Shown: piece after piece, positions 1-49,517 of the stretch
How positions within the stretch are numbered: the first letter of the stretch is position 1
Layout of the letters: the number at the start of each line of letters is the position of its first letter
Source of the DNA: a virus
IMG/VR virus record: IMGVR_UViG_3300017763_000026
Coordinates: 1 to 49,517 of that record
DNA: 49,517 bases
Strand: one strand, 5' to 3'
Program-made: the position numbers and the translations under genes
Notes under the pieces: model-generated
The model's database searches: none
What the model was told of the DNA's origin: nothing
The model's input: the letters and a program-made list of their open reading frames with translations, nothing else

Positions 1-1146
1 GGTTTATCATATCAATGGGGTGATTCACACGAAAGAATAGAACAAAGCGATGGCAATATAGAGTTTTTCACAAATAACGGTCAAGCAATGACTTTAAATG
101 GGTCAAATCTTGGAATTGGAACTGATAATCCTGCTACAAAATTACAAGTAGTGGGTACTTTATCTACTAAGTTAACAGATGGGCTATTTTATTTTAGCAA
201 TAGTTCCTCTACTACCGTAGATACATCTCAGTTAGGAATCCATTGGATTGGTAGAGTTGATTCAGCTGGCTATCACATGACAACAACAGCTGGAGGATTT
301 GCAGGACAGGCAGGAACTTTAGGTATAGGAGGAAAAGGGGGTATTACTTTTGGAACCTGTACTACTTCAGAAACTTATGCTTCTGGAAGAATGATTATTG
401 ACGCATCAGGCAAAGTTGGAATTGGAACTAGCAGCCCCGCATCAGTGCTTCATGTTGAAAAGAGTTTTTCTGGAACATTAGTAGAAATACACCAGACAGC
501 AGGTTCTACCTCTAATGATAGAGGACTTGATGTAGAAACCAGCTCAACGGGAACTACAGTAGCTAGATTTAAAAATTCAGGTATGGTATTGCAAGCAATA
601 TACGGAAATGGAAATGTTGCTATATTTGGAGGTACTCTTTATGTTGCAGGTGATGGACAGAGTTTTTCAGCAGGTAGTCACAATGGCCATTCATATAATG
701 TTAATGGACAATCTGTAAGTAGTCGTGCAGCAACCAACTTACAAACACACCATTCATTTTATAATCCAAATGGTAGTGTTGGAACAATAAAAACAAACGC
801 AAGTGCAACACAATTTAACACTTCATCAGACTATAGACTTAAAGAAAACGTAGTAACTGATTGGGATGGAACAACTTTATTGAAACAATTAAAACCAAGT
901 CAATTTAATTTTAAAGCTGATTCAAGCACAATAGTACAAGGTTTCTTAGCGCATGAAGTATCAAGTATTGTTCCACAAGCTGTGTCGGGTGACAAAGATG
1001 CAGTATATACAGCAGCAGAAGCGGAAGACGGGGAAGGAATAGAAGGACAACCAAATTATCAAGGAATAGACCATTCACACTTAGTTCCTTTATTAGTCAA
1101 AACAATACAAGAATTAGAAGCTAGAATAGCAACATTAGAAGGATAA
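1..1146 (+). CDS. Tail fibre protein with C-terminal S74 chaperone domain (5' partial)
   Basis: The reading frame is open from base 1, so the true start lies before the window; the first ATG inside is at 88. The body is rich in Gly, Ser and Thr and carries GIGT-type motifs (GIGTDNPA, GIGTSSPA) common in phage fibre shafts. The C-terminal ~110 residues, from SDYRLKENV to a closing helix ending ARIATLEG, match the peptidase S74 intramolecular chaperone. In that family the domain trimerises the fibre and is then cut off by itself. It is followed after 1 nt by a second fibre gene. Family assignment is firm; the receptor target cannot be read. Confidence 0.88.
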   Translation, partial: GLSYQWGDSHERIEQSDGNIEFFTNNGQAMTLNGSNLGIGTDNPATKLQVVGTLSTKLTDGLFYFSNSSSTTVDTSQLGIHWIGRVDSAGYHMTTTAGGFAGQAGTLGIGGKGGITFGTCTTSETYASGRMIIDASGKVGIGTSSPASVLHVEKSFSGTLVEIHQTAGSTSNDRGLDVETSSTGTTVARFKNSGMVLQAIYGNGNVAIFGGTLYVAGDGQSFSAGSHNGHSYNVNGQSVSSRAATNLQTHHSFYNPNGSVGTIKTNASATQFNTSSDYRLKENVVTDWDGTTLLKQLKPSQFNFKADSSTIVQGFLAHEVSSIVPQAVSGDKDAVYTAAEAEDGEGIEGQPNYQGIDHSHLVPLLVKTIQELEARIATLEG

Positions 1147-1147
1147 T

Positions 1148-3772
1148 ATGGCATTTTCAAAGAACAGAAGATTAGCAGATTTAGTATCATCAGCAGGTGA
1201 GGTATCATCTTTTGTTGATGCTTCAGTTACACACGCTGATTTACACACTTCCATGGATCTTACTGGTAAAACAGTTACAGTAGCAAATGCATCAACTGGC
1301 GATAGTGATACGACCGCAGCAAATACGGCATTCGTACAACAAGAAATCGCAGCACTAGTTGATAGTTCACCTGGTACACTTAACACACTTAACGAATTAG
1401 CAGCAGCATTAGGTGACGATGCAAACTTCAGTACAACAGTTACAAACTCGATAGCAACTAAATTACCTTTAGCAGGTGGAACATTAACTGGGGATTTAAT
1501 ACTTGGTGATAGTGTACAAATAGAGTTTGGTTCTGCTAGTGGTGGTGACACAAATATAAGGCATGATGGCAACAATACAAAGTTTTCACATACAGGAACA
1601 GGTGGTTTATATATAGGTGCAGATTTATTTGCAATACAAAACGCTGCTCATAACGAAAATTATTTAACTGCTGCAGCAAATGGTTCGGTACAACTTTATT
1701 ATGACAATAGTTTAAAACTCTTAACATCTAGCACTGGTATTAATTTACCTTTAGATGGTGAGTCAATCAAATTTGGTGCTAACAGTGAAATAATATTAAC
1801 GCACGAGCATGATATTGGTTTAGCTTTACAAGGCGCTTTAAAACTTTATAATAACAACACTGATGATACTAATAAAGAAGGACATTTGTTAGCTCGTCAA
1901 TATGACTCTGGAACAGAGACAGAAGGTTTCCAAATATTACAATACTTTGCAAACTCATCAGGTAATAGGATAGATGTAGGAGGTGCTTCTTCTCAATACA
2001 ATGCTGCTACTGAAATAAACTTTTATACCGCAGCAGATACTACAACACGAACAGGAACAACTCGTATGACCATTGATTCATCAGGGCGAGTTGGAATTGG
2101 TACAACATCAATGGGTGCACCTTTGCATATAACTAATGCAACTCCAGTTCTAAGATTTACTGACAGTGATACTTCAAGAAATTCACAAATAGTAGGTGTA
2201 GATGGTAATTTAAGACTTGATGCAGATAATGATAATCAGCAATCATCTACTAATATTAGTTTTAGAACAGATGGCACAGAACGAGCCAGACTAGATGATG
2301 CAGGAAGATTATTATTAAATTCAACATCTACATCTTTTAATGATAATTTGTATATAAATGGTTCTGGATATGCTGTAAGTGGGTGGCGAGTAGGAAGTAC
2401 TGCAACTTATGTTGGTAAGATGCACAATAATAGTGGTAAACTTTCATTAGAAACAGATGCCACTAGAGATATACAGTTTGGTAGTGCAACAAATCCCGAC
2501 ACAATATTTATTGATACATCAGATCGAAGGGTTGGAATTGGAAATGCAAATACAACTCCAGTAACTACATTGGATGTTAAGAATTCAGGTGATAGCGCCT
2601 ATACTGGTGGACTACTAATACGAACTGGCACATCAACAACTGAAGCAACTTCTCTTTATCATGATAATAATAGTGCAACTACTACTGTTTTAGCAAATAG
2701 ATATGATAACGCAGGAGCAGCAATAAAGCTTATACTACGAGCCTCTAGCGGATCACCTGTTACAGCATTGACTGCTTTAGGAAGTGGAAACGTATTAGTT
2801 GGCCCCGGAACAGATAGAGGTAGAAAATTCGTAGTAGAAGGAACTGGAGATTTAATGGCCCTCTATTCTACTAACGCTGGTAGTGGTGGTGCACAATTTG
2901 ATTTAATTCATGATTCGGCTTCATACGCAGATGGCGATAGTGTTGGAATTATAAATTTTTCTACAGATGATCGACAACTAGGAAGTATAAAAGCAGTTGG
3001 AGCGGTTTCTGGAGAAAGAGGAGTAGTTCATATTGGTGTTAGAAAAAGCTCTTCAGAGTATAATCATAACGCAATGCGTCTACACAATGGTGGAGATGAA
3101 GTATTACTAGACATATATTCTCCTTCAGGCAGTAATAGAGGAGCGGGATATTTTAGATTTAAGACAGATGGTGCATCAACAGAAGAAAGTGTAGCACAAA
3201 TATACATGGAACAAGGTTCCGGTGATGGTGCTGCTCGTAAATCAAATATGTATTTTCAAGTTGCTGATAATGGCTCGCCATCTACAGCGATGACAATTGA
3301 GAATAATAAATACGTTAGTACAGCTACAAATTTAAACGTATCTACTTCATCTGCAGCATCTAATGCAAAACTGAATGTAGCAGGTGGTATAAGATTTACT
3401 CATTCTCCCGCAAGTGCAGCAGGTCTGAATGTGACTACTCAGGTTTCAATTAATAATACATCATCAAATCTTGTAGCTTCAAATCTTTATTATAAATCAT
3501 TCTTTATAAATTTTTATCATAACAATGGTCATAGTCAATGTTTCTTTGTTGCAAATGGCGGTGGTGGTATTGGATATAACTTTACAGGTTTAGTTCCTGG
3601 TGAATCAACTGTAATCACTGGAACGGGTATAGACCAGACATTTACAACCATAGGTAGTTCTCCAAATACATTTAGAGTACAACTTACAAGTGGTGGGGGT
3701 CAGTTATATATTACCAGATCAAATGGTACTGGTTCTTTCCAAGTATCAATTCAAGTATTAACGGGAGGCTAA
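1148..3772 (+). CDS. Large tail fibre / receptor-binding-like protein (874 aa)
   Basis: The start ATG follows AAGGATAAT. The N-terminal ~120 residues (TAANTAFVQQEI, GTLNTLNELAAALG, LPLAGGTLTGDL) are a typical phage fibre attachment and repeat region. The middle has repeated modules of the form TTRMTIDSSGRVGIGT and RVGIGNAN, like the preceding fibre. Unlike that fibre it has no S74 domain; instead it ends in a Gly/Ser/Thr-rich beta-type domain with FFINFYHNNG and SGGGQLYITRS. I infer a trimeric distal fibre or adhesin. It is probably co-transcribed with the upstream fibre. Confidence 0.78.
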   Translation: MAFSKNRRLADLVSSAGEVSSFVDASVTHADLHTSMDLTGKTVTVANASTGDSDTTAANTAFVQQEIAALVDSSPGTLNTLNELAAALGDDANFSTTVTNSIATKLPLAGGTLTGDLILGDSVQIEFGSASGGDTNIRHDGNNTKFSHTGTGGLYIGADLFAIQNAAHNENYLTAAANGSVQLYYDNSLKLLTSSTGINLPLDGESIKFGANSEIILTHEHDIGLALQGALKLYNNNTDDTNKEGHLLARQYDSGTETEGFQILQYFANSSGNRIDVGGASSQYNAATEINFYTAADTTTRTGTTRMTIDSSGRVGIGTTSMGAPLHITNATPVLRFTDSDTSRNSQIVGVDGNLRLDADNDNQQSSTNISFRTDGTERARLDDAGRLLLNSTSTSFNDNLYINGSGYAVSGWRVGSTATYVGKMHNNSGKLSLETDATRDIQFGSATNPDTIFIDTSDRRVGIGNANTTPVTTLDVKNSGDSAYTGGLLIRTGTSTTEATSLYHDNNSATTTVLANRYDNAGAAIKLILRASSGSPVTALTALGSGNVLVGPGTDRGRKFVVEGTGDLMALYSTNAGSGGAQFDLIHDSASYADGDSVGIINFSTDDRQLGSIKAVGAVSGERGVVHIGVRKSSSEYNHNAMRLHNGGDEVLLDIYSPSGSNRGAGYFRFKTDGASTEESVAQIYMEQGSGDGAARKSNMYFQVADNGSPSTAMTIENNKYVSTATNLNVSTSSAASNAKLNVAGGIRFTHSPASAAGLNVTTQVSINNTSSNLVASNLYYKSFFINFYHNNGHSQCFFVANGGGGIGYNFTGLVPGESTVITGTGIDQTFTTIGSSPNTFRVQLTSGGGQLYITRSNGTGSFQVSIQVLTGG

Positions 3773-3773
3773 A

Positions 3774-4106
3774 ATGGCCATGGAATTTACATATAAGGTA
3801 AGTGGAATAAAAGTTTATTCAACTGACACACAAACAGATATTATAAAAGAAGCAACGCTTCATATTATCGGTACAGAAGATGATGGTCAAGTGCATGAAA
3901 ATTTTATGAATTTAGAGTTAGAAGAACCTGCAGGTTCATTTACAGAATTTAGTAGTGTCACTGAATTACAAGTACAAGAATGGTTAAAAGGAACATTAGG
4001 AGAAGACCAAATTATATTACAAAAAGCAAGTTTGGCTTCATTAAAGGATGACCCTATTTCTACATTATCTAGAGATAACCCAAAAGAAAAAGAATTAGAA
4101 ACATAA
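3774..4106 (+). CDS. Small conserved phage protein, fibre-cluster (110 aa)
   Basis: A GGAGG site sits 6 nt before the ATG, and the gene starts 1 nt after the upstream fibre stop, so it is translationally coupled to it. The product is acidic and shows no signal peptide or membrane segment. Residues such as VTELQVQEWLKGTLGEDQI resemble a small protein often found beside fibre genes in marine T4-like phages. Its position suggests fibre assembly or a fibre-associated role, but I do not recognise a named domain and this is inference only. Confidence 0.7.
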   Translation: MAMEFTYKVSGIKVYSTDTQTDIIKEATLHIIGTEDDGQVHENFMNLELEEPAGSFTEFSSVTELQVQEWLKGTLGEDQIILQKASLASLKDDPISTLSRDNPKEKELET

Positions 4107-4111
4107 TAGGA

Positions 4112-4119
4112 TATAAATA
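4112..4119 (+). promoter_or_regulatory. T4-type late promoter (TATAAATA)
   Basis: Exact TATAAATA, the T4 late -10 box, between two genes. The next ATG is only 6 nt downstream, so transcription would begin at or next to the start codon of the 446-aa virion protein. Confidence 0.75.
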
Positions 4120-4125
4120 GTCTAT

Positions 4126-5466
4126 ATGGCAGTAAAATCAGCAGTAACATCGTGGGCCAGTGGAAACATGGCAGGTCATCCTAGTTTATCTAGGTACGGC
4201 CAAAGCAATAGATCTGGTATAGCATATTCTGATGTAAATGCAGAATTTCATAGTGTTCAATCACATAACTCTTCTGGTAATGCGCTTGGAACAGGTGGAA
4301 CTTATCAATTATCAGCTAGCCAATTAGATGGCAATGACACAAGAGTAAATCCAGGTGCTGCAGTATTAACTAAAGGAACTGCGGTCCAACCATATCATCA
4401 AGGGACATCTACTTCGGATTCTGGAGAATCTGGATCAGCTACTAATTTAGGATATCTTTCTCAATCGGCGAGTAATGTAAATCTTGGAGCTTTTCGTGGA
4501 ACTTCTGCAAGATTACCTCTAAGACCTACTGATAATAGAGTTATCAGCTGGACTGGTAATACAGCTGCAACAAATAGTAATAATAATGTTACTTCTAGAG
4601 ATATATTTTCTCATAATGGTGGCCATGGAGGAGTTGGAGCAACTAATGGAGGTAGAGGCTATATTACTAATATGTTTACTGGAGCCTTCCAAAGAAACAC
4701 TGTTACAACTAAAAACTTGAACACTGTTGCATCTGCAGATGATATAATCGTAGTATTAATGTTATGTCTTGGAAGTGGTACTATATCAGCACCAACATTT
4801 AAAAACAGTGCTGGAAGTACTACAAGCGCTTCACAAACTAGTAACATATTTAATTACGGAATTAATACAAGTACTTATAATTCAGCTGCAACATGTACAT
4901 ATGCTGCATGGGTATATGATGCTGCTGGAGGAGAAACACAGTTTACTACTGCAGCATATGCAGGAACTTCATCTGGTAATTTAGTTAGATATTTTTCATT
5001 TGTCGTTGGTAATAGTTATACTTTGGGTTATAATAATAACGTTGGTTATCAACAACCTGGTAACACTACCAGTAGTACTTGGAGCGTTTCTAATGCTGGA
5101 GGACTTAGTATATTTGGAACAACTACGCAAGGTAATGGACAATTTGGAGTGTTTGTAAATATGTCTCCTTATGTTGGATTTTATCCTAGTACCAATATGG
5201 CAATTTCTAGCCAACCGAGTGATCTTGCTGTCAAAACTAATAGTACTAATCAGACAACGAATAATTATGGCTCAACTTTTTCTAATATATGTATGAATCA
5301 AAGTGGATCTGTAACAACTACTACACCTGGTTATTTAGGTAAACCTCCAACAACAAATACTAGCCCTATTGTTCCAGGTATTATGCTGGCTCAAAGCCCT
5401 AATCATTCTCAAAACTTAAACTTTTTGCTGTATTTTAGCCCGCTGACGACAGGACAGGTAACATAA
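4126..5466 (+). CDS. Ser/Thr/Asn/Gly-rich putative virion adhesin (446 aa)
   Basis: Low-complexity, beta-rich protein dominated by Ser, Thr, Asn, Gly and Ala, with almost no charged residues after the first third. It is typical of phage surface or fibre-tip proteins. There is no signal peptide and no recognisable enzyme motif. It has its own late promoter 6 nt upstream and no good Shine-Dalgarno site, which fits a leaderless late message. It overlaps the next gene by one base (TAATG). A structural or decoration role is inferred from composition, promoter and position. Confidence 0.7.
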   Translation: MAVKSAVTSWASGNMAGHPSLSRYGQSNRSGIAYSDVNAEFHSVQSHNSSGNALGTGGTYQLSASQLDGNDTRVNPGAAVLTKGTAVQPYHQGTSTSDSGESGSATNLGYLSQSASNVNLGAFRGTSARLPLRPTDNRVISWTGNTAATNSNNNVTSRDIFSHNGGHGGVGATNGGRGYITNMFTGAFQRNTVTTKNLNTVASADDIIVVLMLCLGSGTISAPTFKNSAGSTTSASQTSNIFNYGINTSTYNSAATCTYAAWVYDAAGGETQFTTAAYAGTSSGNLVRYFSFVVGNSYTLGYNNNVGYQQPGNTTSSTWSVSNAGGLSIFGTTTQGNGQFGVFVNMSPYVGFYPSTNMAISSQPSDLAVKTNSTNQTTNNYGSTFSNICMNQSGSVTTTTPGYLGKPPTTNTSPIVPGIMLAQSPNHSQNLNFLLYFSPLTTGQVT

Positions 5467-6125
5467 TGGACATAAAAAATTATTCATATACATGTGCTGG
5501 TGGAAACGCTATTCAAAGTTTTTCTGAATTTATGCCACAAGAAGTATGGGATTCTATTTGGAATCAGAATAAAACAAATTTACTTAATGAAGGTGGTTGG
5601 ACTTGGTTAGAAGAAAACTCTGGAGATGAAGATAAATGTAAAGCTCAAATAGAAGCATGGTTTGAATTAACTATGCAAGCGCCTAATTGTTATTTACACT
5701 ATGTAATAGTTGATGATTATCCAGTTATACTTACTATACATTCGAGATTAACAGAAAAGTTTAATCTTATAGATGATGAGTTAGCTCGGCTAGGCATTGA
5801 AAACTTTGACTATTTAGATTTAGGTGGAATATCCGGAACGTGTGACATAATATTACAACTTACTGGTGATGACAAAAATGGAAGTAAAGCAACATGTTTT
5901 AGTGATAAGTTAACAGAAAATGGCTTAGAAATATTTGAAGATGTAAAAATAAAACTAGGCGTAGAAAGAATAGTTGCTCCAGTAATAAATAAAGATGTTA
6001 AAAAGTTTTTAGTAGAAAGTGGTATTCGTAGATATATTGGAACGTATGTAGATGATGGAACATCACCAATAGCATATATTGGAAACACCGGTTGGCCATT
6101 TATGTTTGGTAAACTAGGCGTTTAA
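5466..6125 (+). CDS. Uncharacterised protein (219 aa), weakly GNAT-like C-terminus
   Basis: The ATG overlaps the previous stop (TAATG). No signal peptide or membrane segment. The C-terminal part, with an AP-V-N-x-x-VKKFLVESGIRR pattern, resembles the final helix-strand of GNAT acyltransferases, but the acetyl-CoA loop is not clear, so I do not claim that function. The gene ends the fibre block just before the late promoter of the neck operon. It could be a fibre-modifying or assembly protein. Confidence 0.6.
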   Translation: MDIKNYSYTCAGGNAIQSFSEFMPQEVWDSIWNQNKTNLLNEGGWTWLEENSGDEDKCKAQIEAWFELTMQAPNCYLHYVIVDDYPVILTIHSRLTEKFNLIDDELARLGIENFDYLDLGGISGTCDIILQLTGDDKNGSKATCFSDKLTENGLEIFEDVKIKLGVERIVAPVINKDVKKFLVESGIRRYIGTYVDDGTSPIAYIGNTGWPFMFGKLGV

Positions 6126-6137
6126 AATTATTTCTAT

Positions 6138-6145
6138 TATAAATA
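6138..6145 (+). promoter_or_regulatory. T4-type late promoter (TATAAATA)
   Basis: Exact TATAAATA in the gap before gp13. A proper ribosome-binding site (AAAGAGGA) follows, so this is a late promoter with an ordinary short leader. Confidence 0.85.
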
Positions 6146-6166
6146 GAATAATAAAGAGGATTTAAT

Positions 6167-7159
6167 ATGGCAAAACCTACTACAAGAGCAGAATTTATCG
6201 CATATTGTAAACGTTCATTAGGTGCGCCTGTAGTTGAAATTAATGTAGATGATGATCAGATAGATGATAGAGTTGATGAAGCACTTGACTATTTCTATCA
6301 ATATCATTCAGATGGATCAGAAAAAGTATTTTTAAAACACCAAGTAATTGATTCTATATTAACAACAGAAGCCGTTGCAACTAATTTTAATAATGGTGAA
6401 ACGGTAACTGGCACAACAACTGGAGCTAAATTTAATATATCATCTCTGGGGATATCAGCAAATTATGCTGGTGGTGGTAGCGCGTTTGGGCTTGGTGGAG
6501 AAGTTACTTCCGGAACATTTCTTGCTGGTGAAACAGTAACAGGATCAAGTTCTGGATTTTCGACCACTTTACCAACTACTGGATTCCTTGCTCAAGGAGA
6601 TCGTGATAACGGATATATTCCAGTAGCAGATTCAGTAACAGCAATTAAAAGAGTATTTCCATTAAGAGATATAAATTCAGCAAATAGTATGTTTGATGTA
6701 AAATATCAAATGCATTTAAATGATATGTTTTCATTAAGTTATATGGGTAACTTAGTCGATTATGAAATGGCTAAGCAATATATGAGTTTATTAGATATGT
6801 CAATAGATTCTGATGATAAGCATTTTAGATATCACAAACATGATGATAAATTATACATAGATATGAACTGGAAATCAGAAGTAGCCGTTGGTGATTATAT
6901 AGTAGTAGAAGCATATAGATATATGGACACTTCAAATTATGCTGATGTATGGAATGATTATTTTTTAAAAGCATACGCCACTGCTTTAATCAAAAAGCAA
7001 TGGGGTACTAATATGACAAAGTTTGATGGAATGACTATGCCAGGAGGAGTTACTTTTAATGGTAGACAAATACTTGACGATGCTAATCAAGAGATTGAAA
7101 AATTACAAGAAGAAGCTCGTTTAGTATGGGAAGATCCAGTAGACTTTATGGTGGGTTAA
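6167..7159 (+). CDS. 13: Neck protein gp13 (head completion)
   Basis: Homologue of T4 gp13, which with gp14 closes the filled head and joins it to the tail. The N-terminal region (TRAEFIAYCKRSLG, DDQIDDRVDEALDYF) and the C-terminal half (WNDYFLKAYATALIKKQWG, ending DPVDFMVG) are typical of the family. Residues about 73-140 are an inserted Gly/Thr-rich module with two GETVTG motifs that recurs in gp15. At 330 aa it is slightly longer than T4 gp13 (309 aa), which the insert accounts for. First gene of a late neck-terminase operon. Confidence 0.93.
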   Translation: MAKPTTRAEFIAYCKRSLGAPVVEINVDDDQIDDRVDEALDYFYQYHSDGSEKVFLKHQVIDSILTTEAVATNFNNGETVTGTTTGAKFNISSLGISANYAGGGSAFGLGGEVTSGTFLAGETVTGSSSGFSTTLPTTGFLAQGDRDNGYIPVADSVTAIKRVFPLRDINSANSMFDVKYQMHLNDMFSLSYMGNLVDYEMAKQYMSLLDMSIDSDDKHFRYHKHDDKLYIDMNWKSEVAVGDYIVVEAYRYMDTSNYADVWNDYFLKAYATALIKKQWGTNMTKFDGMTMPGGVTFNGRQILDDANQEIEKLQEEARLVWEDPVDFMVG

Positions 7160-7160
7160 A

Positions 7161-8090
7161 ATGCCTAGAAATGTATATTTTAGCCAACAAGTTAAATCAG
7201 AACAAACTCTTTACGAAGATCTTGTAGTAGAATCTCTAAAAATCTTTGGGCAAGATGCCTACTACATGCCAAGAACATTACTTACTCGTGATGATATCTT
7301 AGGAGAACAAAAAGGATCTTCATTTACAGACGCATACTTAATTGAAGCATATATTGAAGAAGGTGAAGGATTCCAAGGATCTGGAGATTTATATAGTAAG
7401 TTTGGTCTAGAAATAAGAGATGAAGTTAACTTTGTAATATCACGAAGACAATGGGAAAGATTTGTTGGAGTATTTAATAACGATGTTACAGCAACAGCTC
7501 CCCAAGAAGGTGATGTTATATTTTTACCATTATCAAATTCATTCTTCGAAATTACTTTTGTTGAAGATGAACAACCATTTTATCAATTATCGAATGTACC
7601 AGTTTTTAGATTATCATGCTCATTATTTGAATATAATGATGAAGATATAGAAACCGGATATGACTTTATTGATGATTTACAAGGATCAAATGCTTATCAA
7701 GTAGCAATGGATTATACTACTAATGTTTCAAATCAGCATATAGTAGGTGGAGAAATTGTAAATATGACAGTTTCAGATGGTGTAGTTGTATCAGGTGAAG
7801 TAATGTCAGTAACAAAAGCTGGAACAGCTGGTGGAACAATTTCTGTATCGAATATAACAGTTACTGGAGCTACTACTCTAACAGAATTTACAACTAGAGT
7901 ACTTTATGGTACTGAATCAAAAAATTATGTAACTGTAACTAAGGTATATGGCATTGGTGATACATCATTTGATGCTAATTTTATGCCTCAAGATGATTCG
8001 GCTGAAAATATTGCATTTGAATTAGCGGGAGATACTTTCTTAGACTTTACTGAATCTAATCCATTTGGTGATCCATCGGAGACTTACTAA
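7161..8090 (+). CDS. 14: Neck protein gp14
   Basis: Homologue of T4 gp14, partner of gp13 in the neck. The N-terminal signature is MPRNVYFSQQVKSEQTLYED, followed by a conserved FGLEIRDEVNFVISRRQWE segment and a beta-rich domain. Near the C-terminus (about residues 175-265) there is a Gly/Thr/Val-rich stretch likely to be an insertion or decoration. It follows gp13 after 1 nt and overlaps gp15 by 1 nt, so the three are translationally coupled. Confidence 0.93.
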   Translation: MPRNVYFSQQVKSEQTLYEDLVVESLKIFGQDAYYMPRTLLTRDDILGEQKGSSFTDAYLIEAYIEEGEGFQGSGDLYSKFGLEIRDEVNFVISRRQWERFVGVFNNDVTATAPQEGDVIFLPLSNSFFEITFVEDEQPFYQLSNVPVFRLSCSLFEYNDEDIETGYDFIDDLQGSNAYQVAMDYTTNVSNQHIVGGEIVNMTVSDGVVVSGEVMSVTKAGTAGGTISVSNITVTGATTLTEFTTRVLYGTESKNYVTVTKVYGIGDTSFDANFMPQDDSAENIAFELAGDTFLDFTESNPFGDPSETY

Positions 8091-9124
8091 TGTTTGGCGG
8101 TCATTATTATCATTCAACTTTAAGAAAAGCAGTAGCTATATTTGGTACTCTCTTTAATAATATCAGTGTTGTTCGTAAAAATGCTTCAGGTGGTATTATA
8201 AATCAAATTAAAGTACCTTTAGCGTACGGGCCAAAAGAAAAATTCTTATCTCGTATAGACCAAGATGCTGATAAAGCAACAATGGCAATTAAACTTCCAC
8301 GTATGTCTTTTGAGATTACTGGGCTAGAATATGATATTAATAAGAAACTAAATAAAAGAAATAAAGTCACTGAAGTGAATTCTAGTGATGCTAGTACACT
8401 TAGTAAAATAGATACACAAACACCATATAACATTAACATACAATTAAATATAATGGCTAAAAGCCAAGATGATGGACTACAAATATTAGAACAAATACTT
8501 CCATACTTTACTCCTGAATATACTGTAACTGTTAAACCAGTTGATTCTTTTACAACTTATAAACAAGATGTTCCTATTATATTACAATCAACAAATATAG
8601 CAGATGAATACGAAGGGGATTATCTAAGTAGAAGAGTGTTAACTTATTCTTTAGAATTTCAAATGAAAATGACATTTTATGGTCCAACTGCAAGCCAAGC
8701 AGTTATTAAAGAAATAGATATAGACTTCTTTGATAAAACAAATACCTCATTATTCTATGAAGGAGTTAATTTAGAAGTTGATCCTCGTACTGCAGATAAA
8801 GATGATACAGAAGTATCTGCATCTACAACGCCAGGAACTGATCAATATAGAGTATTACAAACTATAGACTTTTTAAGCCAGCCAGATCAATTCACGCTTA
8901 CATGTGGAGTTCCAACAGGTACATTTACAGTAGGTGAAACTATAACAGGACAAACAAGTGGAACAACAGGAACTGTAGTATCAGCTGTAAATATAGTTGA
9001 TCCTGGAGATGGTAGTATTGATGGTATTACAATTGTAATTAATAATTCGTCAGCATACTTCTCTGTAGAAAGTGTTGTTGGTAATACTTCAGGTGCTTCA
9101 GCAACAGTTGCTAGCTTTGTATAA
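8090..9124 (+). CDS. 15: Tail sheath stabiliser and completion protein gp15
   Basis: Homologue of T4 gp15, the hexameric terminator that caps the tail and docks to the neck. The N-terminal MFGGHYYHSTLRKAVAIFG and the LSRIDQDADK and PRMSFEITGLEYD segments are family hallmarks. The C-terminal ~65 residues add a GETITGQTSGTTGTV module (from about residue 280) like the insert in gp13. The stop codon overlaps a late promoter that serves gp16. Confidence 0.93.
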   Translation: MFGGHYYHSTLRKAVAIFGTLFNNISVVRKNASGGIINQIKVPLAYGPKEKFLSRIDQDADKATMAIKLPRMSFEITGLEYDINKKLNKRNKVTEVNSSDASTLSKIDTQTPYNINIQLNIMAKSQDDGLQILEQILPYFTPEYTVTVKPVDSFTTYKQDVPIILQSTNIADEYEGDYLSRRVLTYSLEFQMKMTFYGPTASQAVIKEIDIDFFDKTNTSLFYEGVNLEVDPRTADKDDTEVSASTTPGTDQYRVLQTIDFLSQPDQFTLTCGVPTGTFTVGETITGQTSGTTGTVVSAVNIVDPGDGSIDGITIVINNSSAYFSVESVVGNTSGASATVASFV

Positions 9125-9127
9125 ATA
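9120..9127 (+). promoter_or_regulatory. T4-type late promoter (TATAAATA) overlapping gp15 stop
   Basis: Exact TATAAATA whose bases include the gp15 TAA stop. The gp16 ATG follows after 5 nt, so the predicted transcript start coincides with the start codon. No Shine-Dalgarno site is visible before that ATG. Confidence 0.65.
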
Positions 9128-9132
9128 AGATT

Positions 9133-9540
9133 ATGGATAAGAAACAGAAAATGATTGAAAAGCTCGAGAAAAATCTGCCTACTCCTAAAAGAAATGAGCA
9201 GCTTATCACGAAAAAAGATATAAAAGATGATTATGAATTTTCACGTGATACTTATCGTGATTTAATCAATACAGGATCTCGATCATTAGATACTTTAGCT
9301 GAATTAGCTAGAGAATCTGAACATCCACGAGCATTCGAAGTTCTCTCAACATCAATAAAGAATCTAGGTGATGTGACTGATAAATTAATGTCTTTGCAAA
9401 AAGCGAAGAAAGATTTAACACAAGATAATGAAAAGAAAGAAATAACTAATAATAACTTATTTGTCGGTAGTACTACTGATTTACAAAGAATGTTATTAGA
9501 CAAGGATAATGTAATAGATGCAGCAAAGGATAAAGAATAA
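9133..9540 (+). CDS. 16: Terminase small subunit gp16
   Basis: Small, highly charged, helical protein (135 aa) directly before the large terminase, as in T4 (gp16, 164 aa). It regulates gp17 packaging. The conserved central helices (YEFSRDTYRDLI, SLDTLAELARESEHPRAFEVL) match T4-like gp16. Its 3' end overlaps gp17 by 23 nt in another frame. No ribosome-binding site is visible; the late promoter 5 nt upstream suggests a leaderless mRNA or coupling to gp15. Confidence 0.88.
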   Translation: MDKKQKMIEKLEKNLPTPKRNEQLITKKDIKDDYEFSRDTYRDLINTGSRSLDTLAELARESEHPRAFEVLSTSIKNLGDVTDKLMSLQKAKKDLTQDNEKKEITNNNLFVGSTTDLQRMLLDKDNVIDAAKDKE

Positions 9541-11131
9541 CGAGTTTGGTTATCTTGGTAATCCTTCAGTAAAACGCGACGGCGTTGAAACTCAGTTTAC
9601 TAAAGAAGAAATACTTGAATATCAGAAATGTATGAGAGACCCTGCATACTTTGCAACTAAGTATGTAAAAATTATTTCATTAGATGAAGGTTTAGTTCCA
9701 TTTGAATTATATCCTTATCAAGAAGAAATGTTTCATCATTTTAATGATAATAGATTTTCTATTGTATTGGCTTGTCGTCAATCAGGCAAATCCATATCTT
9801 CAGTTGTATATCTATTATGGTATGCTTGTTTTCATCCTGAAAAGAATATTGCAATACTTGCAAATAAAGGTGCTGTAGCTAGAGAAATGCTAGCACGTGT
9901 AACATTAGCATTAGAAAATATACCCTTTTTCTTACAGCCAGGATGTAAAGCTTTAAATAAAGGATCTATAGAATTTAGTAATAACTCGAAAATAATGGCA
10001 GCTGCTACTTCTGGTAGTTCTATAAGGGGTTTATCTATTAACTTATTGTTCTTAGATGAGTTTGCATTTGTTGAAAATGATGCTCAATTTTATACTTCTA
10101 CATATCCAGTAGTATCTGCTGGTAAAGATACTCAAATAATTATATGTTCTACAGCAAATGGAGTGGGTAATGTATACCATAAACTATGGGAAGGAGCAAG
10201 TACTGGTACTAATGAGTTTAAACCATTTAGAGTTGATTGGTGGGATGTTCCGGGAAGAGATGATGATTGGAGAAAACAAACAGTAGCAAATACATCAGAA
10301 TTACAATTTGAGCAAGAATTTGGTAATACCTTTCATGGCAGAGGTAATACATTAATAGCATCTAATCATTTATTAGCTCAAAAATCACAAGAACCTTTAA
10401 CACATACAGAAAATATATCAGTATATAAAGAACCTATTGAAGGCCATGATTATATAATGACTGTTGATGTAGCTAAAGGTAGAGGACAGGACTATAGTAC
10501 ATTTACTATAATTGATGTTTCTGTCGATCCATTTGAACAGGTAGCAGTATTCAGAGATAATAATATATCACCTATGCTTTTACCAGATATAACATACAAA
10601 TATGCTACAATTTATAATGAAGCTTATATTATAGTTGAGTCTAATGACCAAGGAGCAGTTGTATGTAATGGACTATATTATGATTTAGAATATGAAAATA
10701 TGTTCGTTGAATCAGCAATTAAAAAGAATGCAATCGGTGCAACCATGACAAGAAGGGTTAAACGTATCGGTTGTTCTACAATTAAAGATTTAATAGAACA
10801 AAGAAAACTCAATATTGTTGATGCAAATACTATTATTGAAATGACTACTTTTGTGTCTAAGGGAAGTTCCTTTCAGGCTACAGGGTCTAATCATGATGAT
10901 TTAATGATGAATTTAGTATTATTTGCGTGGTTTACTACAACAGATGTATTTCAGTCTTTATCTAATATAGATATGAAAAATATGTTGTACAAAGAACAAT
11001 TAAAGGCGATTCAGGATGATTTACTACCATTTGGTATTATAAACGATGGTAGAGATGGCCCTGAATCATTTAAAGATGATGAAGGTACGGTTTGGTTTGA
11101 ACAAGACACGAAATGGAAAGGGACTCTTTAA
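9518..11131 (+). CDS. 17: Terminase large subunit gp17 (packaging ATPase-nuclease)
   Basis: DNA-packaging motor of T4-type phages. N-terminal ATPase: Walker A-type ACRQSGKS at residues 85-92 and Walker B LLFLDE at 176-181, with the coupling motif STANG at 211-215. C-terminal RNase H-like nuclease: D317 and D325 in VDVAKGRGQD, E374 in VESND, and D460/D461 in NHDD are the expected metal ligands. At 537 aa it is a little shorter than T4 gp17 (610 aa). It acts with gp16 and docks on portal gp20. No intein or intron interrupts it. Confidence 0.97.
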   Translation: MQQRIKNNEFGYLGNPSVKRDGVETQFTKEEILEYQKCMRDPAYFATKYVKIISLDEGLVPFELYPYQEEMFHHFNDNRFSIVLACRQSGKSISSVVYLLWYACFHPEKNIAILANKGAVAREMLARVTLALENIPFFLQPGCKALNKGSIEFSNNSKIMAAATSGSSIRGLSINLLFLDEFAFVENDAQFYTSTYPVVSAGKDTQIIICSTANGVGNVYHKLWEGASTGTNEFKPFRVDWWDVPGRDDDWRKQTVANTSELQFEQEFGNTFHGRGNTLIASNHLLAQKSQEPLTHTENISVYKEPIEGHDYIMTVDVAKGRGQDYSTFTIIDVSVDPFEQVAVFRDNNISPMLLPDITYKYATIYNEAYIIVESNDQGAVVCNGLYYDLEYENMFVESAIKKNAIGATMTRRVKRIGCSTIKDLIEQRKLNIVDANTIIEMTTFVSKGSSFQATGSNHDDLMMNLVLFAWFTTTDVFQSLSNIDMKNMLYKEQLKAIQDDLLPFGIINDGRDGPESFKDDEGTVWFEQDTKWKGTL

Positions 11132-11142
11132 TTCGCGTTTTT

Positions 11143-11150
11143 TATAAATA
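11143..11150 (+). promoter_or_regulatory. T4-type late promoter (TATAAATA) for tail sheath
   Basis: Exact TATAAATA in the 86-nt gap between gp17 and gp18. An AT-rich leader of about 60 nt follows, ending in AAAGAGGG before the ATG. Confidence 0.85.
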
Positions 11151-11217
11151 ACTATATTGAATATAACCGTATTATGATAACTTAATATATTAACTCAATT
11201 TAAAAGAGGGTAAAGCG

Positions 11218-12909
11218 ATGGCAATTCAGGTATCACCTGGCGTTCAGGTCAAGGAAATTGACGCAACGAACGTCGTACCTGCGGTATCTACCAGTATTGG
11301 TGGATTTGCAGGTGTATTTAATTGGGGTCCGGTCGAAGAAGTTACTACTGTTAGTACTGAAAAAGAACTAGCAGAGAAATTTGGAACACCAGATTCTAAT
11401 ACTGCAAAATACTTTCTAACTGCCTCTTCATACTTAAAGTATGGTGGAGCTTTGAAAGTTGTCCGATCCGCTACAGGTAACAAAAATGCTACTTCTGACG
11501 GTGCTGGACTTTTGATAAAAAATGATACTGTATATGAAAATTCTTTTGCTGCAGGACAAGGATCTGTTGGTGAGTGGGCTGCAAAGTTCCCAGGCACCTT
11601 AGGTAATAGTCTTAAAGTAAGCGTAATTTCATCTGGTATTTCAAGTTTCTCAGGCTGGACTTATAGTTCAAGCTTTGATGGAGCTCCTGGAACATCAGAA
11701 TATGCGGTATCGCTAGGCAAATCATCACTTGGTGATGAAATGCACGTAGCTGTAATCGATGAAGACGGCTTAATTTCTGGTACAGTTGGTACTGTATTAG
11801 AAACTTTTGCTTTTGTTTCACAAGGATCAGATGCTAAGAAAAATGACGGAACATCAAACTATTATGTCGATGTCATTAATGCAGAATCTGAGTATGTAAG
11901 ATGGATGGACCATGATTCAAATTTAACTAATGCTGGATCAGCTCTATCAGGTTTAAGCTCAATAGCTAAACCAACATCTGCAATGGAAGATTCTCTAGCT
12001 GGCGGAACAGATGATAATGTACCAACTGTTGGCGAAATCGCACTAGGCTTTGACCTATTCGAAGACGCAGAAACAGTTGATGTAAACTTATTGTTTGCTG
12101 TTCCTGATGCAAATGGAGCAAATACTATTGCAAATGACTTAATCTCTATAGCAGCTGCTAGAAAAGATTGTATGGCTTTTGTATCACCACCTATAGAAGA
12201 TACCGTTGGTTCTTCTTCACCTGCAGCAGATGTGAAAACATTTGCAGACACATTAACATCTAGCTCATATGCTTCATGTGATTCAGGCGCACTATATGTT
12301 TATGATAAATACAATGATGTTTATCGTTACATTGGAGCAGCTGGACATGTTGCTGGCTTATGTGCTAACACTGATAATGTTGCAGATGCATGGTTCTCTC
12401 CTGCTGGATTTACCAGAGGACAGTTACTAGGTGTGACAAAACTAGCTTATAATCCTAATCAAGCTGATAGAGATACTTTGTATAAAGCAAGAGTAAATCC
12501 AATCGTAGCATTTCCAGGACAAGGAACAGTACTATTTGGTGATAAAACATTACAATCTAAACCATCTGCATTTGATAGAATCAATGTAAGAAGGCTATTT
12601 AATGTTTTAGAAAAATCAGTAGCTACTGCCGCTAAATTCCAATTATTCGAATTTAACGACGAATTTACTAGAGCTCAATTTAAGAATCTAGTAGAGCCTT
12701 TCTTAAGGAATGTAAAAGGACGTAGAGGACTAGAAGATTTTCTAGTTGTTTGCGATTTAACTAACAACACTAGTCAAGTGATTAATTCTAATCAATTTGT
12801 AGCTGATATTTATATCAAACCTGCAAGATCGATTAATTTTATTACACTTAACTTTATTGCAACAAGATCCGGCGTAGAATTTACAGAAATCGCTGGAACT
12901 TCAGGGTAA
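11218..12909 (+). CDS. 18: Tail sheath protein gp18
   Basis: Contractile sheath subunit. The N-terminus (MAIQVSPGVQVKEID, then GGFAGVFNWGPV) and the C-terminus (FLRNVKGRRGLEDFLVVCD, FNDEFTRAQFKNLVEPF, ending in an INFITLNF strand) are standard for T4-like sheaths. It is 563 aa versus 659 in T4, consistent with a smaller outer protrusion domain. Codon use is richer in GGC and GTC at the 5' end, as is usual for highly expressed late genes. It has its own late promoter and is followed by gp19 after 14 nt. Confidence 0.96.
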   Translation: MAIQVSPGVQVKEIDATNVVPAVSTSIGGFAGVFNWGPVEEVTTVSTEKELAEKFGTPDSNTAKYFLTASSYLKYGGALKVVRSATGNKNATSDGAGLLIKNDTVYENSFAAGQGSVGEWAAKFPGTLGNSLKVSVISSGISSFSGWTYSSSFDGAPGTSEYAVSLGKSSLGDEMHVAVIDEDGLISGTVGTVLETFAFVSQGSDAKKNDGTSNYYVDVINAESEYVRWMDHDSNLTNAGSALSGLSSIAKPTSAMEDSLAGGTDDNVPTVGEIALGFDLFEDAETVDVNLLFAVPDANGANTIANDLISIAAARKDCMAFVSPPIEDTVGSSSPAADVKTFADTLTSSSYASCDSGALYVYDKYNDVYRYIGAAGHVAGLCANTDNVADAWFSPAGFTRGQLLGVTKLAYNPNQADRDTLYKARVNPIVAFPGQGTVLFGDKTLQSKPSAFDRINVRRLFNVLEKSVATAAKFQLFEFNDEFTRAQFKNLVEPFLRNVKGRRGLEDFLVVCDLTNNTSQVINSNQFVADIYIKPARSINFITLNFIATRSGVEFTEIAGTSG

Positions 12910-12923
12910 AGGGGGAATAACTA

Positions 12924-13451
12924 ATGGCAATTTTAGGCGTAGACGATTTTAAATCTAAGCTAACAGGTGGTGGCGCACGTGCAAACATGTTCAAAGCTAC
13001 TGTTAACTTTCCTTCATATGCAAATGGGGACGTGGAATTAACTTCTTTCTTATGTAAAGGAGCTCAGTTTCCAAGTTCAGTTATTGCACCAATACCTGTA
13101 CCGTTCAGAGGCAGACAACTTCAGTTAGCTGGAGATAGAACTTTCGAACCTGTAACTCTTACAGTCATTAATGACGTAGAGTTTAAGGTAAGAGATGGCT
13201 TTGAAGCTTGGATGAATGGAATTAACGAACACAATAATAACACTGGTCTTTCTGATCCTGCGGATTATGAAGCTGACGTTGTTGTTGAGCAGTTAAACAA
13301 GCAAGGTGTAGTTACTAAAACCTATAACATTAGAGGGGCTTTCCCAACTAATTTAAGTGCTATTGATGTTAACTATGACTCAGAAAATACAATTGAAGAG
13401 TTTACAGTTGAACTTCAAGTACAATATTGGGAATCGAACACTACTTCGTAA
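12924..13451 (+). CDS. 19: Tail tube protein gp19
   Basis: Inner tube subunit that stacks inside the gp18 sheath. The FRGRQLQLAGDRTFEPVTLT segment and the central FEAWMNGINEHNN helix are hallmarks of T4-like gp19, and the protein ends in a LQVQYWESN strand. 175 aa against 163 in T4. It is co-transcribed with gp18 and followed directly by a late promoter and a hairpin. Confidence 0.96.
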   Translation: MAILGVDDFKSKLTGGGARANMFKATVNFPSYANGDVELTSFLCKGAQFPSSVIAPIPVPFRGRQLQLAGDRTFEPVTLTVINDVEFKVRDGFEAWMNGINEHNNNTGLSDPADYEADVVVEQLNKQGVVTKTYNIRGAFPTNLSAIDVNYDSENTIEEFTVELQVQYWESNTTS

Positions 13452-13455
13452 GAGG

Positions 13456-13463
13456 TATAAATA
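13456..13463 (+). promoter_or_regulatory. T4-type late promoter (TATAAATA) for portal
   Basis: Exact TATAAATA five bases after the gp19 stop. The predicted transcript start (about 13469) lies a few bases before a strong hairpin. Confidence 0.82.
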
Positions 13464-13472
13464 ATATATGAT

Positions 13473-13492
13473 GAGGGGATTTATTTCCCCTC
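13473..13492 (+). terminator. GAGGGGA/TCCCCTC hairpin
   Basis: Perfect 7-bp stem with a short AT loop. There is no long T tract, so it may end gp18-gp19 transcripts weakly. Alternatively it may be a 5'-end protective stem of the portal mRNA, since it begins about 5 nt after the predicted late start site. Confidence 0.6.
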
Positions 13493-13511
13493 TGATTATA
13501 TGAGGTAAATT

Positions 13512-15011
13512 ATGGCAGAATTTTTCGGATTCGAAATCAATAGAAAAAAGACTAAGGAACCAGAAAGAATATCCTTTGTGCCCGATACTGAATCGGATGG
13601 TGCAGGTGTAATTCAATCTGGCGGACACTTTGGTCAATATCTTGATGTAGATGGAGACAAGGCAGCAAATGAAATAGATCTTATACTTAAGTATAGGGAT
13701 GTATCAACTCAACCTGAGTGTGATGCAGCAATAGAAGATATAGTTAATGATTCAATTATTGGTGATCATGATGAAGCACCAGTAAATATTGTATTAGATA
13801 AACTAGAAGCTTCAGACAATATCAAAGAAACAATTAGAGAAGAGTTTGATAATGTATTATCATTGTTAAGCTTTAATGCTTACGGACACGATACTTTTAG
13901 AAAATGGTATATTGATGGTAGATTACCATATCATATTATTATAGATGAGAAAAGTCCAGCTAAGGGTATACAAGAACTAAGATATATTGATCCAATTAAA
14001 TTACGTAAAGTAAAAGAAATTATTAAAGAAACTGATCCTAGAACTGGAGCAGAAATAATTAAAAAGGGTGAAGAATATTTTATATTCCAAGATGATAAAA
14101 TGAATTCATCTCAAGAAGGATTAAGAATTCATCCAGATGCTATAGCATACTGTACATCTGGTATGTTATCATCTGATAGAAAACGTATATTATCATATTT
14201 GCATAAAGCATTAAAACCTGTAAACCAATTAAGAATGATGGAAGATTCTTTGGTTATCTACAGAATAAGTAGAGCACCAGAACGTAGAATATTTTATATT
14301 GATGTTGGTAACTTACCTAAGGGTAAAGCAGAAGAATACTTAAAGAATATAATGAATCAATATAGAAATAAATTGGTTTATGATGCAAGCACTGGCGATA
14401 TTAAAGATGACAAAAAACATATGTCAATGCTTGAAGACTTTTTCCTACCAAGAAGAGAAGGTGGAAGAGGAACAGAAATTACAACGCTTCCTGGTGGTGA
14501 AAACTTAGGGCAAATAGATGATATAATCTATTTCCAAAGGAAGTTATATAAAGCACTGAATGTACCTGTTGGTAGATTAACAACAGAAGAAAGTGCACAG
14601 TTTAGTTTAGGACGAGCTTCAGAAATATCTCGAGATGAGGTTAAGTTTAAGAAGTTTGTTGATAGACTAAGAAAAAGATTTTCAGATCTCTTTGTACAAC
14701 TATTGAAAACTCAATTATTGTTAAAAGGGATAATTACTAAGGATGATTGGACTTCTTTTAAAGAAGATATAGCATTCGACTTTATCGAGGATAACTACTT
14801 TAGTGAATTGAAAGCAAGTGAAATGTATAGAGAACGTTTTGAAATGCTAGCTAGTCTAGATGAATACGTAGGTAAATATATTTCAAACGAATGGGTCAGA
14901 AAGAACGTTCTGAGGCAATCTGATGAAGAAATCGAAGATTTGGATAAACAAATGGAAGATGAGAAGGCAGCAGGTGGCGATGAGGACGATTTAGATGATC
15001 TTGACATATAA
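13512..15011 (+). CDS. 20: Portal vertex protein gp20
   Basis: Dodecameric portal through which DNA is packaged. Conserved segments include the GHFGQYLDVDGDKAANEIDLI region, FRKWYIDGRLPYHIIID, GMLSSDRKRILSYLHKALKP, the RRIFYIDVGNLPKGKAEEY helix and ALNVPVGRLTTEE. 499 aa against 524 in T4. The C-terminus is very acidic. It heads the late head operon 20-67-68-21-22-23. Start chosen after TGAGG. Confidence 0.96.
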   Translation: MAEFFGFEINRKKTKEPERISFVPDTESDGAGVIQSGGHFGQYLDVDGDKAANEIDLILKYRDVSTQPECDAAIEDIVNDSIIGDHDEAPVNIVLDKLEASDNIKETIREEFDNVLSLLSFNAYGHDTFRKWYIDGRLPYHIIIDEKSPAKGIQELRYIDPIKLRKVKEIIKETDPRTGAEIIKKGEEYFIFQDDKMNSSQEGLRIHPDAIAYCTSGMLSSDRKRILSYLHKALKPVNQLRMMEDSLVIYRISRAPERRIFYIDVGNLPKGKAEEYLKNIMNQYRNKLVYDASTGDIKDDKKHMSMLEDFFLPRREGGRGTEITTLPGGENLGQIDDIIYFQRKLYKALNVPVGRLTTEESAQFSLGRASEISRDEVKFKKFVDRLRKRFSDLFVQLLKTQLLLKGIITKDDWTSFKEDIAFDFIEDNYFSELKASEMYRERFEMLASLDEYVGKYISNEWVRKNVLRQSDEEIEDLDKQMEDEKAAGGDEDDLDDLDI

Positions 15012-15016
15012 TTTTT

Positions 15017-15024
15017 TATAAATA
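15017..15024 (+). promoter_or_regulatory. T4-type late promoter (TATAAATA) for prohead core genes
   Basis: Exact TATAAATA 6 nt after the portal stop. It precedes the small prohead genes with a 19-nt leader containing GAGGA. Confidence 0.82.
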
Positions 15025-15043
15025 AAGGTAGAGGATAAATAAA

Positions 15044-15211
15044 ATGGAAGTAAAAGACATGATTGACAAAGTTGCCGCTGGCGACAATGTAAATGCAACT
15101 AAGGCTTTTAATAACATCATTGATGGTAAACTCAAAGATGCGTTACAAGCTAAAAAGGTTGAAGTGGCTTCAAATTTAGTCCAAAGAAAACAAGAACAAG
15201 AAGAAGAGTAA
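15044..15211 (+). CDS. 67: Prohead core protein gp67-like (55 aa)
   Basis: Small charged protein starting MEVKDMIDKVAAGDN and ending in EQEEE. Its place between the portal and a gp68-like gene matches T4 gene 67, whose product is a prohead core component cut by gp21. It is shorter than T4 gp67 (80 aa). A GAGGA site precedes the ATG, and the stop overlaps the next ATG (TAATG). Assignment rests mainly on synteny plus the helical, charged character. Confidence 0.8.
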   Translation: MEVKDMIDKVAAGDNVNATKAFNNIIDGKLKDALQAKKVEVASNLVQRKQEQEEE

Positions 15212-15438
15212 TGTTAAGGTTTTCAGAGCTCATGGAAAAACTTGACCCTGGATATAAACAGGTTAAGAAATTCAAGGGCGGGAAAAGAAAAAACAATGAA
15301 GTTATTATCGCTAAAAAAGGTAATAAATTTGCTGCTTATATAAAAGGCGAATTATTAGATAATAGCTTCAAAAGTCAAAAGGATGCTGAAAAAGCAGCCA
15401 ATGACTTCATGAAACTTATGGGAGAAGAAACAGAATAA
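15211..15438 (+). CDS. 68: Prohead core protein gp68-like (75 aa)
   Basis: Lysine-rich 75-aa protein (MLRFSELMEKLDPGYKQVKK, then a GGKRKNNEVIIAKKGNKFAAYI strand pair) between gp67 and gp21, the position of T4 gene 68 (141 aa). It would be part of the scaffold core that sets head shape. It overlaps both neighbours by one base, so expression is coupled. The similarity is clear for the marine T4-like version; the exact role is inferred. Confidence 0.75.
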   Translation: MLRFSELMEKLDPGYKQVKKFKGGKRKNNEVIIAKKGNKFAAYIKGELLDNSFKSQKDAEKAANDFMKLMGEETE

Positions 15439-16085
15439 TGAAACTAATCTCAGAATATGTAGATAACAACTTACAAGTTATCGAAGAAAAAACAAAAAGC
15501 GGTGCTAAGCAATTAGTCATCGAAGGTGTTTTCATGCAGGCTGAACAGAAAAATAGGAACGGCCGAGTGTATGAAAAAGAAATTTTACAAGCTGCTGTTG
15601 ACAAATATGTCAAAGAGCAAGTTAGTCAAGGTAGAGCAGTTGGAGAATTAGATCATCCAGCTGGACCTCAAATAAACCTTGATAAAGTTTCTCATAAAAT
15701 CACGAAACTCAAATTTGAGGGAAATGATGTTTATGGAAAAGCATCAATTTTAAACACCCCTATGGGTAAGATCGTAGAAGGTCTTCTTGACGGTGGTGTG
15801 AAAGTTGGTGTATCTAGTCGTGGAATGGGTACTCTTGAGAACCGCAAAGGCGCCATGTATGTGAAGTCTGACTTTATGTTAGCCTCCGTAGATATAGTCC
15901 AAGACCCTTCTGCACCATCGGCATTTGTCAATGGTGTTATGGAAGGTGTTGATTGGATATGGAATAATGGAATCTTAGCTCCTCAGGAAATTGAAAAAAT
16001 CGAGACTGAAATAAAACGTACTCCGTCAAAGCATTTAGCTGGCGCGGAAATAAAGGCGTTCAAGAATTTCCTCTCTAAACTTTAA
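15438..16085 (+). CDS. 21: Prohead core scaffold protease gp21
   Basis: Serine protease that matures the prohead by cutting gp22, gp23 and core proteins. Catalytic candidates are H73 in VGELDHPAG and S126/S127 in GVSSRGMG, spaced as in the phage prohead protease family. The LDGGVKVGVSSRG block and the AMYVKSDFMLASVDIVQDPSAP block are diagnostic. 215 aa against 212 in T4. It overlaps gp68 by one base. Confidence 0.95.
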   Translation: MKLISEYVDNNLQVIEEKTKSGAKQLVIEGVFMQAEQKNRNGRVYEKEILQAAVDKYVKEQVSQGRAVGELDHPAGPQINLDKVSHKITKLKFEGNDVYGKASILNTPMGKIVEGLLDGGVKVGVSSRGMGTLENRKGAMYVKSDFMLASVDIVQDPSAPSAFVNGVMEGVDWIWNNGILAPQEIEKIETEIKRTPSKHLAGAEIKAFKNFLSKL

Positions 16086-16109
16086 ATATATTTAGGAGAC
16101 TAAAAAGCT

Positions 16110-17270
16110 ATGTCAAATGAAATAGACAACAATAACGCTGAAGAAGTCATCTCTGATGAAGAGCAAATTCAAGAATCTGAAGAGCTCGTTGAAAACGAGG
16201 AAGAAGTTCTAGAAGACGCAAATATAGAAGAAGCTAAAGCTAAAAAAGAGTCTGAAGACAAAGAAGAAGACGAAGAAGAAGAAAAATCTGAAACATACGG
16301 TAAAATGGATGATGACGATGAAGATCCTTCTGATGAAGATTCTGAGGAAGACGACGAGGAAGTTGAAGAAGTTCAAATTCCTAAAACTAAAGCTGGCACT
16401 ATAAACGCTGCAGTAGAGATGCTTAAGAAAGCAAGAAAACATGAAGCGCAAGCTATGTTTAAAAAGATGGCTGGCATCAAAGAAGGTGTTGAAGAGTCTG
16501 AAGAAGTAGTAGCTGAAGAATCTACTCCTGCAAAGGAATTAGATTTTGATGTTGATTACTCTGAAGATTTAGATGCATTAGTATCTGAAGAAGCTACGCT
16601 ATCTGATGGATTCCGTGATAAAGCTGGTATCGTATTTGAAGCTGCATTAAAGGCGAAAGTCGGAGATGCTGTTGATAAGATCGAAGCTGAAATGGCGCAA
16701 AATCTTGAAGAAGAAGTTGCTGAAATACAGTCTACAATCGTAGAAAAAGTAGATTCTTACTTAAACTATGTAGTAGAAAATTGGATGAAAGAAAATGAAG
16801 TTGCAGTTGAGCAAGGTCTTAGGACTGAAATCGCTGAAGACTTTATGACTGGATTACAATCAGTATTTAAGGAACACTACATTGAAGTTCCAGAAGGAAA
16901 AGTAGATTTAGTTGATGAACTATCAGCTGAAGTTACTGAACTTGAAGAGAACCTTAATAAATCCACAGAAGACAATATTCAATTAACAGCGGCTAATCAA
17001 GCTTATGCTAAAGCTGATGTTATTAGAAGAAATGCTTCGGGCTTAGCAGCTACAGAAGCTGAGAAACTTGGATCATTAGTAGAAGATGTTGAATTCGAAG
17101 ATGAAGAAACTTTCGAAATGAAAGTGAAAACTATCAAAGAATCATATTTCTCTAACGGTAAAAGTGAAACAGTAGATGAAGCTGATGCACTAATTGGAAA
17201 TGATACAGCTCCGGCTGGAACAGGTTCAATGGATGCATATACTCAAGCTATCACAAAACACTTAAAATAA
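16110..17270 (+). CDS. 22: Prohead core scaffolding protein gp22
   Basis: Major internal scaffold, removed by gp21 during head maturation. The first ~90 residues are extremely acidic (Glu/Asp runs), followed by helical, coiled-coil-prone segments and a C-terminal region ending DAYTQAITKHLK. 386 aa against 269 in T4; the extra length is mainly the acidic head, as in other marine T4-like phages. AGGAG precedes the start. It lies directly upstream of gp23. Confidence 0.9.
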   Translation: MSNEIDNNNAEEVISDEEQIQESEELVENEEEVLEDANIEEAKAKKESEDKEEDEEEEKSETYGKMDDDDEDPSDEDSEEDDEEVEEVQIPKTKAGTINAAVEMLKKARKHEAQAMFKKMAGIKEGVEESEEVVAEESTPAKELDFDVDYSEDLDALVSEEATLSDGFRDKAGIVFEAALKAKVGDAVDKIEAEMAQNLEEEVAEIQSTIVEKVDSYLNYVVENWMKENEVAVEQGLRTEIAEDFMTGLQSVFKEHYIEVPEGKVDLVDELSAEVTELEENLNKSTEDNIQLTAANQAYAKADVIRRNASGLAATEAEKLGSLVEDVEFEDEETFEMKVKTIKESYFSNGKSETVDEADALIGNDTAPAGTGSMDAYTQAITKHLK

Positions 17271-17290
17271 ATAATAGGGGATAAACAAAA

Positions 17291-18616
17291 ATGTTTAACG
17301 CAGACCAAAATTTAATCGAGAAATGGTCACCAGTATTGGATCATGAAGATGCTCCATCTATTGGCGACAAATATCGTAAAGCGGTAACTGCACGACTCTT
17401 GGAAAACCAAGAAATTGCCCAAAGAGAACAGAAAGTCAACGAAAGTTTTGGACAAGTATCAGAGGCTCACGCTAATGCTACTGGTTCTAATATTGCTAAC
17501 TTTGACCCAGTCTTAATCTCTTTAGTAAGACGTGCAATGCCAAACCTTATTGCTTATGATATCGCTGGCGTACAGCCAATGAATGGTCCTACAGGACTTA
17601 TCTTTGCAATGAAATCTAAGTACTCAACTCAGGGTGGAACTGAAGCTTTATTTAATGAAGCTGATACTGACTTCTCTGGTACAGGTACACACGAAGCTGA
17701 TCCTTCAGGTTTAGTTGGAGTAGTCGATTCAGAATCTCCAGCATCTGGAAGCATCGCGGATGAATCTGATACTGTTTCTGGTATCGGTACTGGTTTACCT
17801 ACAGCTACAGCTGAACAAAGAGGTATGTCAGGTGGTGCTGGTGCAGCATTTGGAGAAATGGCTTTCTCAATCGAGAAATCTACAGTGACTGCGAAGTCAA
17901 GAGCTCTAAAAGCTGAGTACACTATCGAACTAGCACAAGACCTTAAAGCTATCCACGGATTGGACGCTGAGTCAGAATTGGCTAACATCCTATCTGCTGA
18001 AATCCTTGCGGAAATCAACAGAGAAGTTGTAAGAACTATTCTTACTAAAGCTAAAATCGGTGCACTTCAATCATCAACTGCTCTAAGCGGTGTTTTCAAT
18101 GTTAACACTGACTCTGACGGTAGATGGAGTGCTGAGAAGTTTAAAGGCTTAGTTATGCAACTCGAAAGAGAAGCTAACATCATCGCTAAAGAAACAAGAC
18201 GTGGAAAAGGTAACTATGTTATCTGTTCTTCAGATGTTGCTTCAGCGTTGGCTGCTGCTGGAATGTTAGATTACAGCCCAGCAATGAATACTTCATTGAA
18301 TGTTGACGATACTGGTAATACTTTTGCTGGTGTTCTTAACGGAAGAATGAAAGTATACATTGATCCTTATGCAACTGGCGATTACGCTTGTGTAGGGTAC
18401 AGAGGTTCTAACCCGTATGACGCTGGTATGTTCTACTGCCCATACGTTCCTTTACAAATGGTTAAAGCCGTTGGTGAGGAAGACTTCCAACCTAGAATCG
18501 GATTCAAAACTAGATATGGAATGGTTGCTAACCCATTTGTTGCGGCAGATGGAACTGGTACTAACCGTGCTAACCCATACTTCAGAATCTTCAGAGTTGA
18601 CGACATTATGGTGTAA
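17291..18616 (+). CDS. 23: Major capsid protein gp23
   Basis: HK97-fold shell protein. The N-terminal MFNADQNLIEKWSPVLDHEDAP peptide is the assembly arm removed by gp21. IGDKYRKAVTARLLENQE, the PNLIAYDIAGVQPMNGPTG segment and the C-terminal NPYFRIFRVDDIMV are strongly conserved. 441 aa against 521 in T4, consistent with a smaller insertion domain as in cyanophages and pelagiphages. Codon use is the most biased toward C-ending codons in the window, fitting very high expression. A strong terminator follows. Confidence 0.97.
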   Translation: MFNADQNLIEKWSPVLDHEDAPSIGDKYRKAVTARLLENQEIAQREQKVNESFGQVSEAHANATGSNIANFDPVLISLVRRAMPNLIAYDIAGVQPMNGPTGLIFAMKSKYSTQGGTEALFNEADTDFSGTGTHEADPSGLVGVVDSESPASGSIADESDTVSGIGTGLPTATAEQRGMSGGAGAAFGEMAFSIEKSTVTAKSRALKAEYTIELAQDLKAIHGLDAESELANILSAEILAEINREVVRTILTKAKIGALQSSTALSGVFNVNTDSDGRWSAEKFKGLVMQLEREANIIAKETRRGKGNYVICSSDVASALAAAGMLDYSPAMNTSLNVDDTGNTFAGVLNGRMKVYIDPYATGDYACVGYRGSNPYDAGMFYCPYVPLQMVKAVGEEDFQPRIGFKTRYGMVANPFVAADGTGTNRANPYFRIFRVDDIMV

Positions 18617-18648
18617 ACCTTAATTAGTTAATTCTAATTCGAATTAAA

Positions 18649-18675
18649 GGGGCTCTCCGGAGCTCCTTTTTTTTT
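18649..18675 (+). terminator. Rho-independent terminator after gp23
   Basis: GGGGCTC-TCCG-GAGCTCC stem (one G-U pair) followed by nine T residues. It separates the head operon from the riboswitch-led transcript. Confidence 0.92.
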
Positions 18676-18692
18676 GCCTGGATTCTAACTTG

Positions 18693-18700
18693 TATAAATA
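18693..18700 (+). promoter_or_regulatory. T4-type late promoter (TATAAATA) for the riboswitch transcript
   Basis: Exact TATAAATA. The predicted start site, about 6 nt downstream, falls at the first base of the aptamer stem at 18707, so the RNA would begin with its P1 helix. Confidence 0.85.
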
Positions 18701-18706
18701 ATATTA

Positions 18707-18823
18707 CGTTCACCATAGAAATATGGCGGAAGTAGGATAACCTGAAAACCTCCTGCAATGCATTGTGGGGATAGCAAGTAAGCAGATATGCTGAACGAGA
18801 CCGAAAGTTACCGAAGGAACGCG
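18707..18823 (+). promoter_or_regulatory. Glutamine-riboswitch-like aptamer (glnA / downstream-peptide type) with expanded P3
   Basis: P1 pairs CGTTC (18707-18711) with GAACG (18817-18821). P2 is CCATA-GAAA-TATGG (18713-18726). The invariant-looking core CGGAAGTAGG follows at 18727-18736, and CCGAAGGAACGCG closes the motif at 18811-18823; both match my memory of the glnA RNA consensus. P3 (TAAC 18738-18741 with GTTA 18807-18810) encloses an unusual ~65-nt insert with its own hairpins. Known members bind L-glutamine and occur in cyanobacteria and cyanophages. Ligand binding here is inferred. Confidence 0.8.
18747..18753 (+). promoter_or_regulatory. Anti-Shine-Dalgarno element inside the riboswitch P3 insert
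   Basis: AACCTCC here is perfectly complementary (7 bp) to GGAGGTT at 18876-18882, the ribosome-binding site of the following peptide gene. It offers a direct route for the RNA fold to block translation. Confidence 0.55.
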
Positions 18824-18885
18824 TTGAGAAGGGTGTACGGCTTAGTTCCGTATGTACGAAATCGAAACGAAAACTGGAGGTTGAT

Positions 18886-19050
18886 ATGACTTACTATAGA
18901 GGTATCAAGGCCGAGAAAGTAGCTAAAACAACTTCTTCTAAACAGGAAGAAGGAGTTTATAGAGGCATTTCTTGGAAATCTAAAGATCTAGAAAAGTCAC
19001 CTAAAGCACCAAAAAGCGGAACTTACCGTGGTGTTAAGTGGGTAGCTTAA
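18886..19050 (+). CDS. DUF4278-like small peptide (54 aa) with three YRG repeats
   Basis: A 54-residue basic peptide with three copies of a YRG motif: YYRGIK near the start, VYRGISWK in the middle and TYRGVKWVA at the end. This is the pattern of DUF4278, found in small cyanobacterial proteins including PirA, a PII-interacting regulator of arginine/nitrogen flow. Small DUF4278-type peptides are also typical clients of the downstream-peptide form of the glutamine riboswitch, which lies just upstream here. A strong TGGAGG precedes the ATG by 5 nt. A terminator follows, so it is a single-gene late transcript. A role in tuning host nitrogen signalling is inference. Confidence 0.85.
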   Translation: MTYYRGIKAEKVAKTTSSKQEEGVYRGISWKSKDLEKSPKAPKSGTYRGVKWVA

Positions 19051-19060
19051 TATAGATGGC

Positions 19061-19084
19061 AAGGGGACTCTTCGGAGTCCCTTT
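19061..19084 (+). terminator. Hairpin terminator with UUCG tetraloop
   Basis: GGGGACTC-TTCG-GAGTCCCT stem extended by A-T pairs, with the stable cUUCGg loop and a short T-rich tail. It ends the riboswitch-peptide transcript. Confidence 0.85.
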
Positions 19085-19108
19085 GTTCTAGACTAACATT
19101 TCTAGCCT

Positions 19109-19116
19109 TATAAATA
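19109..19116 (+). promoter_or_regulatory. T4-type late promoter (TATAAATA) for gp3 unit
   Basis: Exact TATAAATA. An ATG occurs after 5 nt (19122), at the predicted transcript start; the gp3 gene follows at 19258. Confidence 0.75.
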
Positions 19117-19121
19117 GATAT

Positions 19122-19253
19122 ATGATAGAAAAAATGAAGAATGACTTTCATATTATGTTATTACACCTCGAAAAGAAGGAAAAAGAATTTCATAAATTTA
19201 TGAAAAGTGGAAGAATAAACAAAGTCTGGAATAAGACAATACAACAGGGTTAG
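19122..19253 (+). CDS. Small basic helical ORF (43 aa), possibly leaderless
   Basis: ORF of 43 codons starting MIEKMKNDFHIMLLHLEKKE, lysine-rich and predicted helical. It has no Shine-Dalgarno site, but its ATG coincides with the predicted late start site, and the stop is 4 nt before gp3. This would couple it to gp3. I know no family; it could also be non-coding leader. The same promoter-to-ATG distance at gp16 makes it more credible. Confidence 0.4.
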   Translation: MIEKMKNDFHIMLLHLEKKEKEFHKFMKSGRINKVWNKTIQQG

Positions 19254-19257
19254 ATAG

Positions 19258-19719
19258 ATGGCAGTTACAACTAATAAAAACTACGTAAGTCCTATAGGGT
19301 TTAATTTTCTAATAGATAGAGAAAAATATGGAAATTTAGAATATTTCTGTACTGGTGTTAACGTACCAGGTATATCGCTCGCTGAAGCTCCATTACCATA
19401 TAAAGGTTCTAATGTAGCATTTACTGGAGATCGAATCAACTTTGAAGACTTAACTATTAAGTTTAATGTAACTGAAAACTTTGAAAACTATATAGAACTA
19501 TTTGATTGGATGCATAATCTCATTAATACAGGCGAACCGTTTGTATCAGATGCTAGATTATCTGTCCTTACATCGCATAATAATGTGGGTAAAACAATTA
19601 AATTTTTAGATATATTTCCAACTAATTTAGATACTTTAGAATTCAGTGCAAAAGAAACTGAAATACAATATTTAGAAGCAACTGCTACATTTAAATACAC
19701 ATATTTTGAGTTTGAGTAA
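19258..19719 (+). CDS. 3: Tail completion protein gp3-like
   Basis: 153-aa beta-rich protein with a tube-like fold pattern: VPGISLAEAPLPYKGSNVAF, then GDRINFEDLTIKF and ENYIELFDWMHNLIN. In marine T4-like phages the gene at this place, just after gp23, is annotated gp3, which caps the tail tube. It also resembles tube-type proteins such as gp19 and gp54, so the exact tail role is less certain than its tail nature. Late promoter upstream; the early transcript of uvsY starts just after it. Confidence 0.75.
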   Translation: MAVTTNKNYVSPIGFNFLIDREKYGNLEYFCTGVNVPGISLAEAPLPYKGSNVAFTGDRINFEDLTIKFNVTENFENYIELFDWMHNLINTGEPFVSDARLSVLTSHNNVGKTIKFLDIFPTNLDTLEFSAKETEIQYLEATATFKYTYFEFE

Positions 19720-19726
19720 ATAAACG

Positions 19727-19755
19727 TTTACATTTAGGCGTTTTTGTGGTATAAT
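19727..19755 (+). promoter_or_regulatory. T4-early-type promoter for uvsY (leaderless geometry)
   Basis: CGTTTACA at the -35 region, 17-bp spacer, GTGGTATAAT at the -10. The uvsY ATG is 7 nt after the -10 box, so the transcript would start at or next to the ATG. Confidence 0.88.
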
Positions 19756-19762
19756 ATATAAT

Positions 19763-20209
19763 ATGAATAATTTAGAACAAATCCTTGAAATGTGGAAGAA
19801 AGACTCAGTAATCGATGAGATGAAGCTTGACGAAACTTCCATGAACTCTGCTAAACTACACGCTAAGTATCTAGAAATACTCAGTGTAAATCGTATGAAA
19901 CTTAAAAAGTCTGAAATGGACTTTAAAGTTCTATTGCGAGATAAATTTATGCATTATGGTGGTAAACTATCCCAAGATGAATTAGATTCAAAAGGATGGG
20001 AATATGATCCATTACATGGTAATACAGTACTTAAAGGAGATATGGATAAGTGGTACGACGCTGATCCAGTTATTCAAGAAGCTCAAGCAAAAATAGCCTA
20101 CCTACAAAATATTAATGATACTTTAAAAGAAATATTAGACAATATAAAATGGCGTCATCAAAACATAAAGAATATGATTGAATGGCGTAAATTTACCAGT
20201 GGTATATAA
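19763..20209 (+). CDS. uvsY: Recombination mediator UvsY
   Basis: 148-aa helical, charged protein matching T4 UvsY (137 aa) in size, position before uvsW, and pattern: an N-terminal EILEMWKKDSVIDEMKLDE helix and a C-terminal WRHQNIKNMIEWRKFTSG helix. UvsY loads UvsX on gp32-coated single strands. It starts directly at an early promoter without a Shine-Dalgarno site. Its 3' end overlaps the next gene in another frame. Confidence 0.88.
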   Translation: MNNLEQILEMWKKDSVIDEMKLDETSMNSAKLHAKYLEILSVNRMKLKKSEMDFKVLLRDKFMHYGGKLSQDELDSKGWEYDPLHGNTVLKGDMDKWYDADPVIQEAQAKIAYLQNINDTLKEILDNIKWRHQNIKNMIEWRKFTSGI

Positions 20210-20711
20210 CAACTTTTTAAACGATAAAGAAATAACTCAGATTGGTCTCACATATCCTACGTGGGAACATGGCAAAACAAACGAGCCTTCTGATCTTAGA
20301 ATAGTTCATACTTATGATATAACACATAAGTTAGAATGGTTAGATTTTAAAGTATTAGCATTCGTTAAAAAAATAAATAAAGATTATGGATATGATATAT
20401 CATCTTGGAATGCTATAAATGAAACTAAACTACTTAAATACGATGTTGGTGGTAAATATGACTGGCATCAAGATGTTTTATGGGCTCCGAAAGAACACCG
20501 AAAGTTTACATATATAATACAGTTGACAAATAAAAAAGAATATGAAGGTGGTGATTTTAAATTTAGAGATGCTAAAGTTGACTTGGCTAATGCTGGAGAT
20601 AGAGGAACAATTATAGTGTTTCCATCTTTACTATATCATAGAATTACTCCTCTTACTAAAGGTAGTAGACAATCAATTGTAGGTTGGGTTGTAGGTCCAA
20701 GATGGAAGTAA
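20178..20711 (+). CDS. 2OG-Fe(II) oxygenase
   Basis: Prolyl-hydroxylase-type dioxygenase fold. Iron ligands are H97 and D99 in YDWHQD and H154 in LLYHRITPL, with R163 (GSRQSIVGWV) for 2-oxoglutarate. Such genes are common in marine T4-like phages; the substrate (protein, DNA base or metabolite) is not known. No ATG is available: the start is TTG at 20178 or GTG at 20199, both inside uvsY, so translation is probably coupled. Its stop overlaps the uvsW start. Confidence 0.85.
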   Translation: MNGVNLPVVYNNFLNDKEITQIGLTYPTWEHGKTNEPSDLRIVHTYDITHKLEWLDFKVLAFVKKINKDYGYDISSWNAINETKLLKYDVGGKYDWHQDVLWAPKEHRKFTYIIQLTNKKEYEGGDFKFRDAKVDLANAGDRGTIIVFPSLLYHRITPLTKGSRQSIVGWVVGPRWK

Positions 20712-22198
20712 TTACAGTTAAAAAGAAGAATGAAACTTGGCTAGATGTCGAATGTGAACCATCTATAGAAAGAGAATTATCTGAACATTTTTGTTTTTAT
20801 GTTCCAGGGTATAAATTTATGCCAGCTTATAGAAATAAGATATGGGATGGTAAAATCAGGTTGTATGATTCAAGGAAAAAAACACTCTATGTGGGCCTTT
20901 TTGACTATCTGAAAGACTTTGCCTCGATAAGGGACTATAGTGTGGTTTCAGAGGGGTCAAAATACTATGGTACTCCGGGTGAAGTTCTCGAACCCTTACT
21001 AGAGGGCCTTTTGTCTGATATTACACTGACTGTGAACCGTTCCTTAGTAACCCCAAGGCCATATCAAATCGAGGGACTCTCGCACACGCTTTCAAAGCAG
21101 AAATCCCTTTTATTATCACCGACGGGTTCTGGTAAGAGTATGATCATATATTTGGCCATGAGATACTATTTAAAACACCACGAAGGTAAAGTATTAATTA
21201 TAGTACCTACTACAAGTCTTGTAGCTCAAATGTATCATGATTTTCAAGACTATTCTGTACTTGACGATGATTGGGAAGCCACAGAGCAATGTCATCAGAT
21301 AATGGGTGGTAGAGAAAAGCACGGAATAAAGAATCGAGTTATTATATCCACATGGCAATCTATATTTAAATTACCACATCCTTGGTTTCAAGATTTTGGG
21401 ATGGTTGTAGGAGACGAAGCGCATAATTTTAAAGCTAAATCTCTTACTGCAATTATGGAAAAATGTACTAATGCCCAATATAGAATGGGTACAACCGGTA
21501 CATTGGATGGAACACAAACGCATCAGTTAGTATTAGAAGGATTATTTGGCCCAGTATATAAGGTTACTACCACTAAAGAATTAATAGATGCTGGTACATT
21601 AGAACAATTAGACATATCTGTATTACTCTTAAAATATAAAGATGAAATATGTAAAGAAGTATGTAAAGCTAAGTACCAAGAAGAATTAGACTTTATCGTA
21701 AGATATGGTCCAAGAAATAACTTTATATCTAATCTAGCAGTAGATCAAAAAGGTAATACACTTATATTATTTAATTTTGTTGAGAAACATGGTAAACCTT
21801 TACATGATCTGCTTAAAACTAAGATAGATAAGGATAGAAAGTTATTTTATGTATCTGGAGAAACTGACGTAGATGACAGAGAAGCAATAAGAGCTATCAC
21901 TGAAAAAGAAGAGAACGCTATTATTGTAGCAAGTATCGGTACGTTTTCCACAGGTATAAATATAAAGAGGTTGCATAATTTAATCTTTGCTTCACCATCG
22001 AAGTCACAGATAAGAGTATTGCAATCAATTGGTAGAGGACTTAGAAAATCTGATCGTAAGACTCAAGTATTTGATATTGCTGATGACTTACATTGGAAGA
22101 GTAAAAAGAACTATACACTTAATCATGCAGCTGATAGAATTAAGCTGTATGCTAAAGAGAAATTTAACTATAAAGTACATGAGGTAAAAATTGGATAA
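20702..22198 (+). CDS. uvsW: UvsW RNA-DNA / recombination helicase
   Basis: SF2 helicase of T4 type that unwinds branched DNA and R-loops. I choose ATG 20702 (MEVITVKKKNETWLDV), which aligns with the T4 N-terminus; a TTG lies 18 nt earlier. Motifs counted from this start: RPYQ before Walker A SPTGSGKS (129-136), DEAH-type GDEAHN (227-232), and motif VI LQSIGRGLRKS near the C-terminus. About 498 aa, close to T4 (503). A stretch around 20870-21115 is clearly richer in G+C and in rare codons than the rest. Confidence 0.95.
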   Translation: MEVITVKKKNETWLDVECEPSIERELSEHFCFYVPGYKFMPAYRNKIWDGKIRLYDSRKKTLYVGLFDYLKDFASIRDYSVVSEGSKYYGTPGEVLEPLLEGLLSDITLTVNRSLVTPRPYQIEGLSHTLSKQKSLLLSPTGSGKSMIIYLAMRYYLKHHEGKVLIIVPTTSLVAQMYHDFQDYSVLDDDWEATEQCHQIMGGREKHGIKNRVIISTWQSIFKLPHPWFQDFGMVVGDEAHNFKAKSLTAIMEKCTNAQYRMGTTGTLDGTQTHQLVLEGLFGPVYKVTTTKELIDAGTLEQLDISVLLLKYKDEICKEVCKAKYQEELDFIVRYGPRNNFISNLAVDQKGNTLILFNFVEKHGKPLHDLLKTKIDKDRKLFYVSGETDVDDREAIRAITEKEENAIIVASIGTFSTGINIKRLHNLIFASPSKSQIRVLQSIGRGLRKSDRKTQVFDIADDLHWKSKKNYTLNHAADRIKLYAKEKFNYKVHEVKIG

Positions 22199-22586
22199 GT
22201 CAGAAATAAATATTAGACATTTTAAACTGATGAGTGGCGAAGAAATAATTGGATTAGTAACACAAGGATATGATAATACTGATCCATTAACAATTGTAAT
22301 AGAACGACCTTTTAAGATCGTAACTAATATGTTAGGTGGTATACACTTTACGCCATGGTTTCCTTTTTCTAAGCAGAAGCTTTATAGCTTAAATAAGAAC
22401 ACTATTGTACATGATGTCAGACTAGATGAAGATGTAGCTCAAGAATATATTAAGATTGCTACTTCTGATGCTCCTGCTGTTAGAAAGGTTAGTATGAAAT
22501 CTACTGATGACATGTATGAAGAGATGGAAGAAATGATAGAAGACTTTGATGATGAGATCCAAGCAAGTGATAAAACGATTCATTAA
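22191..22586 (+). CDS. Small Sm-like-fold candidate protein (131 aa), TTG start
   Basis: The start is TTG, preceded by GAGG at good spacing and overlapping the uvsW stop. The N-terminal part FKLMSGEEIIGLVTQGYDN, then IVTNMLGGIHFTPWFPFSKQ, is paralogous to the 98-aa protein at 37094 (LVRLSSGEEIIANVE, GFMPWMPYTK). The strand pattern recalls Sm/Hfq-like small barrels, but no database match is available here. The last ~35 residues form an acidic tail (EEMEEMIEDFDDE). Function unknown; RNA or protein binding is a guess. A minus-strand promoter points into its 3' end. Confidence 0.7.
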   Translation: MDKSEINIRHFKLMSGEEIIGLVTQGYDNTDPLTIVIERPFKIVTNMLGGIHFTPWFPFSKQKLYSLNKNTIVHDVRLDEDVAQEYIKIATSDAPAVRKVSMKSTDDMYEEMEEMIEDFDDEIQASDKTIH

Positions 22587-22622
22587 TATCTCTATCTTTC
22601 CCCCTCCCCGGTGTACTTATAT

Positions 22623-22651
22623 ATTATATCATACTTTTAGTCAAATGTAAA
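22623..22651 (-). promoter_or_regulatory. Antisense T4-early-type promoter
   Basis: Read on the minus strand: CGTTTACA, 17-bp spacer, ATGATATAAT, preceded by AGTGAAATTAAT, the same upstream block as the promoters at 26483 and 28885. It diverges from the gp55 promoter and would transcribe leftward from about 22616, antisense to the preceding gene. No convincing minus-strand gene follows. Confidence 0.75.
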
Positions 22652-22696
22652 CGATTAATTTCACTTTTTTTAAAATAAATTAATTACAAATAAACG

Positions 22697-22725
22697 TTTA
22701 CAAATGGCCCAAACTGTGGTATAAT
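22697..22725 (+). promoter_or_regulatory. T4-early-type promoter for gp55-47-46
   Basis: CGTTTACA, 17-bp spacer, GTGGTATAAT. A leader of ~30 nt with TTTTGGAG precedes the gp55 ATG. Confidence 0.9.
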
Positions 22726-22761
22726 ATAACTTATATAATTTAATTTTGGAGAATAATTATT

Positions 22762-23346
22762 ATGGCAAGTGCCGCTAAAAAGAAACCACATTATGTGAAT
22801 AATAGAGATTTTTCTGAAGCTGTTATGGACTATGCAACGAAAGTACATAAAGCTAGAGCAGAAAACTCGCAAATACCAAAAGTAACTGATTATATCGCTA
22901 CGTGTTTTATCAAGATTGCAGAGGGTCTAAGTCATAGGCCGAACTTTGTAAGGTATACATATAGGGAAGAAATGGTTATGGATGGAGTCGAAAACTGTTT
23001 AAGAGCAATCAATAATTACAATATTGAAACAGCTACTAGAACAGGTAAACCAAATGCTTTCTCATATTTTACTCAAATATGTTATTTTGCTTTTATCAGA
23101 AGAATTGCAAAAGAAAAGAAACAACAAGATATCAAGTTTAAGTTCATCGAAAAAATGGGCATTGAAGATTTCGTACAAATGGGTATGGATGCTGAAGGTG
23201 CTGAACAAACTATGAACTATGTAGATACTTTACGTCAGCGTATTAATAAAGTACAAGATAAAGATAAAGCTATTAAAGACTTTGCTAAGCAAGAAAAAAT
23301 AAAAGAAAAGAAAGAAGCTCAAAAACTAGAGCTTTTTATGGGCTAG
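22762..23346 (+). CDS. 55: Late-transcription sigma factor gp55
   Basis: Sigma-like subunit that directs host RNA polymerase to TATAAATA promoters together with the clamp gp45. The sigma region 2-like core is visible (YIATCFIKIAEGLSHRPNF, MVMDGVENCLRAINNYN, NAFSYFTQICYFAFIRRI). 194 aa against 185 in T4. It explains the eleven intergenic late boxes in the window. Expressed from an early promoter, as expected for a late activator. The partner gp33 is not in this window. Confidence 0.94.
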   Translation: MASAAKKKPHYVNNRDFSEAVMDYATKVHKARAENSQIPKVTDYIATCFIKIAEGLSHRPNFVRYTYREEMVMDGVENCLRAINNYNIETATRTGKPNAFSYFTQICYFAFIRRIAKEKKQQDIKFKFIEKMGIEDFVQMGMDAEGAEQTMNYVDTLRQRINKVQDKDKAIKDFAKQEKIKEKKEAQKLELFMG

Positions 23347-23347
23347 T

Positions 23348-24409
23348 ATGAAAGTAGCAATCTTAAATGACACCCATTGTGGTGTGAGAAACTCGTCTGA
23401 TATATTCTTAAACTATCAAAAAAGATTTTACGAAGAAGTATTCTTTCCTTATCTTAAAGAAAACAATATAAAACAAATACTACATTTAGGTGACTATTAT
23501 GAACATCGTAAGTTTGTTAACTTCAAAGCTTTAAATCAGAATAGAAAAGACTTTCTAGAACCTATGCGTGATGCAGGTATTACTATGGATATCATTCCAG
23601 GTAACCATGATGTGTATTTTAAAAATACTAATGAGCTTTGTTCTCTTAAAGAATTACTTGGTTACTTTACTTCTAATGTAAACATTATAATGGAACCAAA
23701 GGTAATTGATTATGACGGATTAGGAGTAGCAGTAATTCCATGGATTAACAACGCAAATTATGAAGAATATACTAAATTTGCAATGACATGTAACGCTCCT
23801 ATTCTTGGTGCTCATCTAGAACTAAAAGGATTTGATATGATGGCAGGAATGCCTAATCCACATGGCATGAGTGCTGATGTTTTTTCTAGATTTGAAATGG
23901 TTTTATCAGGGCATTTTCATACTAAATCAAGTCAAGGTAATGTAACATATCTTGGATCTCAAATGGAATTCACGTGGGCTGATGTAGATGACCCTAAGTA
24001 TTTTCATGTACTTGATACTGAAACAAGAGAAATAACTCAAGTCCGTAATCCTATAACAATGTTCAAAAAGTTTATATATGACGACGAGAACAACGATTAC
24101 GACAATATAAATATAAATGAGTTTGAGAAAAAGTTTGTAAAGATCATTGTATTAAACAAAACTGACCTTTATATGTTCGATAAATTTATTGATCGACTTC
24201 AATCTATTGAAACTTACGAACTCAAGATAGCTGAGAACTTTGAAGAGTTTCTTGGCGAAAGCGTAGAAGATGAAAAGGTCTCTTTAGAAGATACTACTGA
24301 ATTGCTGGATTCTTATGTAGAAGCAGTAGAAACAGATTTAGATAAAGAGAAACTTAAATTGAAATTGAGAGAGTTTTATACAGAAGCTCAAAATTTAGAG
24401 ATTATATGA
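23348..24409 (+). CDS. 47: Recombination nuclease subunit gp47 (Mre11-like)
   Basis: Metallophosphoesterase nuclease that works with gp46 on DNA ends. Motifs in order: LNDTHCG, HLGDYYEH, IPGNHDVYF, LGAHLE and LSGHFHTK, giving the expected Asp/His/Asn metal ligands. 353 aa against 339 in T4. It starts one nt after the gp55 stop and its stop overlaps the gp46 ATG, so the three genes form one early operon. Confidence 0.96.
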   Translation: MKVAILNDTHCGVRNSSDIFLNYQKRFYEEVFFPYLKENNIKQILHLGDYYEHRKFVNFKALNQNRKDFLEPMRDAGITMDIIPGNHDVYFKNTNELCSLKELLGYFTSNVNIIMEPKVIDYDGLGVAVIPWINNANYEEYTKFAMTCNAPILGAHLELKGFDMMAGMPNPHGMSADVFSRFEMVLSGHFHTKSSQGNVTYLGSQMEFTWADVDDPKYFHVLDTETREITQVRNPITMFKKFIYDDENNDYDNININEFEKKFVKIIVLNKTDLYMFDKFIDRLQSIETYELKIAENFEEFLGESVEDEKVSLEDTTELLDSYVEAVETDLDKEKLKLKLREFYTEAQNLEII

Positions 24410-26121
24410 TACATTTTAAAACATGTAGGTGGAAGAATTTCCTCTCCACTGGTAATGAGTTTATTGAAATACAATTAGATAGAACGCCATCAACTTTAGT
24501 AGTTGGGCAAAATGGTGCAGGTAAATCTACCCTTCTAGATGCACTTTCTTATGGGTTATTTAATAAACCTCATAGGGATATAAAAAAGGATCAGCTGATT
24601 AACTCAGTGAACGGTAAGAGGGCTGTAGTTGAGGTTGAGTTTGAAATAGGTGGTACTGAATTTAAAGTACACAGAGGAATAAGACCAGGCAAATTCGAAA
24701 TTTGGCAAAATGGTAATCTTATTAATCAATCATCAAATGCAAGAGATTATCAGAAATTCTTAGAACAGAATATATTAAAACTAAACCATAAGTCATTTCA
24801 TCAAGTAGTAGTACTTGGATCAAGTTCTTTCATTCCATTCATGCAATTGCCAGTTTGGTCTAGAAGAGAGATAATAGAAGACTTATTAGATATTAATATA
24901 TTTTCAAAGATGAACCAATTGTTAAAAGAGCGCAATTCAAAGATACGTGAACAATTAGTAGATATCAATCATCAATTAGATTTAACTAAGAGTAAGATTG
25001 ATTCTCAAAATAAGTATATACGTAATCTAAAAGATCTCAACAATGATTTGATAGAACAGAAACGTGATTCAATTAAGGAACATAAAACAGAAATCTCGCG
25101 TCTATTTGAAGAGTCAAAAACAATTGGAAAAAATCTAACAACTATGATTACCTCTGAAGAAGAAGCTTATCAAAAGTATACTGATCAAGTAGCTCATATT
25201 AAATCCCACAATCAAGTACTAAATAATAAAATAAAAGATTTAGTTTCGGAGTCAAAATTTTATGAAGATAACAACGTCTGTCCAACCTGTGACCAAGACA
25301 TATCTGAAGAAAAGAAAGAATCAAAAATCAACCATGTTAAATCATGTGCAAGAGATGTACAAACAGAAAAAGAAGACATGCAAAGAAAACTCAATGTCTT
25401 GTCTGCAGAAGGTACTACAATCAAAGCAAACCTAGAATCGTTAAGAGCTAGTCAGAATAAGATTAATAGTAACAATGATGCTGTTGGTATATTACAAAAA
25501 GAAATTGACAAAATTCAGAAAGAAATAAATAAGATTAACTCTTCTCAAGGAGATGTTAAATCAGCAAAAACAGAATTATCAGATATGAGAGATTCAAAAG
25601 ATACTTTTACTGATAAGAAGTTAGAATATGTCGAGGAAAGAACCTATAATGAAGTAATAGGGGAGATGCTTAAAGATACTGGTATCAAGACGAAAGTGAT
25701 CAAGCAATATTTGCCAGTAATGAATCGCTTGATTAACCAGTATCTGCAAGTATTAGATTTTTTCGTAGCATTTCATCTTGATGAGAACTTTAGTGAAACT
25801 ATTCGTTCCAGACATAGAGATGCATTTAATTATGCATCGTTCTCAGAAGGAGAAAAACAGAGAATTGATTTATCATTACTCTTTACTTGGAGACAAATTG
25901 CTAAGATGAAGAATTCAGCAGCTACAAACCTACTGATTCTTGATGAGACATTTGATTCTAGTCTAGATGTTGATGGTGTAAATAATCTAACTAAAATTCT
26001 CAGCACCTTAGAAGAAGGTACAAACATCTTTATTATATCTCACAAAGGAGATATATTAGAGGATAAATTCAGATCTAAAATCGAGTTCTATAAGGATAGA
26101 AACTTTAGTAAAATTAGATAA
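24406..26121 (+). CDS. 46: Recombination nuclease subunit gp46 (Rad50-like)
   Basis: SMC/Rad50-type ATPase. Walker A GQNGAGKST at 34-42, long coiled coils on both sides of a zinc hook CPTC at 292-295, ABC signature SEGEKQR, and Walker B NLLILDETFDSSLD near the C-terminus. With gp47 it resects ends for UvsX-driven, recombination-dependent replication. 571 aa against 560 in T4. It overlaps gp47 by 4 nt and is followed by a tRNA gene. Confidence 0.97.
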   Translation: MIHFKTCRWKNFLSTGNEFIEIQLDRTPSTLVVGQNGAGKSTLLDALSYGLFNKPHRDIKKDQLINSVNGKRAVVEVEFEIGGTEFKVHRGIRPGKFEIWQNGNLINQSSNARDYQKFLEQNILKLNHKSFHQVVVLGSSSFIPFMQLPVWSRREIIEDLLDINIFSKMNQLLKERNSKIREQLVDINHQLDLTKSKIDSQNKYIRNLKDLNNDLIEQKRDSIKEHKTEISRLFEESKTIGKNLTTMITSEEEAYQKYTDQVAHIKSHNQVLNNKIKDLVSESKFYEDNNVCPTCDQDISEEKKESKINHVKSCARDVQTEKEDMQRKLNVLSAEGTTIKANLESLRASQNKINSNNDAVGILQKEIDKIQKEINKINSSQGDVKSAKTELSDMRDSKDTFTDKKLEYVEERTYNEVIGEMLKDTGIKTKVIKQYLPVMNRLINQYLQVLDFFVAFHLDENFSETIRSRHRDAFNYASFSEGEKQRIDLSLLFTWRQIAKMKNSAATNLLILDETFDSSLDVDGVNNLTKILSTLEEGTNIFIISHKGDILEDKFRSKIEFYKDRNFSKIR

Positions 26122-26129
26122 CACTTACA

Positions 26130-26204
26130 GTTCTCGTAGTTCAATGGATAGAATATCGGTCTTCTAAACCGCTGATACAGGTTCGACTCCTGTCGGGAAC
26201 ACCA
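26130..26204 (+). tRNA. tRNA-Arg (UCU)
   Basis: Full cloverleaf with encoded CCA. The acceptor GTTCTCG pairs with CGGGAAC (one G-U), the D stem is GTTC/GAAT, the anticodon loop CTTCTAA gives UCU, and the T stem ACAGG/CCTGT is perfect. It reads AGA, the Arg codon this AT-rich phage favours. It lies 8 nt after gp46, probably in the same early transcript. The bottom anticodon-stem pair is a T-C mismatch. Confidence 0.95.
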
Positions 26205-26217
26205 CACAGGAAAAAAA

Positions 26218-26400
26218 ATGCAAGTAACTTATATAGATTACAAATTAAAAATGAGTCCATACGGTATTCAGTTTTCAGATGAAGGTCCAGATAAACTGAC
26301 AATGGAACAATTAGATAAACATGACTTTAAACAAGGAGACAAGTTCATACTTTATACTGATACTCAAGGTCAAGTTTGCCTTAAAAAAGATAGAGATTAG
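26218..26400 (+). CDS. Hypothetical 60-aa protein after tRNA-Arg
   Basis: Starts 14 nt after the tRNA with ACAGGA upstream. The product (LKMSPYGIQFSDEGPD, FKQGDKFILYTDTQGQVCLKK) has no membrane segment or signal. The strand-rich C-terminal half could form a small beta barrel. I do not recognise a family. The ordinary codon use and good ribosome-binding site suggest it is real. Confidence 0.6.
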   Translation: MQVTYIDYKLKMSPYGIQFSDEGPDKLTMEQLDKHDFKQGDKFILYTDTQGQVCLKKDRD

Positions 26401-26427
26401 TGATTTTCTTATAACTCTGAGTTCTAA

Positions 26428-26520
26428 GCTTATAAAAAGTGATACCAGTGCTAATTATTTTCACCAAAAGTGAAATTAATCGTTTACATTTGCCTCGAAA
26501 TGTAGTATAATATACATATA
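26428..26520 (+). repeat. Direct repeat copy 1 (promoter plus upstream dyad)
   Basis: A 93-bp block repeated at 28830-28922 with about nine mismatches by eye. It contains an inverted repeat (ATTA-T-TTTCAC, CAAAA loop, GTGAAA-T-TAAT) just before the -35, then the early promoter. Confidence 0.9.
26483..26511 (+). promoter_or_regulatory. T4-early-type promoter for the protease/VWA gene
   Basis: CGTTTACA, 17-bp spacer, TAGTATAAT. The leader carries AAGGAG before the ATG at 26544. A dyad of TTTCAC/GTGAAA ends a few bases upstream of the -35, a plausible operator. Confidence 0.88.
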
Positions 26521-26543
26521 TTGATAATAAAAAAAGGAGTAAA

Positions 26544-28814
26544 ATGAACCATAATCCAACAATCGCAAAACTACTTGCAAAAGAAAATGTTACTGTTCAA
26601 CACGGTAATTATCACACTGCATGGTTTGATGTAAAAGATAGAATACTCGGTCTTCCAATCTGGAAAGACATGGGTAAAGATGTATATGATCTTTTAGTTG
26701 GACATGAAATTGGTCATGCTTTATATACTCCTTATGAAGGCTGGCACGATTCTCCAGAGAAGCTTGAGGGTTGTCCTAGATCTTATATCAATGTAATTGA
26801 AGATGCTAGAATTGAAAGATTTGTAAGAAGCGATTATCCTGGTCTAATTAGGCCAATGGCTAATGGTTATAAGATTCTTTTAGAAGATGGATTCTTTTCC
26901 GATGTAGATAACATCAAATGGGATGAAGTAAAGCTTATCGATAAGATTAATCTTAAAGCTAAATTACAAGATCTTATTGAAGTTCCATTTACTTCTGAAG
27001 AAAAGACTTATTTTGACAGAGCTTTTACAACTGAAACATTTGATGAAGTTGTAGAATTATGTAGAGAAATCTTAGCATTTACAAAAGAAAATCAACCAGA
27101 ATTATTAACACCTCCACCTGTTTCAGAAGATGAGCAAGCACCTGGTAATAATGACAATGATGATTTACCACAGGGGCATGACGATATGGAAGCTCCAGGA
27201 GAACAAAATGAACAACAAAAACTTGAAGGAAACGATTCAGGAGATGAAGAAGAATCAGAAGAAGATTCAAATGCTGGCGACACAGATTCAAATCAAGAAG
27301 AAGCAGATAAAACTTCAGAAGATCAAGCAAATGCTGATACAGCTGAAAATCAATCAACTCAAACTCTTGATGAAGACCAATCACTTACTGATAACTTCTA
27401 TAGAAATGCAGAAAGAGATCTAATTGACTTAGATGAAGATGGTAGACAAACCACGCATGTAAATGGTCCTAAGAAAGAAACTTTAAAGCAAGTAATTATT
27501 TCTTATGAAGATCTAGCAAAAGACAGAATTGCAAGAAGAGAAAAAACTTTTAAATCAGAATCTACTCCAGAATGTAATTATCAAGCAAATTATGATATGT
27601 TAAAAAAGCTTTGGCCTGCTAGATTAAAAGAAATTAAAACTGCTGTAAGACCTGCAGTAAAAGAATTTGAACAAAGAAAAGCTGCACAAAGATGGCAAAA
27701 AGCTTCAGTTGCTAAAACTGGAATGCTCAACGTTAATAAATTGCATGCATACAAAACTGATGATGATTTATTCTTAAGAGCTACAAAATTAGCTGATAGT
27801 AAAAATCATGGAATGATGATGTATATCGATTATTCTGGTTCTATGCATGGAACACTCAGTCATGTTCTTGATCAATTATTACATTTAATTGTTTTCTGTA
27901 AAACAGTACAAATACCATTTGATGTATATGGATTTACATCATGTCAGAAAAGAGCTCGAGCTATCGATGAAATGCAAATTGATAGTGATATTGATTTTCA
28001 TAACGTAGCATTACCAAATTTAATTAATTCTAATCTGAAAAAATCAAACTATGAAGAAGCTTTATTCCAATTATTTGCAAGAGCTACTGTTATGAAGCCA
28101 AATGCTCGTTACTGGGATGAAGATGATAATGGACTTGATTGGAGATTTAAATGTGACTTAGATTACTGGATATCTTCGTATGAACAGTTAGGTTCTACTC
28201 CTCTCAATCATGCTCTAGTAGCAGCTCATACAATGGTTAAAGACTTTAGATCTAAAAACGCAATTGAAAAAATGAATCTAGTAATCTTATCAGATGGAGA
28301 TTCAAACGGCATGTCTAGCCATCACGGAGATGTTGGTGCTGAGAATCAAGTAGATACTAGTGGATACTGGAATAGAGGAGCTATAGCTATTATTGATAAA
28401 AAGAAAGTTGAACTTAGAGACTTAGGAAGAAGATGTACTAAGGATTTATTATCAAATTTACAAAAGACTTTAGGGTGTAATACTTTAGGCTTCTTTGTTT
28501 CATTTGATAATAATGACTTTAGATCAAAAATATCTGAAGTAAATTCTATAGAATACTATGACGGCAGTGATGTATATAAAGAAGCTAATACTATGTACAG
28601 AAAAGAAAAAGTTGCTCACTACCAAAACGTTATTGGTTACAATGAGTTCTACGTAGTCAAGGGTCAACAACTTAGTACTGCAACTGACGAAGCTCTTGGT
28701 GAATTACAAGATGATGCTTCAAAAGGTCAAATAGGAGCAGCTTTCAGAAAACAAGCTAAGTCTAAGAAAGCAAACAAAGTTCTACTAACTAAATTTGGTA
28801 TCGCCGTTGCTTAG
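26544..28814 (+). CDS. CobT-like protein: HExxH metalloprotease-like domain plus VWA domain
   Basis: Large 756-aa protein. The N-terminus has a zincin-like motif HEIGH at 54-58 followed by ALYTPYEGWHD, with E86 (VIEDARIE) a possible third ligand. A very acidic, disordered linker spans about 190-285. The C-terminal half is a von Willebrand A domain with MIDAS DYSGS at 429-433 and a later LVILSDGDSNG. In marine T4-like phages this gene is often called CobT because of the VWA; the adjacent MoxR-type ATPase supports a MoxR-VWA chaperone pair rather than cobalamin synthesis. Substrate unknown. Confidence 0.85.
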   Translation: MNHNPTIAKLLAKENVTVQHGNYHTAWFDVKDRILGLPIWKDMGKDVYDLLVGHEIGHALYTPYEGWHDSPEKLEGCPRSYINVIEDARIERFVRSDYPGLIRPMANGYKILLEDGFFSDVDNIKWDEVKLIDKINLKAKLQDLIEVPFTSEEKTYFDRAFTTETFDEVVELCREILAFTKENQPELLTPPPVSEDEQAPGNNDNDDLPQGHDDMEAPGEQNEQQKLEGNDSGDEEESEEDSNAGDTDSNQEEADKTSEDQANADTAENQSTQTLDEDQSLTDNFYRNAERDLIDLDEDGRQTTHVNGPKKETLKQVIISYEDLAKDRIARREKTFKSESTPECNYQANYDMLKKLWPARLKEIKTAVRPAVKEFEQRKAAQRWQKASVAKTGMLNVNKLHAYKTDDDLFLRATKLADSKNHGMMMYIDYSGSMHGTLSHVLDQLLHLIVFCKTVQIPFDVYGFTSCQKRARAIDEMQIDSDIDFHNVALPNLINSNLKKSNYEEALFQLFARATVMKPNARYWDEDDNGLDWRFKCDLDYWISSYEQLGSTPLNHALVAAHTMVKDFRSKNAIEKMNLVILSDGDSNGMSSHHGDVGAENQVDTSGYWNRGAIAIIDKKKVELRDLGRRCTKDLLSNLQKTLGCNTLGFFVSFDNNDFRSKISEVNSIEYYDGSDVYKEANTMYRKEKVAHYQNVIGYNEFYVVKGQQLSTATDEALGELQDDASKGQIGAAFRKQAKSKKANKVLLTKFGIAVA

Positions 28815-28829
28815 AATTTATAGGAATAT

Positions 28830-28922
28830 GCTTATAAAAAGTGATAAAAGTGTTAATTATTTTCACAAAAAGTGAAATTAATCGTTTACATTTGCATAGA
28901 ACTATGGTATAATATACATATA
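28830..28922 (+). repeat. Direct repeat copy 2 (promoter plus upstream dyad)
   Basis: Second copy of the 93-bp block at 26428. The two copies flank the whole CobT-like gene, so both genes of the pair carry nearly the same control region. Confidence 0.9.
28885..28913 (+). promoter_or_regulatory. T4-early-type promoter for the MoxR-type ATPase
   Basis: CGTTTACA, 17-bp spacer, ATGGTATAAT, with the same upstream dyad (ATTTTCAC/GTGAAAT) as the promoter at 26483. The leader contains AAGGAGCC. Confidence 0.9.
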
Positions 28923-28959
28923 ACTTGATAAAAAAGGGTATAAGGAGCCCCACTACATT

Positions 28960-30141
28960 ATGAAAAAATCAACAGAAATAATCTTACAGGAACTTGCTAA
29001 AAGGTTCCCCGATAAAAAAGAGTTCAGAAAAAGCGAGGTAGAAGATACTGCGCTTGATCTAGGCTATACAGGAAAAGACTACGGAGTCTTAGTTTCCGCT
29101 GAGTATAGAATTAGACGTGGAGTCTTTAACTTGCAAGCTCTTGTAGAAGAGTACGCACCTACAGCAATTGTTAATCCAGTTGCTCAAATACCAGCACAAG
29201 GAATTGCCATGGCACCACAATCAGTAGTCAATACTGAAAAGACTTACGCTGAAGTCGATCCAACATTTGTACCTTGGGGTGCATTTTCTGATATTAAAAG
29301 AGTTATCACCTCTGAAATGTTCTACCCTGTATATGTTTCTGGTCTATCTGGAAACGGTAAAACTTTTATGGTTGAACAAGCTTGTGCTAAGCTTGGTAAA
29401 GAATTCATTAGAGTTCAGATTAATCCTGAAACTGATGAAGATGATTTACTAGGTGGATTCAGACTTGTTAATGGAGAAACTGTTTTCTCTAAAGGTCCAG
29501 TTCTTAAAGCTATGGAAAATGGAGCAATCCTTCTCTTAGATGAAATCGATAGAGCTACTAACAAGATCATGTGTTTACAAGGTATCTTGGAAGGTAAGCC
29601 AGTACTAGTCAAAAAGACTGGTGAAGTTGTTTCTCCTACAAAAGGTTTTAACGTAATTGCTACTGCAAATACTAAAGGTAAAGGTTCAGAAGACGGCAGA
29701 TTTACTGCAGCTTCTATCATTGATGATGCTTTCCTTGAAAGGTTTACTATAGCTATTGATCAACCATTTGCTTCAGCTGGTGTTGAAAAGAAAATTCTTC
29801 TTAACCACTTTGCTAAGTTTACTGAAATGGACGATGATGATGGAACAAGAATCGAGTTTACTGATAAACTTATTGCTTGGGCTGATATTATCAGAAAAAC
29901 ATTCTATGATGATGGAGTTGATGAAGTTATTTCAACAAGAAGGCTTTGCCATATTGCTCAAACTTACTCTATATTTCAAGATAGAATGAAAGCAATTAAC
30001 TTATGTATCTCTAGATTTGATGATGATACTAAGGCTGCTTTCTTAGATCTTTATACTAAAATCGACGCGGATGTTAACGCATTCAATCAACCTGAAGTTG
30101 AAGAAGTCGCAGATCAAGAGGAGGATATAGATGTCTACTAA
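28960..30141 (+). CDS. MoxR/CobS-like AAA+ ATPase
   Basis: AAA+ ATPase of the MoxR/CobS group. Walker A GLSGNGKT at 128-135, Walker B LLLDEID at 191-197, sensor-like NVIATANTKG, and a helical lid with a conserved ISTRRL. The N-terminal ~60 residues look like a small winged-helix or docking domain. 393 aa. It is the partner of the preceding HExxH/VWA protein, sharing a duplicated promoter. Known CobS genes in cyanophages belong to the same group; a protein-remodelling role is more likely than cobalt chelation, as no other cobalamin gene is present. Confidence 0.9.
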   Translation: MKKSTEIILQELAKRFPDKKEFRKSEVEDTALDLGYTGKDYGVLVSAEYRIRRGVFNLQALVEEYAPTAIVNPVAQIPAQGIAMAPQSVVNTEKTYAEVDPTFVPWGAFSDIKRVITSEMFYPVYVSGLSGNGKTFMVEQACAKLGKEFIRVQINPETDEDDLLGGFRLVNGETVFSKGPVLKAMENGAILLLDEIDRATNKIMCLQGILEGKPVLVKKTGEVVSPTKGFNVIATANTKGKGSEDGRFTAASIIDDAFLERFTIAIDQPFASAGVEKKILLNHFAKFTEMDDDDGTRIEFTDKLIAWADIIRKTFYDDGVDEVISTRRLCHIAQTYSIFQDRMKAINLCISRFDDDTKAAFLDLYTKIDADVNAFNQPEVEEVADQEEDIDVY

Positions 30142-30436
30142 AACAAATTTTATTTTTAATGAAGATCAGCTCTGCAAAGAGCTGGCTTCGTATATCGAGA
30201 AGACTTATAGTCAACATTACTCGAAAAACAAGTTTCAAGCAACTGAATTCATTATTGACGGAGGTCATGGTGAAGGATTTTGCATTGGAAATATCCTAAA
30301 ATACGCTCAAAGATATGGGAAGAAAGAAGGATATAATCGTGCCGACTTAATGAAGGTACTACATTATGCAATAATTGCGTTATATGTTCATGATGAGCAT
30401 ACAACTAAAAATACATCACACCATGAGGAGGCTTAA
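30131..30436 (+). CDS. DUF3310-like small protein (101 aa)
   Basis: The pattern GNILKYAQRYGKKEGYNRADLMKVLHYAI is the core of DUF3310 (SaV-like), common in phages and often near nucleotide or replication genes. It overlaps the ATPase gene by 11 nt and has GAGGAGG just before its start. It ends right before gp45, as in related phages. Molecular function unknown. Confidence 0.8.
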   Translation: MSTKTNFIFNEDQLCKELASYIEKTYSQHYSKNKFQATEFIIDGGHGEGFCIGNILKYAQRYGKKEGYNRADLMKVLHYAIIALYVHDEHTTKNTSHHEEA

Positions 30437-31120
30437 GTGAATATTAGCAACGAAACGCTGGAGGTATTGAAGAACTTTTCTTCGATTAATCCTAATATAG
30501 TATTTGAACCTGGACAAAAGCTTAAAACTATCTCTGAAGCCAAAAACATTATGGCTATCGCAGAGACAGTTGAAGATTTTCCAGAGTTTGGAATCTATGA
30601 CTTAAACGAATTTTTATCTGTACTTAATTTAATTGATAGTCCAAGTTTAGCATTCGAAACCAATTTGGTTAATATCGAAAATGCTACTACAGGTCCAGGT
30701 AAAACATCAGTAAAGTATTTCTTTTCAGATAAAGAGATTCTTACAACACCGCAAAAAGATATTACAATGCCAGATGCTGAATTTGGTATTGAGCTTACTG
30801 CGGATAAACTATCGCAAATTAGAAAAGCAGCTGCAGTCTTAGGACATTCAGAACTTTCTATTAGTGGTAATGACGGTATAGTTAAATTATCAGTACTTGA
30901 TACTAAAGACTCAAGCGCAAATGTATTTGATATGGATTTAGATGCAGATAATGCTTGTAAAAACGAATTCAATTTTATAATTAACATACCAAATTTGAAG
31001 CTTCTCGAAGGAGATTATTATGTTACGATATCTTCGAAGTTGATCTCACAATGGTCAAATTCGAATTATCCTATAACTTATTTTATCGCTTTAGAGAAAT
31101 CGTCAAACTTTCATGTATAA
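30437..31120 (+). CDS. 45: Sliding clamp gp45
   Basis: Trimeric DNA clamp that gives gp43 processivity and, in T4, activates late transcription with gp55 and gp33. 227 aa against 228 in T4. The start is GTG, supported by GAGGAGG upstream and by coupling to the previous stop. Conserved features include the N-terminal LEVLKNFSSINPNIVFEPGQ and the C-terminal YYVTISSKLISQWSN and YFIALE strands. A late promoter overlaps its stop codon. Confidence 0.95.
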   Translation: MNISNETLEVLKNFSSINPNIVFEPGQKLKTISEAKNIMAIAETVEDFPEFGIYDLNEFLSVLNLIDSPSLAFETNLVNIENATTGPGKTSVKYFFSDKEILTTPQKDITMPDAEFGIELTADKLSQIRKAAAVLGHSELSISGNDGIVKLSVLDTKDSSANVFDMDLDADNACKNEFNFIINIPNLKLLEGDYYVTISSKLISQWSNSNYPITYFIALEKSSNFHV

Positions 31121-31123
31121 ATA
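31116..31123 (+). promoter_or_regulatory. T4-type late promoter (TATAAATA) overlapping gp45 stop
   Basis: Exact TATAAATA that includes the gp45 TAA. It would drive the small acidic protein at 31194 late in infection, inside the early replication cluster. An ATG lies 7 nt downstream. Confidence 0.78.
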
Positions 31124-31130
31124 TAATTAC

Positions 31131-31184
31131 ATGAAAAGAAAAGTGTCGCCAATTATGGGACGCTTAAATTTGTCTAACCTATAG
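31131..31184 (+). CDS. Possible 17-aa leader peptide
   Basis: Short ORF (MKRKVSPIMGRLNLSNL) whose ATG lies at the predicted late transcript start and whose stop is close to the ribosome-binding site of the next gene. It may be chance; it could otherwise couple or attenuate expression of the downstream gene. Confidence 0.2.
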   Translation: MKRKVSPIMGRLNLSNL

Positions 31185-31193
31185 GAGAATATT

Positions 31194-31451
31194 ATGGCAG
31201 ATCAAAATGAAACAGCAGCAGCTGAAGCCCCAGGAATTACTCTAGGAGACATGGCAACGATGGTTCAAATCGTTGATCTATGTTCTAAAAGAGGAGCTTT
31301 CGAAGGTCCAGAGCTTGAAGTCGTCGGTGGATTAAGATCCAGAGTCGTCGCATTCGTAGAGGCTAACCAGCCTAAAGAAGGTGATGCGCCCGAAGGTGAA
31401 GTTCCGGTAGCGGACGCAGAACCTGTTGAAGAAGATTCAGACGAATCTTAA
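31194..31451 (+). CDS. Small acidic conserved phage protein (85 aa)
   Basis: The middle (ITLGDMATMVQIVDLCSKRGAFEGPELEVVG) is a conserved helical core that I associate with a small protein of marine T4-like phages beside gp45 or gp44. The C-terminus is disordered and acidic. AGGAG precedes the ATG. Codons ending in C and G are more common than in its neighbours, suggesting high late expression, which agrees with the late promoter. Function unknown; a virion or DNA-mimic role is speculative. Confidence 0.8.
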   Translation: MADQNETAAAEAPGITLGDMATMVQIVDLCSKRGAFEGPELEVVGGLRSRVVAFVEANQPKEGDAPEGEVPVADAEPVEEDSDES

Positions 31452-31458
31452 TTTTAGT

Positions 31459-31477
31459 GAGGGGCGCAATGCCCCTC
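31459..31477 (+). terminator. GAGGGGC/GCCCCTC hairpin
   Basis: Perfect 7-bp GC-rich stem with a 5-nt loop 7 nt after the preceding stop, followed by an A/T-rich stretch without a clean T run. Likely terminator or RNA-stabilising stem for the late transcript. Confidence 0.7.
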
Positions 31478-31502
31478 CAAATTTATATTATAAGGAATTA
31501 TT

Positions 31503-31766
31503 ATGGAAACTAGTGAAAAGGCAAATCTAATTGCCGCACTCAAAAAAGGTACAGTAACTGTATCATTTAGAAAAATAGACACAGGGGAACTTAGAGTTAT
31601 GCCCTGTACTCTCAATCCCACAGTACTTGAAGCAAATGGTGTTACAGTGAGCATTGACTATTCCGGCAATCAAATGGAAGCTTTTCCAGTTTGGTCGCTA
31701 GATAAAGATGCTTGGAGATCATTTCGATTAGATACTGTCGAAGGTTGGGAGGTATTAGGTGAATGA
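31503..31766 (+). CDS. DUF2693-like small beta-barrel protein (87 aa)
   Basis: Short protein with LKKGTVTVSFRKIDTGELRVMPCTLNP and a terminal WSLDKDAWRSFRLDTV motif, the pattern of a phage SH3-like small barrel (DUF2693 type). In related phages it lies beside replication genes. It overlaps the gp44 start by 8 nt. Function not established. Confidence 0.7.
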   Translation: METSEKANLIAALKKGTVTVSFRKIDTGELRVMPCTLNPTVLEANGVTVSIDYSGNQMEAFPVWSLDKDAWRSFRLDTVEGWEVLGE

Positions 31767-32694
31767 ATTTTTATGGGTAGAAAAATACAGACCTGCTAAG
31801 ATTGCAGATACAGTATTGCCCGACAATATTAAGAACACATTTAAAGATGTAGTAGCCGGAGGAGAGCTACATAATATGTTATTGACTGGTACTCCTGGTA
31901 CTGGTAAAACAACAGTAGCAAGAGCTTTGTGTAATGAGTTAGACTTAGATTATCTATTAATCAATGGATCTGAAGAGTCTGGTATCGATACATTAAGAAC
32001 TAAGATAAAGCATTTCGCGTCAAGCGTATCTCTTTCGGGTGGATACAAGGTTGTAATCCTTGATGAAGCTGATTACTTAAATCCACAGTCCACCCAACCT
32101 GCGCTTAGAGCATTTATCGAAGAGTTTAGTGCAAACTGTAGATTTATTCTTACATGTAATTTTAAGAATAGAATTATAGAACCACTTCATTCAAGATGTT
32201 CAATCGTCGAATTCAATATTGCTAAGAAAGATATGCCACCTCTGCTTACTCAATTTATGAGTAGAGTTGAAAATATATTAAAGCAAGAAAAGATTGAATT
32301 TGAAAAGGAAGTTATTGCAGAACTCTTAATGAAACATATGCCTGATTGGCGTAGAGTTTTAAATGAATTACAACGTTATTCAGTATCTGGCAAGATCGAT
32401 TCTGGTATACTCGTTAATCTAAATGATGTTGCTATTGATAAACTGATTAACCATCTGAAACTTAAAAACTTTAGAGGTATGAGACAATGGGTTGCAGATA
32501 ATATGGACAGCGAACCAGCTGCTTTATTCAGAAAGATATATGATAATATGAATGACTATATTGACCCACAGTCAATTCCTCAAACAGTTCTTATCTTAGC
32601 TGATTATCAATACAAGAACAGCTTTGTTGCTGATCATGAACTTAATCTAGTAGCATGCTTAACTGAAATCATGGCAGGAGTCAAATTCAAATGA
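31759..32694 (+). CDS. 44: Clamp loader large subunit gp44
   Basis: AAA+ ATPase that opens and loads gp45. Walker A GTPGTGKT at 44-51, Walker B LDEAD at 101-105, and the SRC arginine-finger motif at 145-147 in LHSRCSIVEF. The N-terminal WVEKYRPAKIADTVLP is the RFC box. 311 aa against 319 in T4. It is coupled by overlap to the genes on both sides. Confidence 0.97.
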   Translation: MNEFLWVEKYRPAKIADTVLPDNIKNTFKDVVAGGELHNMLLTGTPGTGKTTVARALCNELDLDYLLINGSEESGIDTLRTKIKHFASSVSLSGGYKVVILDEADYLNPQSTQPALRAFIEEFSANCRFILTCNFKNRIIEPLHSRCSIVEFNIAKKDMPPLLTQFMSRVENILKQEKIEFEKEVIAELLMKHMPDWRRVLNELQRYSVSGKIDSGILVNLNDVAIDKLINHLKLKNFRGMRQWVADNMDSEPAALFRKIYDNMNDYIDPQSIPQTVLILADYQYKNSFVADHELNLVACLTEIMAGVKFK

Positions 32695-32894
32695 AAGAAT
32701 TAGTAAAAAAAGAATTAGAAATCTATAAGCATAACGTACGAGAACTACAATCTCAACTTGCTGAAGCGCATAAAAGAATTGGCGAACTCAATGATGAGAT
32801 CTCAGATTTTAAAATGAAACAAAAAAGCATGACTGAATTAAATTATGATGGTAATGAAACTCGTGGGAGGTATGGAGAAGATGAATCCGTTTGA
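32691..32894 (+). CDS. Small coiled-coil protein (67 aa) between gp44 and gp62
   Basis: Starts at the ATGA overlap with the gp44 stop and ends inside the gp62 start region, so it fits the coupled operon. Residues 5-45 form an evident coiled coil (ELEIYKHNVRELQSQLAEAH). There is no T4 equivalent at this place. Probably real because of the perfect overlap geometry, but its role is unknown. Confidence 0.6.
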   Translation: MKELVKKELEIYKHNVRELQSQLAEAHKRIGELNDEISDFKMKQKSMTELNYDGNETRGRYGEDESV

Positions 32895-33261
32895 ATACGT
32901 AAAAGCAATTAATACCTCAAAGAAAGATATTATGGTTGATGATCTTGCTGAAAAAGAATACCCTGCGTTCTTAGTTAATAGGTCTTTATCTTACTTTCAA
33001 GATACTATACTCTATGCAAATGAAATGAATATACATCATAACATAGATAGTCGCCTTCAGTTTGATTTTTTTATAAATATAATTAAGAAGAAAAATCGAT
33101 TCTCTAAATGGCTTAAGCCAACTGAGATCGATAATATTGAAATAATCAAAGAATATTATGGATATAGCAATGAGAAAGCTAAATCTGTATTAGCATTGTT
33201 CGGAAAGAATGAGATCGATGCATTAAGACAAAGGATTTACAAAGGTGGAAGATCAAAATAA
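32881..33261 (+). CDS. 62: Clamp loader small subunit gp62
   Basis: Non-ATPase subunit of the gp44/62 loader. I choose ATG 32881 (MNPFEYVKAINTSKKDIM) preceded by GGAG; a frame extension upstream lacks such support. Conserved segments: YPAFLVNRSLSYFQDTILYANEMN and LFGKNEIDALRQRIYKGGR. 126 aa, like other marine T4-like phages and shorter than T4 (187 aa). Its end overlaps regA. Confidence 0.92.
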   Translation: MNPFEYVKAINTSKKDIMVDDLAEKEYPAFLVNRSLSYFQDTILYANEMNIHHNIDSRLQFDFFINIIKKKNRFSKWLKPTEIDNIEIIKEYYGYSNEKAKSVLALFGKNEIDALRQRIYKGGRSK

Positions 33262-33676
33262 TAATCAAATAACAGACTGGTCTCCGGCATCGATGCTCGA
33301 GATTACGTTAAACGAACCAGACGATTTTTTAAAAGTAAGAGAAACACTTACTCGTATCGGAGTAGCATCTAGAAAAGATAATAAGCTATTCCAATCGTGT
33401 CATATTCTGCATAAACAAGGCAGATACTTCATAGTACATTTTAAAGAACTCTTTCTATTAGATGGTAAACCTTCTAATCTTATAGAGAATGATGTACAAA
33501 GAAGAAATACAATTGCAACGCTTCTAGGAGATTGGGGTTTAGTCTCTATTCTAAAACCAGAAGCAGCAAAGGACATTGCTCCACTACGTCAGATTAAGGT
33601 TATACCTTATAAAGATAAACAAATGTGGGAACTATGTCCAAAATATAATATTGGTAATAATCAATCTGAAGATTGA
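33245..33676 (+). CDS. regA: Translational repressor RegA
   Basis: RNA-binding repressor of early phage mRNAs. The segment MLEITLNEPDDFLKVRETLTRIG and the block FQSCHILHKQGRYFIVHFKELF closely match T4 RegA, and the end KYNIGN is shared. The frame begins at GTG 33245 inside gp62; an ATG at 33293 aligns with the T4 start but lacks a ribosome-binding site, so the first 16 residues are uncertain. In T4, RegA autoregulates and binds start regions of messages. Confidence 0.93.
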   Translation: MEDQNNNQITDWSPASMLEITLNEPDDFLKVRETLTRIGVASRKDNKLFQSCHILHKQGRYFIVHFKELFLLDGKPSNLIENDVQRRNTIATLLGDWGLVSILKPEAAKDIAPLRQIKVIPYKDKQMWELCPKYNIGNNQSED

Positions 33677-33681
33677 ACTAT

Positions 33682-33689
33682 TATAAATA
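33682..33689 (+). promoter_or_regulatory. T4-type late promoter (TATAAATA) for hsp20
   Basis: Exact TATAAATA just after regA. The predicted start (about 33695) precedes a two-hairpin leader. Confidence 0.85.
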
Positions 33690-33696
33690 TAATTGA

Positions 33697-33746
33697 GAAA
33701 CGTCGGATTGGCCGAGTTTCCAACAACCTTGCTATTTAATAGGAGG
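33697..33746 (+). promoter_or_regulatory. Putative ROSE-like RNA thermometer in the hsp20 leader
   Basis: Hairpin 1: GAAAC-G-TCGG (33697-33706) pairs with CCGA-GTTTC (33712-33720). Hairpin 2 (33727-33746) pairs CCTTGCTAT with ATAGGAGG, burying the whole Shine-Dalgarno AGGAGG. The anti-SD strand contains TTGCT opposite AGGAG with a central G-G apposition, the hallmark I know from ROSE elements of bacterial small heat-shock genes. Weak A-U and G-U pairs suit melting on warming. Confidence 0.65.
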
Positions 33747-33754
33747 AAAATAAA

Positions 33755-34210
33755 ATGGTAAGAAATACTATGAACGTACCTCGTTCACTGTTTATCGGGT
33801 TTGAACCGATACTAAATGAGCTTGAAAGAATCCACTCAGCTGGAAGATCTCAAGATAACTATCCACCTCATAACGTTGTTAAGGTCGATGATGAAAACTT
33901 CATTATTGAGCTCGCGGTTGCAGGATTCTCAGAAGAGAATATTTCTGTAGAGGTTAAAGACGGCATTCTTTTAGTAAAGGCCGAAAAATCTGATAAGGAT
34001 GAGCGTGAATACGCACACAAAGGCATTTCATCCCGCAGATTCGAGAAGTCCTTCCGACTCTCTGAATTTGTAGTTATAGATGGTGCAGACCTTAGAAATG
34101 GAATACTCGTGGTTCATGCCAGAGTTGAAGTTCCTGAGGAAAGGCGTCCAAGGAAGATCGAAATAGGGTCTACTGGGACATCAAAGAAGAAAGAGTTTAT
34201 TGCAGAATAA
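33755..34210 (+). CDS. Small heat-shock protein Hsp20
   Basis: Alpha-crystallin-type chaperone, 151 aa. The core runs from about residue 45 (VVKVDDENFIIELAVAGFSEENISVEV) to ILVVHARVEVPEERRPRKIEI with a C-terminal IEI-type tail motif. Common in marine T4-like phages, where it may aid folding of virion proteins late in infection. It has its own late promoter and a folded leader that hides the ribosome-binding site. C-ending codons point to high expression. Confidence 0.95.
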   Translation: MVRNTMNVPRSLFIGFEPILNELERIHSAGRSQDNYPPHNVVKVDDENFIIELAVAGFSEENISVEVKDGILLVKAEKSDKDEREYAHKGISSRRFEKSFRLSEFVVIDGADLRNGILVVHARVEVPEERRPRKIEIGSTGTSKKKEFIAE

Positions 34211-34270
34211 TCTCTCAATTAGCGAAAACTCAGTAGATATGTTGAAACACAAATTTACTGGAGATAAATC

Positions 34271-34408
34271 ATGACACATATAAAAGCTATAATAGCTAAG
34301 CATGATGATATCGCTAAGACCTTATATGACGCTTTACAAGCAGCATTAGTAGTAGGAGTATGTATAGGTACAGCTCCAGCTCTAATCTGGCTTGCAAGCA
34401 TCAGTTAG
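34271..34408 (+). CDS. Small single-pass membrane protein (45 aa)
   Basis: MTHIKAIIAKHDDIAKTLYD is a polar N-terminus, followed by one hydrophobic segment (about residues 21-43, ALQAALVVGVCIGTAPALIW). TGGAG lies 8 nt upstream of the ATG. It sits downstream of hsp20 and before a hairpin terminator, so it is probably the second gene of that late transcript. It could be a holin or other small envelope protein, but nothing proves that. Confidence 0.65.
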   Translation: MTHIKAIIAKHDDIAKTLYDALQAALVVGVCIGTAPALIWLASIS

Positions 34409-34428
34409 GGTCCAAACGATAAAAACTC

Positions 34429-34450
34429 GGAGGGGAGTCAAATCCCCTCC
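34429..34450 (+). terminator. GGAGGGG/CCCCTCC hairpin terminator
   Basis: Perfect 7-bp GC stem with an 8-nt loop, placed between the late hsp20 unit and the early promoter of the DNA polymerase gene. The T tract is weak. Confidence 0.75.
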
Positions 34451-34475
34451 AACCTTAAAATAATGAAAATAATCG

Positions 34476-34504
34476 TTTACATTTGACTTGAAATGTGGTA
34501 TAAT
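34476..34504 (+). promoter_or_regulatory. T4-early-type promoter for DNA polymerase (leaderless geometry)
   Basis: CGTTTACA, 17-bp spacer, GTGGTATAAT. The gp43 ATG at 34512 is 7 nt after the -10 box and no Shine-Dalgarno site fits between them. Confidence 0.9.
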
Positions 34505-34511
34505 ATACATA

Positions 34512-37052
34512 ATGACAAATTTTTACACTAATGTGACTCGCTATGGAAATACTCTGCTTTATCGTGGCATCGAAAACGGTAAACGAGTTTCTAAGCGAAT
34601 AAAATACAAACCTAGACTTTACGTTACTACGAATCGACCTACAGATTGGCAAGCTCTTAATGGCCAGCCAGTTGGCGAACTAGAATTCGAATCTATGCGT
34701 GATGCTAAAGAATGGATTAATGAAAAGAAACATATTGCTGGAATTGATATCCATGGACAGATACGATATGTGTCAGCCTTTATCAATGACGAATTCCCTG
34801 GCAAAATCGAATTTGATCGTAATCAGATCAACGTAACAACAATTGATATCGAGGTACAATCCGATGACGGGTTTCCTGAGCCTGATATGGCGTCGTATCC
34901 TATCACTGCAATTTGTCTTAAAAACAATATTGATAATACTTATTATGTTTGGGGTTGTGGAGACTACGATGTAGAAAAGACTCTTATGAAAACACACAGA
35001 GTCGTATACAAAAAGTTCGAAAACGAATCTTTACTTCTACATGATTTTCTTGCTCATTGGTCTCAACCATCAAATACTCCCGACGTCTTAACTGGCTGGA
35101 ATGTTCGATTCTTTGATTTACCTTATATTGTAAATCGTATCAAAAGAATTATTGGTGAAGAACAAATATACAAGCTTTCTCCATGGGGAAGTTCTCTTAA
35201 ATCTCATGCTTTCCAAGACGATAGACCTAGTTCTAAGTTTGGTCGTGAACAAGCTGGTTATAAGATACAAGGTATATCTGTTATTGATTACCTAGAGCTC
35301 TTTCAAAAGTTTGGCTACTCATACGGTCCACAAGAAACATACAAACTCGATCATATTGCTCATGTCGTACTTGGCGAAAAGAAACTATCGTACGATGAGT
35401 ATAATGATCTATTCTCTTTATACAAATACAACTATCAAAAGTTTATTGATTACAATATCAAAGACGTTGAACTTGTCGATCGATTGGAAGATAAACTTGG
35501 GCTAATTACTCTTGCTGTAACTATGGCTTATCAAGCTGGAGTTAACTACACTGATACATTTGGTACTACGGCTATTTGGGATAGTATCATATACAGAAAT
35601 TTAAATGACAAAAAAATTGCTATTCCTTTTGCTGAAGATAAGCACAAAACAATGTATCCAGGCGGCTATGTAAAAGATCCCCATGTTGGAATGCATGAAT
35701 GGGTTACTAGCTTTGATTTGAATTCTCTATATCCTTCAATTATTATGCAGTACAATATGTCTCCTGAGACTATTGCTAACGGTATAACCGAACAAGTTGA
35801 TGTTGAAGGACTACTAGCGGATAATAAACCGGTGCGTACAAAAGACATGGCTCTTGCCGCAAACGGCCAGTATTTCAGAACTGATAAAAAAGGTATTCTA
35901 CCTGAGATTATCGATGAAATGTATACAGAACGTGTTGGCATTAAGAATGCTATGATTCAAGCTCAACAACAATTACAACTTATAGATAAAAATGATAAAC
36001 AAGAACTATACAAAATCGAAAGGGATATTGCCATCAATGAAAATCGACAAATGGCAATTAAAATTCTCCTTAACTCTCTTTATGGTGCTCTCGGCAATCG
36101 TTATTTTCGATTCTTCGATCAAAGAATCGCAGAAGCGATTACTCTTACCGGACAGCTTACCATACGATGGGCCGAATACGCCCTCAATGATTATCTTAAC
36201 GGAGTGCTTAAACCAGAAAAATACAAAGACTATGTACTTGCAATCGACACAGATTCGCTGTATGTGGGCTTAGGCGATCTTGTTAATAAAGTCAATCCAT
36301 CTGATCCTACTAGTTTCTTAGACAAAGCTGCATCAGAAATGCTTGAGCCAGTACTAGCTCAGTCTTATGATAGGCTATATACTAAACTTGGTGGTATCGA
36401 TAATCGCATGGTCATGAAACGTGAAGCAATTGCTGATCGTGGTATATGGACAGCCAAGAAAAGATATATCCTTAATGTGCATGATAACGAAGGTGTAAGA
36501 TACAAAGAACCAAAGCTTAAAATCATGGGCATTGAAGCTATCAAATCTTCTACGCCAGCTCCATGTCGTGATGCTCTCAAACAGATATTCAAAGTTATTA
36601 TTTCTTCGAATGAGGTAAATACACAAGAAGCCATCGATCAATTCAAAGGCTATTTCAAAACGCTCGGTCCAGATGAAATTGCTTTTCCACGTGGAGTTAC
36701 TAAAGTTAAGCAATTCAAAGATTCAGAAAACCTGTACAAAAAAGGTACTCCTATACATGTTCGCGGTAGTTTACTATACAATCATATGTTATCAAACTTA
36801 TCGTTACAAAAGAAGTATGAAAAAATCAAGAATGGAGAAAAGATTAAGTTTATCTATCTCCGTACTCCAAATCCAATTCATGAGAATGTTATCTCGTTTC
36901 CGACGTATCTGCCTGATGAATTTGGTTTACATAAATATATTGACTTTGATACTCAATTTCAAAAGACGTTCCTCGATCCAATTGAGCCGATCTTGGATGC
37001 AATAGGCTGGTCTTCAGAAGAAAGATCTACTTTAGATGAATTTTTTGCATAA
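34512..37052 (+). CDS. 43: DNA polymerase gp43 (family B)
   Basis: Replicative polymerase with 3'-5' exonuclease. I start at ATG 34512 ([19 protein letters not shown]) because the promoter -10 box overlaps any longer form. Exonuclease D112/E114 in IDIEVQS; polymerase motif [11 protein letters not shown] (D402), motif [14 protein letters not shown], motif C IDTDS (D579, D581). 846 aa against 898 in T4. No intein or intron, and no split as seen in some myoviruses. Works with gp45 and gp44/62. Confidence 0.97.
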
Positions 37053-37057
37053 AAACG

Positions 37058-37086
37058 TTTACATTTGGCTCAAACTATGGTATAAT
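37058..37086 (+). promoter_or_regulatory. T4-early-type promoter (leaderless geometry)
   Basis: CGTTTACA, 17-bp spacer, ATGGTATAAT, beginning 6 nt after the polymerase stop. The ATG at 37094 lies 7 nt after the -10 box. Confidence 0.9.
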
Positions 37087-37093
37087 ATACAAT

Positions 37094-37390
37094 ATGAAAA
37101 TTAAAAAAGAAATCAAACTCGTCAGACTATCGTCTGGTGAAGAAATTATAGCTAATGTGGAAACATATGAAGATCATGTTAAGCTATACGACGGTATCGT
37201 CATGATCCCAGCTGGTGAAGGCAAGATCGGCTTTATGCCGTGGATGCCTTATACAAAAGCTGCAGATGGTCTGCTTATTAATAATAGATGGATTCTATTT
37301 GTAATTGACCCAGTTGGAGATATGATCGATCAATTTAAACAGGCAATAAGTCCAATTGACTTAAGCCAATCAAAAGGAATCATAAAGTAA
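37094..37390 (+). CDS. Small Sm-like-fold candidate protein (98 aa), paralogue of 22191 gene
   Basis: Shares the pattern IKLVRLSSGEEIIANVE, GKIGFMPWMPYTK and IDPVGDMIDQFKQA with the protein at 22191, so the window holds two diverged copies. The short strand-rich architecture recalls Sm/Hfq-like barrels; this is a fold guess. It is the first gene after a leaderless early promoter and overlaps the MazG-like gene (TAATG). Role unknown. Confidence 0.75.
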   Translation: MKIKKEIKLVRLSSGEEIIANVETYEDHVKLYDGIVMIPAGEGKIGFMPWMPYTKAADGLLINNRWILFVIDPVGDMIDQFKQAISPIDLSQSKGIIK

Positions 37391-37794
37391 TGAGTATGAA
37401 CTGGCCACAAGATATCACAGAAATGCAAACCAAATATGGTACGCGTGAATGGGTAGCGGCAAACAAAGATAAACTAATTCAGTTTCTAAATTTTAGAGCT
37501 GATTTTCTACAAGAAGAATTGGATGAAACTAAAAGAGCGATTTTAGCTGAAGATGCTGAAGAAATCGTTGATGGTCTTATCGATCTTTGTGTAGTAGCAA
37601 TCGGTACTCTCGATGCATTTGGCGTCGACGCTCATAAAGCTTGGAATGAAGTTTTAGTAGCAAACATGGATAAATCAGTTGGTGTAAAAGAGTCTAGGCC
37701 TAATCCACTTGGACTACCAGATCTTGTCAAAGGAGAAGACTGGGAACCACCATCTCATAAAGGTAATTATGGCGATCTCCCTAACAATTTTTGA
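37390..37794 (+). CDS. MazG-like / PRA-PH-like NTP pyrophosphohydrolase
   Basis: All-alpha NTP-PPase fold: FRADFLQEELDETKRAI and AEEIVDGLIDLCVVAIGTLDAFG supply the acidic metal-binding pattern (EExxE, ExxD). The tail PDLVKGEDWEPPSHKGN is typical of phage versions. Likely cleaves non-canonical or regulatory nucleotides; MazG-type genes are widespread in marine phages. Because this phage also has a dCMP hydroxymethylase, a dCTPase-like house-cleaning role is possible but unproven. It overlaps the following gene by 26 nt. Confidence 0.82.
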   Translation: MSMNWPQDITEMQTKYGTREWVAANKDKLIQFLNFRADFLQEELDETKRAILAEDAEEIVDGLIDLCVVAIGTLDAFGVDAHKAWNEVLVANMDKSVGVKESRPNPLGLPDLVKGEDWEPPSHKGNYGDLPNNF

Positions 37795-38686
37795 TAGTAT
37801 ATATGACAATACAACGATTAAAAGGATGGACTATGAATCGTTTGAAGAGTTCGAATCAGTACTCTATAGACTCGCAGAATCCACCAAATATCGTACAAAG
37901 TCTGAAGCACCTCTTATTAGTCCTGCTATATATCTGCCTGATACTACTCGGGCTAACGATAATGTGGTTGCTTGGGGCGGGTTTGGTATTCTCGATATTG
38001 ATAACTTTAGCGGTGATATAAAAGATATTGAATCTAAATATGAAAGATATAAATATATTTGTTACTCTACTGCAAGTTCTAGTTTACACGAGCCTCGTTT
38101 TAGGCTGGTATTTCCTTTAACAAATAATGTTAATAAGGACAATATTAAACATTTCTGGTTTGCTTTAAATAAAGAAATCGGCGATATAGCAGATGCTCAA
38201 ACAAAAGATTTAAGTCGTATGTATTATATACCAGCAAAGTATAAAGATTCATTTAACTTTATATTTACGCATGATGGTGATATTATGGATCCCAATGAAT
38301 TGATGTCAAAACACAAATATGTTCTACCTGAAGAAAGCTTTTATGAAAGACTTCCGAAAGCTATTCAAGAAGGATTACGAAAGCATAGAGAAAATTCTCT
38401 AAATAACAAATCATATTCATGGACAGGATATAAAGACTGTCCTTTTGTCAACAAACGACAAATAGAAGAATACAAAGTTTTAAACGATGGTTGGTATTAC
38501 AAGCTTTATCAGATAATGGTATCTGTTGCTGGTAATGCTGTAAGCAAAGGTTATCCTATAACAGCAAAAGAAGTTGAATTTATAATTCGAGATCTTGATG
38601 CTGATTGTGGCAATTGGTATCTTAAAAGACCAATCGATAAAGAAGCTGAAAGAGCTATTGAATTTGTTTTTAGGAAAAATATATAA
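37769..38686 (+). CDS. Primase-polymerase-like protein (AEP superfamily candidate)
   Basis: 305 aa from ATG 37769, chosen because AAAGG precedes it. AEP-type motifs are visible: hydrophobic-D76-x-D78 in GILDIDNF, S105-x-H107 in SSSLHEPRFRLVF, and D147 in KDLSRMYYIPA, which would be the third acidic residue. The C-terminal ~100 residues are helical, like a primase C-terminal domain. If correct it is a PrimPol-type enzyme beside the replication genes. The assignment comes from motif reading, not an alignment. Confidence 0.6.
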   Translation: MAISLTIFDSIYDNTTIKRMDYESFEEFESVLYRLAESTKYRTKSEAPLISPAIYLPDTTRANDNVVAWGGFGILDIDNFSGDIKDIESKYERYKYICYSTASSSLHEPRFRLVFPLTNNVNKDNIKHFWFALNKEIGDIADAQTKDLSRMYYIPAKYKDSFNFIFTHDGDIMDPNELMSKHKYVLPEESFYERLPKAIQEGLRKHRENSLNNKSYSWTGYKDCPFVNKRQIEEYKVLNDGWYYKLYQIMVSVAGNAVSKGYPITAKEVEFIIRDLDADCGNWYLKRPIDKEAERAIEFVFRKNI

Positions 38687-38688
38687 AT

Positions 38689-38764
38689 GGGGCTGTAGCT
38701 CAGTTGGGAGAGCGTTCGGTTTGCATCCGAAAGGTCGTGGGTTCGATTCCCTCCAGCTCCACCA
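38689..38764 (+). tRNA. tRNA-Ala (UGC)
   Basis: Cloverleaf with encoded CCA. Acceptor GGGGCTG/CAGCTCC includes G3-U70, the identity pair for alanyl-tRNA synthetase. D stem GCTC/GAGC, anticodon loop TTTGCAT (UGC), anticodon stem TTCGG/CCGAA. The T stem GTGGG/CCCTC has one T-T mismatch. It begins 2 nt after the upstream stop codon, so it must be processed from an mRNA-type transcript. Confidence 0.95.
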
Positions 38765-38780
38765 TATAAAGGAGAATATT

Positions 38781-39308
38781 ATGAAATTACCTAACTCATC
38801 ATCTAAATGGTATTTGCCAATGCATTTTACTATTTGGGTATTTTTAATTGGATTTATTTTTTGGTCTGAATATGCTTATGGCTATGACGAAAATAATGAT
38901 AGGTTTTGCCTAGCTCAAAATATTTATTTTGAATCTGGTAATCAACCTTATGCTGGTAAAATGGCTGTAGCTCATGTAACTCTAAATAGAGTTGAAGACT
39001 TACAGTTTCCAGAAACTATATGTGAAGTAGTATATCAAACAAAATCATATTACACTTCATGGAAAGGAGAACAAGTTCCTAATAGAGGAATGTGTCAATT
39101 CAGTTGGTATTGTGATGGCAAATCAGATGAACCAAAAGATTCTAAAACATGGATAGAATCTATTCGAATTGCTGATATTGCTTTAAACAATAATCAGAAT
39201 GATATTACTGAAGGTTCCCTTTGGTATCATGCGACATATATAACCCCGTATTGGGCAGATCATTTAACAGAAGTAATAACAATCGAAGATCATCGATTTT
39301 ACAAATAG
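38781..39308 (+). CDS. SleB-type cell-wall hydrolase with N-terminal membrane anchor (putative endolysin)
   Basis: I start at ATG 38781 after AAAGGAG; a longer frame would run through the tRNA. Residues about 13-30 are hydrophobic (FTIWVFLIGFIFW), then a Hydrolase_2 domain: CLAQNIYFESGNQPYAGK with catalytic Glu51, VAHVTLNRV, and GMCQFSWYCDG. The family cleaves peptidoglycan glycan strands. A single N-terminal segment without a clear cleavage site suggests a signal-anchor-release type endolysin exported by the host. 175 aa. Confidence 0.85.
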   Translation: MKLPNSSSKWYLPMHFTIWVFLIGFIFWSEYAYGYDENNDRFCLAQNIYFESGNQPYAGKMAVAHVTLNRVEDLQFPETICEVVYQTKSYYTSWKGEQVPNRGMCQFSWYCDGKSDEPKDSKTWIESIRIADIALNNNQNDITEGSLWYHATYITPYWADHLTEVITIEDHRFYK

Positions 39309-39317
39309 GAGGAAACT

Positions 39318-39512
39318 ATGACATTTGGAGAATATCATACTTATGAAAAAGGTAATAGACAAGCAATCGTTATGAAAAATGAAGAAGGCTTTTATGTTAA
39401 TCTCTTTGAAGAAAATAAGTTAATAGAAACAAGACAAGTGTATAATCATTCAGAACAGTATGCTGAAAATGTAGCAGAAAACTGGGTAGAACAAATACTA
39501 TTAACTGGATAA
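39318..39512 (+). CDS. Hypothetical 64-aa protein
   Basis: AGGAGG lies just upstream of the ATG, so it is almost certainly translated. The product has two beta-prone halves (QAIVMKNEEGFYVNLFE) and a helical end. No known domain; similar small proteins occur in T4-like phages. The stop overlaps the next ATG (TAATG). Confidence 0.65.
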   Translation: MTFGEYHTYEKGNRQAIVMKNEEGFYVNLFEENKLIETRQVYNHSEQYAENVAENWVEQILLTG

Positions 39513-39937
39513 TGGATTTTACACTTGATGAAATAAACCCCATAAGGCTTCATGATAGAGCCTTAGAGGAAGCTAAAAAAATTAGAACAAATATATCATT
39601 TAAAGATAGTGGTAGAAGTTGGGAAGATTTACTTAGGCAAACTCGAAGAGGGCACGCAGCAGAATTATATCTTATAGATATATTAGGATATGATGATGAT
39701 GAACGAGAATACAAAGACGTAATCGATCCAGATGGAAATTATGTTGAAGTTAAAGTAACTAACTCAATAGATAATATACCATTTATGATCGAAAAATTTA
39801 CTAATATAAAGTTAAATCAAACGTGGATGGATTGGCCAGATCATCTCATTATTTTTATTAACCCTATTGACTCATCAGAATATACTTACAATAGTAGATG
39901 GCAATGGACAGATAATACGTGGAGAAGACATGTATAG
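39512..39937 (+). CDS. PD-(D/E)xK-like nuclease candidate (141 aa)
   Basis: A possible restriction-endonuclease fold: E51 in GHAAELYLID, D72 in VIDPDG and E79-V-K81 in YVEVKVT have the order and spacing of a PD-(D/E)xK active site. The N-terminal GRSWEDLLRQTRRG helix precedes it. It sits next to an SNase, suggesting a small nuclease pair for host DNA breakdown. Fold assignment is by eye only. Confidence 0.55.
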   Translation: MDFTLDEINPIRLHDRALEEAKKIRTNISFKDSGRSWEDLLRQTRRGHAAELYLIDILGYDDDEREYKDVIDPDGNYVEVKVTNSIDNIPFMIEKFTNIKLNQTWMDWPDHLIIFINPIDSSEYTYNSRWQWTDNTWRRHV

Positions 39938-40349
39938 ATATAAAGTAGAGGTTACAAGAATCGTAGACGGCGATACAGTTGATGTAGATGTTGATTTAGG
40001 ATTTGGAATGATCTATAAAAAACAAAGAGTAAGAATGATGGGCATAGATACTCCGGAATCAAGAACAAGAGACTTAGAAGAAAAGTTCTATGGTAAAGCG
40101 AGTAAAGCACATCTTGTTTCTAAACTAGAAGGTAAAGAAGTTCAATTAGTATCTCATGACAAAGGTAAATTTGGTAGAATACTCGGTGAACTTTTTATTG
40201 ATGATAACCCGATAAGCGTGAATCAGCAAATGATTGATGAGTATCATGCAGTTCCTTACCTTGGACAGTCAAAAGACGATACTGAACAAGGACATTTATG
40301 GAATCGAGCAATATTAAATGAGCAAGGTATTACTTACATTGCAGACTAA
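39930..40349 (+). CDS. Staphylococcal-nuclease-like (thermonuclease) protein
   Basis: 139 aa from ATG 39930, preceded by GGAG and overlapping the previous gene by 8 nt. Typical SNase pattern: VEVTRIVDGDTVDVDVDLGF, then RVRMMGIDTPESR (catalytic Arg and Glu) and GKFGRILGELF. No signal peptide, so it would act in the host cytoplasm. Common in marine myoviruses and may help nucleotide scavenging. Confidence 0.9.
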   Translation: MYRYKVEVTRIVDGDTVDVDVDLGFGMIYKKQRVRMMGIDTPESRTRDLEEKFYGKASKAHLVSKLEGKEVQLVSHDKGKFGRILGELFIDDNPISVNQQMIDEYHAVPYLGQSKDDTEQGHLWNRAILNEQGITYIAD

Positions 40350-40367
40350 AATAATTGAAAATAATCG

Positions 40368-40396
40368 TTTACATTTCAATGAAACTATGGTATAAT
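40368..40396 (+). promoter_or_regulatory. T4-early-type promoter for the base-modification block (leaderless geometry)
   Basis: CGTTTACA, 17-bp spacer, ATGGTATAAT. The ATG at 40404 follows the -10 box by 7 nt. It leads the DUF1599-type gene, dCMP hydroxymethylase and dCMP deaminase. Confidence 0.9.
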
Positions 40397-40403
40397 ATAT
40401 AAT

Positions 40404-40739
40404 ATGAAAGAAAGTTTAAAAGTATTACAAGAATGTGCAGAAATGCAAACTAAAAAATCTCAAGACTATCAAAGTCATGAATCAACTGTTCTACAAGCAA
40501 TGCATTACCGTAGAGGTATTGATACTATTCATGATATCTTAATCGGTAAGATGCAAAGAGCAACATCGATAATTGAATCAGGTAATGAACCTAATTATGA
40601 ATCGTTAGAAGATACTTACAAAGATATGGTTAACTATGCAAGTTTTGCAGTATCATATATTCGTGGTAAGATGGAAGGACAAGATCCTGATCGTGATATG
40701 TTTAACAAAAGGAAAATTGATGTATCAGAACACGACTAA
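40404..40739 (+). CDS. DUF1599 / Nmad1-like nucleotide-modification-associated protein
   Basis: Helical 111-aa protein with the pattern AEMQTKKSQDYQ, then ILIGKMQRATSII and LEDTYKDMVNYASFAVSYIRGK, as in DUF1599 (nucleotide modification associated domain 1). Those domains are linked to hypermodified phage bases. It shares a transcript with, and overlaps by 20 nt, the dCMP hydroxymethylase gene, which supports that role. Biochemical activity unknown. Confidence 0.7.
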   Translation: MKESLKVLQECAEMQTKKSQDYQSHESTVLQAMHYRRGIDTIHDILIGKMQRATSIIESGNEPNYESLEDTYKDMVNYASFAVSYIRGKMEGQDPDRDMFNKRKIDVSEHD

Positions 40740-41403
40740 AGATATTGCAGAAATCTTTGTAAATGCTCTTGAAAATGAAGAGTTTACAACAGATAAAACT
40801 GGTTGTAAAACAATTGAAATAATTGGTGCCAATTTCTTAGCAGATAAACCAGCAATATTCGGTAAACCTAATACAGATTATATCGATAGAGAAATTGATT
40901 GGTATGAATCTGAGTCAACAAATATAAATGATATATATGCTGGAGAAAGAGAACCTCCTGCAGCTTGGGTTGGATCAGCTGACCCTCATGGTAATATCAA
41001 TTCCAATTATGGCAAACTTATTTATTCAGAACAATATCATAATCAATATGAATCTGTACTTCAAGAACTAAATGAAAATCCAGATTCTCGTAGAGCATCG
41101 ATGATATATCAAAGACCGTCTATATGGACTGAATATTATCAAGGTGGTAAATCAGATTTTATTTGTACGAATGCAGTAACTTATTATATTCGTAATAGTC
41201 AAGTCGATGCAGTTGTTCAAATGAGATCTAATGATGTAGTATTTGGATATCGCAATGATTTTGCTTGGCAAGAATATGTATTAAATTGTTTAACTAGTGA
41301 TATAAACAAAGAACTATATCATGGAACATTACGGGCCGGAAATATATTCTGGCAAGTACAAAATTTACATGTATATGAAAGACATTTTGATTTGGTGAAA
41401 TAA
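40720..41403 (+). CDS. 42: dCMP hydroxymethylase (T4 gp42 homologue)
   Basis: Thymidylate-synthase-fold enzyme converting dCMP to 5-hydroxymethyl-dCMP. It matches T4 gp42 closely: DKTGCKTIEIIGANFLAD, INSNYG, ENPDSRRASMIY and SNDVVFGYRND. Catalytic C149 lies in FICTN, and D180 replaces the Asn that thymidylate synthases use to select dUMP, so dCMP is the expected substrate. ATG 40720 follows AAAGGA. 227 aa against 246 in T4. It implies that this phage puts hydroxymethylcytosine in its DNA. Confidence 0.92.
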   Translation: MYQNTTKDIAEIFVNALENEEFTTDKTGCKTIEIIGANFLADKPAIFGKPNTDYIDREIDWYESESTNINDIYAGEREPPAAWVGSADPHGNINSNYGKLIYSEQYHNQYESVLQELNENPDSRRASMIYQRPSIWTEYYQGGKSDFICTNAVTYYIRNSQVDAVVQMRSNDVVFGYRNDFAWQEYVLNCLTSDINKELYHGTLRAGNIFWQVQNLHVYERHFDLVK

Positions 41404-41850
41404 ATGGATAAGTGGGATAGTAGATATTTAGGATTAGCAAAAGAAGTTTCAACATGGTCAAAAGATCCTAGCACTCAAGTTGGTGCTATAGCAGTATCAG
41501 ATTATGGTGGAGTCATTGCTCAAGGCTATAATGGTTTTCCTAGAGGTATCGAAGATAACGAATTTAGATTAGCTGATAAAGAATCAAAGTATAAGTATGT
41601 AGTACATGCTGAAATGAATTGTATCTATAACGCAGCATATCAAGGATCTAGTTTAATAGGTTCTACTATGTATGTTTATGGATTACCAGTATGCAATGAA
41701 TGTGCTAAAGGAATAATTCAAGCTGGTATACTCAGAGTAGTATCTCCGAAGATATCAGATCCAAGTGTAGTTCCAATTAAATGGAAGCAATCATTATATA
41801 CTACACTTGAATTGTTTGAAGAAACAGGAATTGAGTACGATTTTGTTTAA
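41404..41850 (+). CDS. cd: dCMP deaminase
   Basis: Zinc-dependent deaminase of dCMP to dUMP. Zinc site: H68-A-E70 in YVVHAEMNC and PVCNEC (C97, C100). It starts directly after the hydroxymethylase stop, so the two enzymes sharing the dCMP pool are co-expressed; together they balance hydroxymethyl-dCMP against dTMP supply. 148 aa, somewhat shorter than T4 Cd (193 aa) because it lacks the T4 insert. Confidence 0.92.
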   Translation: MDKWDSRYLGLAKEVSTWSKDPSTQVGAIAVSDYGGVIAQGYNGFPRGIEDNEFRLADKESKYKYVVHAEMNCIYNAAYQGSSLIGSTMYVYGLPVCNECAKGIIQAGILRVVSPKISDPSVVPIKWKQSLYTTLELFEETGIEYDFV

Positions 41851-41851
41851 T

Positions 41852-41859
41852 TATAAATA
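41852..41859 (+). promoter_or_regulatory. T4-type late promoter (TATAAATA) for inositol-phosphate synthase
   Basis: Exact TATAAATA right after the dCMP deaminase stop. Predicted start about 41865, inside the 5' strand of the leader stem. Confidence 0.82.
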
Positions 41860-41862
41860 TAT

Positions 41863-41907
41863 TATAGAGTGAGCTACTCTGGCCTCCAGCCAAATCTACT
41901 CACTATA
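41863..41907 (+). promoter_or_regulatory. Structured 5' leader of inositol-phosphate synthase gene
   Basis: TATAG-AG-TGAG (41863-41873) pairs with CTCA-CTATA (41899-41907) around an inner TGGC-CTCCA-GCCA hairpin (41880-41892). An alternative AGAGT/ACTCT stem competes. It could protect the mRNA end or be a regulatory RNA; the AAAGGAGG ribosome-binding site lies free downstream. Confidence 0.55.
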
Positions 41908-41936
41908 ATAAACTGATATAAAAGGAGGAAAAACTT

Positions 41937-43229
41937 ATGTCAAAAATAAAAGTCGGCATCATAGGTGTCGGATCATGCGCCAAATCTCTCGTTGAGGGCG
42001 TTCAATACTACAACGAGAATCCAGAAGATGTTGTTGGTTTAATGTACCCAGATATTGGTGGGTATACTACTAATGACCTCGAATTTGTATGTGGATTTGA
42101 TATTGATAAGAGAAAAGTCAATAAAAAATTACACAAAGCTTTAAGAGCTAAACCTAACTGTTCTATGGACCATGTAGATAAAATTGATACTATATCAAAT
42201 ACTTCATGTGTTCATCCAGATGCGTTATGTTATTCAGCTCCAGAAATGGACGGAATAGCTCCACATATGAATGATTATCCTGATGATGTTACCTTTGTAA
42301 ATGGAGCAATTCCAGCTGAATCTCAAGAGAGAACAATTGAATTGCTAAAATATCATGAAGTGGATGTTCTTATTAATTACTTACCTGTAGGTTCAGATGA
42401 AGCAACTGATTATTGGATTAATATTGCTTTAGACGCTGGTGTACATTTTGTAAATTGTATTCCAACTTTAATTTCTACAGATAAAGCAATGGAAGTAGAA
42501 CAAAGATTTATTGATAAAGGATTAACTATTATCGGATCAGATATGAGATCGGCCTGGGGTGCTTCAAGAATGTCAGAAGTATTACAAGGCGCTATGCTCG
42601 ATGCTGGTTTACAAGTCACACAACATATTCAAATGAATATGGCTGCAGGTTCTACTCAAGGTCAAGAACATATTAGAACTGGTAGAACTGCAAATACAGA
42701 CTTCTTAAACATGGCAAAAGAATATAGATTACATTCAAAACATGTCTCAAAAGAAAATGTACTAAAAGGACAAAATATTGTAAGGGATGAGTCTACAGCA
42801 GGTATGACTTTATTTGCTGGTCCATCTCTTACCGTTCAACAAAAACCAGGAGCAGAATATATAGCATCAGATAATAAGATTGCTAACTTTGATATGGTTG
42901 CTTATGGATTTGGTGGAGCAAGATATGAAATGTCAGCTAGACTTTCTGTTCAAGATTCGCCAAACTCTGGTGGTGTAGTTGTTTCAGCTATTCGATTCTG
43001 TAAAGTAGCAAGTGAAATGGGTATTGTAGGATATTTAAGAGGAGCTTCGGCTTGGACTCAAAAATCTCCACCAGTACAAATGCTTACTGCAGATGCAAAA
43101 TTTGAATGTGATGCGTTATCTAGGAGAACACTTACTCCTATTACATCATTGCAATTAGCTGATAGTGATCCAAGAGCTGAAGATTTAGCTCATACCTTTC
43201 AAACTGATAGTACGGATTATGAAGATTAA
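41937..43229 (+). CDS. ino1: myo-Inositol-1-phosphate synthase
   Basis: NAD-dependent enzyme turning glucose-6-phosphate into inositol-1(3)-phosphate. The N-terminal Rossmann motif is VGIIGVGSCAKSLVEGV. Other blocks match bacterial/archaeal Ino1: VDVLINYLPVGSDEATDYW, IIGSDMRSAWGAS, TANTDFLNM, QDSPNSGGVVVSAIRFCK and AWTQKSPP. 430 aa, complete. It is expressed late, from its own promoter and folded leader, and overlaps an HAD phosphatase. I know of no standard phage example; a link to base or glycan modification is inference. Confidence 0.9.
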   Translation: MSKIKVGIIGVGSCAKSLVEGVQYYNENPEDVVGLMYPDIGGYTTNDLEFVCGFDIDKRKVNKKLHKALRAKPNCSMDHVDKIDTISNTSCVHPDALCYSAPEMDGIAPHMNDYPDDVTFVNGAIPAESQERTIELLKYHEVDVLINYLPVGSDEATDYWINIALDAGVHFVNCIPTLISTDKAMEVEQRFIDKGLTIIGSDMRSAWGASRMSEVLQGAMLDAGLQVTQHIQMNMAAGSTQGQEHIRTGRTANTDFLNMAKEYRLHSKHVSKENVLKGQNIVRDESTAGMTLFAGPSLTVQQKPGAEYIASDNKIANFDMVAYGFGGARYEMSARLSVQDSPNSGGVVVSAIRFCKVASEMGIVGYLRGASAWTQKSPPVQMLTADAKFECDALSRRTLTPITSLQLADSDPRAEDLAHTFQTDSTDYED

Positions 43230-43593
43230 TACATTTGATATTGACGGTGTAATTTACTTTGGAGAAGAGTTTACAGGCGTAAGACCTAGTTATGGTGATA
43301 TAATCATAACTGGGCGGCCGATCTACGAATTTAAAAAGACTCAAGAAATGCTTATTTCTAGAGGTATAGATAATACTGTATATATGAATCCTCTTGCAAG
43401 AGATGACATTAGATACAATAGAAATACTTCAGGGAAGTTTAAAGCTGGAATAATTACTACATTGAAAAAATTAGGTTATGACATTGGAATGCATTTTGAA
43501 GATGATCCGATCCAAATAAAAGAAATTAGGAAAGATCATCCAGAACTTAATATTATACATTTGAAACGAGAAGATGGGATACTCGAATACTAA
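43219..43593 (+). CDS. Small HAD-family phosphatase-like protein (124 aa)
   Basis: HAD motifs: nucleophile D7 and acid D9 in FDIDGV, T31 in IIITGRP, and a late acidic FEDDP motif. It has no cap domain, as in short C0-type HADs. It overlaps the inositol-phosphate synthase gene by 11 nt, so it could remove phosphate from inositol phosphate to give free inositol, though sugar or nucleotide phosphates are equally possible. It also overlaps the next gene. Confidence 0.7.
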   Translation: MKINTFDIDGVIYFGEEFTGVRPSYGDIIITGRPIYEFKKTQEMLISRGIDNTVYMNPLARDDIRYNRNTSGKFKAGIITTLKKLGYDIGMHFEDDPIQIKEIRKDHPELNIIHLKREDGILEY

Positions 43594-44647
43594 ATACTTA
43601 TACGACTGGAATACATACGATAAAGAATTAATGAAGGACTTTAATTGGTTCCTTTATAAAATTAATCAAAGAGCCTGCATACAGCAAGGCTTTATATCTG
43701 AAAAATACGAAGCTGTAAACCGGCATGGAGACATTGACTTTGGCTTAGGCGAAGATGTCGAATATTTCCATCCAACAATTACTCTTGATGATCGTATGAG
43801 ATTTATTGGTACTCAAATTGCTTCTCATCAAATGAGTTTAAATAATATTGTATGTAATACAATCATATCTCATTTCTATGGAGCAAGAGGAGTTCATTTT
43901 CTAGCTTCAGGCCAAGATGGAGACTTTGTAGACTTTGATAGAATTGCTAATAAAGATAATGATTATAAAGCTTTTATTAAAGGTAATTTAGATAAAGCTA
44001 CAAAAAATAAGCAACCAATATGGGGTACTACAGAATTACATACCTCGATTCAAACTTCAGCAAGAAACTTTTGTCGGGATTATTATAATCAACCAGATAG
44101 AAAGTTCCATGCATTTGATGTATGTGAATGGGTTGCTTCGTTTAGAGATACAAAAATAATTGAAGGAATGCTTAATTGTCAAAATATGGAACAAGTGTAT
44201 AAGCTTCTTCGTACCCTACCAGGAGTTGGAGAATACTATGGTTTCCATTGTGCAGCTTCTACTTCAGTATTACCTCAAATGAAATACCATCATGATCAGA
44301 GATTCGTATCTCCTGGTCCTGGTGCAGTATATACAATTAAATTAATGTGGCCGAATGCGCCAAAGAAAGCTTATGCAGATGCTATATACTTTCTAAGAGA
44401 AAATTCAGATGAAGTTGGTCTTACAACTAATGTAGATTTTGATAAGAATGCATTCAATATCAAACTAAGAGACGGAAGTTCTTTATTTTCTGAAGAACAA
44501 AACTCTCTTAAATATTATGGAACAGAAGTACTTTGTTGTCAGTTTGGTGTATATCTACAAATACGAGATGATGAAAAAGCATGCGCTCGTAGGCAAGTAG
44601 CGAGAGCTAAGACAACAAATACACAATCATTATCGGAGTTTATGTAA
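43574..44647 (+). CDS. aGPT-PPlase-like base-modification enzyme (357 aa)
   Basis: The C-terminal part has a DNA-glycosylase-like helix-hairpin-helix motif LLRTLPGVGEYYGFHCA (211-227) followed by FVSPGPGAVYTIKLMWP (244-260), the two most typical blocks of alpha-glutamyl/putrescinyl-thymine pyrophosphorylase-type enzymes. That family replaces an activated hydroxymethyl group on a pyrimidine with an amine or similar. It sits in a block with dCMP hydroxymethylase and an Nmad1-like gene. The family call is by motif memory; the donor is unknown. Confidence 0.6.
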   Translation: MGYSNTKYLYDWNTYDKELMKDFNWFLYKINQRACIQQGFISEKYEAVNRHGDIDFGLGEDVEYFHPTITLDDRMRFIGTQIASHQMSLNNIVCNTIISHFYGARGVHFLASGQDGDFVDFDRIANKDNDYKAFIKGNLDKATKNKQPIWGTTELHTSIQTSARNFCRDYYNQPDRKFHAFDVCEWVASFRDTKIIEGMLNCQNMEQVYKLLRTLPGVGEYYGFHCAASTSVLPQMKYHHDQRFVSPGPGAVYTIKLMWPNAPKKAYADAIYFLRENSDEVGLTTNVDFDKNAFNIKLRDGSSLFSEEQNSLKYYGTEVLCCQFGVYLQIRDDEKACARRQVARAKTTNTQSLSEFM

Positions 44648-45369
44648 TGGAATTAAGAGAATATAAAGGCGTTCTACATCGAAAAGGAAATAGAACAGAT
44701 AGAAACATGATAAATGATTGTAGAAATAACTACGAAGATTTTAGATTTTTCCCTGGGTCTGTAGTAGTAGATTTTGGAGCTAACATCGGCGGATTTGCTC
44801 ATATGTGTAAGAATGAAAACGTGGATGAATATATTGGATATGAAGCTGATCCAGAAAACTTTGAGATTCTATCTAAGAATTTTCCAAGCGATAAAGGTAT
44901 TATTCATAAAGCTGCAGTATCTCATTTAAATGATGAAACTCTAACCTTTTATAGAACTCCTACAGATCAAGGAACATGTTCGGGTTCTGTAACTCCTAAC
45001 TATCGTTCAAAGAAACGAAGAACATTAAGATATGAAGTAACTAATTATAATATAGATAAAGTACTTGATGAGCATAGACCAACGCATTTAAAGATGGATA
45101 TTGAAGGTACAGAAGCTCATTGGTTAGAACAGAACAATGGTATATTACCGAAGTATATAGAAGAATTCGCTCTAGAATTACATAATAAATCAAACGTTTA
45201 CAAATTCATGGAAATGTGGTATAATAATATAATGAAAGATTTTAAAATAGTAAGAGCACGGGCTGATTACGGATTTGAAAATGATAACTTCTGGGAGTTT
45301 CCAGAGCTTGAGATTGCAGGAAGTGGTTCTCTTTTCGGAGTAGATATATTCATGAGAAGGAGAAAATGA
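44647..45369 (+). CDS. FkbM-family SAM-dependent methyltransferase
   Basis: Rossmann methyltransferase with motif I VVVDFGANIGGFAHM, an acidic YIGYEADPENFEIL strand and HLKMDIEGTEAHWLE, all typical of FkbM enzymes that O-methylate sugars and related hydroxyls. 240 aa. Start after a one-base overlap with the previous stop (TAATG). It could methylate a sugar or inositol made by the neighbouring genes. A complete early-type promoter is embedded in its coding sequence near the 3' end. Confidence 0.85.
   Translation: MELREYKGVLHRKGNRTDRNMINDCRNNYEDFRFFPGSVVVDFGANIGGFAHMCKNENVDEYIGYEADPENFEILSKNFPSDKGIIHKAAVSHLNDETLTFYRTPTDQGTCSGSVTPNYRSKKRRTLRYEVTNYNIDKVLDEHRPTHLKMDIEGTEAHWLEQNNGILPKYIEEFALELHNKSNVYKFMEMWYNNIMKDFKIVRARADYGFENDNFWEFPELEIAGSGSLFGVDIFMRRRK
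45197..45225 (+). promoter_or_regulatory. T4-early-type promoter embedded in the FkbM gene
   Basis: CGTTTACA, 17-bp spacer, GTGGTATAAT, as good as the intergenic copies, lying wholly inside the coding sequence. An in-frame ATG at 45232 follows the -10 by 6 nt. It may drive a 45-aa C-terminal fragment and/or the alternative oxidase gene at 45366. Confidence 0.8.
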
Positions 45370-45944
45370 GAGATTTATTTGCAAAATCTATGACAAAGTT
45401 TTTCCGTTTTATTGCGGATACTTTTTTTGCAAAAAGATATGGTCATAGAGCTATTGTATTAGAAACTATTGCTGGTGTTCCAGGTATGGTGGCTGGTATG
45501 TGGTTACATTTAAAAAGTTTAAGAAAGATGAAAACTGGTTATGGACCAGACATAAGAGAAATGCTAGCTGAAGCAGAAAACGAAAGAATGCATTTAATGT
45601 TCTTTATACAATTAGTTAAACCAAACTGGTTTGAAAGATTGTTAGTCATGTTAGCACAAGGAATTTTTATGCTATTCTATTTTGTAGTTTACATTCTAAG
45701 TTATAGAACAGCACATAGAATGATAGCCTACTTTGAAGAAGAAGCTGTTATTAGTTATACAGAATATTTAAAATTAGTTGAAAGTGGCGTAGTAGAAAAT
45801 GTTCCAGCGCCACATTTAGCTATACAATATTATGATATGGGTAGTGATGCAAGACTATCAGATTTAATTAAACATGTTAGAGCTGATGAACAACATCATA
45901 GCGAAGTTAATCACAAATACGCAGATGGAGTAAGAAAAGAATAA
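45366..45944 (+). CDS. aox: Alternative oxidase (ubiquinol oxidase, AOX)
   Basis: Di-iron, membrane-bound quinol oxidase that passes electrons to oxygen without pumping protons. Iron ligand motifs: E33 in LETIAGVPGM, E73/H76 in NERMHL, the EEEA block at 124-127, and E175/H178 in RADEQHH. A hydrophobic segment near 92-112 would sit in the membrane leaflet. 192 aa, a compact version. The motifs are those of mitochondrial/proteobacterial AOX, not the plastid-type PTOX known from cyanophages. It overlaps the FkbM gene by 4 nt. Confidence 0.93.
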   Translation: MRDLFAKSMTKFFRFIADTFFAKRYGHRAIVLETIAGVPGMVAGMWLHLKSLRKMKTGYGPDIREMLAEAENERMHLMFFIQLVKPNWFERLLVMLAQGIFMLFYFVVYILSYRTAHRMIAYFEEEAVISYTEYLKLVESGVVENVPAPHLAIQYYDMGSDARLSDLIKHVRADEQHHSEVNHKYADGVRKE

Positions 45945-46243
45945 TGTCAGGTTGTATTTCACATCAAGAAATTGCAAGAGTATTACATGCAGATGGTAGT
46001 TCCTATAAAATGGGAACACTCGTATATGGTACATATGAAGAAATAGAAGCATGGTGTAAGAAAAATGATATGTGGGTTGATAGATATATGGACCATATAA
46101 ATCCTTCTACTCTTTATAACACAGGTGAATGGGTAGGTAAAGGATTATCAGATCCATTTGCAGTATCAGTTCCTTATGATTATGATAAGGCTAAACCTGC
46201 TGGTACATTTAATACTAGAGGAGTTAATACAGATAAATGGTAA
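45944..46243 (+). CDS. Hypothetical 99-aa protein
   Basis: One-base overlap with the AOX stop. Residues such as LVYGTYEEIEAWCKKNDMWVDRYM suggest a small alpha/beta protein. The tail KPAGTFNTRGVNTDKW is Gly/Asn-rich. No membrane segment or known motif. The overlaps on both sides place it in the AOX operon, but no function can be assigned. Confidence 0.6.
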   Translation: MSGCISHQEIARVLHADGSSYKMGTLVYGTYEEIEAWCKKNDMWVDRYMDHINPSTLYNTGEWVGKGLSDPFAVSVPYDYDKAKPAGTFNTRGVNTDKW

Positions 46244-46398
46244 GATACTATTGGAAATTATGGGCTAAGTCCCTAGGAGAAAAAGCATCAGATGATCCAA
46301 AAGAAGCTGATATAGTTGCTCTTATGAGAACAGTTATTGTAATAGTAAATTTTGGAACTTGCTTTTTTATTATATCAGGTATACTGAGGCATTGGTAA
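46237..46398 (+). CDS. Small membrane protein (53 aa)
   Basis: MVRYYWKLWAKSLGEKASDD, then a single hydrophobic helix (about residues 31-49, RTVIVIVNFGTCFFIISGI) and a basic end. It overlaps both neighbours (7 nt and 1 nt). I recall similar RYYWKLWAK-type peptides in T4-like cyanophages, which supports it being real. Function unknown. Confidence 0.75.
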   Translation: MVRYYWKLWAKSLGEKASDDPKEADIVALMRTVIVIVNFGTCFFIISGILRHW

Positions 46399-47405
46399 TG
46401 AAGAATATTATTAATTGTCCTTTCATACCAATTGCAAAAAGAGCAGCATCCCATAGAGGAGCACAAGGAGTAATATATGGCGATCAAATACAACAAAAAT
46501 ACGGACACTGCGATGTCAATTATGGTGGAACAATTAGCGACCACAATGACTATGATAGTCTTTGGGTTTATCATGGCAGCGACTGGAGTGGTGGTCTCAA
46601 TATGTTTGGTGGTGTCTATGGTTTTCCATATGTTCAAAACACTGTTAACTTTTCTAAATTTAAGGGAAAGGTATACTCAATTGGAATCGATTTTCCACCG
46701 TACCATGAAATGGTACAAAGCAAGCTTGAGTCAGCTAAGAAAGAAGTTCAGCCAGAGTGGTTGGAAGTAGACATAGATAATTTAAAAAGGATGTACGATA
46801 CTGCGGAAACAGTTTTATATCCAAATCAAACTAAGAAATTAGTTGTAGGAGATTCTCATTCGATCTGCATGTATAGATCAGGTTGGACTGTGAATAGTGT
46901 TCCATTTAAAACATTGAATGGAGCATTAAACGATGGATTAGAATCATATATCAATATGGAGACTGAAGGTTCAGTAGAATTCTATTTTGGTAATATAGAT
47001 ATAAGACATCATGTTTGTAGACTGGAAGGCGGTTGGGAGAAGAACGTAAAAGATCTAGCTGAACGATATGTAACGGAGGTGAAGAACTTATCTGTTCCAG
47101 GTCGTATTTACGAACTTCTACCCATCGAAAATGAGTCTAGAAAACTTCCACAATCAGGTTACTATAAAGGACAGCCGTTTTATGGAACATGGGAAGAAAG
47201 AAATAATGCACGAAACTTGTTTAATGAAATTATACATAACTCTGGATTAGGCATTAAATGGACAAAATATTTATTAAATAAACAAGGTGAATTGGATTTT
47301 GCATATATGGAAAAGCCTAAGTCAATTCATTTATCTAGAGAATTCTATCCGTATTGGAATGGATTAGACGAAGATACAAATGACTTGGAGGAGTTTTTCG
47401 GATGA
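46398..47405 (+). CDS. SGNH-hydrolase-like protein (335 aa)
   Basis: I start at ATG 46398 (MKNIINCPFIPIAK), coupled to the previous stop by TAATG. Residues 147-155 KLVVGDSHS and a later FGNIDIRHH are compatible with the Ser and His blocks of SGNH/GDSL-type hydrolases. The N-terminal ~90 residues (GVIYGDQ, GTISDHNDYDSLWVYHGSDW) are of no family I recognise. It lies between the AOX unit and a cytosine methyltransferase, so a role in base or glycan modification is possible. The call is tentative. Confidence 0.5.
   Translation: MKNIINCPFIPIAKRAASHRGAQGVIYGDQIQQKYGHCDVNYGGTISDHNDYDSLWVYHGSDWSGGLNMFGGVYGFPYVQNTVNFSKFKGKVYSIGIDFPPYHEMVQSKLESAKKEVQPEWLEVDIDNLKRMYDTAETVLYPNQTKKLVVGDSHSICMYRSGWTVNSVPFKTLNGALNDGLESYINMETEGSVEFYFGNIDIRHHVCRLEGGWEKNVKDLAERYVTEVKNLSVPGRIYELLPIENESRKLPQSGYYKGQPFYGTWEERNNARNLFNEIIHNSGLGIKWTKYLLNKQGELDFAYMEKPKSIHLSREFYPYWNGLDEDTNDLEEFFG
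46477..46770 (+). CDS. Possible embedded overlapping ORF with two membrane helices (97 aa)
   Basis: It lies in another frame inside the SGNH-like gene. AAGGAG sits 6 nt before its ATG, a better site than most genes here have. The product has a hydrophobic region (ATTMTMIVFGFIMAATG, then VVVSICLVVSMVF) that could form two membrane helices, then a basic tail. It could be a nested holin-like or accessory gene, or chance. Confidence 0.3.
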   Translation: MAIKYNKNTDTAMSIMVEQLATTMTMIVFGFIMAATGVVVSICLVVSMVFHMFKTLLTFLNLRERYTQLESIFHRTMKWYKASLSQLRKKFSQSGWK

Positions 47406-48589
47406 AATATGCGAGTATAATACCACTTATAGGTGGAGAAACAATAGCAATGGAGAATGTTTTTGGTAAAAGACCAGAATATATTCTTACTTTTGAAGGC
47501 TTTCAGGCTAATGAAGAACACCTTTTACACCGTTATAACAATGAGGTCCCATATTTGAACCTCTCAGAGGGCCACAGTTACACAGAAAAAGTTGATGTGA
47601 TTAATACTGTATGCCCATGTGCAGGGCTGAGCTCACTTAGTCCATCTGCAGCAAGTAATAATCCTATGAATGATTGGATGTATAAAGCAGCAGAATATGT
47701 ATTAGGTGAGGTTAAACCAAAGGTATTCTGGGGAGAAAACGCTCCTAGATTAGCATCTAAGATGGGAGAACCTGTAGTTAAAAGATTAAGAAAGATTGGT
47801 GAAGAGAATGGTTATTCATTTTCTATATTTAAAACTAAATCTATACTTCATGGATTAAGCCAAGTCAGAGATAGAACATTCTATTTCTTTTGGGAAGGAG
47901 ATCAAGTTCCTTTATTTGATTATGTATTAGAAAGACCAGGTAATATTGCTGATGACATACGTAACGTAGAACGTAGAGAAGACGATCCAATGAGTCAAAT
48001 ACTATGTAATGAAGCAAAGCCTTCAGATAATCCTTACTATCGATATGTATTAGAAGTATTGGAAGGTGGTATAACACATGAAGAGTTTGCATCTAAACTA
48101 GAAAGAACAACTAATCCAATGGATTATATAGAAGAAAGAACTAATTATAAGAAAGTAGCTGAATGGATGAGAGAAAATGGATACGATAACGTAGCTAAAA
48201 AATGCGATAGACAATATCATAAGCTTAAAGCTGGTGGTAATATAATGCGTAAAACAACAGAAATACCCAAAGACAAGATAGGTGCTTTTGTAGGACATAT
48301 GCCTACATGTTTAACGCATCCTGATGAAGATAGATACCTTACAGTACGTGAAGCTTTATCATTAATGAAACTACCAGATGATTTTATCTTACTAAATCCT
48401 AAACGTTCTTTAAATCATATTTGTCAGAATGTACCAGTTACTACAGCTGAACATCCTGCTCGTATGATAAAGAAATATTTTGATAATCAACTAGACTTAA
48501 TTGAAACTAAGTTTCTAGTACAAGACAATAAAAAAAGATCCTATATTTGTGAAAATAATCCTTTACAATTGGACCAATTTATGGTATAA
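47402..48589 (+). CDS. C5-cytosine DNA methyltransferase family protein
   Basis: Motif IV catalytic Cys in CPCAGLS (C73), motif VI ENAP (112-115), motif VIII QVRDR (154-158) and motif X QNVPVTTAEH near the C-terminus. Motif I is reduced to SIIPLIGGETIAMENVF. 395 aa; a target-recognition segment of ~150 residues lies between VIII and X. It may protect phage DNA or, given the dCMP hydroxymethylase, act on unmodified cytosines or do an unusual C5 reaction. The next promoter overlaps its last codons. Confidence 0.85.
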   Translation: MKYASIIPLIGGETIAMENVFGKRPEYILTFEGFQANEEHLLHRYNNEVPYLNLSEGHSYTEKVDVINTVCPCAGLSSLSPSAASNNPMNDWMYKAAEYVLGEVKPKVFWGENAPRLASKMGEPVVKRLRKIGEENGYSFSIFKTKSILHGLSQVRDRTFYFFWEGDQVPLFDYVLERPGNIADDIRNVERREDDPMSQILCNEAKPSDNPYYRYVLEVLEGGITHEEFASKLERTTNPMDYIEERTNYKKVAEWMRENGYDNVAKKCDRQYHKLKAGGNIMRKTTEIPKDKIGAFVGHMPTCLTHPDEDRYLTVREALSLMKLPDDFILLNPKRSLNHICQNVPVTTAEHPARMIKKYFDNQLDLIETKFLVQDNKKRSYICENNPLQLDQFMV

Positions 48590-48590
48590 T
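48562..48590 (+). promoter_or_regulatory. T4-early-type promoter for bS21-uvsX
   Basis: CTTTACA, 17-bp spacer, ATGGTATAAT, overlapping the 3' end of the methyltransferase gene. The leader holds ATGGAG before the ATG at 48620. Confidence 0.88.
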
Positions 48591-48619
48591 ATACTATATA
48601 AAATAAAAATGGAGAAACT

Positions 48620-48877
48620 ATGCCAAGTGTAGATTTAAGACCTCGTAAGAGGCATCCCAAAGACAAAAGGCCAGCAACACCTATGCCTTTTGACGTAGCC
48701 CTTAGAAAATTTCGTAAACAAGTTGAAAGAGCTGGGATAATTCAAGAGGTGCGTAAAAGAGAGTATTATGAAAAACCTGCTCAAGCAAGACAAAGGAAAA
48801 AGAAAGAAGCTATTAAAAGGCAACAAAAATTGCATGCTTCTACTCAGTTATCCCGTAATCCTAGGAGGTATGTATAA
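48620..48877 (+). CDS. rpsU: Ribosomal protein bS21 homologue
   Basis: 85 aa. The core MPFDVALRKFRKQVERAGIIQEVRKREYYEKPAQARQRKKKEA is a clear bS21 signature. bS21 binds the 30S platform near the anti-Shine-Dalgarno end of 16S rRNA. Phage copies, known from pelagiphages and others, are thought to enter host ribosomes and favour viral messages. It is made early, directly before uvsX (TAATG overlap). The N-terminal ~20 basic residues are an extension over the bacterial protein. Confidence 0.95.
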   Translation: MPSVDLRPRKRHPKDKRPATPMPFDVALRKFRKQVERAGIIQEVRKREYYEKPAQARQRKKKEAIKRQQKLHASTQLSRNPRRYV

Positions 48878-49517
48878 TGTCTATAATGGATAAGCTTAAA
48901 AAGAATTCTAAGATTAAAGGAACTGATGTCTTAGAAGATTCTATATTCTTTCAAGAGAAAGATTCAGTAGCAACAACAGTTCCAATGATTAACGTAGCCT
49001 TATCTGGTGATGTTGAAGGTGGAATGACAAGTGGATTAACAGTATTAGCTGGTCCATCAAAACATTTCAAGACATCATTTGCTTTACTTATGGCTGCAGC
49101 ATACTTAAAAGAACATAAAGATGCAGTAATGTTATTTTATGATTCAGAGTTTGGTTCACCACAATCTTATTTCGAAGCATTTGGTATCGATCCAACAAGA
49201 GTATTACATACACCTATAACTGATGTTGAACAACTGAAGTTTGATTTAGTTGGTCAATTAGATAACCTAGATAGAGGTGATAAAGTTTGCGTAGTAATAG
49301 ATTCCATTGGTAATCTAGCTTCTAAAAAGGAACTAGAAGATGCGCTTAATGAAAAGTCTGTGGCAGATATGTCCAGAGCTAAAGCTTTAAAGGGACTGTT
49401 CCGCATGGTGACTCCTTATTTAACAATGAAGAACGTCCCTTTACTTGCTGTCAATCATACATATCAAGAAATTGGTTTGTTTCCAAAGGCTGTAGTTTCA
49501 GGTGGAACAGGTATCTA
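48877..49517 (+). CDS. uvsX: RecA-like recombinase UvsX (3' partial)
   Basis: Frame open to the window end; 213 codons visible. The ATG overlaps the bS21 stop, with AGGAGG 8 nt upstream. Walker A-type GPSKHFKT at 59-66, Walker B VCVVIDSIGNL, and NHTYQEIG match T4 UvsX. It drives strand exchange with UvsY, and recombination-dependent replication with gp46/47. Confidence 0.96.
   Translation, partial: MSIMDKLKKNSKIKGTDVLEDSIFFQEKDSVATTVPMINVALSGDVEGGMTSGLTVLAGPSKHFKTSFALLMAAAYLKEHKDAVMLFYDSEFGSPQSYFEAFGIDPTRVLHTPITDVEQLKFDLVGQLDNLDRGDKVCVVIDSIGNLASKKELEDALNEKSVADMSRAKALKGLFRMVTPYLTMKNVPLLAVNHTYQEIGLFPKAVVSGGTGI

Follow-up and report, generated by a model that had tools for sequence, protein, structure and literature searches.

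The glutamine riboswitch and its gene setting

The window, that is, the whole stretch of DNA that was analysed, is the virus record IMGVR_UViG_3300017763_000026 of 49,517 bases. It carries a T4-like gene set that includes gp23, UvsY and a UvsW-like helicase, together with a gp19 match below its cut-off. The best deposited matches to its gp23 come from Pelagibacter phage HTVC008M (65.4% identity) and Methylophilales phage Melnitz (62.4% identity). A riboswitch lies between gp23 and a tail-tube-like gene, directly upstream of a small gene with YRG repeats. Elsewhere in the window, a 2OG-Fe(II) oxygenase gene (20178–20711) is located between uvsY and the uvsW-like gene, and two tRNA genes are found at 26130–26201 and 38689–38761.

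The covariance model of the glutamine-I riboswitch (RF01739) matches positions 18705–18825 with 44.7 bits against a gathering cut-off of 35. The family core is present in the form of P1, P2 and the GGAAGUA/GAAGGAAC strands with loop E, a motif described for this family (PMC5393176). The P3 loop of the model has 4 nt, whereas P3 of the window aptamer holds an insert of about 72–74 nt. The window RNA is a member of the RF01739 family, a variant with a long P3, and a short P3 is not needed for the match. The elements of the outer aptamer and of the 3′ side of the leader are as follows.

18707–18711 (+): P1 5′ strand (CGUUC), pairing with 18817–18821; RF01739 alignment
18713–18726 (+): P2 hairpin of the glutamine aptamer; RF01739 alignment, with compensated changes in the aptamers that carry the 97 inserts
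18728–18734 (+): GGAAGUA, junction and loop-E strand of the glutamine aptamer; RF01739 alignment
18735–18741 (+): P3 5′ strand and extension (GG-A-UAAC), pairing with 18807–18812; covariation of the innermost three pairs
18807–18821 (+): P3 3′ strand, GAAG junction and P1 3′ strand (GAACG); RF01739 alignment
18822–18869 (+): P4 module, a CGUU/AACG stem closing GAGAAGGGU-hairpin-GUACGAAAUC; compensated pair changes in the closing stem
18874–18880 (+): CUGGAGG, Shine-Dalgarno sequence and conserved context; ACTGGAG in 95/124 nested and 3/134 short leaders, the latter among the matches listed
18886–19050 (+): small DUF4278 gene of 54 aa with YRG repeats, downstream of the riboswitch; PF14105, E 1.5e-07, 32.1 bits, cut-off 25.3

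The RNA resembles the glutamine-I riboswitch (glnA RNA) in P1, P2, loop E, the junction, the nitrogen-linked genes and the DUF4278 genes downstream, and is distinct from usual RF01739 members in its conserved P3 stretch. Across 331 aptamers, the spacing from GGAAGTA to GAAGGAAC is 61–102 nt in the long class and 8–16 nt in the short class, the short ones being those among the matches listed; the short-P3 set is a sample, and this scope applies to all of its figures. The long class excludes L008 and L070, whose leaders each contain two complete glutamine aptamers in tandem and pass for long-P3 aptamers when scanned by pattern. Within 18690–18890 of the window, the RF01739 match is single, whereas a tandem riboswitch consists of two complete aptamers of known class in series; no other Rfam family scores above its cut-off there, and three hits lie far below theirs (E up to 10).

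Architecture and covariation of the P3 insert

The sequence-only reading had described P3 as expanded by an insert; its coordinates and letters are exact, and the expansion is conserved among homologues. A pattern for long-P3 aptamers that was blind to insert content matched 75 viral contigs, two of which are the tandem leaders L008 and L070. With these two removed and the window copy added, all 43 distinct aligned leaders contain GAAAACCTC in the insert. With a pattern restricted to the insert, 105 viral contigs were matched. When viral and genome hits were pooled, 97/97 distinct inserts fitted one shared core plan. In its first half, the P3 extension is followed by two spacer bases, GAAAACCUC, the hairpin P2′, GG, one or two bases and AGC(U); in its second half, a loop-E-like AGUA, the hairpin P3′, GAA-C(A), GAGACCGA and two spacer bases lead back to the P3 extension. 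The corresponding elements in the window are given below.

18744–18752 (+): near-invariant GAAAACCUC, containing most of AACCTCC; GAAAACCTC in 95/97 distinct inserts and GACAACCTC in the other 2
18751–18770 (+): P2′ hairpin, with U18751-G18770 and C18752-G18769 invariant, followed by a variable stem; RNAalifold and pair counts
18773–18780 (+): AGCAAGUA, junction and second loop-E-like strand; AGC and AGUA in 97/97
18781–18792 (+): P3′ hairpin; pair counts and the 97-insert comparison
18793–18804 (+): GAAC-GAGACCGA, second loop-E-like strand and invariant 3′ core; GAGACCGA invariant in the 35-row alignment

Pairing was quantified in a 35-row alignment composed of the window and 34 representatives of the 97 distinct inserts, at less than 90% identity. 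The three insert helices place 94.0% of cells in standard pairs, compared with 69.0% in shuffles, and two-sided changes are observed at 10 of the 12 helix pairs; shifting the partner by one column lowers the pairing to 49.4% or 56.2%. P2′ and P3′ were recovered independently by RNAalifold, including the invariant U-G and C-G pairs at the base of P2′. In addition, the extra U in the AGCAAGUA region and the extra A after GAAC coincide, with both present in 23/97 inserts and neither in 74/97. The P3 insert is a conserved, covarying and separately folded RNA domain, with two hairpins of its own and a second loop-E-like module.

The thermodynamic stability of the window leader is not unusual (z –0.38). 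Its minimum-energy structure is a different fold (–41.2 kcal/mol) from the consensus fold (–26.8 kcal/mol), in a model that holds no loop-E or tertiary terms. The nested domain may have arisen from the glutamine aptamer by mutation; the one shared feature that would speak for such kinship is the loop-E-like motif, and motifs of this type are common in RNA. A k-turn reading of the nested core was set aside, as the order of its G-A steps does not appear to fit. A subgroup with a longer P3′ hairpin (L233, L235, L239, L242, L249 and others) has in common an apical motif around GGGUCAAUA, possibly a third layer.

Complementarity between the insert and the ribosome-binding site

The nucleotides AACCTCC (18747–18753) of the insert and GGAGGTT (18876–18882) at the ribosome-binding site show perfect Watson-Crick complementarity over 7 bp, as the sequence-only reading had noted. 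The two 7-mers are paired in the minimum-energy fold of the window leader, and the ensemble probability of this pairing is 0.73 in the identical copy L076. Among dinucleotide shuffles of the window leader, 45/2000 (2.25%) reach at least 7 bp of complementarity with the 18-nt region of the ribosome site, and the match is therefore mildly unusual when taken alone. From this match, the insert had been proposed to serve as an anti-Shine-Dalgarno platform; on this account, its CCUCC would block the ribosome site when glutamine is absent.

The comparison of homologous leaders does not bear this proposal out. We scored Watson-Crick base pairs between ten bases around CCTC and the 18 bases upstream of the start codon, leaving aside 3 of the 182 long rows that lack a readable start (L001, L323 and L324). 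Some match of at least 4 bp within the tested 10-mer occurs in 116 of the 117 distinct leaders, which would suit such a platform, and complementarity of at least 7 bp is seen in 4/117. However, the mean for leaders paired with their own ribosome site is 4.581 bp, identical to the 4.581 bp obtained with shuffled partners, and 589 of 1000 shuffles reach a value as high. The pairing is present in the window fold; an ensemble pairing of CCUC with the ribosome site above 0.5 is found in 12/117 native leaders and likewise in 12/117 leaders whose downstream parts were swapped.

Furthermore, CCTC is retained in all 11 of the 117 leaders that lack GGAGG and, conversely, two leaders with a short P3 and no insert (L108 and L152) retain ACTGGAGG ahead of a YRG gene. 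CCUC belongs to the core of the nested domain, where its U and last C pair with the invariant GG at the base of P2′. Most of the 7-bp match can be attributed to the separate conservation of CCTC and GGAGG. The same near constancy of both strings means that covariation cannot fully exclude the pairing, and since the window fold contains it, anti-Shine-Dalgarno pairing may play a local role in the window leader, without explaining the insert. As an account of the insert itself, we consider ribosome-site closure by CCUCC quite improbable.

Distribution, controlled gene and proposed working

The nested domain is present in more than 100 IMG/VR contigs, and it occurs within glutamine riboswitches. 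A pattern for its 3′ core gave 77 hits, of which 74 lie inside a complete glutamine aptamer; the remaining 3 are truncated at contig ends, and no standalone nested domain was found among these 77. Likewise, all 30 loci fetched (30/30) from SAR86, a group of uncultured ocean bacteria, are nested in a glutamine aptamer. In the genome-contig pattern scan, 38 of 62 hits are full composites, 36 of them on SAR86 or Gammaproteobacteria contigs; the other 24 hits were read as chance matches in coding sequence. The remaining two composites come from MAGs assigned to Halieaceae and Flavobacteriales (L322 and L314), which may represent misbinned viral contigs.

A covariance model of the domain (R2) matched 42 of 199 sampled genomes, with one copy each, in the order of the SAR86 genome G003 that contains L264. 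For the class of G003, 369 genomes were sampled and two of them matched, G003 itself and G021, which the search of the order recovers as well. In the phylum of the Phormidium genome G202, which contains L288, it matched 0 of 386 sampled genomes, under stricter filters and with no positive control in that search. Against 82 mostly short-P3 sources, among the matches listed, the model gave no hit with E < 0.1 and two weak ones (E 0.16 and 0.79). Blast queries with the leader and peptide of the window and with three further nested leaders returned few hits from deposited phages, short and spurious, and no nested element.

In SAR86 genomes, the RF01739 model gives sub-cut-off matches of 26.9–34.7 bits (cut-off 35), and three short-P3 SAR86 copies score above the cut-off. 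The sub-cut-off scores may be the reason why the nested SAR86 copies were overlooked. One nested copy (L264) is located between an Era-like gene and recO, and another (L265) lies beside amtB and a PII gene, whose families were confirmed there. Across the 38 loci, an AmtB relative is found in the stretch examined at 23 and a PII relative at 20.

A YRG gene follows 118/118 testable nested leaders, compared with 36/126 testable short ones among the matches listed; 6/124 nested and 6/132 short leaders, with too little downstream DNA, were not counted. The Pfam DUF4278 score is above the cut-off for some of these genes and below it for others. Both in T4-like marine phages and on the chromosomes of SAR86, the composite riboswitch sits ahead of a small DUF4278 gene. 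In cyanobacteria, DUF4278 spans the N-terminal part of the glutamine synthetase inhibitor IF17, and expression is activated by glutamine in two cases (PMC6316151).

The strict link to YRG genes would fit a protein-binding role for the nested domain, either for the DUF4278 peptide itself (autoregulation) or for a host RNA-binding protein. By comparison, YRG genes also stand under short-P3 aptamers that lack the nested domain, in the 36/126 leaders given above for the matches listed, and we consider this explanation quite improbable.

On the 3′ side of the leader, the P4 module, which shows strong conservation and covariation of its own and is followed by ACUGGAGG, was detected in 79/124 distinct nested leaders and in 0/134 short-P3 leaders among the matches listed. 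We read a CAUC/GAUG-type hairpin around the start region in L202, L213 and short-P3 leaders as a putative second 3′ platform. A conserved leader peptide running through VRNRNENWR (ORF 18788–18889) was considered and dropped; its frame is closed in L014, and P4 varies as paired RNA.

We favor, with a probability of about 0.5, a composite glutamine-I riboswitch whose P3-nested domain serves as an accessory sensor or as an allosteric module, the match between CCUC and the Shine-Dalgarno sequence being mostly a by-product of conserved strings. An accessory or allosteric role is suggested because P3 is reported to be the arm that moves when glutamine binds (PMC5393176). In such a riboswitch, plentiful glutamine would raise translation of the small DUF4278 gene, as reported for other glutamine riboswitches. 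The nested domain would ride on P3, the moving part, and its state, set by a second ligand or a second glutamine, or the extra binding energy that it provides, would tune the P3 movement. This movement would in turn act on the 3′ platform of P4 and the Shine-Dalgarno sequence, with translation of the DUF4278 gene as the output. The conserved core, however, is equally compatible with a docking or protein-binding element, and the preference of the energy model for a different fold of the window leader also counts against an accessory sensor.

A more specific form of the proposal, which we regard as possible and advance tentatively, takes the nested domain for a second aptamer, of a class not yet described and confined to P3 of glutamine riboswitches, so that the RNA would work as a nested two-input gate in SAR86 and in marine phages, perhaps phages of SAR86 itself. 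One input might be glutamine and the other a further signal related to nitrogen or carbon. Alternatively, the nested domain may sense nothing and instead brace the structure, docking on P2 or the P4 module and strengthening a low-affinity glutamine aptamer. The mobility of the P3 arm (PMC5393176) and the occurrence of the P4 module with nested leaders only, among the matches listed, are in line with a brace. However, the strict P4 pattern is missing in 45/124 nested leaders, so that the domain also occurs without P4, and the near-invariant unpaired core positions seem more numerous than a simple brace requires. We consider bracing unlikely.

The nested arrangement was further compared with known systems. 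Tandem glutamine aptamers, counted as 157 doublets and 4 triplets (PMC9481103), also put two or more folded units upstream of a single gene; their units are in series, whereas here the second unit lies inside an arm of the first and does not follow the glutamine-I consensus. Two-ligand tandem riboswitches and allosteric logic gates share the two-input principle with the proposed gate, but their units too are arranged in series, and the word "nested" does not occur in the accessible text of that source (PMC9481103). In its accessible text, a review describes glutamine riboswitches as common in cyanobacteria and restricted to them (PMC6316151), whereas the nested form is found on SAR86 chromosomes and in marine phages. 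The OM43 phage Melnitz and the pelagimyophages, T4-like phages related to the window virus, also have a glutamine riboswitch, and the accessible text on them makes no mention of an insert in it (PMC9004378).

No account of such a P3 expansion was found in the accessible parts of the literature searched. Neither a P3 insert of this kind nor a SAR86 glutamine riboswitch is mentioned in the accessible text of PMC2864571, PMC6316151, PMC9004378, PMC9481103, PMC9964418 or PMC5393176; either may be reported elsewhere, including in supplements.

According to our analysis, SAR86 chromosomes carry glutamine riboswitches, often in a version to which the Rfam model gives a score under its cut-off. Should the nested domain sense a signal, one sensor would be built into the moving arm of another, and a single small RNA might integrate two signals. 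The finding also offers a concrete way into nitrogen control in SAR86 and a clue to the phages that infect this group.

In the SAR86 order, L326 and L327 (from 1503) are ordinary short-P3 glutamine riboswitches ahead of a class-II glutamine amidotransferase gene (Pfam GATase_2 on L326), which looks like the glutamate synthase gene gltB. In L328, a short-P3 riboswitch precedes a circularly permuted ATP-grasp gene.

Follow-up and report, generated by a model that had tools for sequence, protein, structure and literature searches.

The leader in front of the hsp20 gene of this T4-like phage is a genuine, strongly conserved two-hairpin RNA element, as judged by sequence comparison across phages, and a bulged purine shared by both of its hairpins appears to track residue 54 of Hsp20, a correspondence that is new. 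We consider it probable that the leader exerts ROSE-type translational control behind a late promoter, being closed by cold or by free Hsp20 and opened by heat or by unfolded proteins, with the bulged purine read by Hsp20; the parts played by temperature and by Hsp20 are those that we infer.

The hsp20 leader and its locus

The window, i.e., the whole 49.5-kb stretch of viral DNA analysed, has Pfam matches to the gp44 clamp loader, RegA, Hsp20, and the Gp23 capsid protein. The sequence-only reading had described an hsp20 gene whose leader starts at a late promoter, folds into two hairpins, and hides AGGAGG behind a TTGCT strand with an apposed G, the ROSE signature. This description was borne out throughout: the gene has its Pfam match (Table 1), the promoter is kept in the 80 nearest relatives, both hairpins are conserved and covarying, and the pairing that hides the Shine-Dalgarno (SD) sequence is conserved across phages.

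Table 1. Features of the hsp20 leader and its surroundings in the window
Feature	Position	Strand	Basis
regA (phage translational repressor), neighbour upstream of the leader, outside the element	33245..33676	+	PF01818, 152 bits
T4-type late promoter TATAAATA	33682..33689	+	exact match
Hairpin 1, 5' strand with single bulged G at 33702	33693..33723	+	fold
Anti-SD strand CCUUGCU with bulged/apposed G 33731, ROSE U(U/C)GCU motif	33727..33733	+	sequence
SD AGGAGG, sequestered by 33727-33733	33741..33746	+	fold and compensatory change
hsp20 (small heat-shock protein, 151 aa)	33755..34210	+	PF00011, 59 bits

More specifically, the core of hairpin 1 (GAAAC[G]UCGG..CCGAGUUUC) occupies positions 33697-33720, and hairpin 2 (33727-33746) is formed by CCUU[G]CUA/UAGGAGG pairing, in which G33731 is unpaired or lies opposite an SD G. 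The TATAAATA octamer occurs 16 times in the window versus 10.5 expected, so that a promoter match alone is weak; its position 5' of hairpin 1 is, however, unchanged in the 80 nearest relatives.

The leader is conserved and largely specific to chaperone genes

We gathered hsp20 starts via protein similarity alone and set aside wrongly called internal or upstream starts by inspection. The anti-SD pattern was present at 145 of 147 correctly called phage hsp20 starts, the remaining two (Atu_ph07 and PA5oct) being UUGC variants, versus only 25 of 519 (4.8%) other SD-bearing ORF starts in the same loci; conservation of the hairpin in relatives, on which the sequence-only reading had made its interpretation depend, was thereby upheld. 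Both features together were found at 7 of the 519 other starts versus 131 hsp20 leaders. Among the 80 nearest relatives, likewise found by protein, all 80 have hairpin 1 behind the promoter, together with TTGCT..AGGAG or something close to it, and UU/UC-G-CU is kept across the protein-found leaders. Conversely, a pattern search with the leader only, run over 2.9 M viral contigs, returned 120 stretches, 107 of which were hsp20 by BLAST, and most of the others truncated hsp20 or dnaK. The element is present in cyanophages, methylophage Melnitz, Pelagibacter phage HTVC103P, and the jumbo phages Atu_ph07 and PA5oct; among the named phages inspected, Vibrio phage PWH3a-P1 lacks it and S-TIM5 is equivocal.

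This distribution bears on two other readings. An operator for another phage translational repressor, either RegA or the DNA polymerase gp43, is suggested by the gene order, as regA lies directly upstream and a DNA polymerase gene downstream of hsp20. Yet the leader stands at hsp20 without a regA neighbour in S-ShM2, Syn19, and Melnitz, and it also occurs in a SAR11 phage not of the T4 type, where the promoter is a sigma70 one, 5' of dnaK, and in bacterial genomes; this idea is thus largely refuted, and we regard it as highly improbable. Even less credible is a 5'-end mRNA-stabilising stem followed by an ordinary SD with a chance TTGCT match. A bulged-G hairpin without TTGCT does follow another late promoter at 31116, but the anti-SD strand is present in nearly all hsp20 leaders versus 4.8% of other ORF starts, and ROSE models align to both hairpins; a chance match is contradicted by the conservation.

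Both hairpins covary

In a structure-fitted alignment of 89 elements, we counted 230 double-change cells versus 68 in shuffled alignments, a value reached in none of 500 shuffles, and at most 34 when pairing partners were slid; 97.4% of cells were paired overall and 99.2% in helix 2, and six of eight hairpin 1 pairs showed compensatory changes. A survey of the hairpin 1 arms in 142 distinct elements, not so fitted to structure, revealed that all four Watson-Crick pairs are used at most positions and that 140 elements have a bulged G; of the two exceptions, one is a false positive and the other a parse artefact. In hairpin 2, the outer SD-helix pair changes from C-G to U-A in a compensatory manner in one group of relatives (L035). 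Hairpin 1, being conserved, covarying, and furnished with the same bulged G, deserves more weight than the sequence-only reading gave it. These comparisons demonstrate strong selection on the two-hairpin arrangement, with hairpin 1 as a stable 5' stem, in phages as well as in some marine bacteria.

Kinship with bacterial ROSE elements

The ROSE signature is defined by a G in the anti-SD strand that is unpaired or apposed to an SD G (PMC11342760, PMC3669281). The phage leader exhibits the corresponding features, i.e., a U(U/C)GCU strand against the SD in the 3' hairpin, a bulged or apposed G, an upstream hairpin, and a location in the 5' UTR of a heat-shock gene. The Rfam model ROSE_3 (RF02523) aligns end to end to the leaders of Melnitz (34.1 bits, E 0.00049) and S-N03 (31.5 bits), scores that are below the cut-off of 43; more generally, the alignments of ROSE_3 and ROSE_2 to leaders of sister phages coincide exactly with the element, including both hairpins, and score below the curated cut-offs, and the window itself yields no Rfam ROSE match at E<=5. 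As the Rfam gathering threshold is not reached, we name the leader ROSE-like rather than a curated Rfam member. The comparison supports "ROSE-like" as the correct name and 33682-33754 as a short two-hairpin ROSE-type element of the ibpA/ROSE_3 kind.

The closest counterpart is ROSE_3 of Pseudomonas ibpA (PMC3669281), which likewise comprises two hairpins followed by a small heat-shock gene and shares with the phage leader both the bulged G of hairpin I, in an AU[G]CC..GGGU context, and the U(U/C)GCU strand against the SD in hairpin II. In contrast to ROSE_3, the phage leader lies behind a late (or sigma70) promoter instead of a sigma32 promoter, is A+T-rich with short loops, is also found at dnaK and groES, has an A-bulge variant, and scores below the Rfam cut-off. 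ROSE_2 (RF01832), from ibpA of E. coli and other enterics, is of the same leader class, but enteric elements have at least three hairpins whereas the phage element has two. The Synechocystis hsp17 thermometer, mentioned in PMC3669281, also precedes a small heat-shock gene; it is a single short hairpin, and cyanophages instead carry the two-hairpin ROSE type.

Predicted folding and temperature response

The 89-nt leader folds better than its shuffled versions (z -3.1; 3 of 200), and hairpin 2 alone has a predicted energy of -3.0 kcal/mol at 37°C and -6.8 kcal/mol at 15°C. The RNAfold optimum for the window at 37°C (-6.1 versus -3.0 kcal/mol) is a different structure, in which UUGCUAUUUU pairs with the start-codon region AAAAUGGUAAG rather than with the SD. 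In this phage clade the anti-SD strand might therefore mainly form a start-codon hairpin instead of a ROSE SD hairpin, in keeping with the constancy of codons 2 and 3 (GTA in 55 of 58 and AGA in 58 of 58 clade members), as later Val codons vary. We consider this improbable, because the leaders of other phages are followed by ATGACT and are unable to form such a hairpin, SD pairing is kept across phages with compensatory changes, A-rich early codons are common anyway, and ViennaRNA omits the G-G pair.

The predicted opening of the SD is sensitive to the end point chosen for the RNA. When 30 coding nt are included, the probability (ViennaRNA) that the window SD is unpaired is 0.05 at 5°C and rises to 0.43 at 42°C, whereas with only 12 coding nt it is ~1 at every temperature. 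Relatives shift little upon heating (median 0.26 to 0.36; shuffled sequences, 0.38 to 0.43), and even for the SD of E. coli ibpA the change is small (0.07 to 0.20). Since the G-G pair lies outside the nearest-neighbour rules applied by ViennaRNA, these folding energies neither support nor refute thermosensing. Rather, we infer thermosensing of the phage leader by analogy, from its kinship with experimentally tested ROSE elements.

The element also precedes dnaK and groES, and its bulged purines match

The two-hairpin element was also found 5' of phage dnaK and groES, and on one contig (L146) dnaK and the next gene, hsp20, have one element each. Among 66 distinct phage dnaK leaders, 48 carry T[TC]GC; the rest carry UUAC or a like variant (UCAC in L576 and L596, A type too), together with a bulged A in hairpin 1. 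The bulged purine is thus the same in both hairpins, G in most phages and A in one freshwater group. In a scan for A-type leaders that fixed only hairpin 2 as A and left hairpin 1 free, hairpin 1 had A in 103 cases and G in one. When hairpin 2 had G, hairpin 1 had G in 268 cases and a nominal A in four, of which three were parse errors and one, the dnaK leader of L499, was real. Only two phages, L499 and L510, are genuinely mixed. Leaders of dnaK and hsp20 on the same contig agree (62 A/A and 46 G/G; L499 is mixed), and groES leaders obey the same rule, the freshwater group having A in dnaK, hsp20, and groES leaders together.

On a DnaK tree, bulge type requires three to six changes by parsimony. 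Several independent switches were nevertheless rejected as a conclusion: a single A-type clade is compatible with the tree (p-AU 0.75), and consequently only one G-to-A switch can safely be claimed. A search for bacterial A-type elements with a model built on A-bulge elements (R3) matched 215 of 398 genomes, with none of 20 loci near a chaperone gene, and the model is therefore uninformative.

Bulge type corresponds to residue 54 of Hsp20

E. coli IbpA binds its own ROSE 5' UTR and represses itself; R93 tolerates no replacement, position 34 (Y34) requires an aromatic residue, and positions 97 and 98 (R97/K98) require basic ones, both the K98 alanine mutant and K93 being inactive (PMC10474464). 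Alignment of the window Hsp20 to E. coli IbpA places Y36, A56, R94, and K98 at IbpA Y34, A54, R93, and R97, respectively, and S99 at K98. Across phage Hsp20 proteins, position 34 is aromatic in 207 of 207, R93 is present in 191 of 207 (15 phages have K93 instead), and R/K97 in 199 of 207. Phage Hsp20 hence shares the aromatic residue 34 and, for the most part, the R93 that IbpA needs to bind its own 5' UTR (PMC10474464); in contrast to E. coli IbpA, it mostly has a non-basic residue at the K98 position, and its binding to the phage leader is putative.

Position 54 (IbpA numbering) is the only IbpA-aligned column that separates the bulge types perfectly: Ala54 goes with a G bulge in 250 of 250 cases, and Thr54 with an A bulge in 62 of 62. 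The other residue at this position is Ser, in 7 of 257 proteins with G-type leaders and 2 of 64 with A-type leaders, the latter two belonging to L499 and L510, the only mixed-bulge phages. Cellular Hsp20 copies have Ala54 in 24 of 24. The accessible part of PMC10474464 makes no mention of position 54. D94, also considered as a specificity residue, was dropped, being present in 15 of 39 G-type proteins too. A single-sequence AlphaFold model of Hsp20 was unusable (mean pLDDT 45).

The correspondence points to Hsp20 as the reader of the RNA, as in IbpA autoregulation, and the chaperone itself may bind the leader; Hsp20 would then be an input in addition to temperature or in its place, one that the sequence-only reading had not considered. 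With a single switch, a coincidence on one branch is possible; against this, no other column behaves in the same way, and the intermediates have Ser. A bolder proposal, which we hold tentatively and at slightly less than even confidence, is that phage Hsp20 represses in trans a viral regulon of chaperone genes (hsp20, dnaK, groES) and reads the bulged purine of both hairpins, Ala or Thr at residue 54 setting G or A and Ser tolerating both. If true, the same code would account for recognition of ROSE leaders by bacterial IbpA. The correlation bears directly on what a small heat-shock protein recognises in its mRNA.

The main rival is a purely intrinsic RNA thermometer, in which hairpin 2 melts without any protein, bulge identity only tunes the melting temperature, and the joint G-to-A change reflects adaptation of the whole set to host temperature. 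Pseudomonas ROSE, with the same two-hairpin layout, does melt in vitro without protein, and its hairpin II alone suffices (PMC3669281); a concerted bulge change could also mirror a temperature niche. However, hairpin 1 leaves the SD uncovered and is heat-stable in Pseudomonas (PMC3669281), yet its bulge switches with that of hairpin 2; moreover, bulge type matches one protein residue exactly, and the computed melting is weak. We therefore judge a protein-free thermometer unlikely, though less so than the other alternatives.

Five phages (L088, L102, L125, L136, and L176) encode Hsp20 with Ser54 and Lys93 together and have ordinary G-bulge leaders. As K93 is inactive in E. coli IbpA, they may have a compensated reader.

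Bacterial relatives and a probable promoter exchange

A model built on phage leaders (R2) picks out hsp20 leaders both in SAR116 and SAR202 records and in alphaproteobacterial genomes (18 of 289); most of these genomes measure 1.2-1.6 Mb, a size typical of SAR11, and we take them to be SAR11-like. A sigma32-like promoter stands 5' of several of the bacterial leaders, and two rpoH-like (sigma32) genes of small-genome alphaproteobacteria (L400 and L401) have a ROSE-like anti-SD strand and a bulged hairpin in front. The element is thus common to phages and marine bacteria, but phages would drive their copy with a late promoter, HTVC103P-like ones with a sigma70-type TTGACA-N17-TATAAT. Of the host heat-shock circuit, viruses would in this way retain the translational half and replace the transcriptional half by their own late promoter.

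A model for chaperone control during infection

In the Hsp20-read ROSE-type control that we favour, the late promoter would supply hsp20 mRNA at a late stage of infection. When the temperature is low or free Hsp20 plentiful, hairpin 2 would be closed and little Hsp20 made; heat would loosen hairpin 2 directly, and unfolded proteins would draw Hsp20 off the RNA, raising translation on demand. The bulged purine of both hairpins would be the probable mark read by Hsp20, with residue 54 deciding between G and A, and dnaK and groES would come under this control too in some phages. During infection, the leader could make chaperone output respond to both heat and damaged proteins.

ROSE thermometers are known from bacteria, whereas the phage thermometers named in the open literature are lambda cIII, SPbeta blyA (fourU), and a gut-phage sigma70 leader (fourU) (PMC11182007, PMC10586365), blyA being described as only the second (PMC11182007). 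These are likewise RNA thermometers in phage mRNAs, but none is described in those two papers as ROSE or as lying 5' of a chaperone gene, and our search, confined to the open literature, turned up neither a ROSE element nor a chaperone thermometer from a phage. A ROSE-type leader is near-universal on hsp20 of T4-like marine phages, and hsp20 belongs to the core genes of cyanophages (PMC3037559).

Additional RNA structures

Just 5' of TATAAATA, the window has an extra palindrome (33660-33673, CAATC TGAA GATTG); in L009 and relatives its sequence varies (e.g., CAAC GAAA GTTG) while the hairpin is kept. In the MVR clade, the start-codon region (33755-33766) is able to pair with 33728-33737. A-type dnaK leaders (L433, L436, L439, and others) have an extra perfect hairpin of the GGGCATAGAGCCC type, placed after hairpin 1 and before the anti-SD strand; this hairpin occurs in the freshwater A-bulge group and in some G-type relatives.

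At 31116-31184 of the window, a second late promoter is followed by a bulged-G hairpin (AGTGTCGCCAATTATGGGACGCT), which lacks a TTGCT strand and precedes a small gene that starts MADQNETAAAEAPG; this hairpin covaries in L004 and has similar counterparts in L022 and L143. Hairpin 1 may be a module used at other places too. Finally, a glutamine riboswitch (RF01739, 44.7 bits, above the cut-off) lies at 18693-18825, directly 3' of a TATAAATA late promoter and downstream of the gp23 capsid gene; glutamine riboswitches have been reported in related marine phages (PMC9004378).
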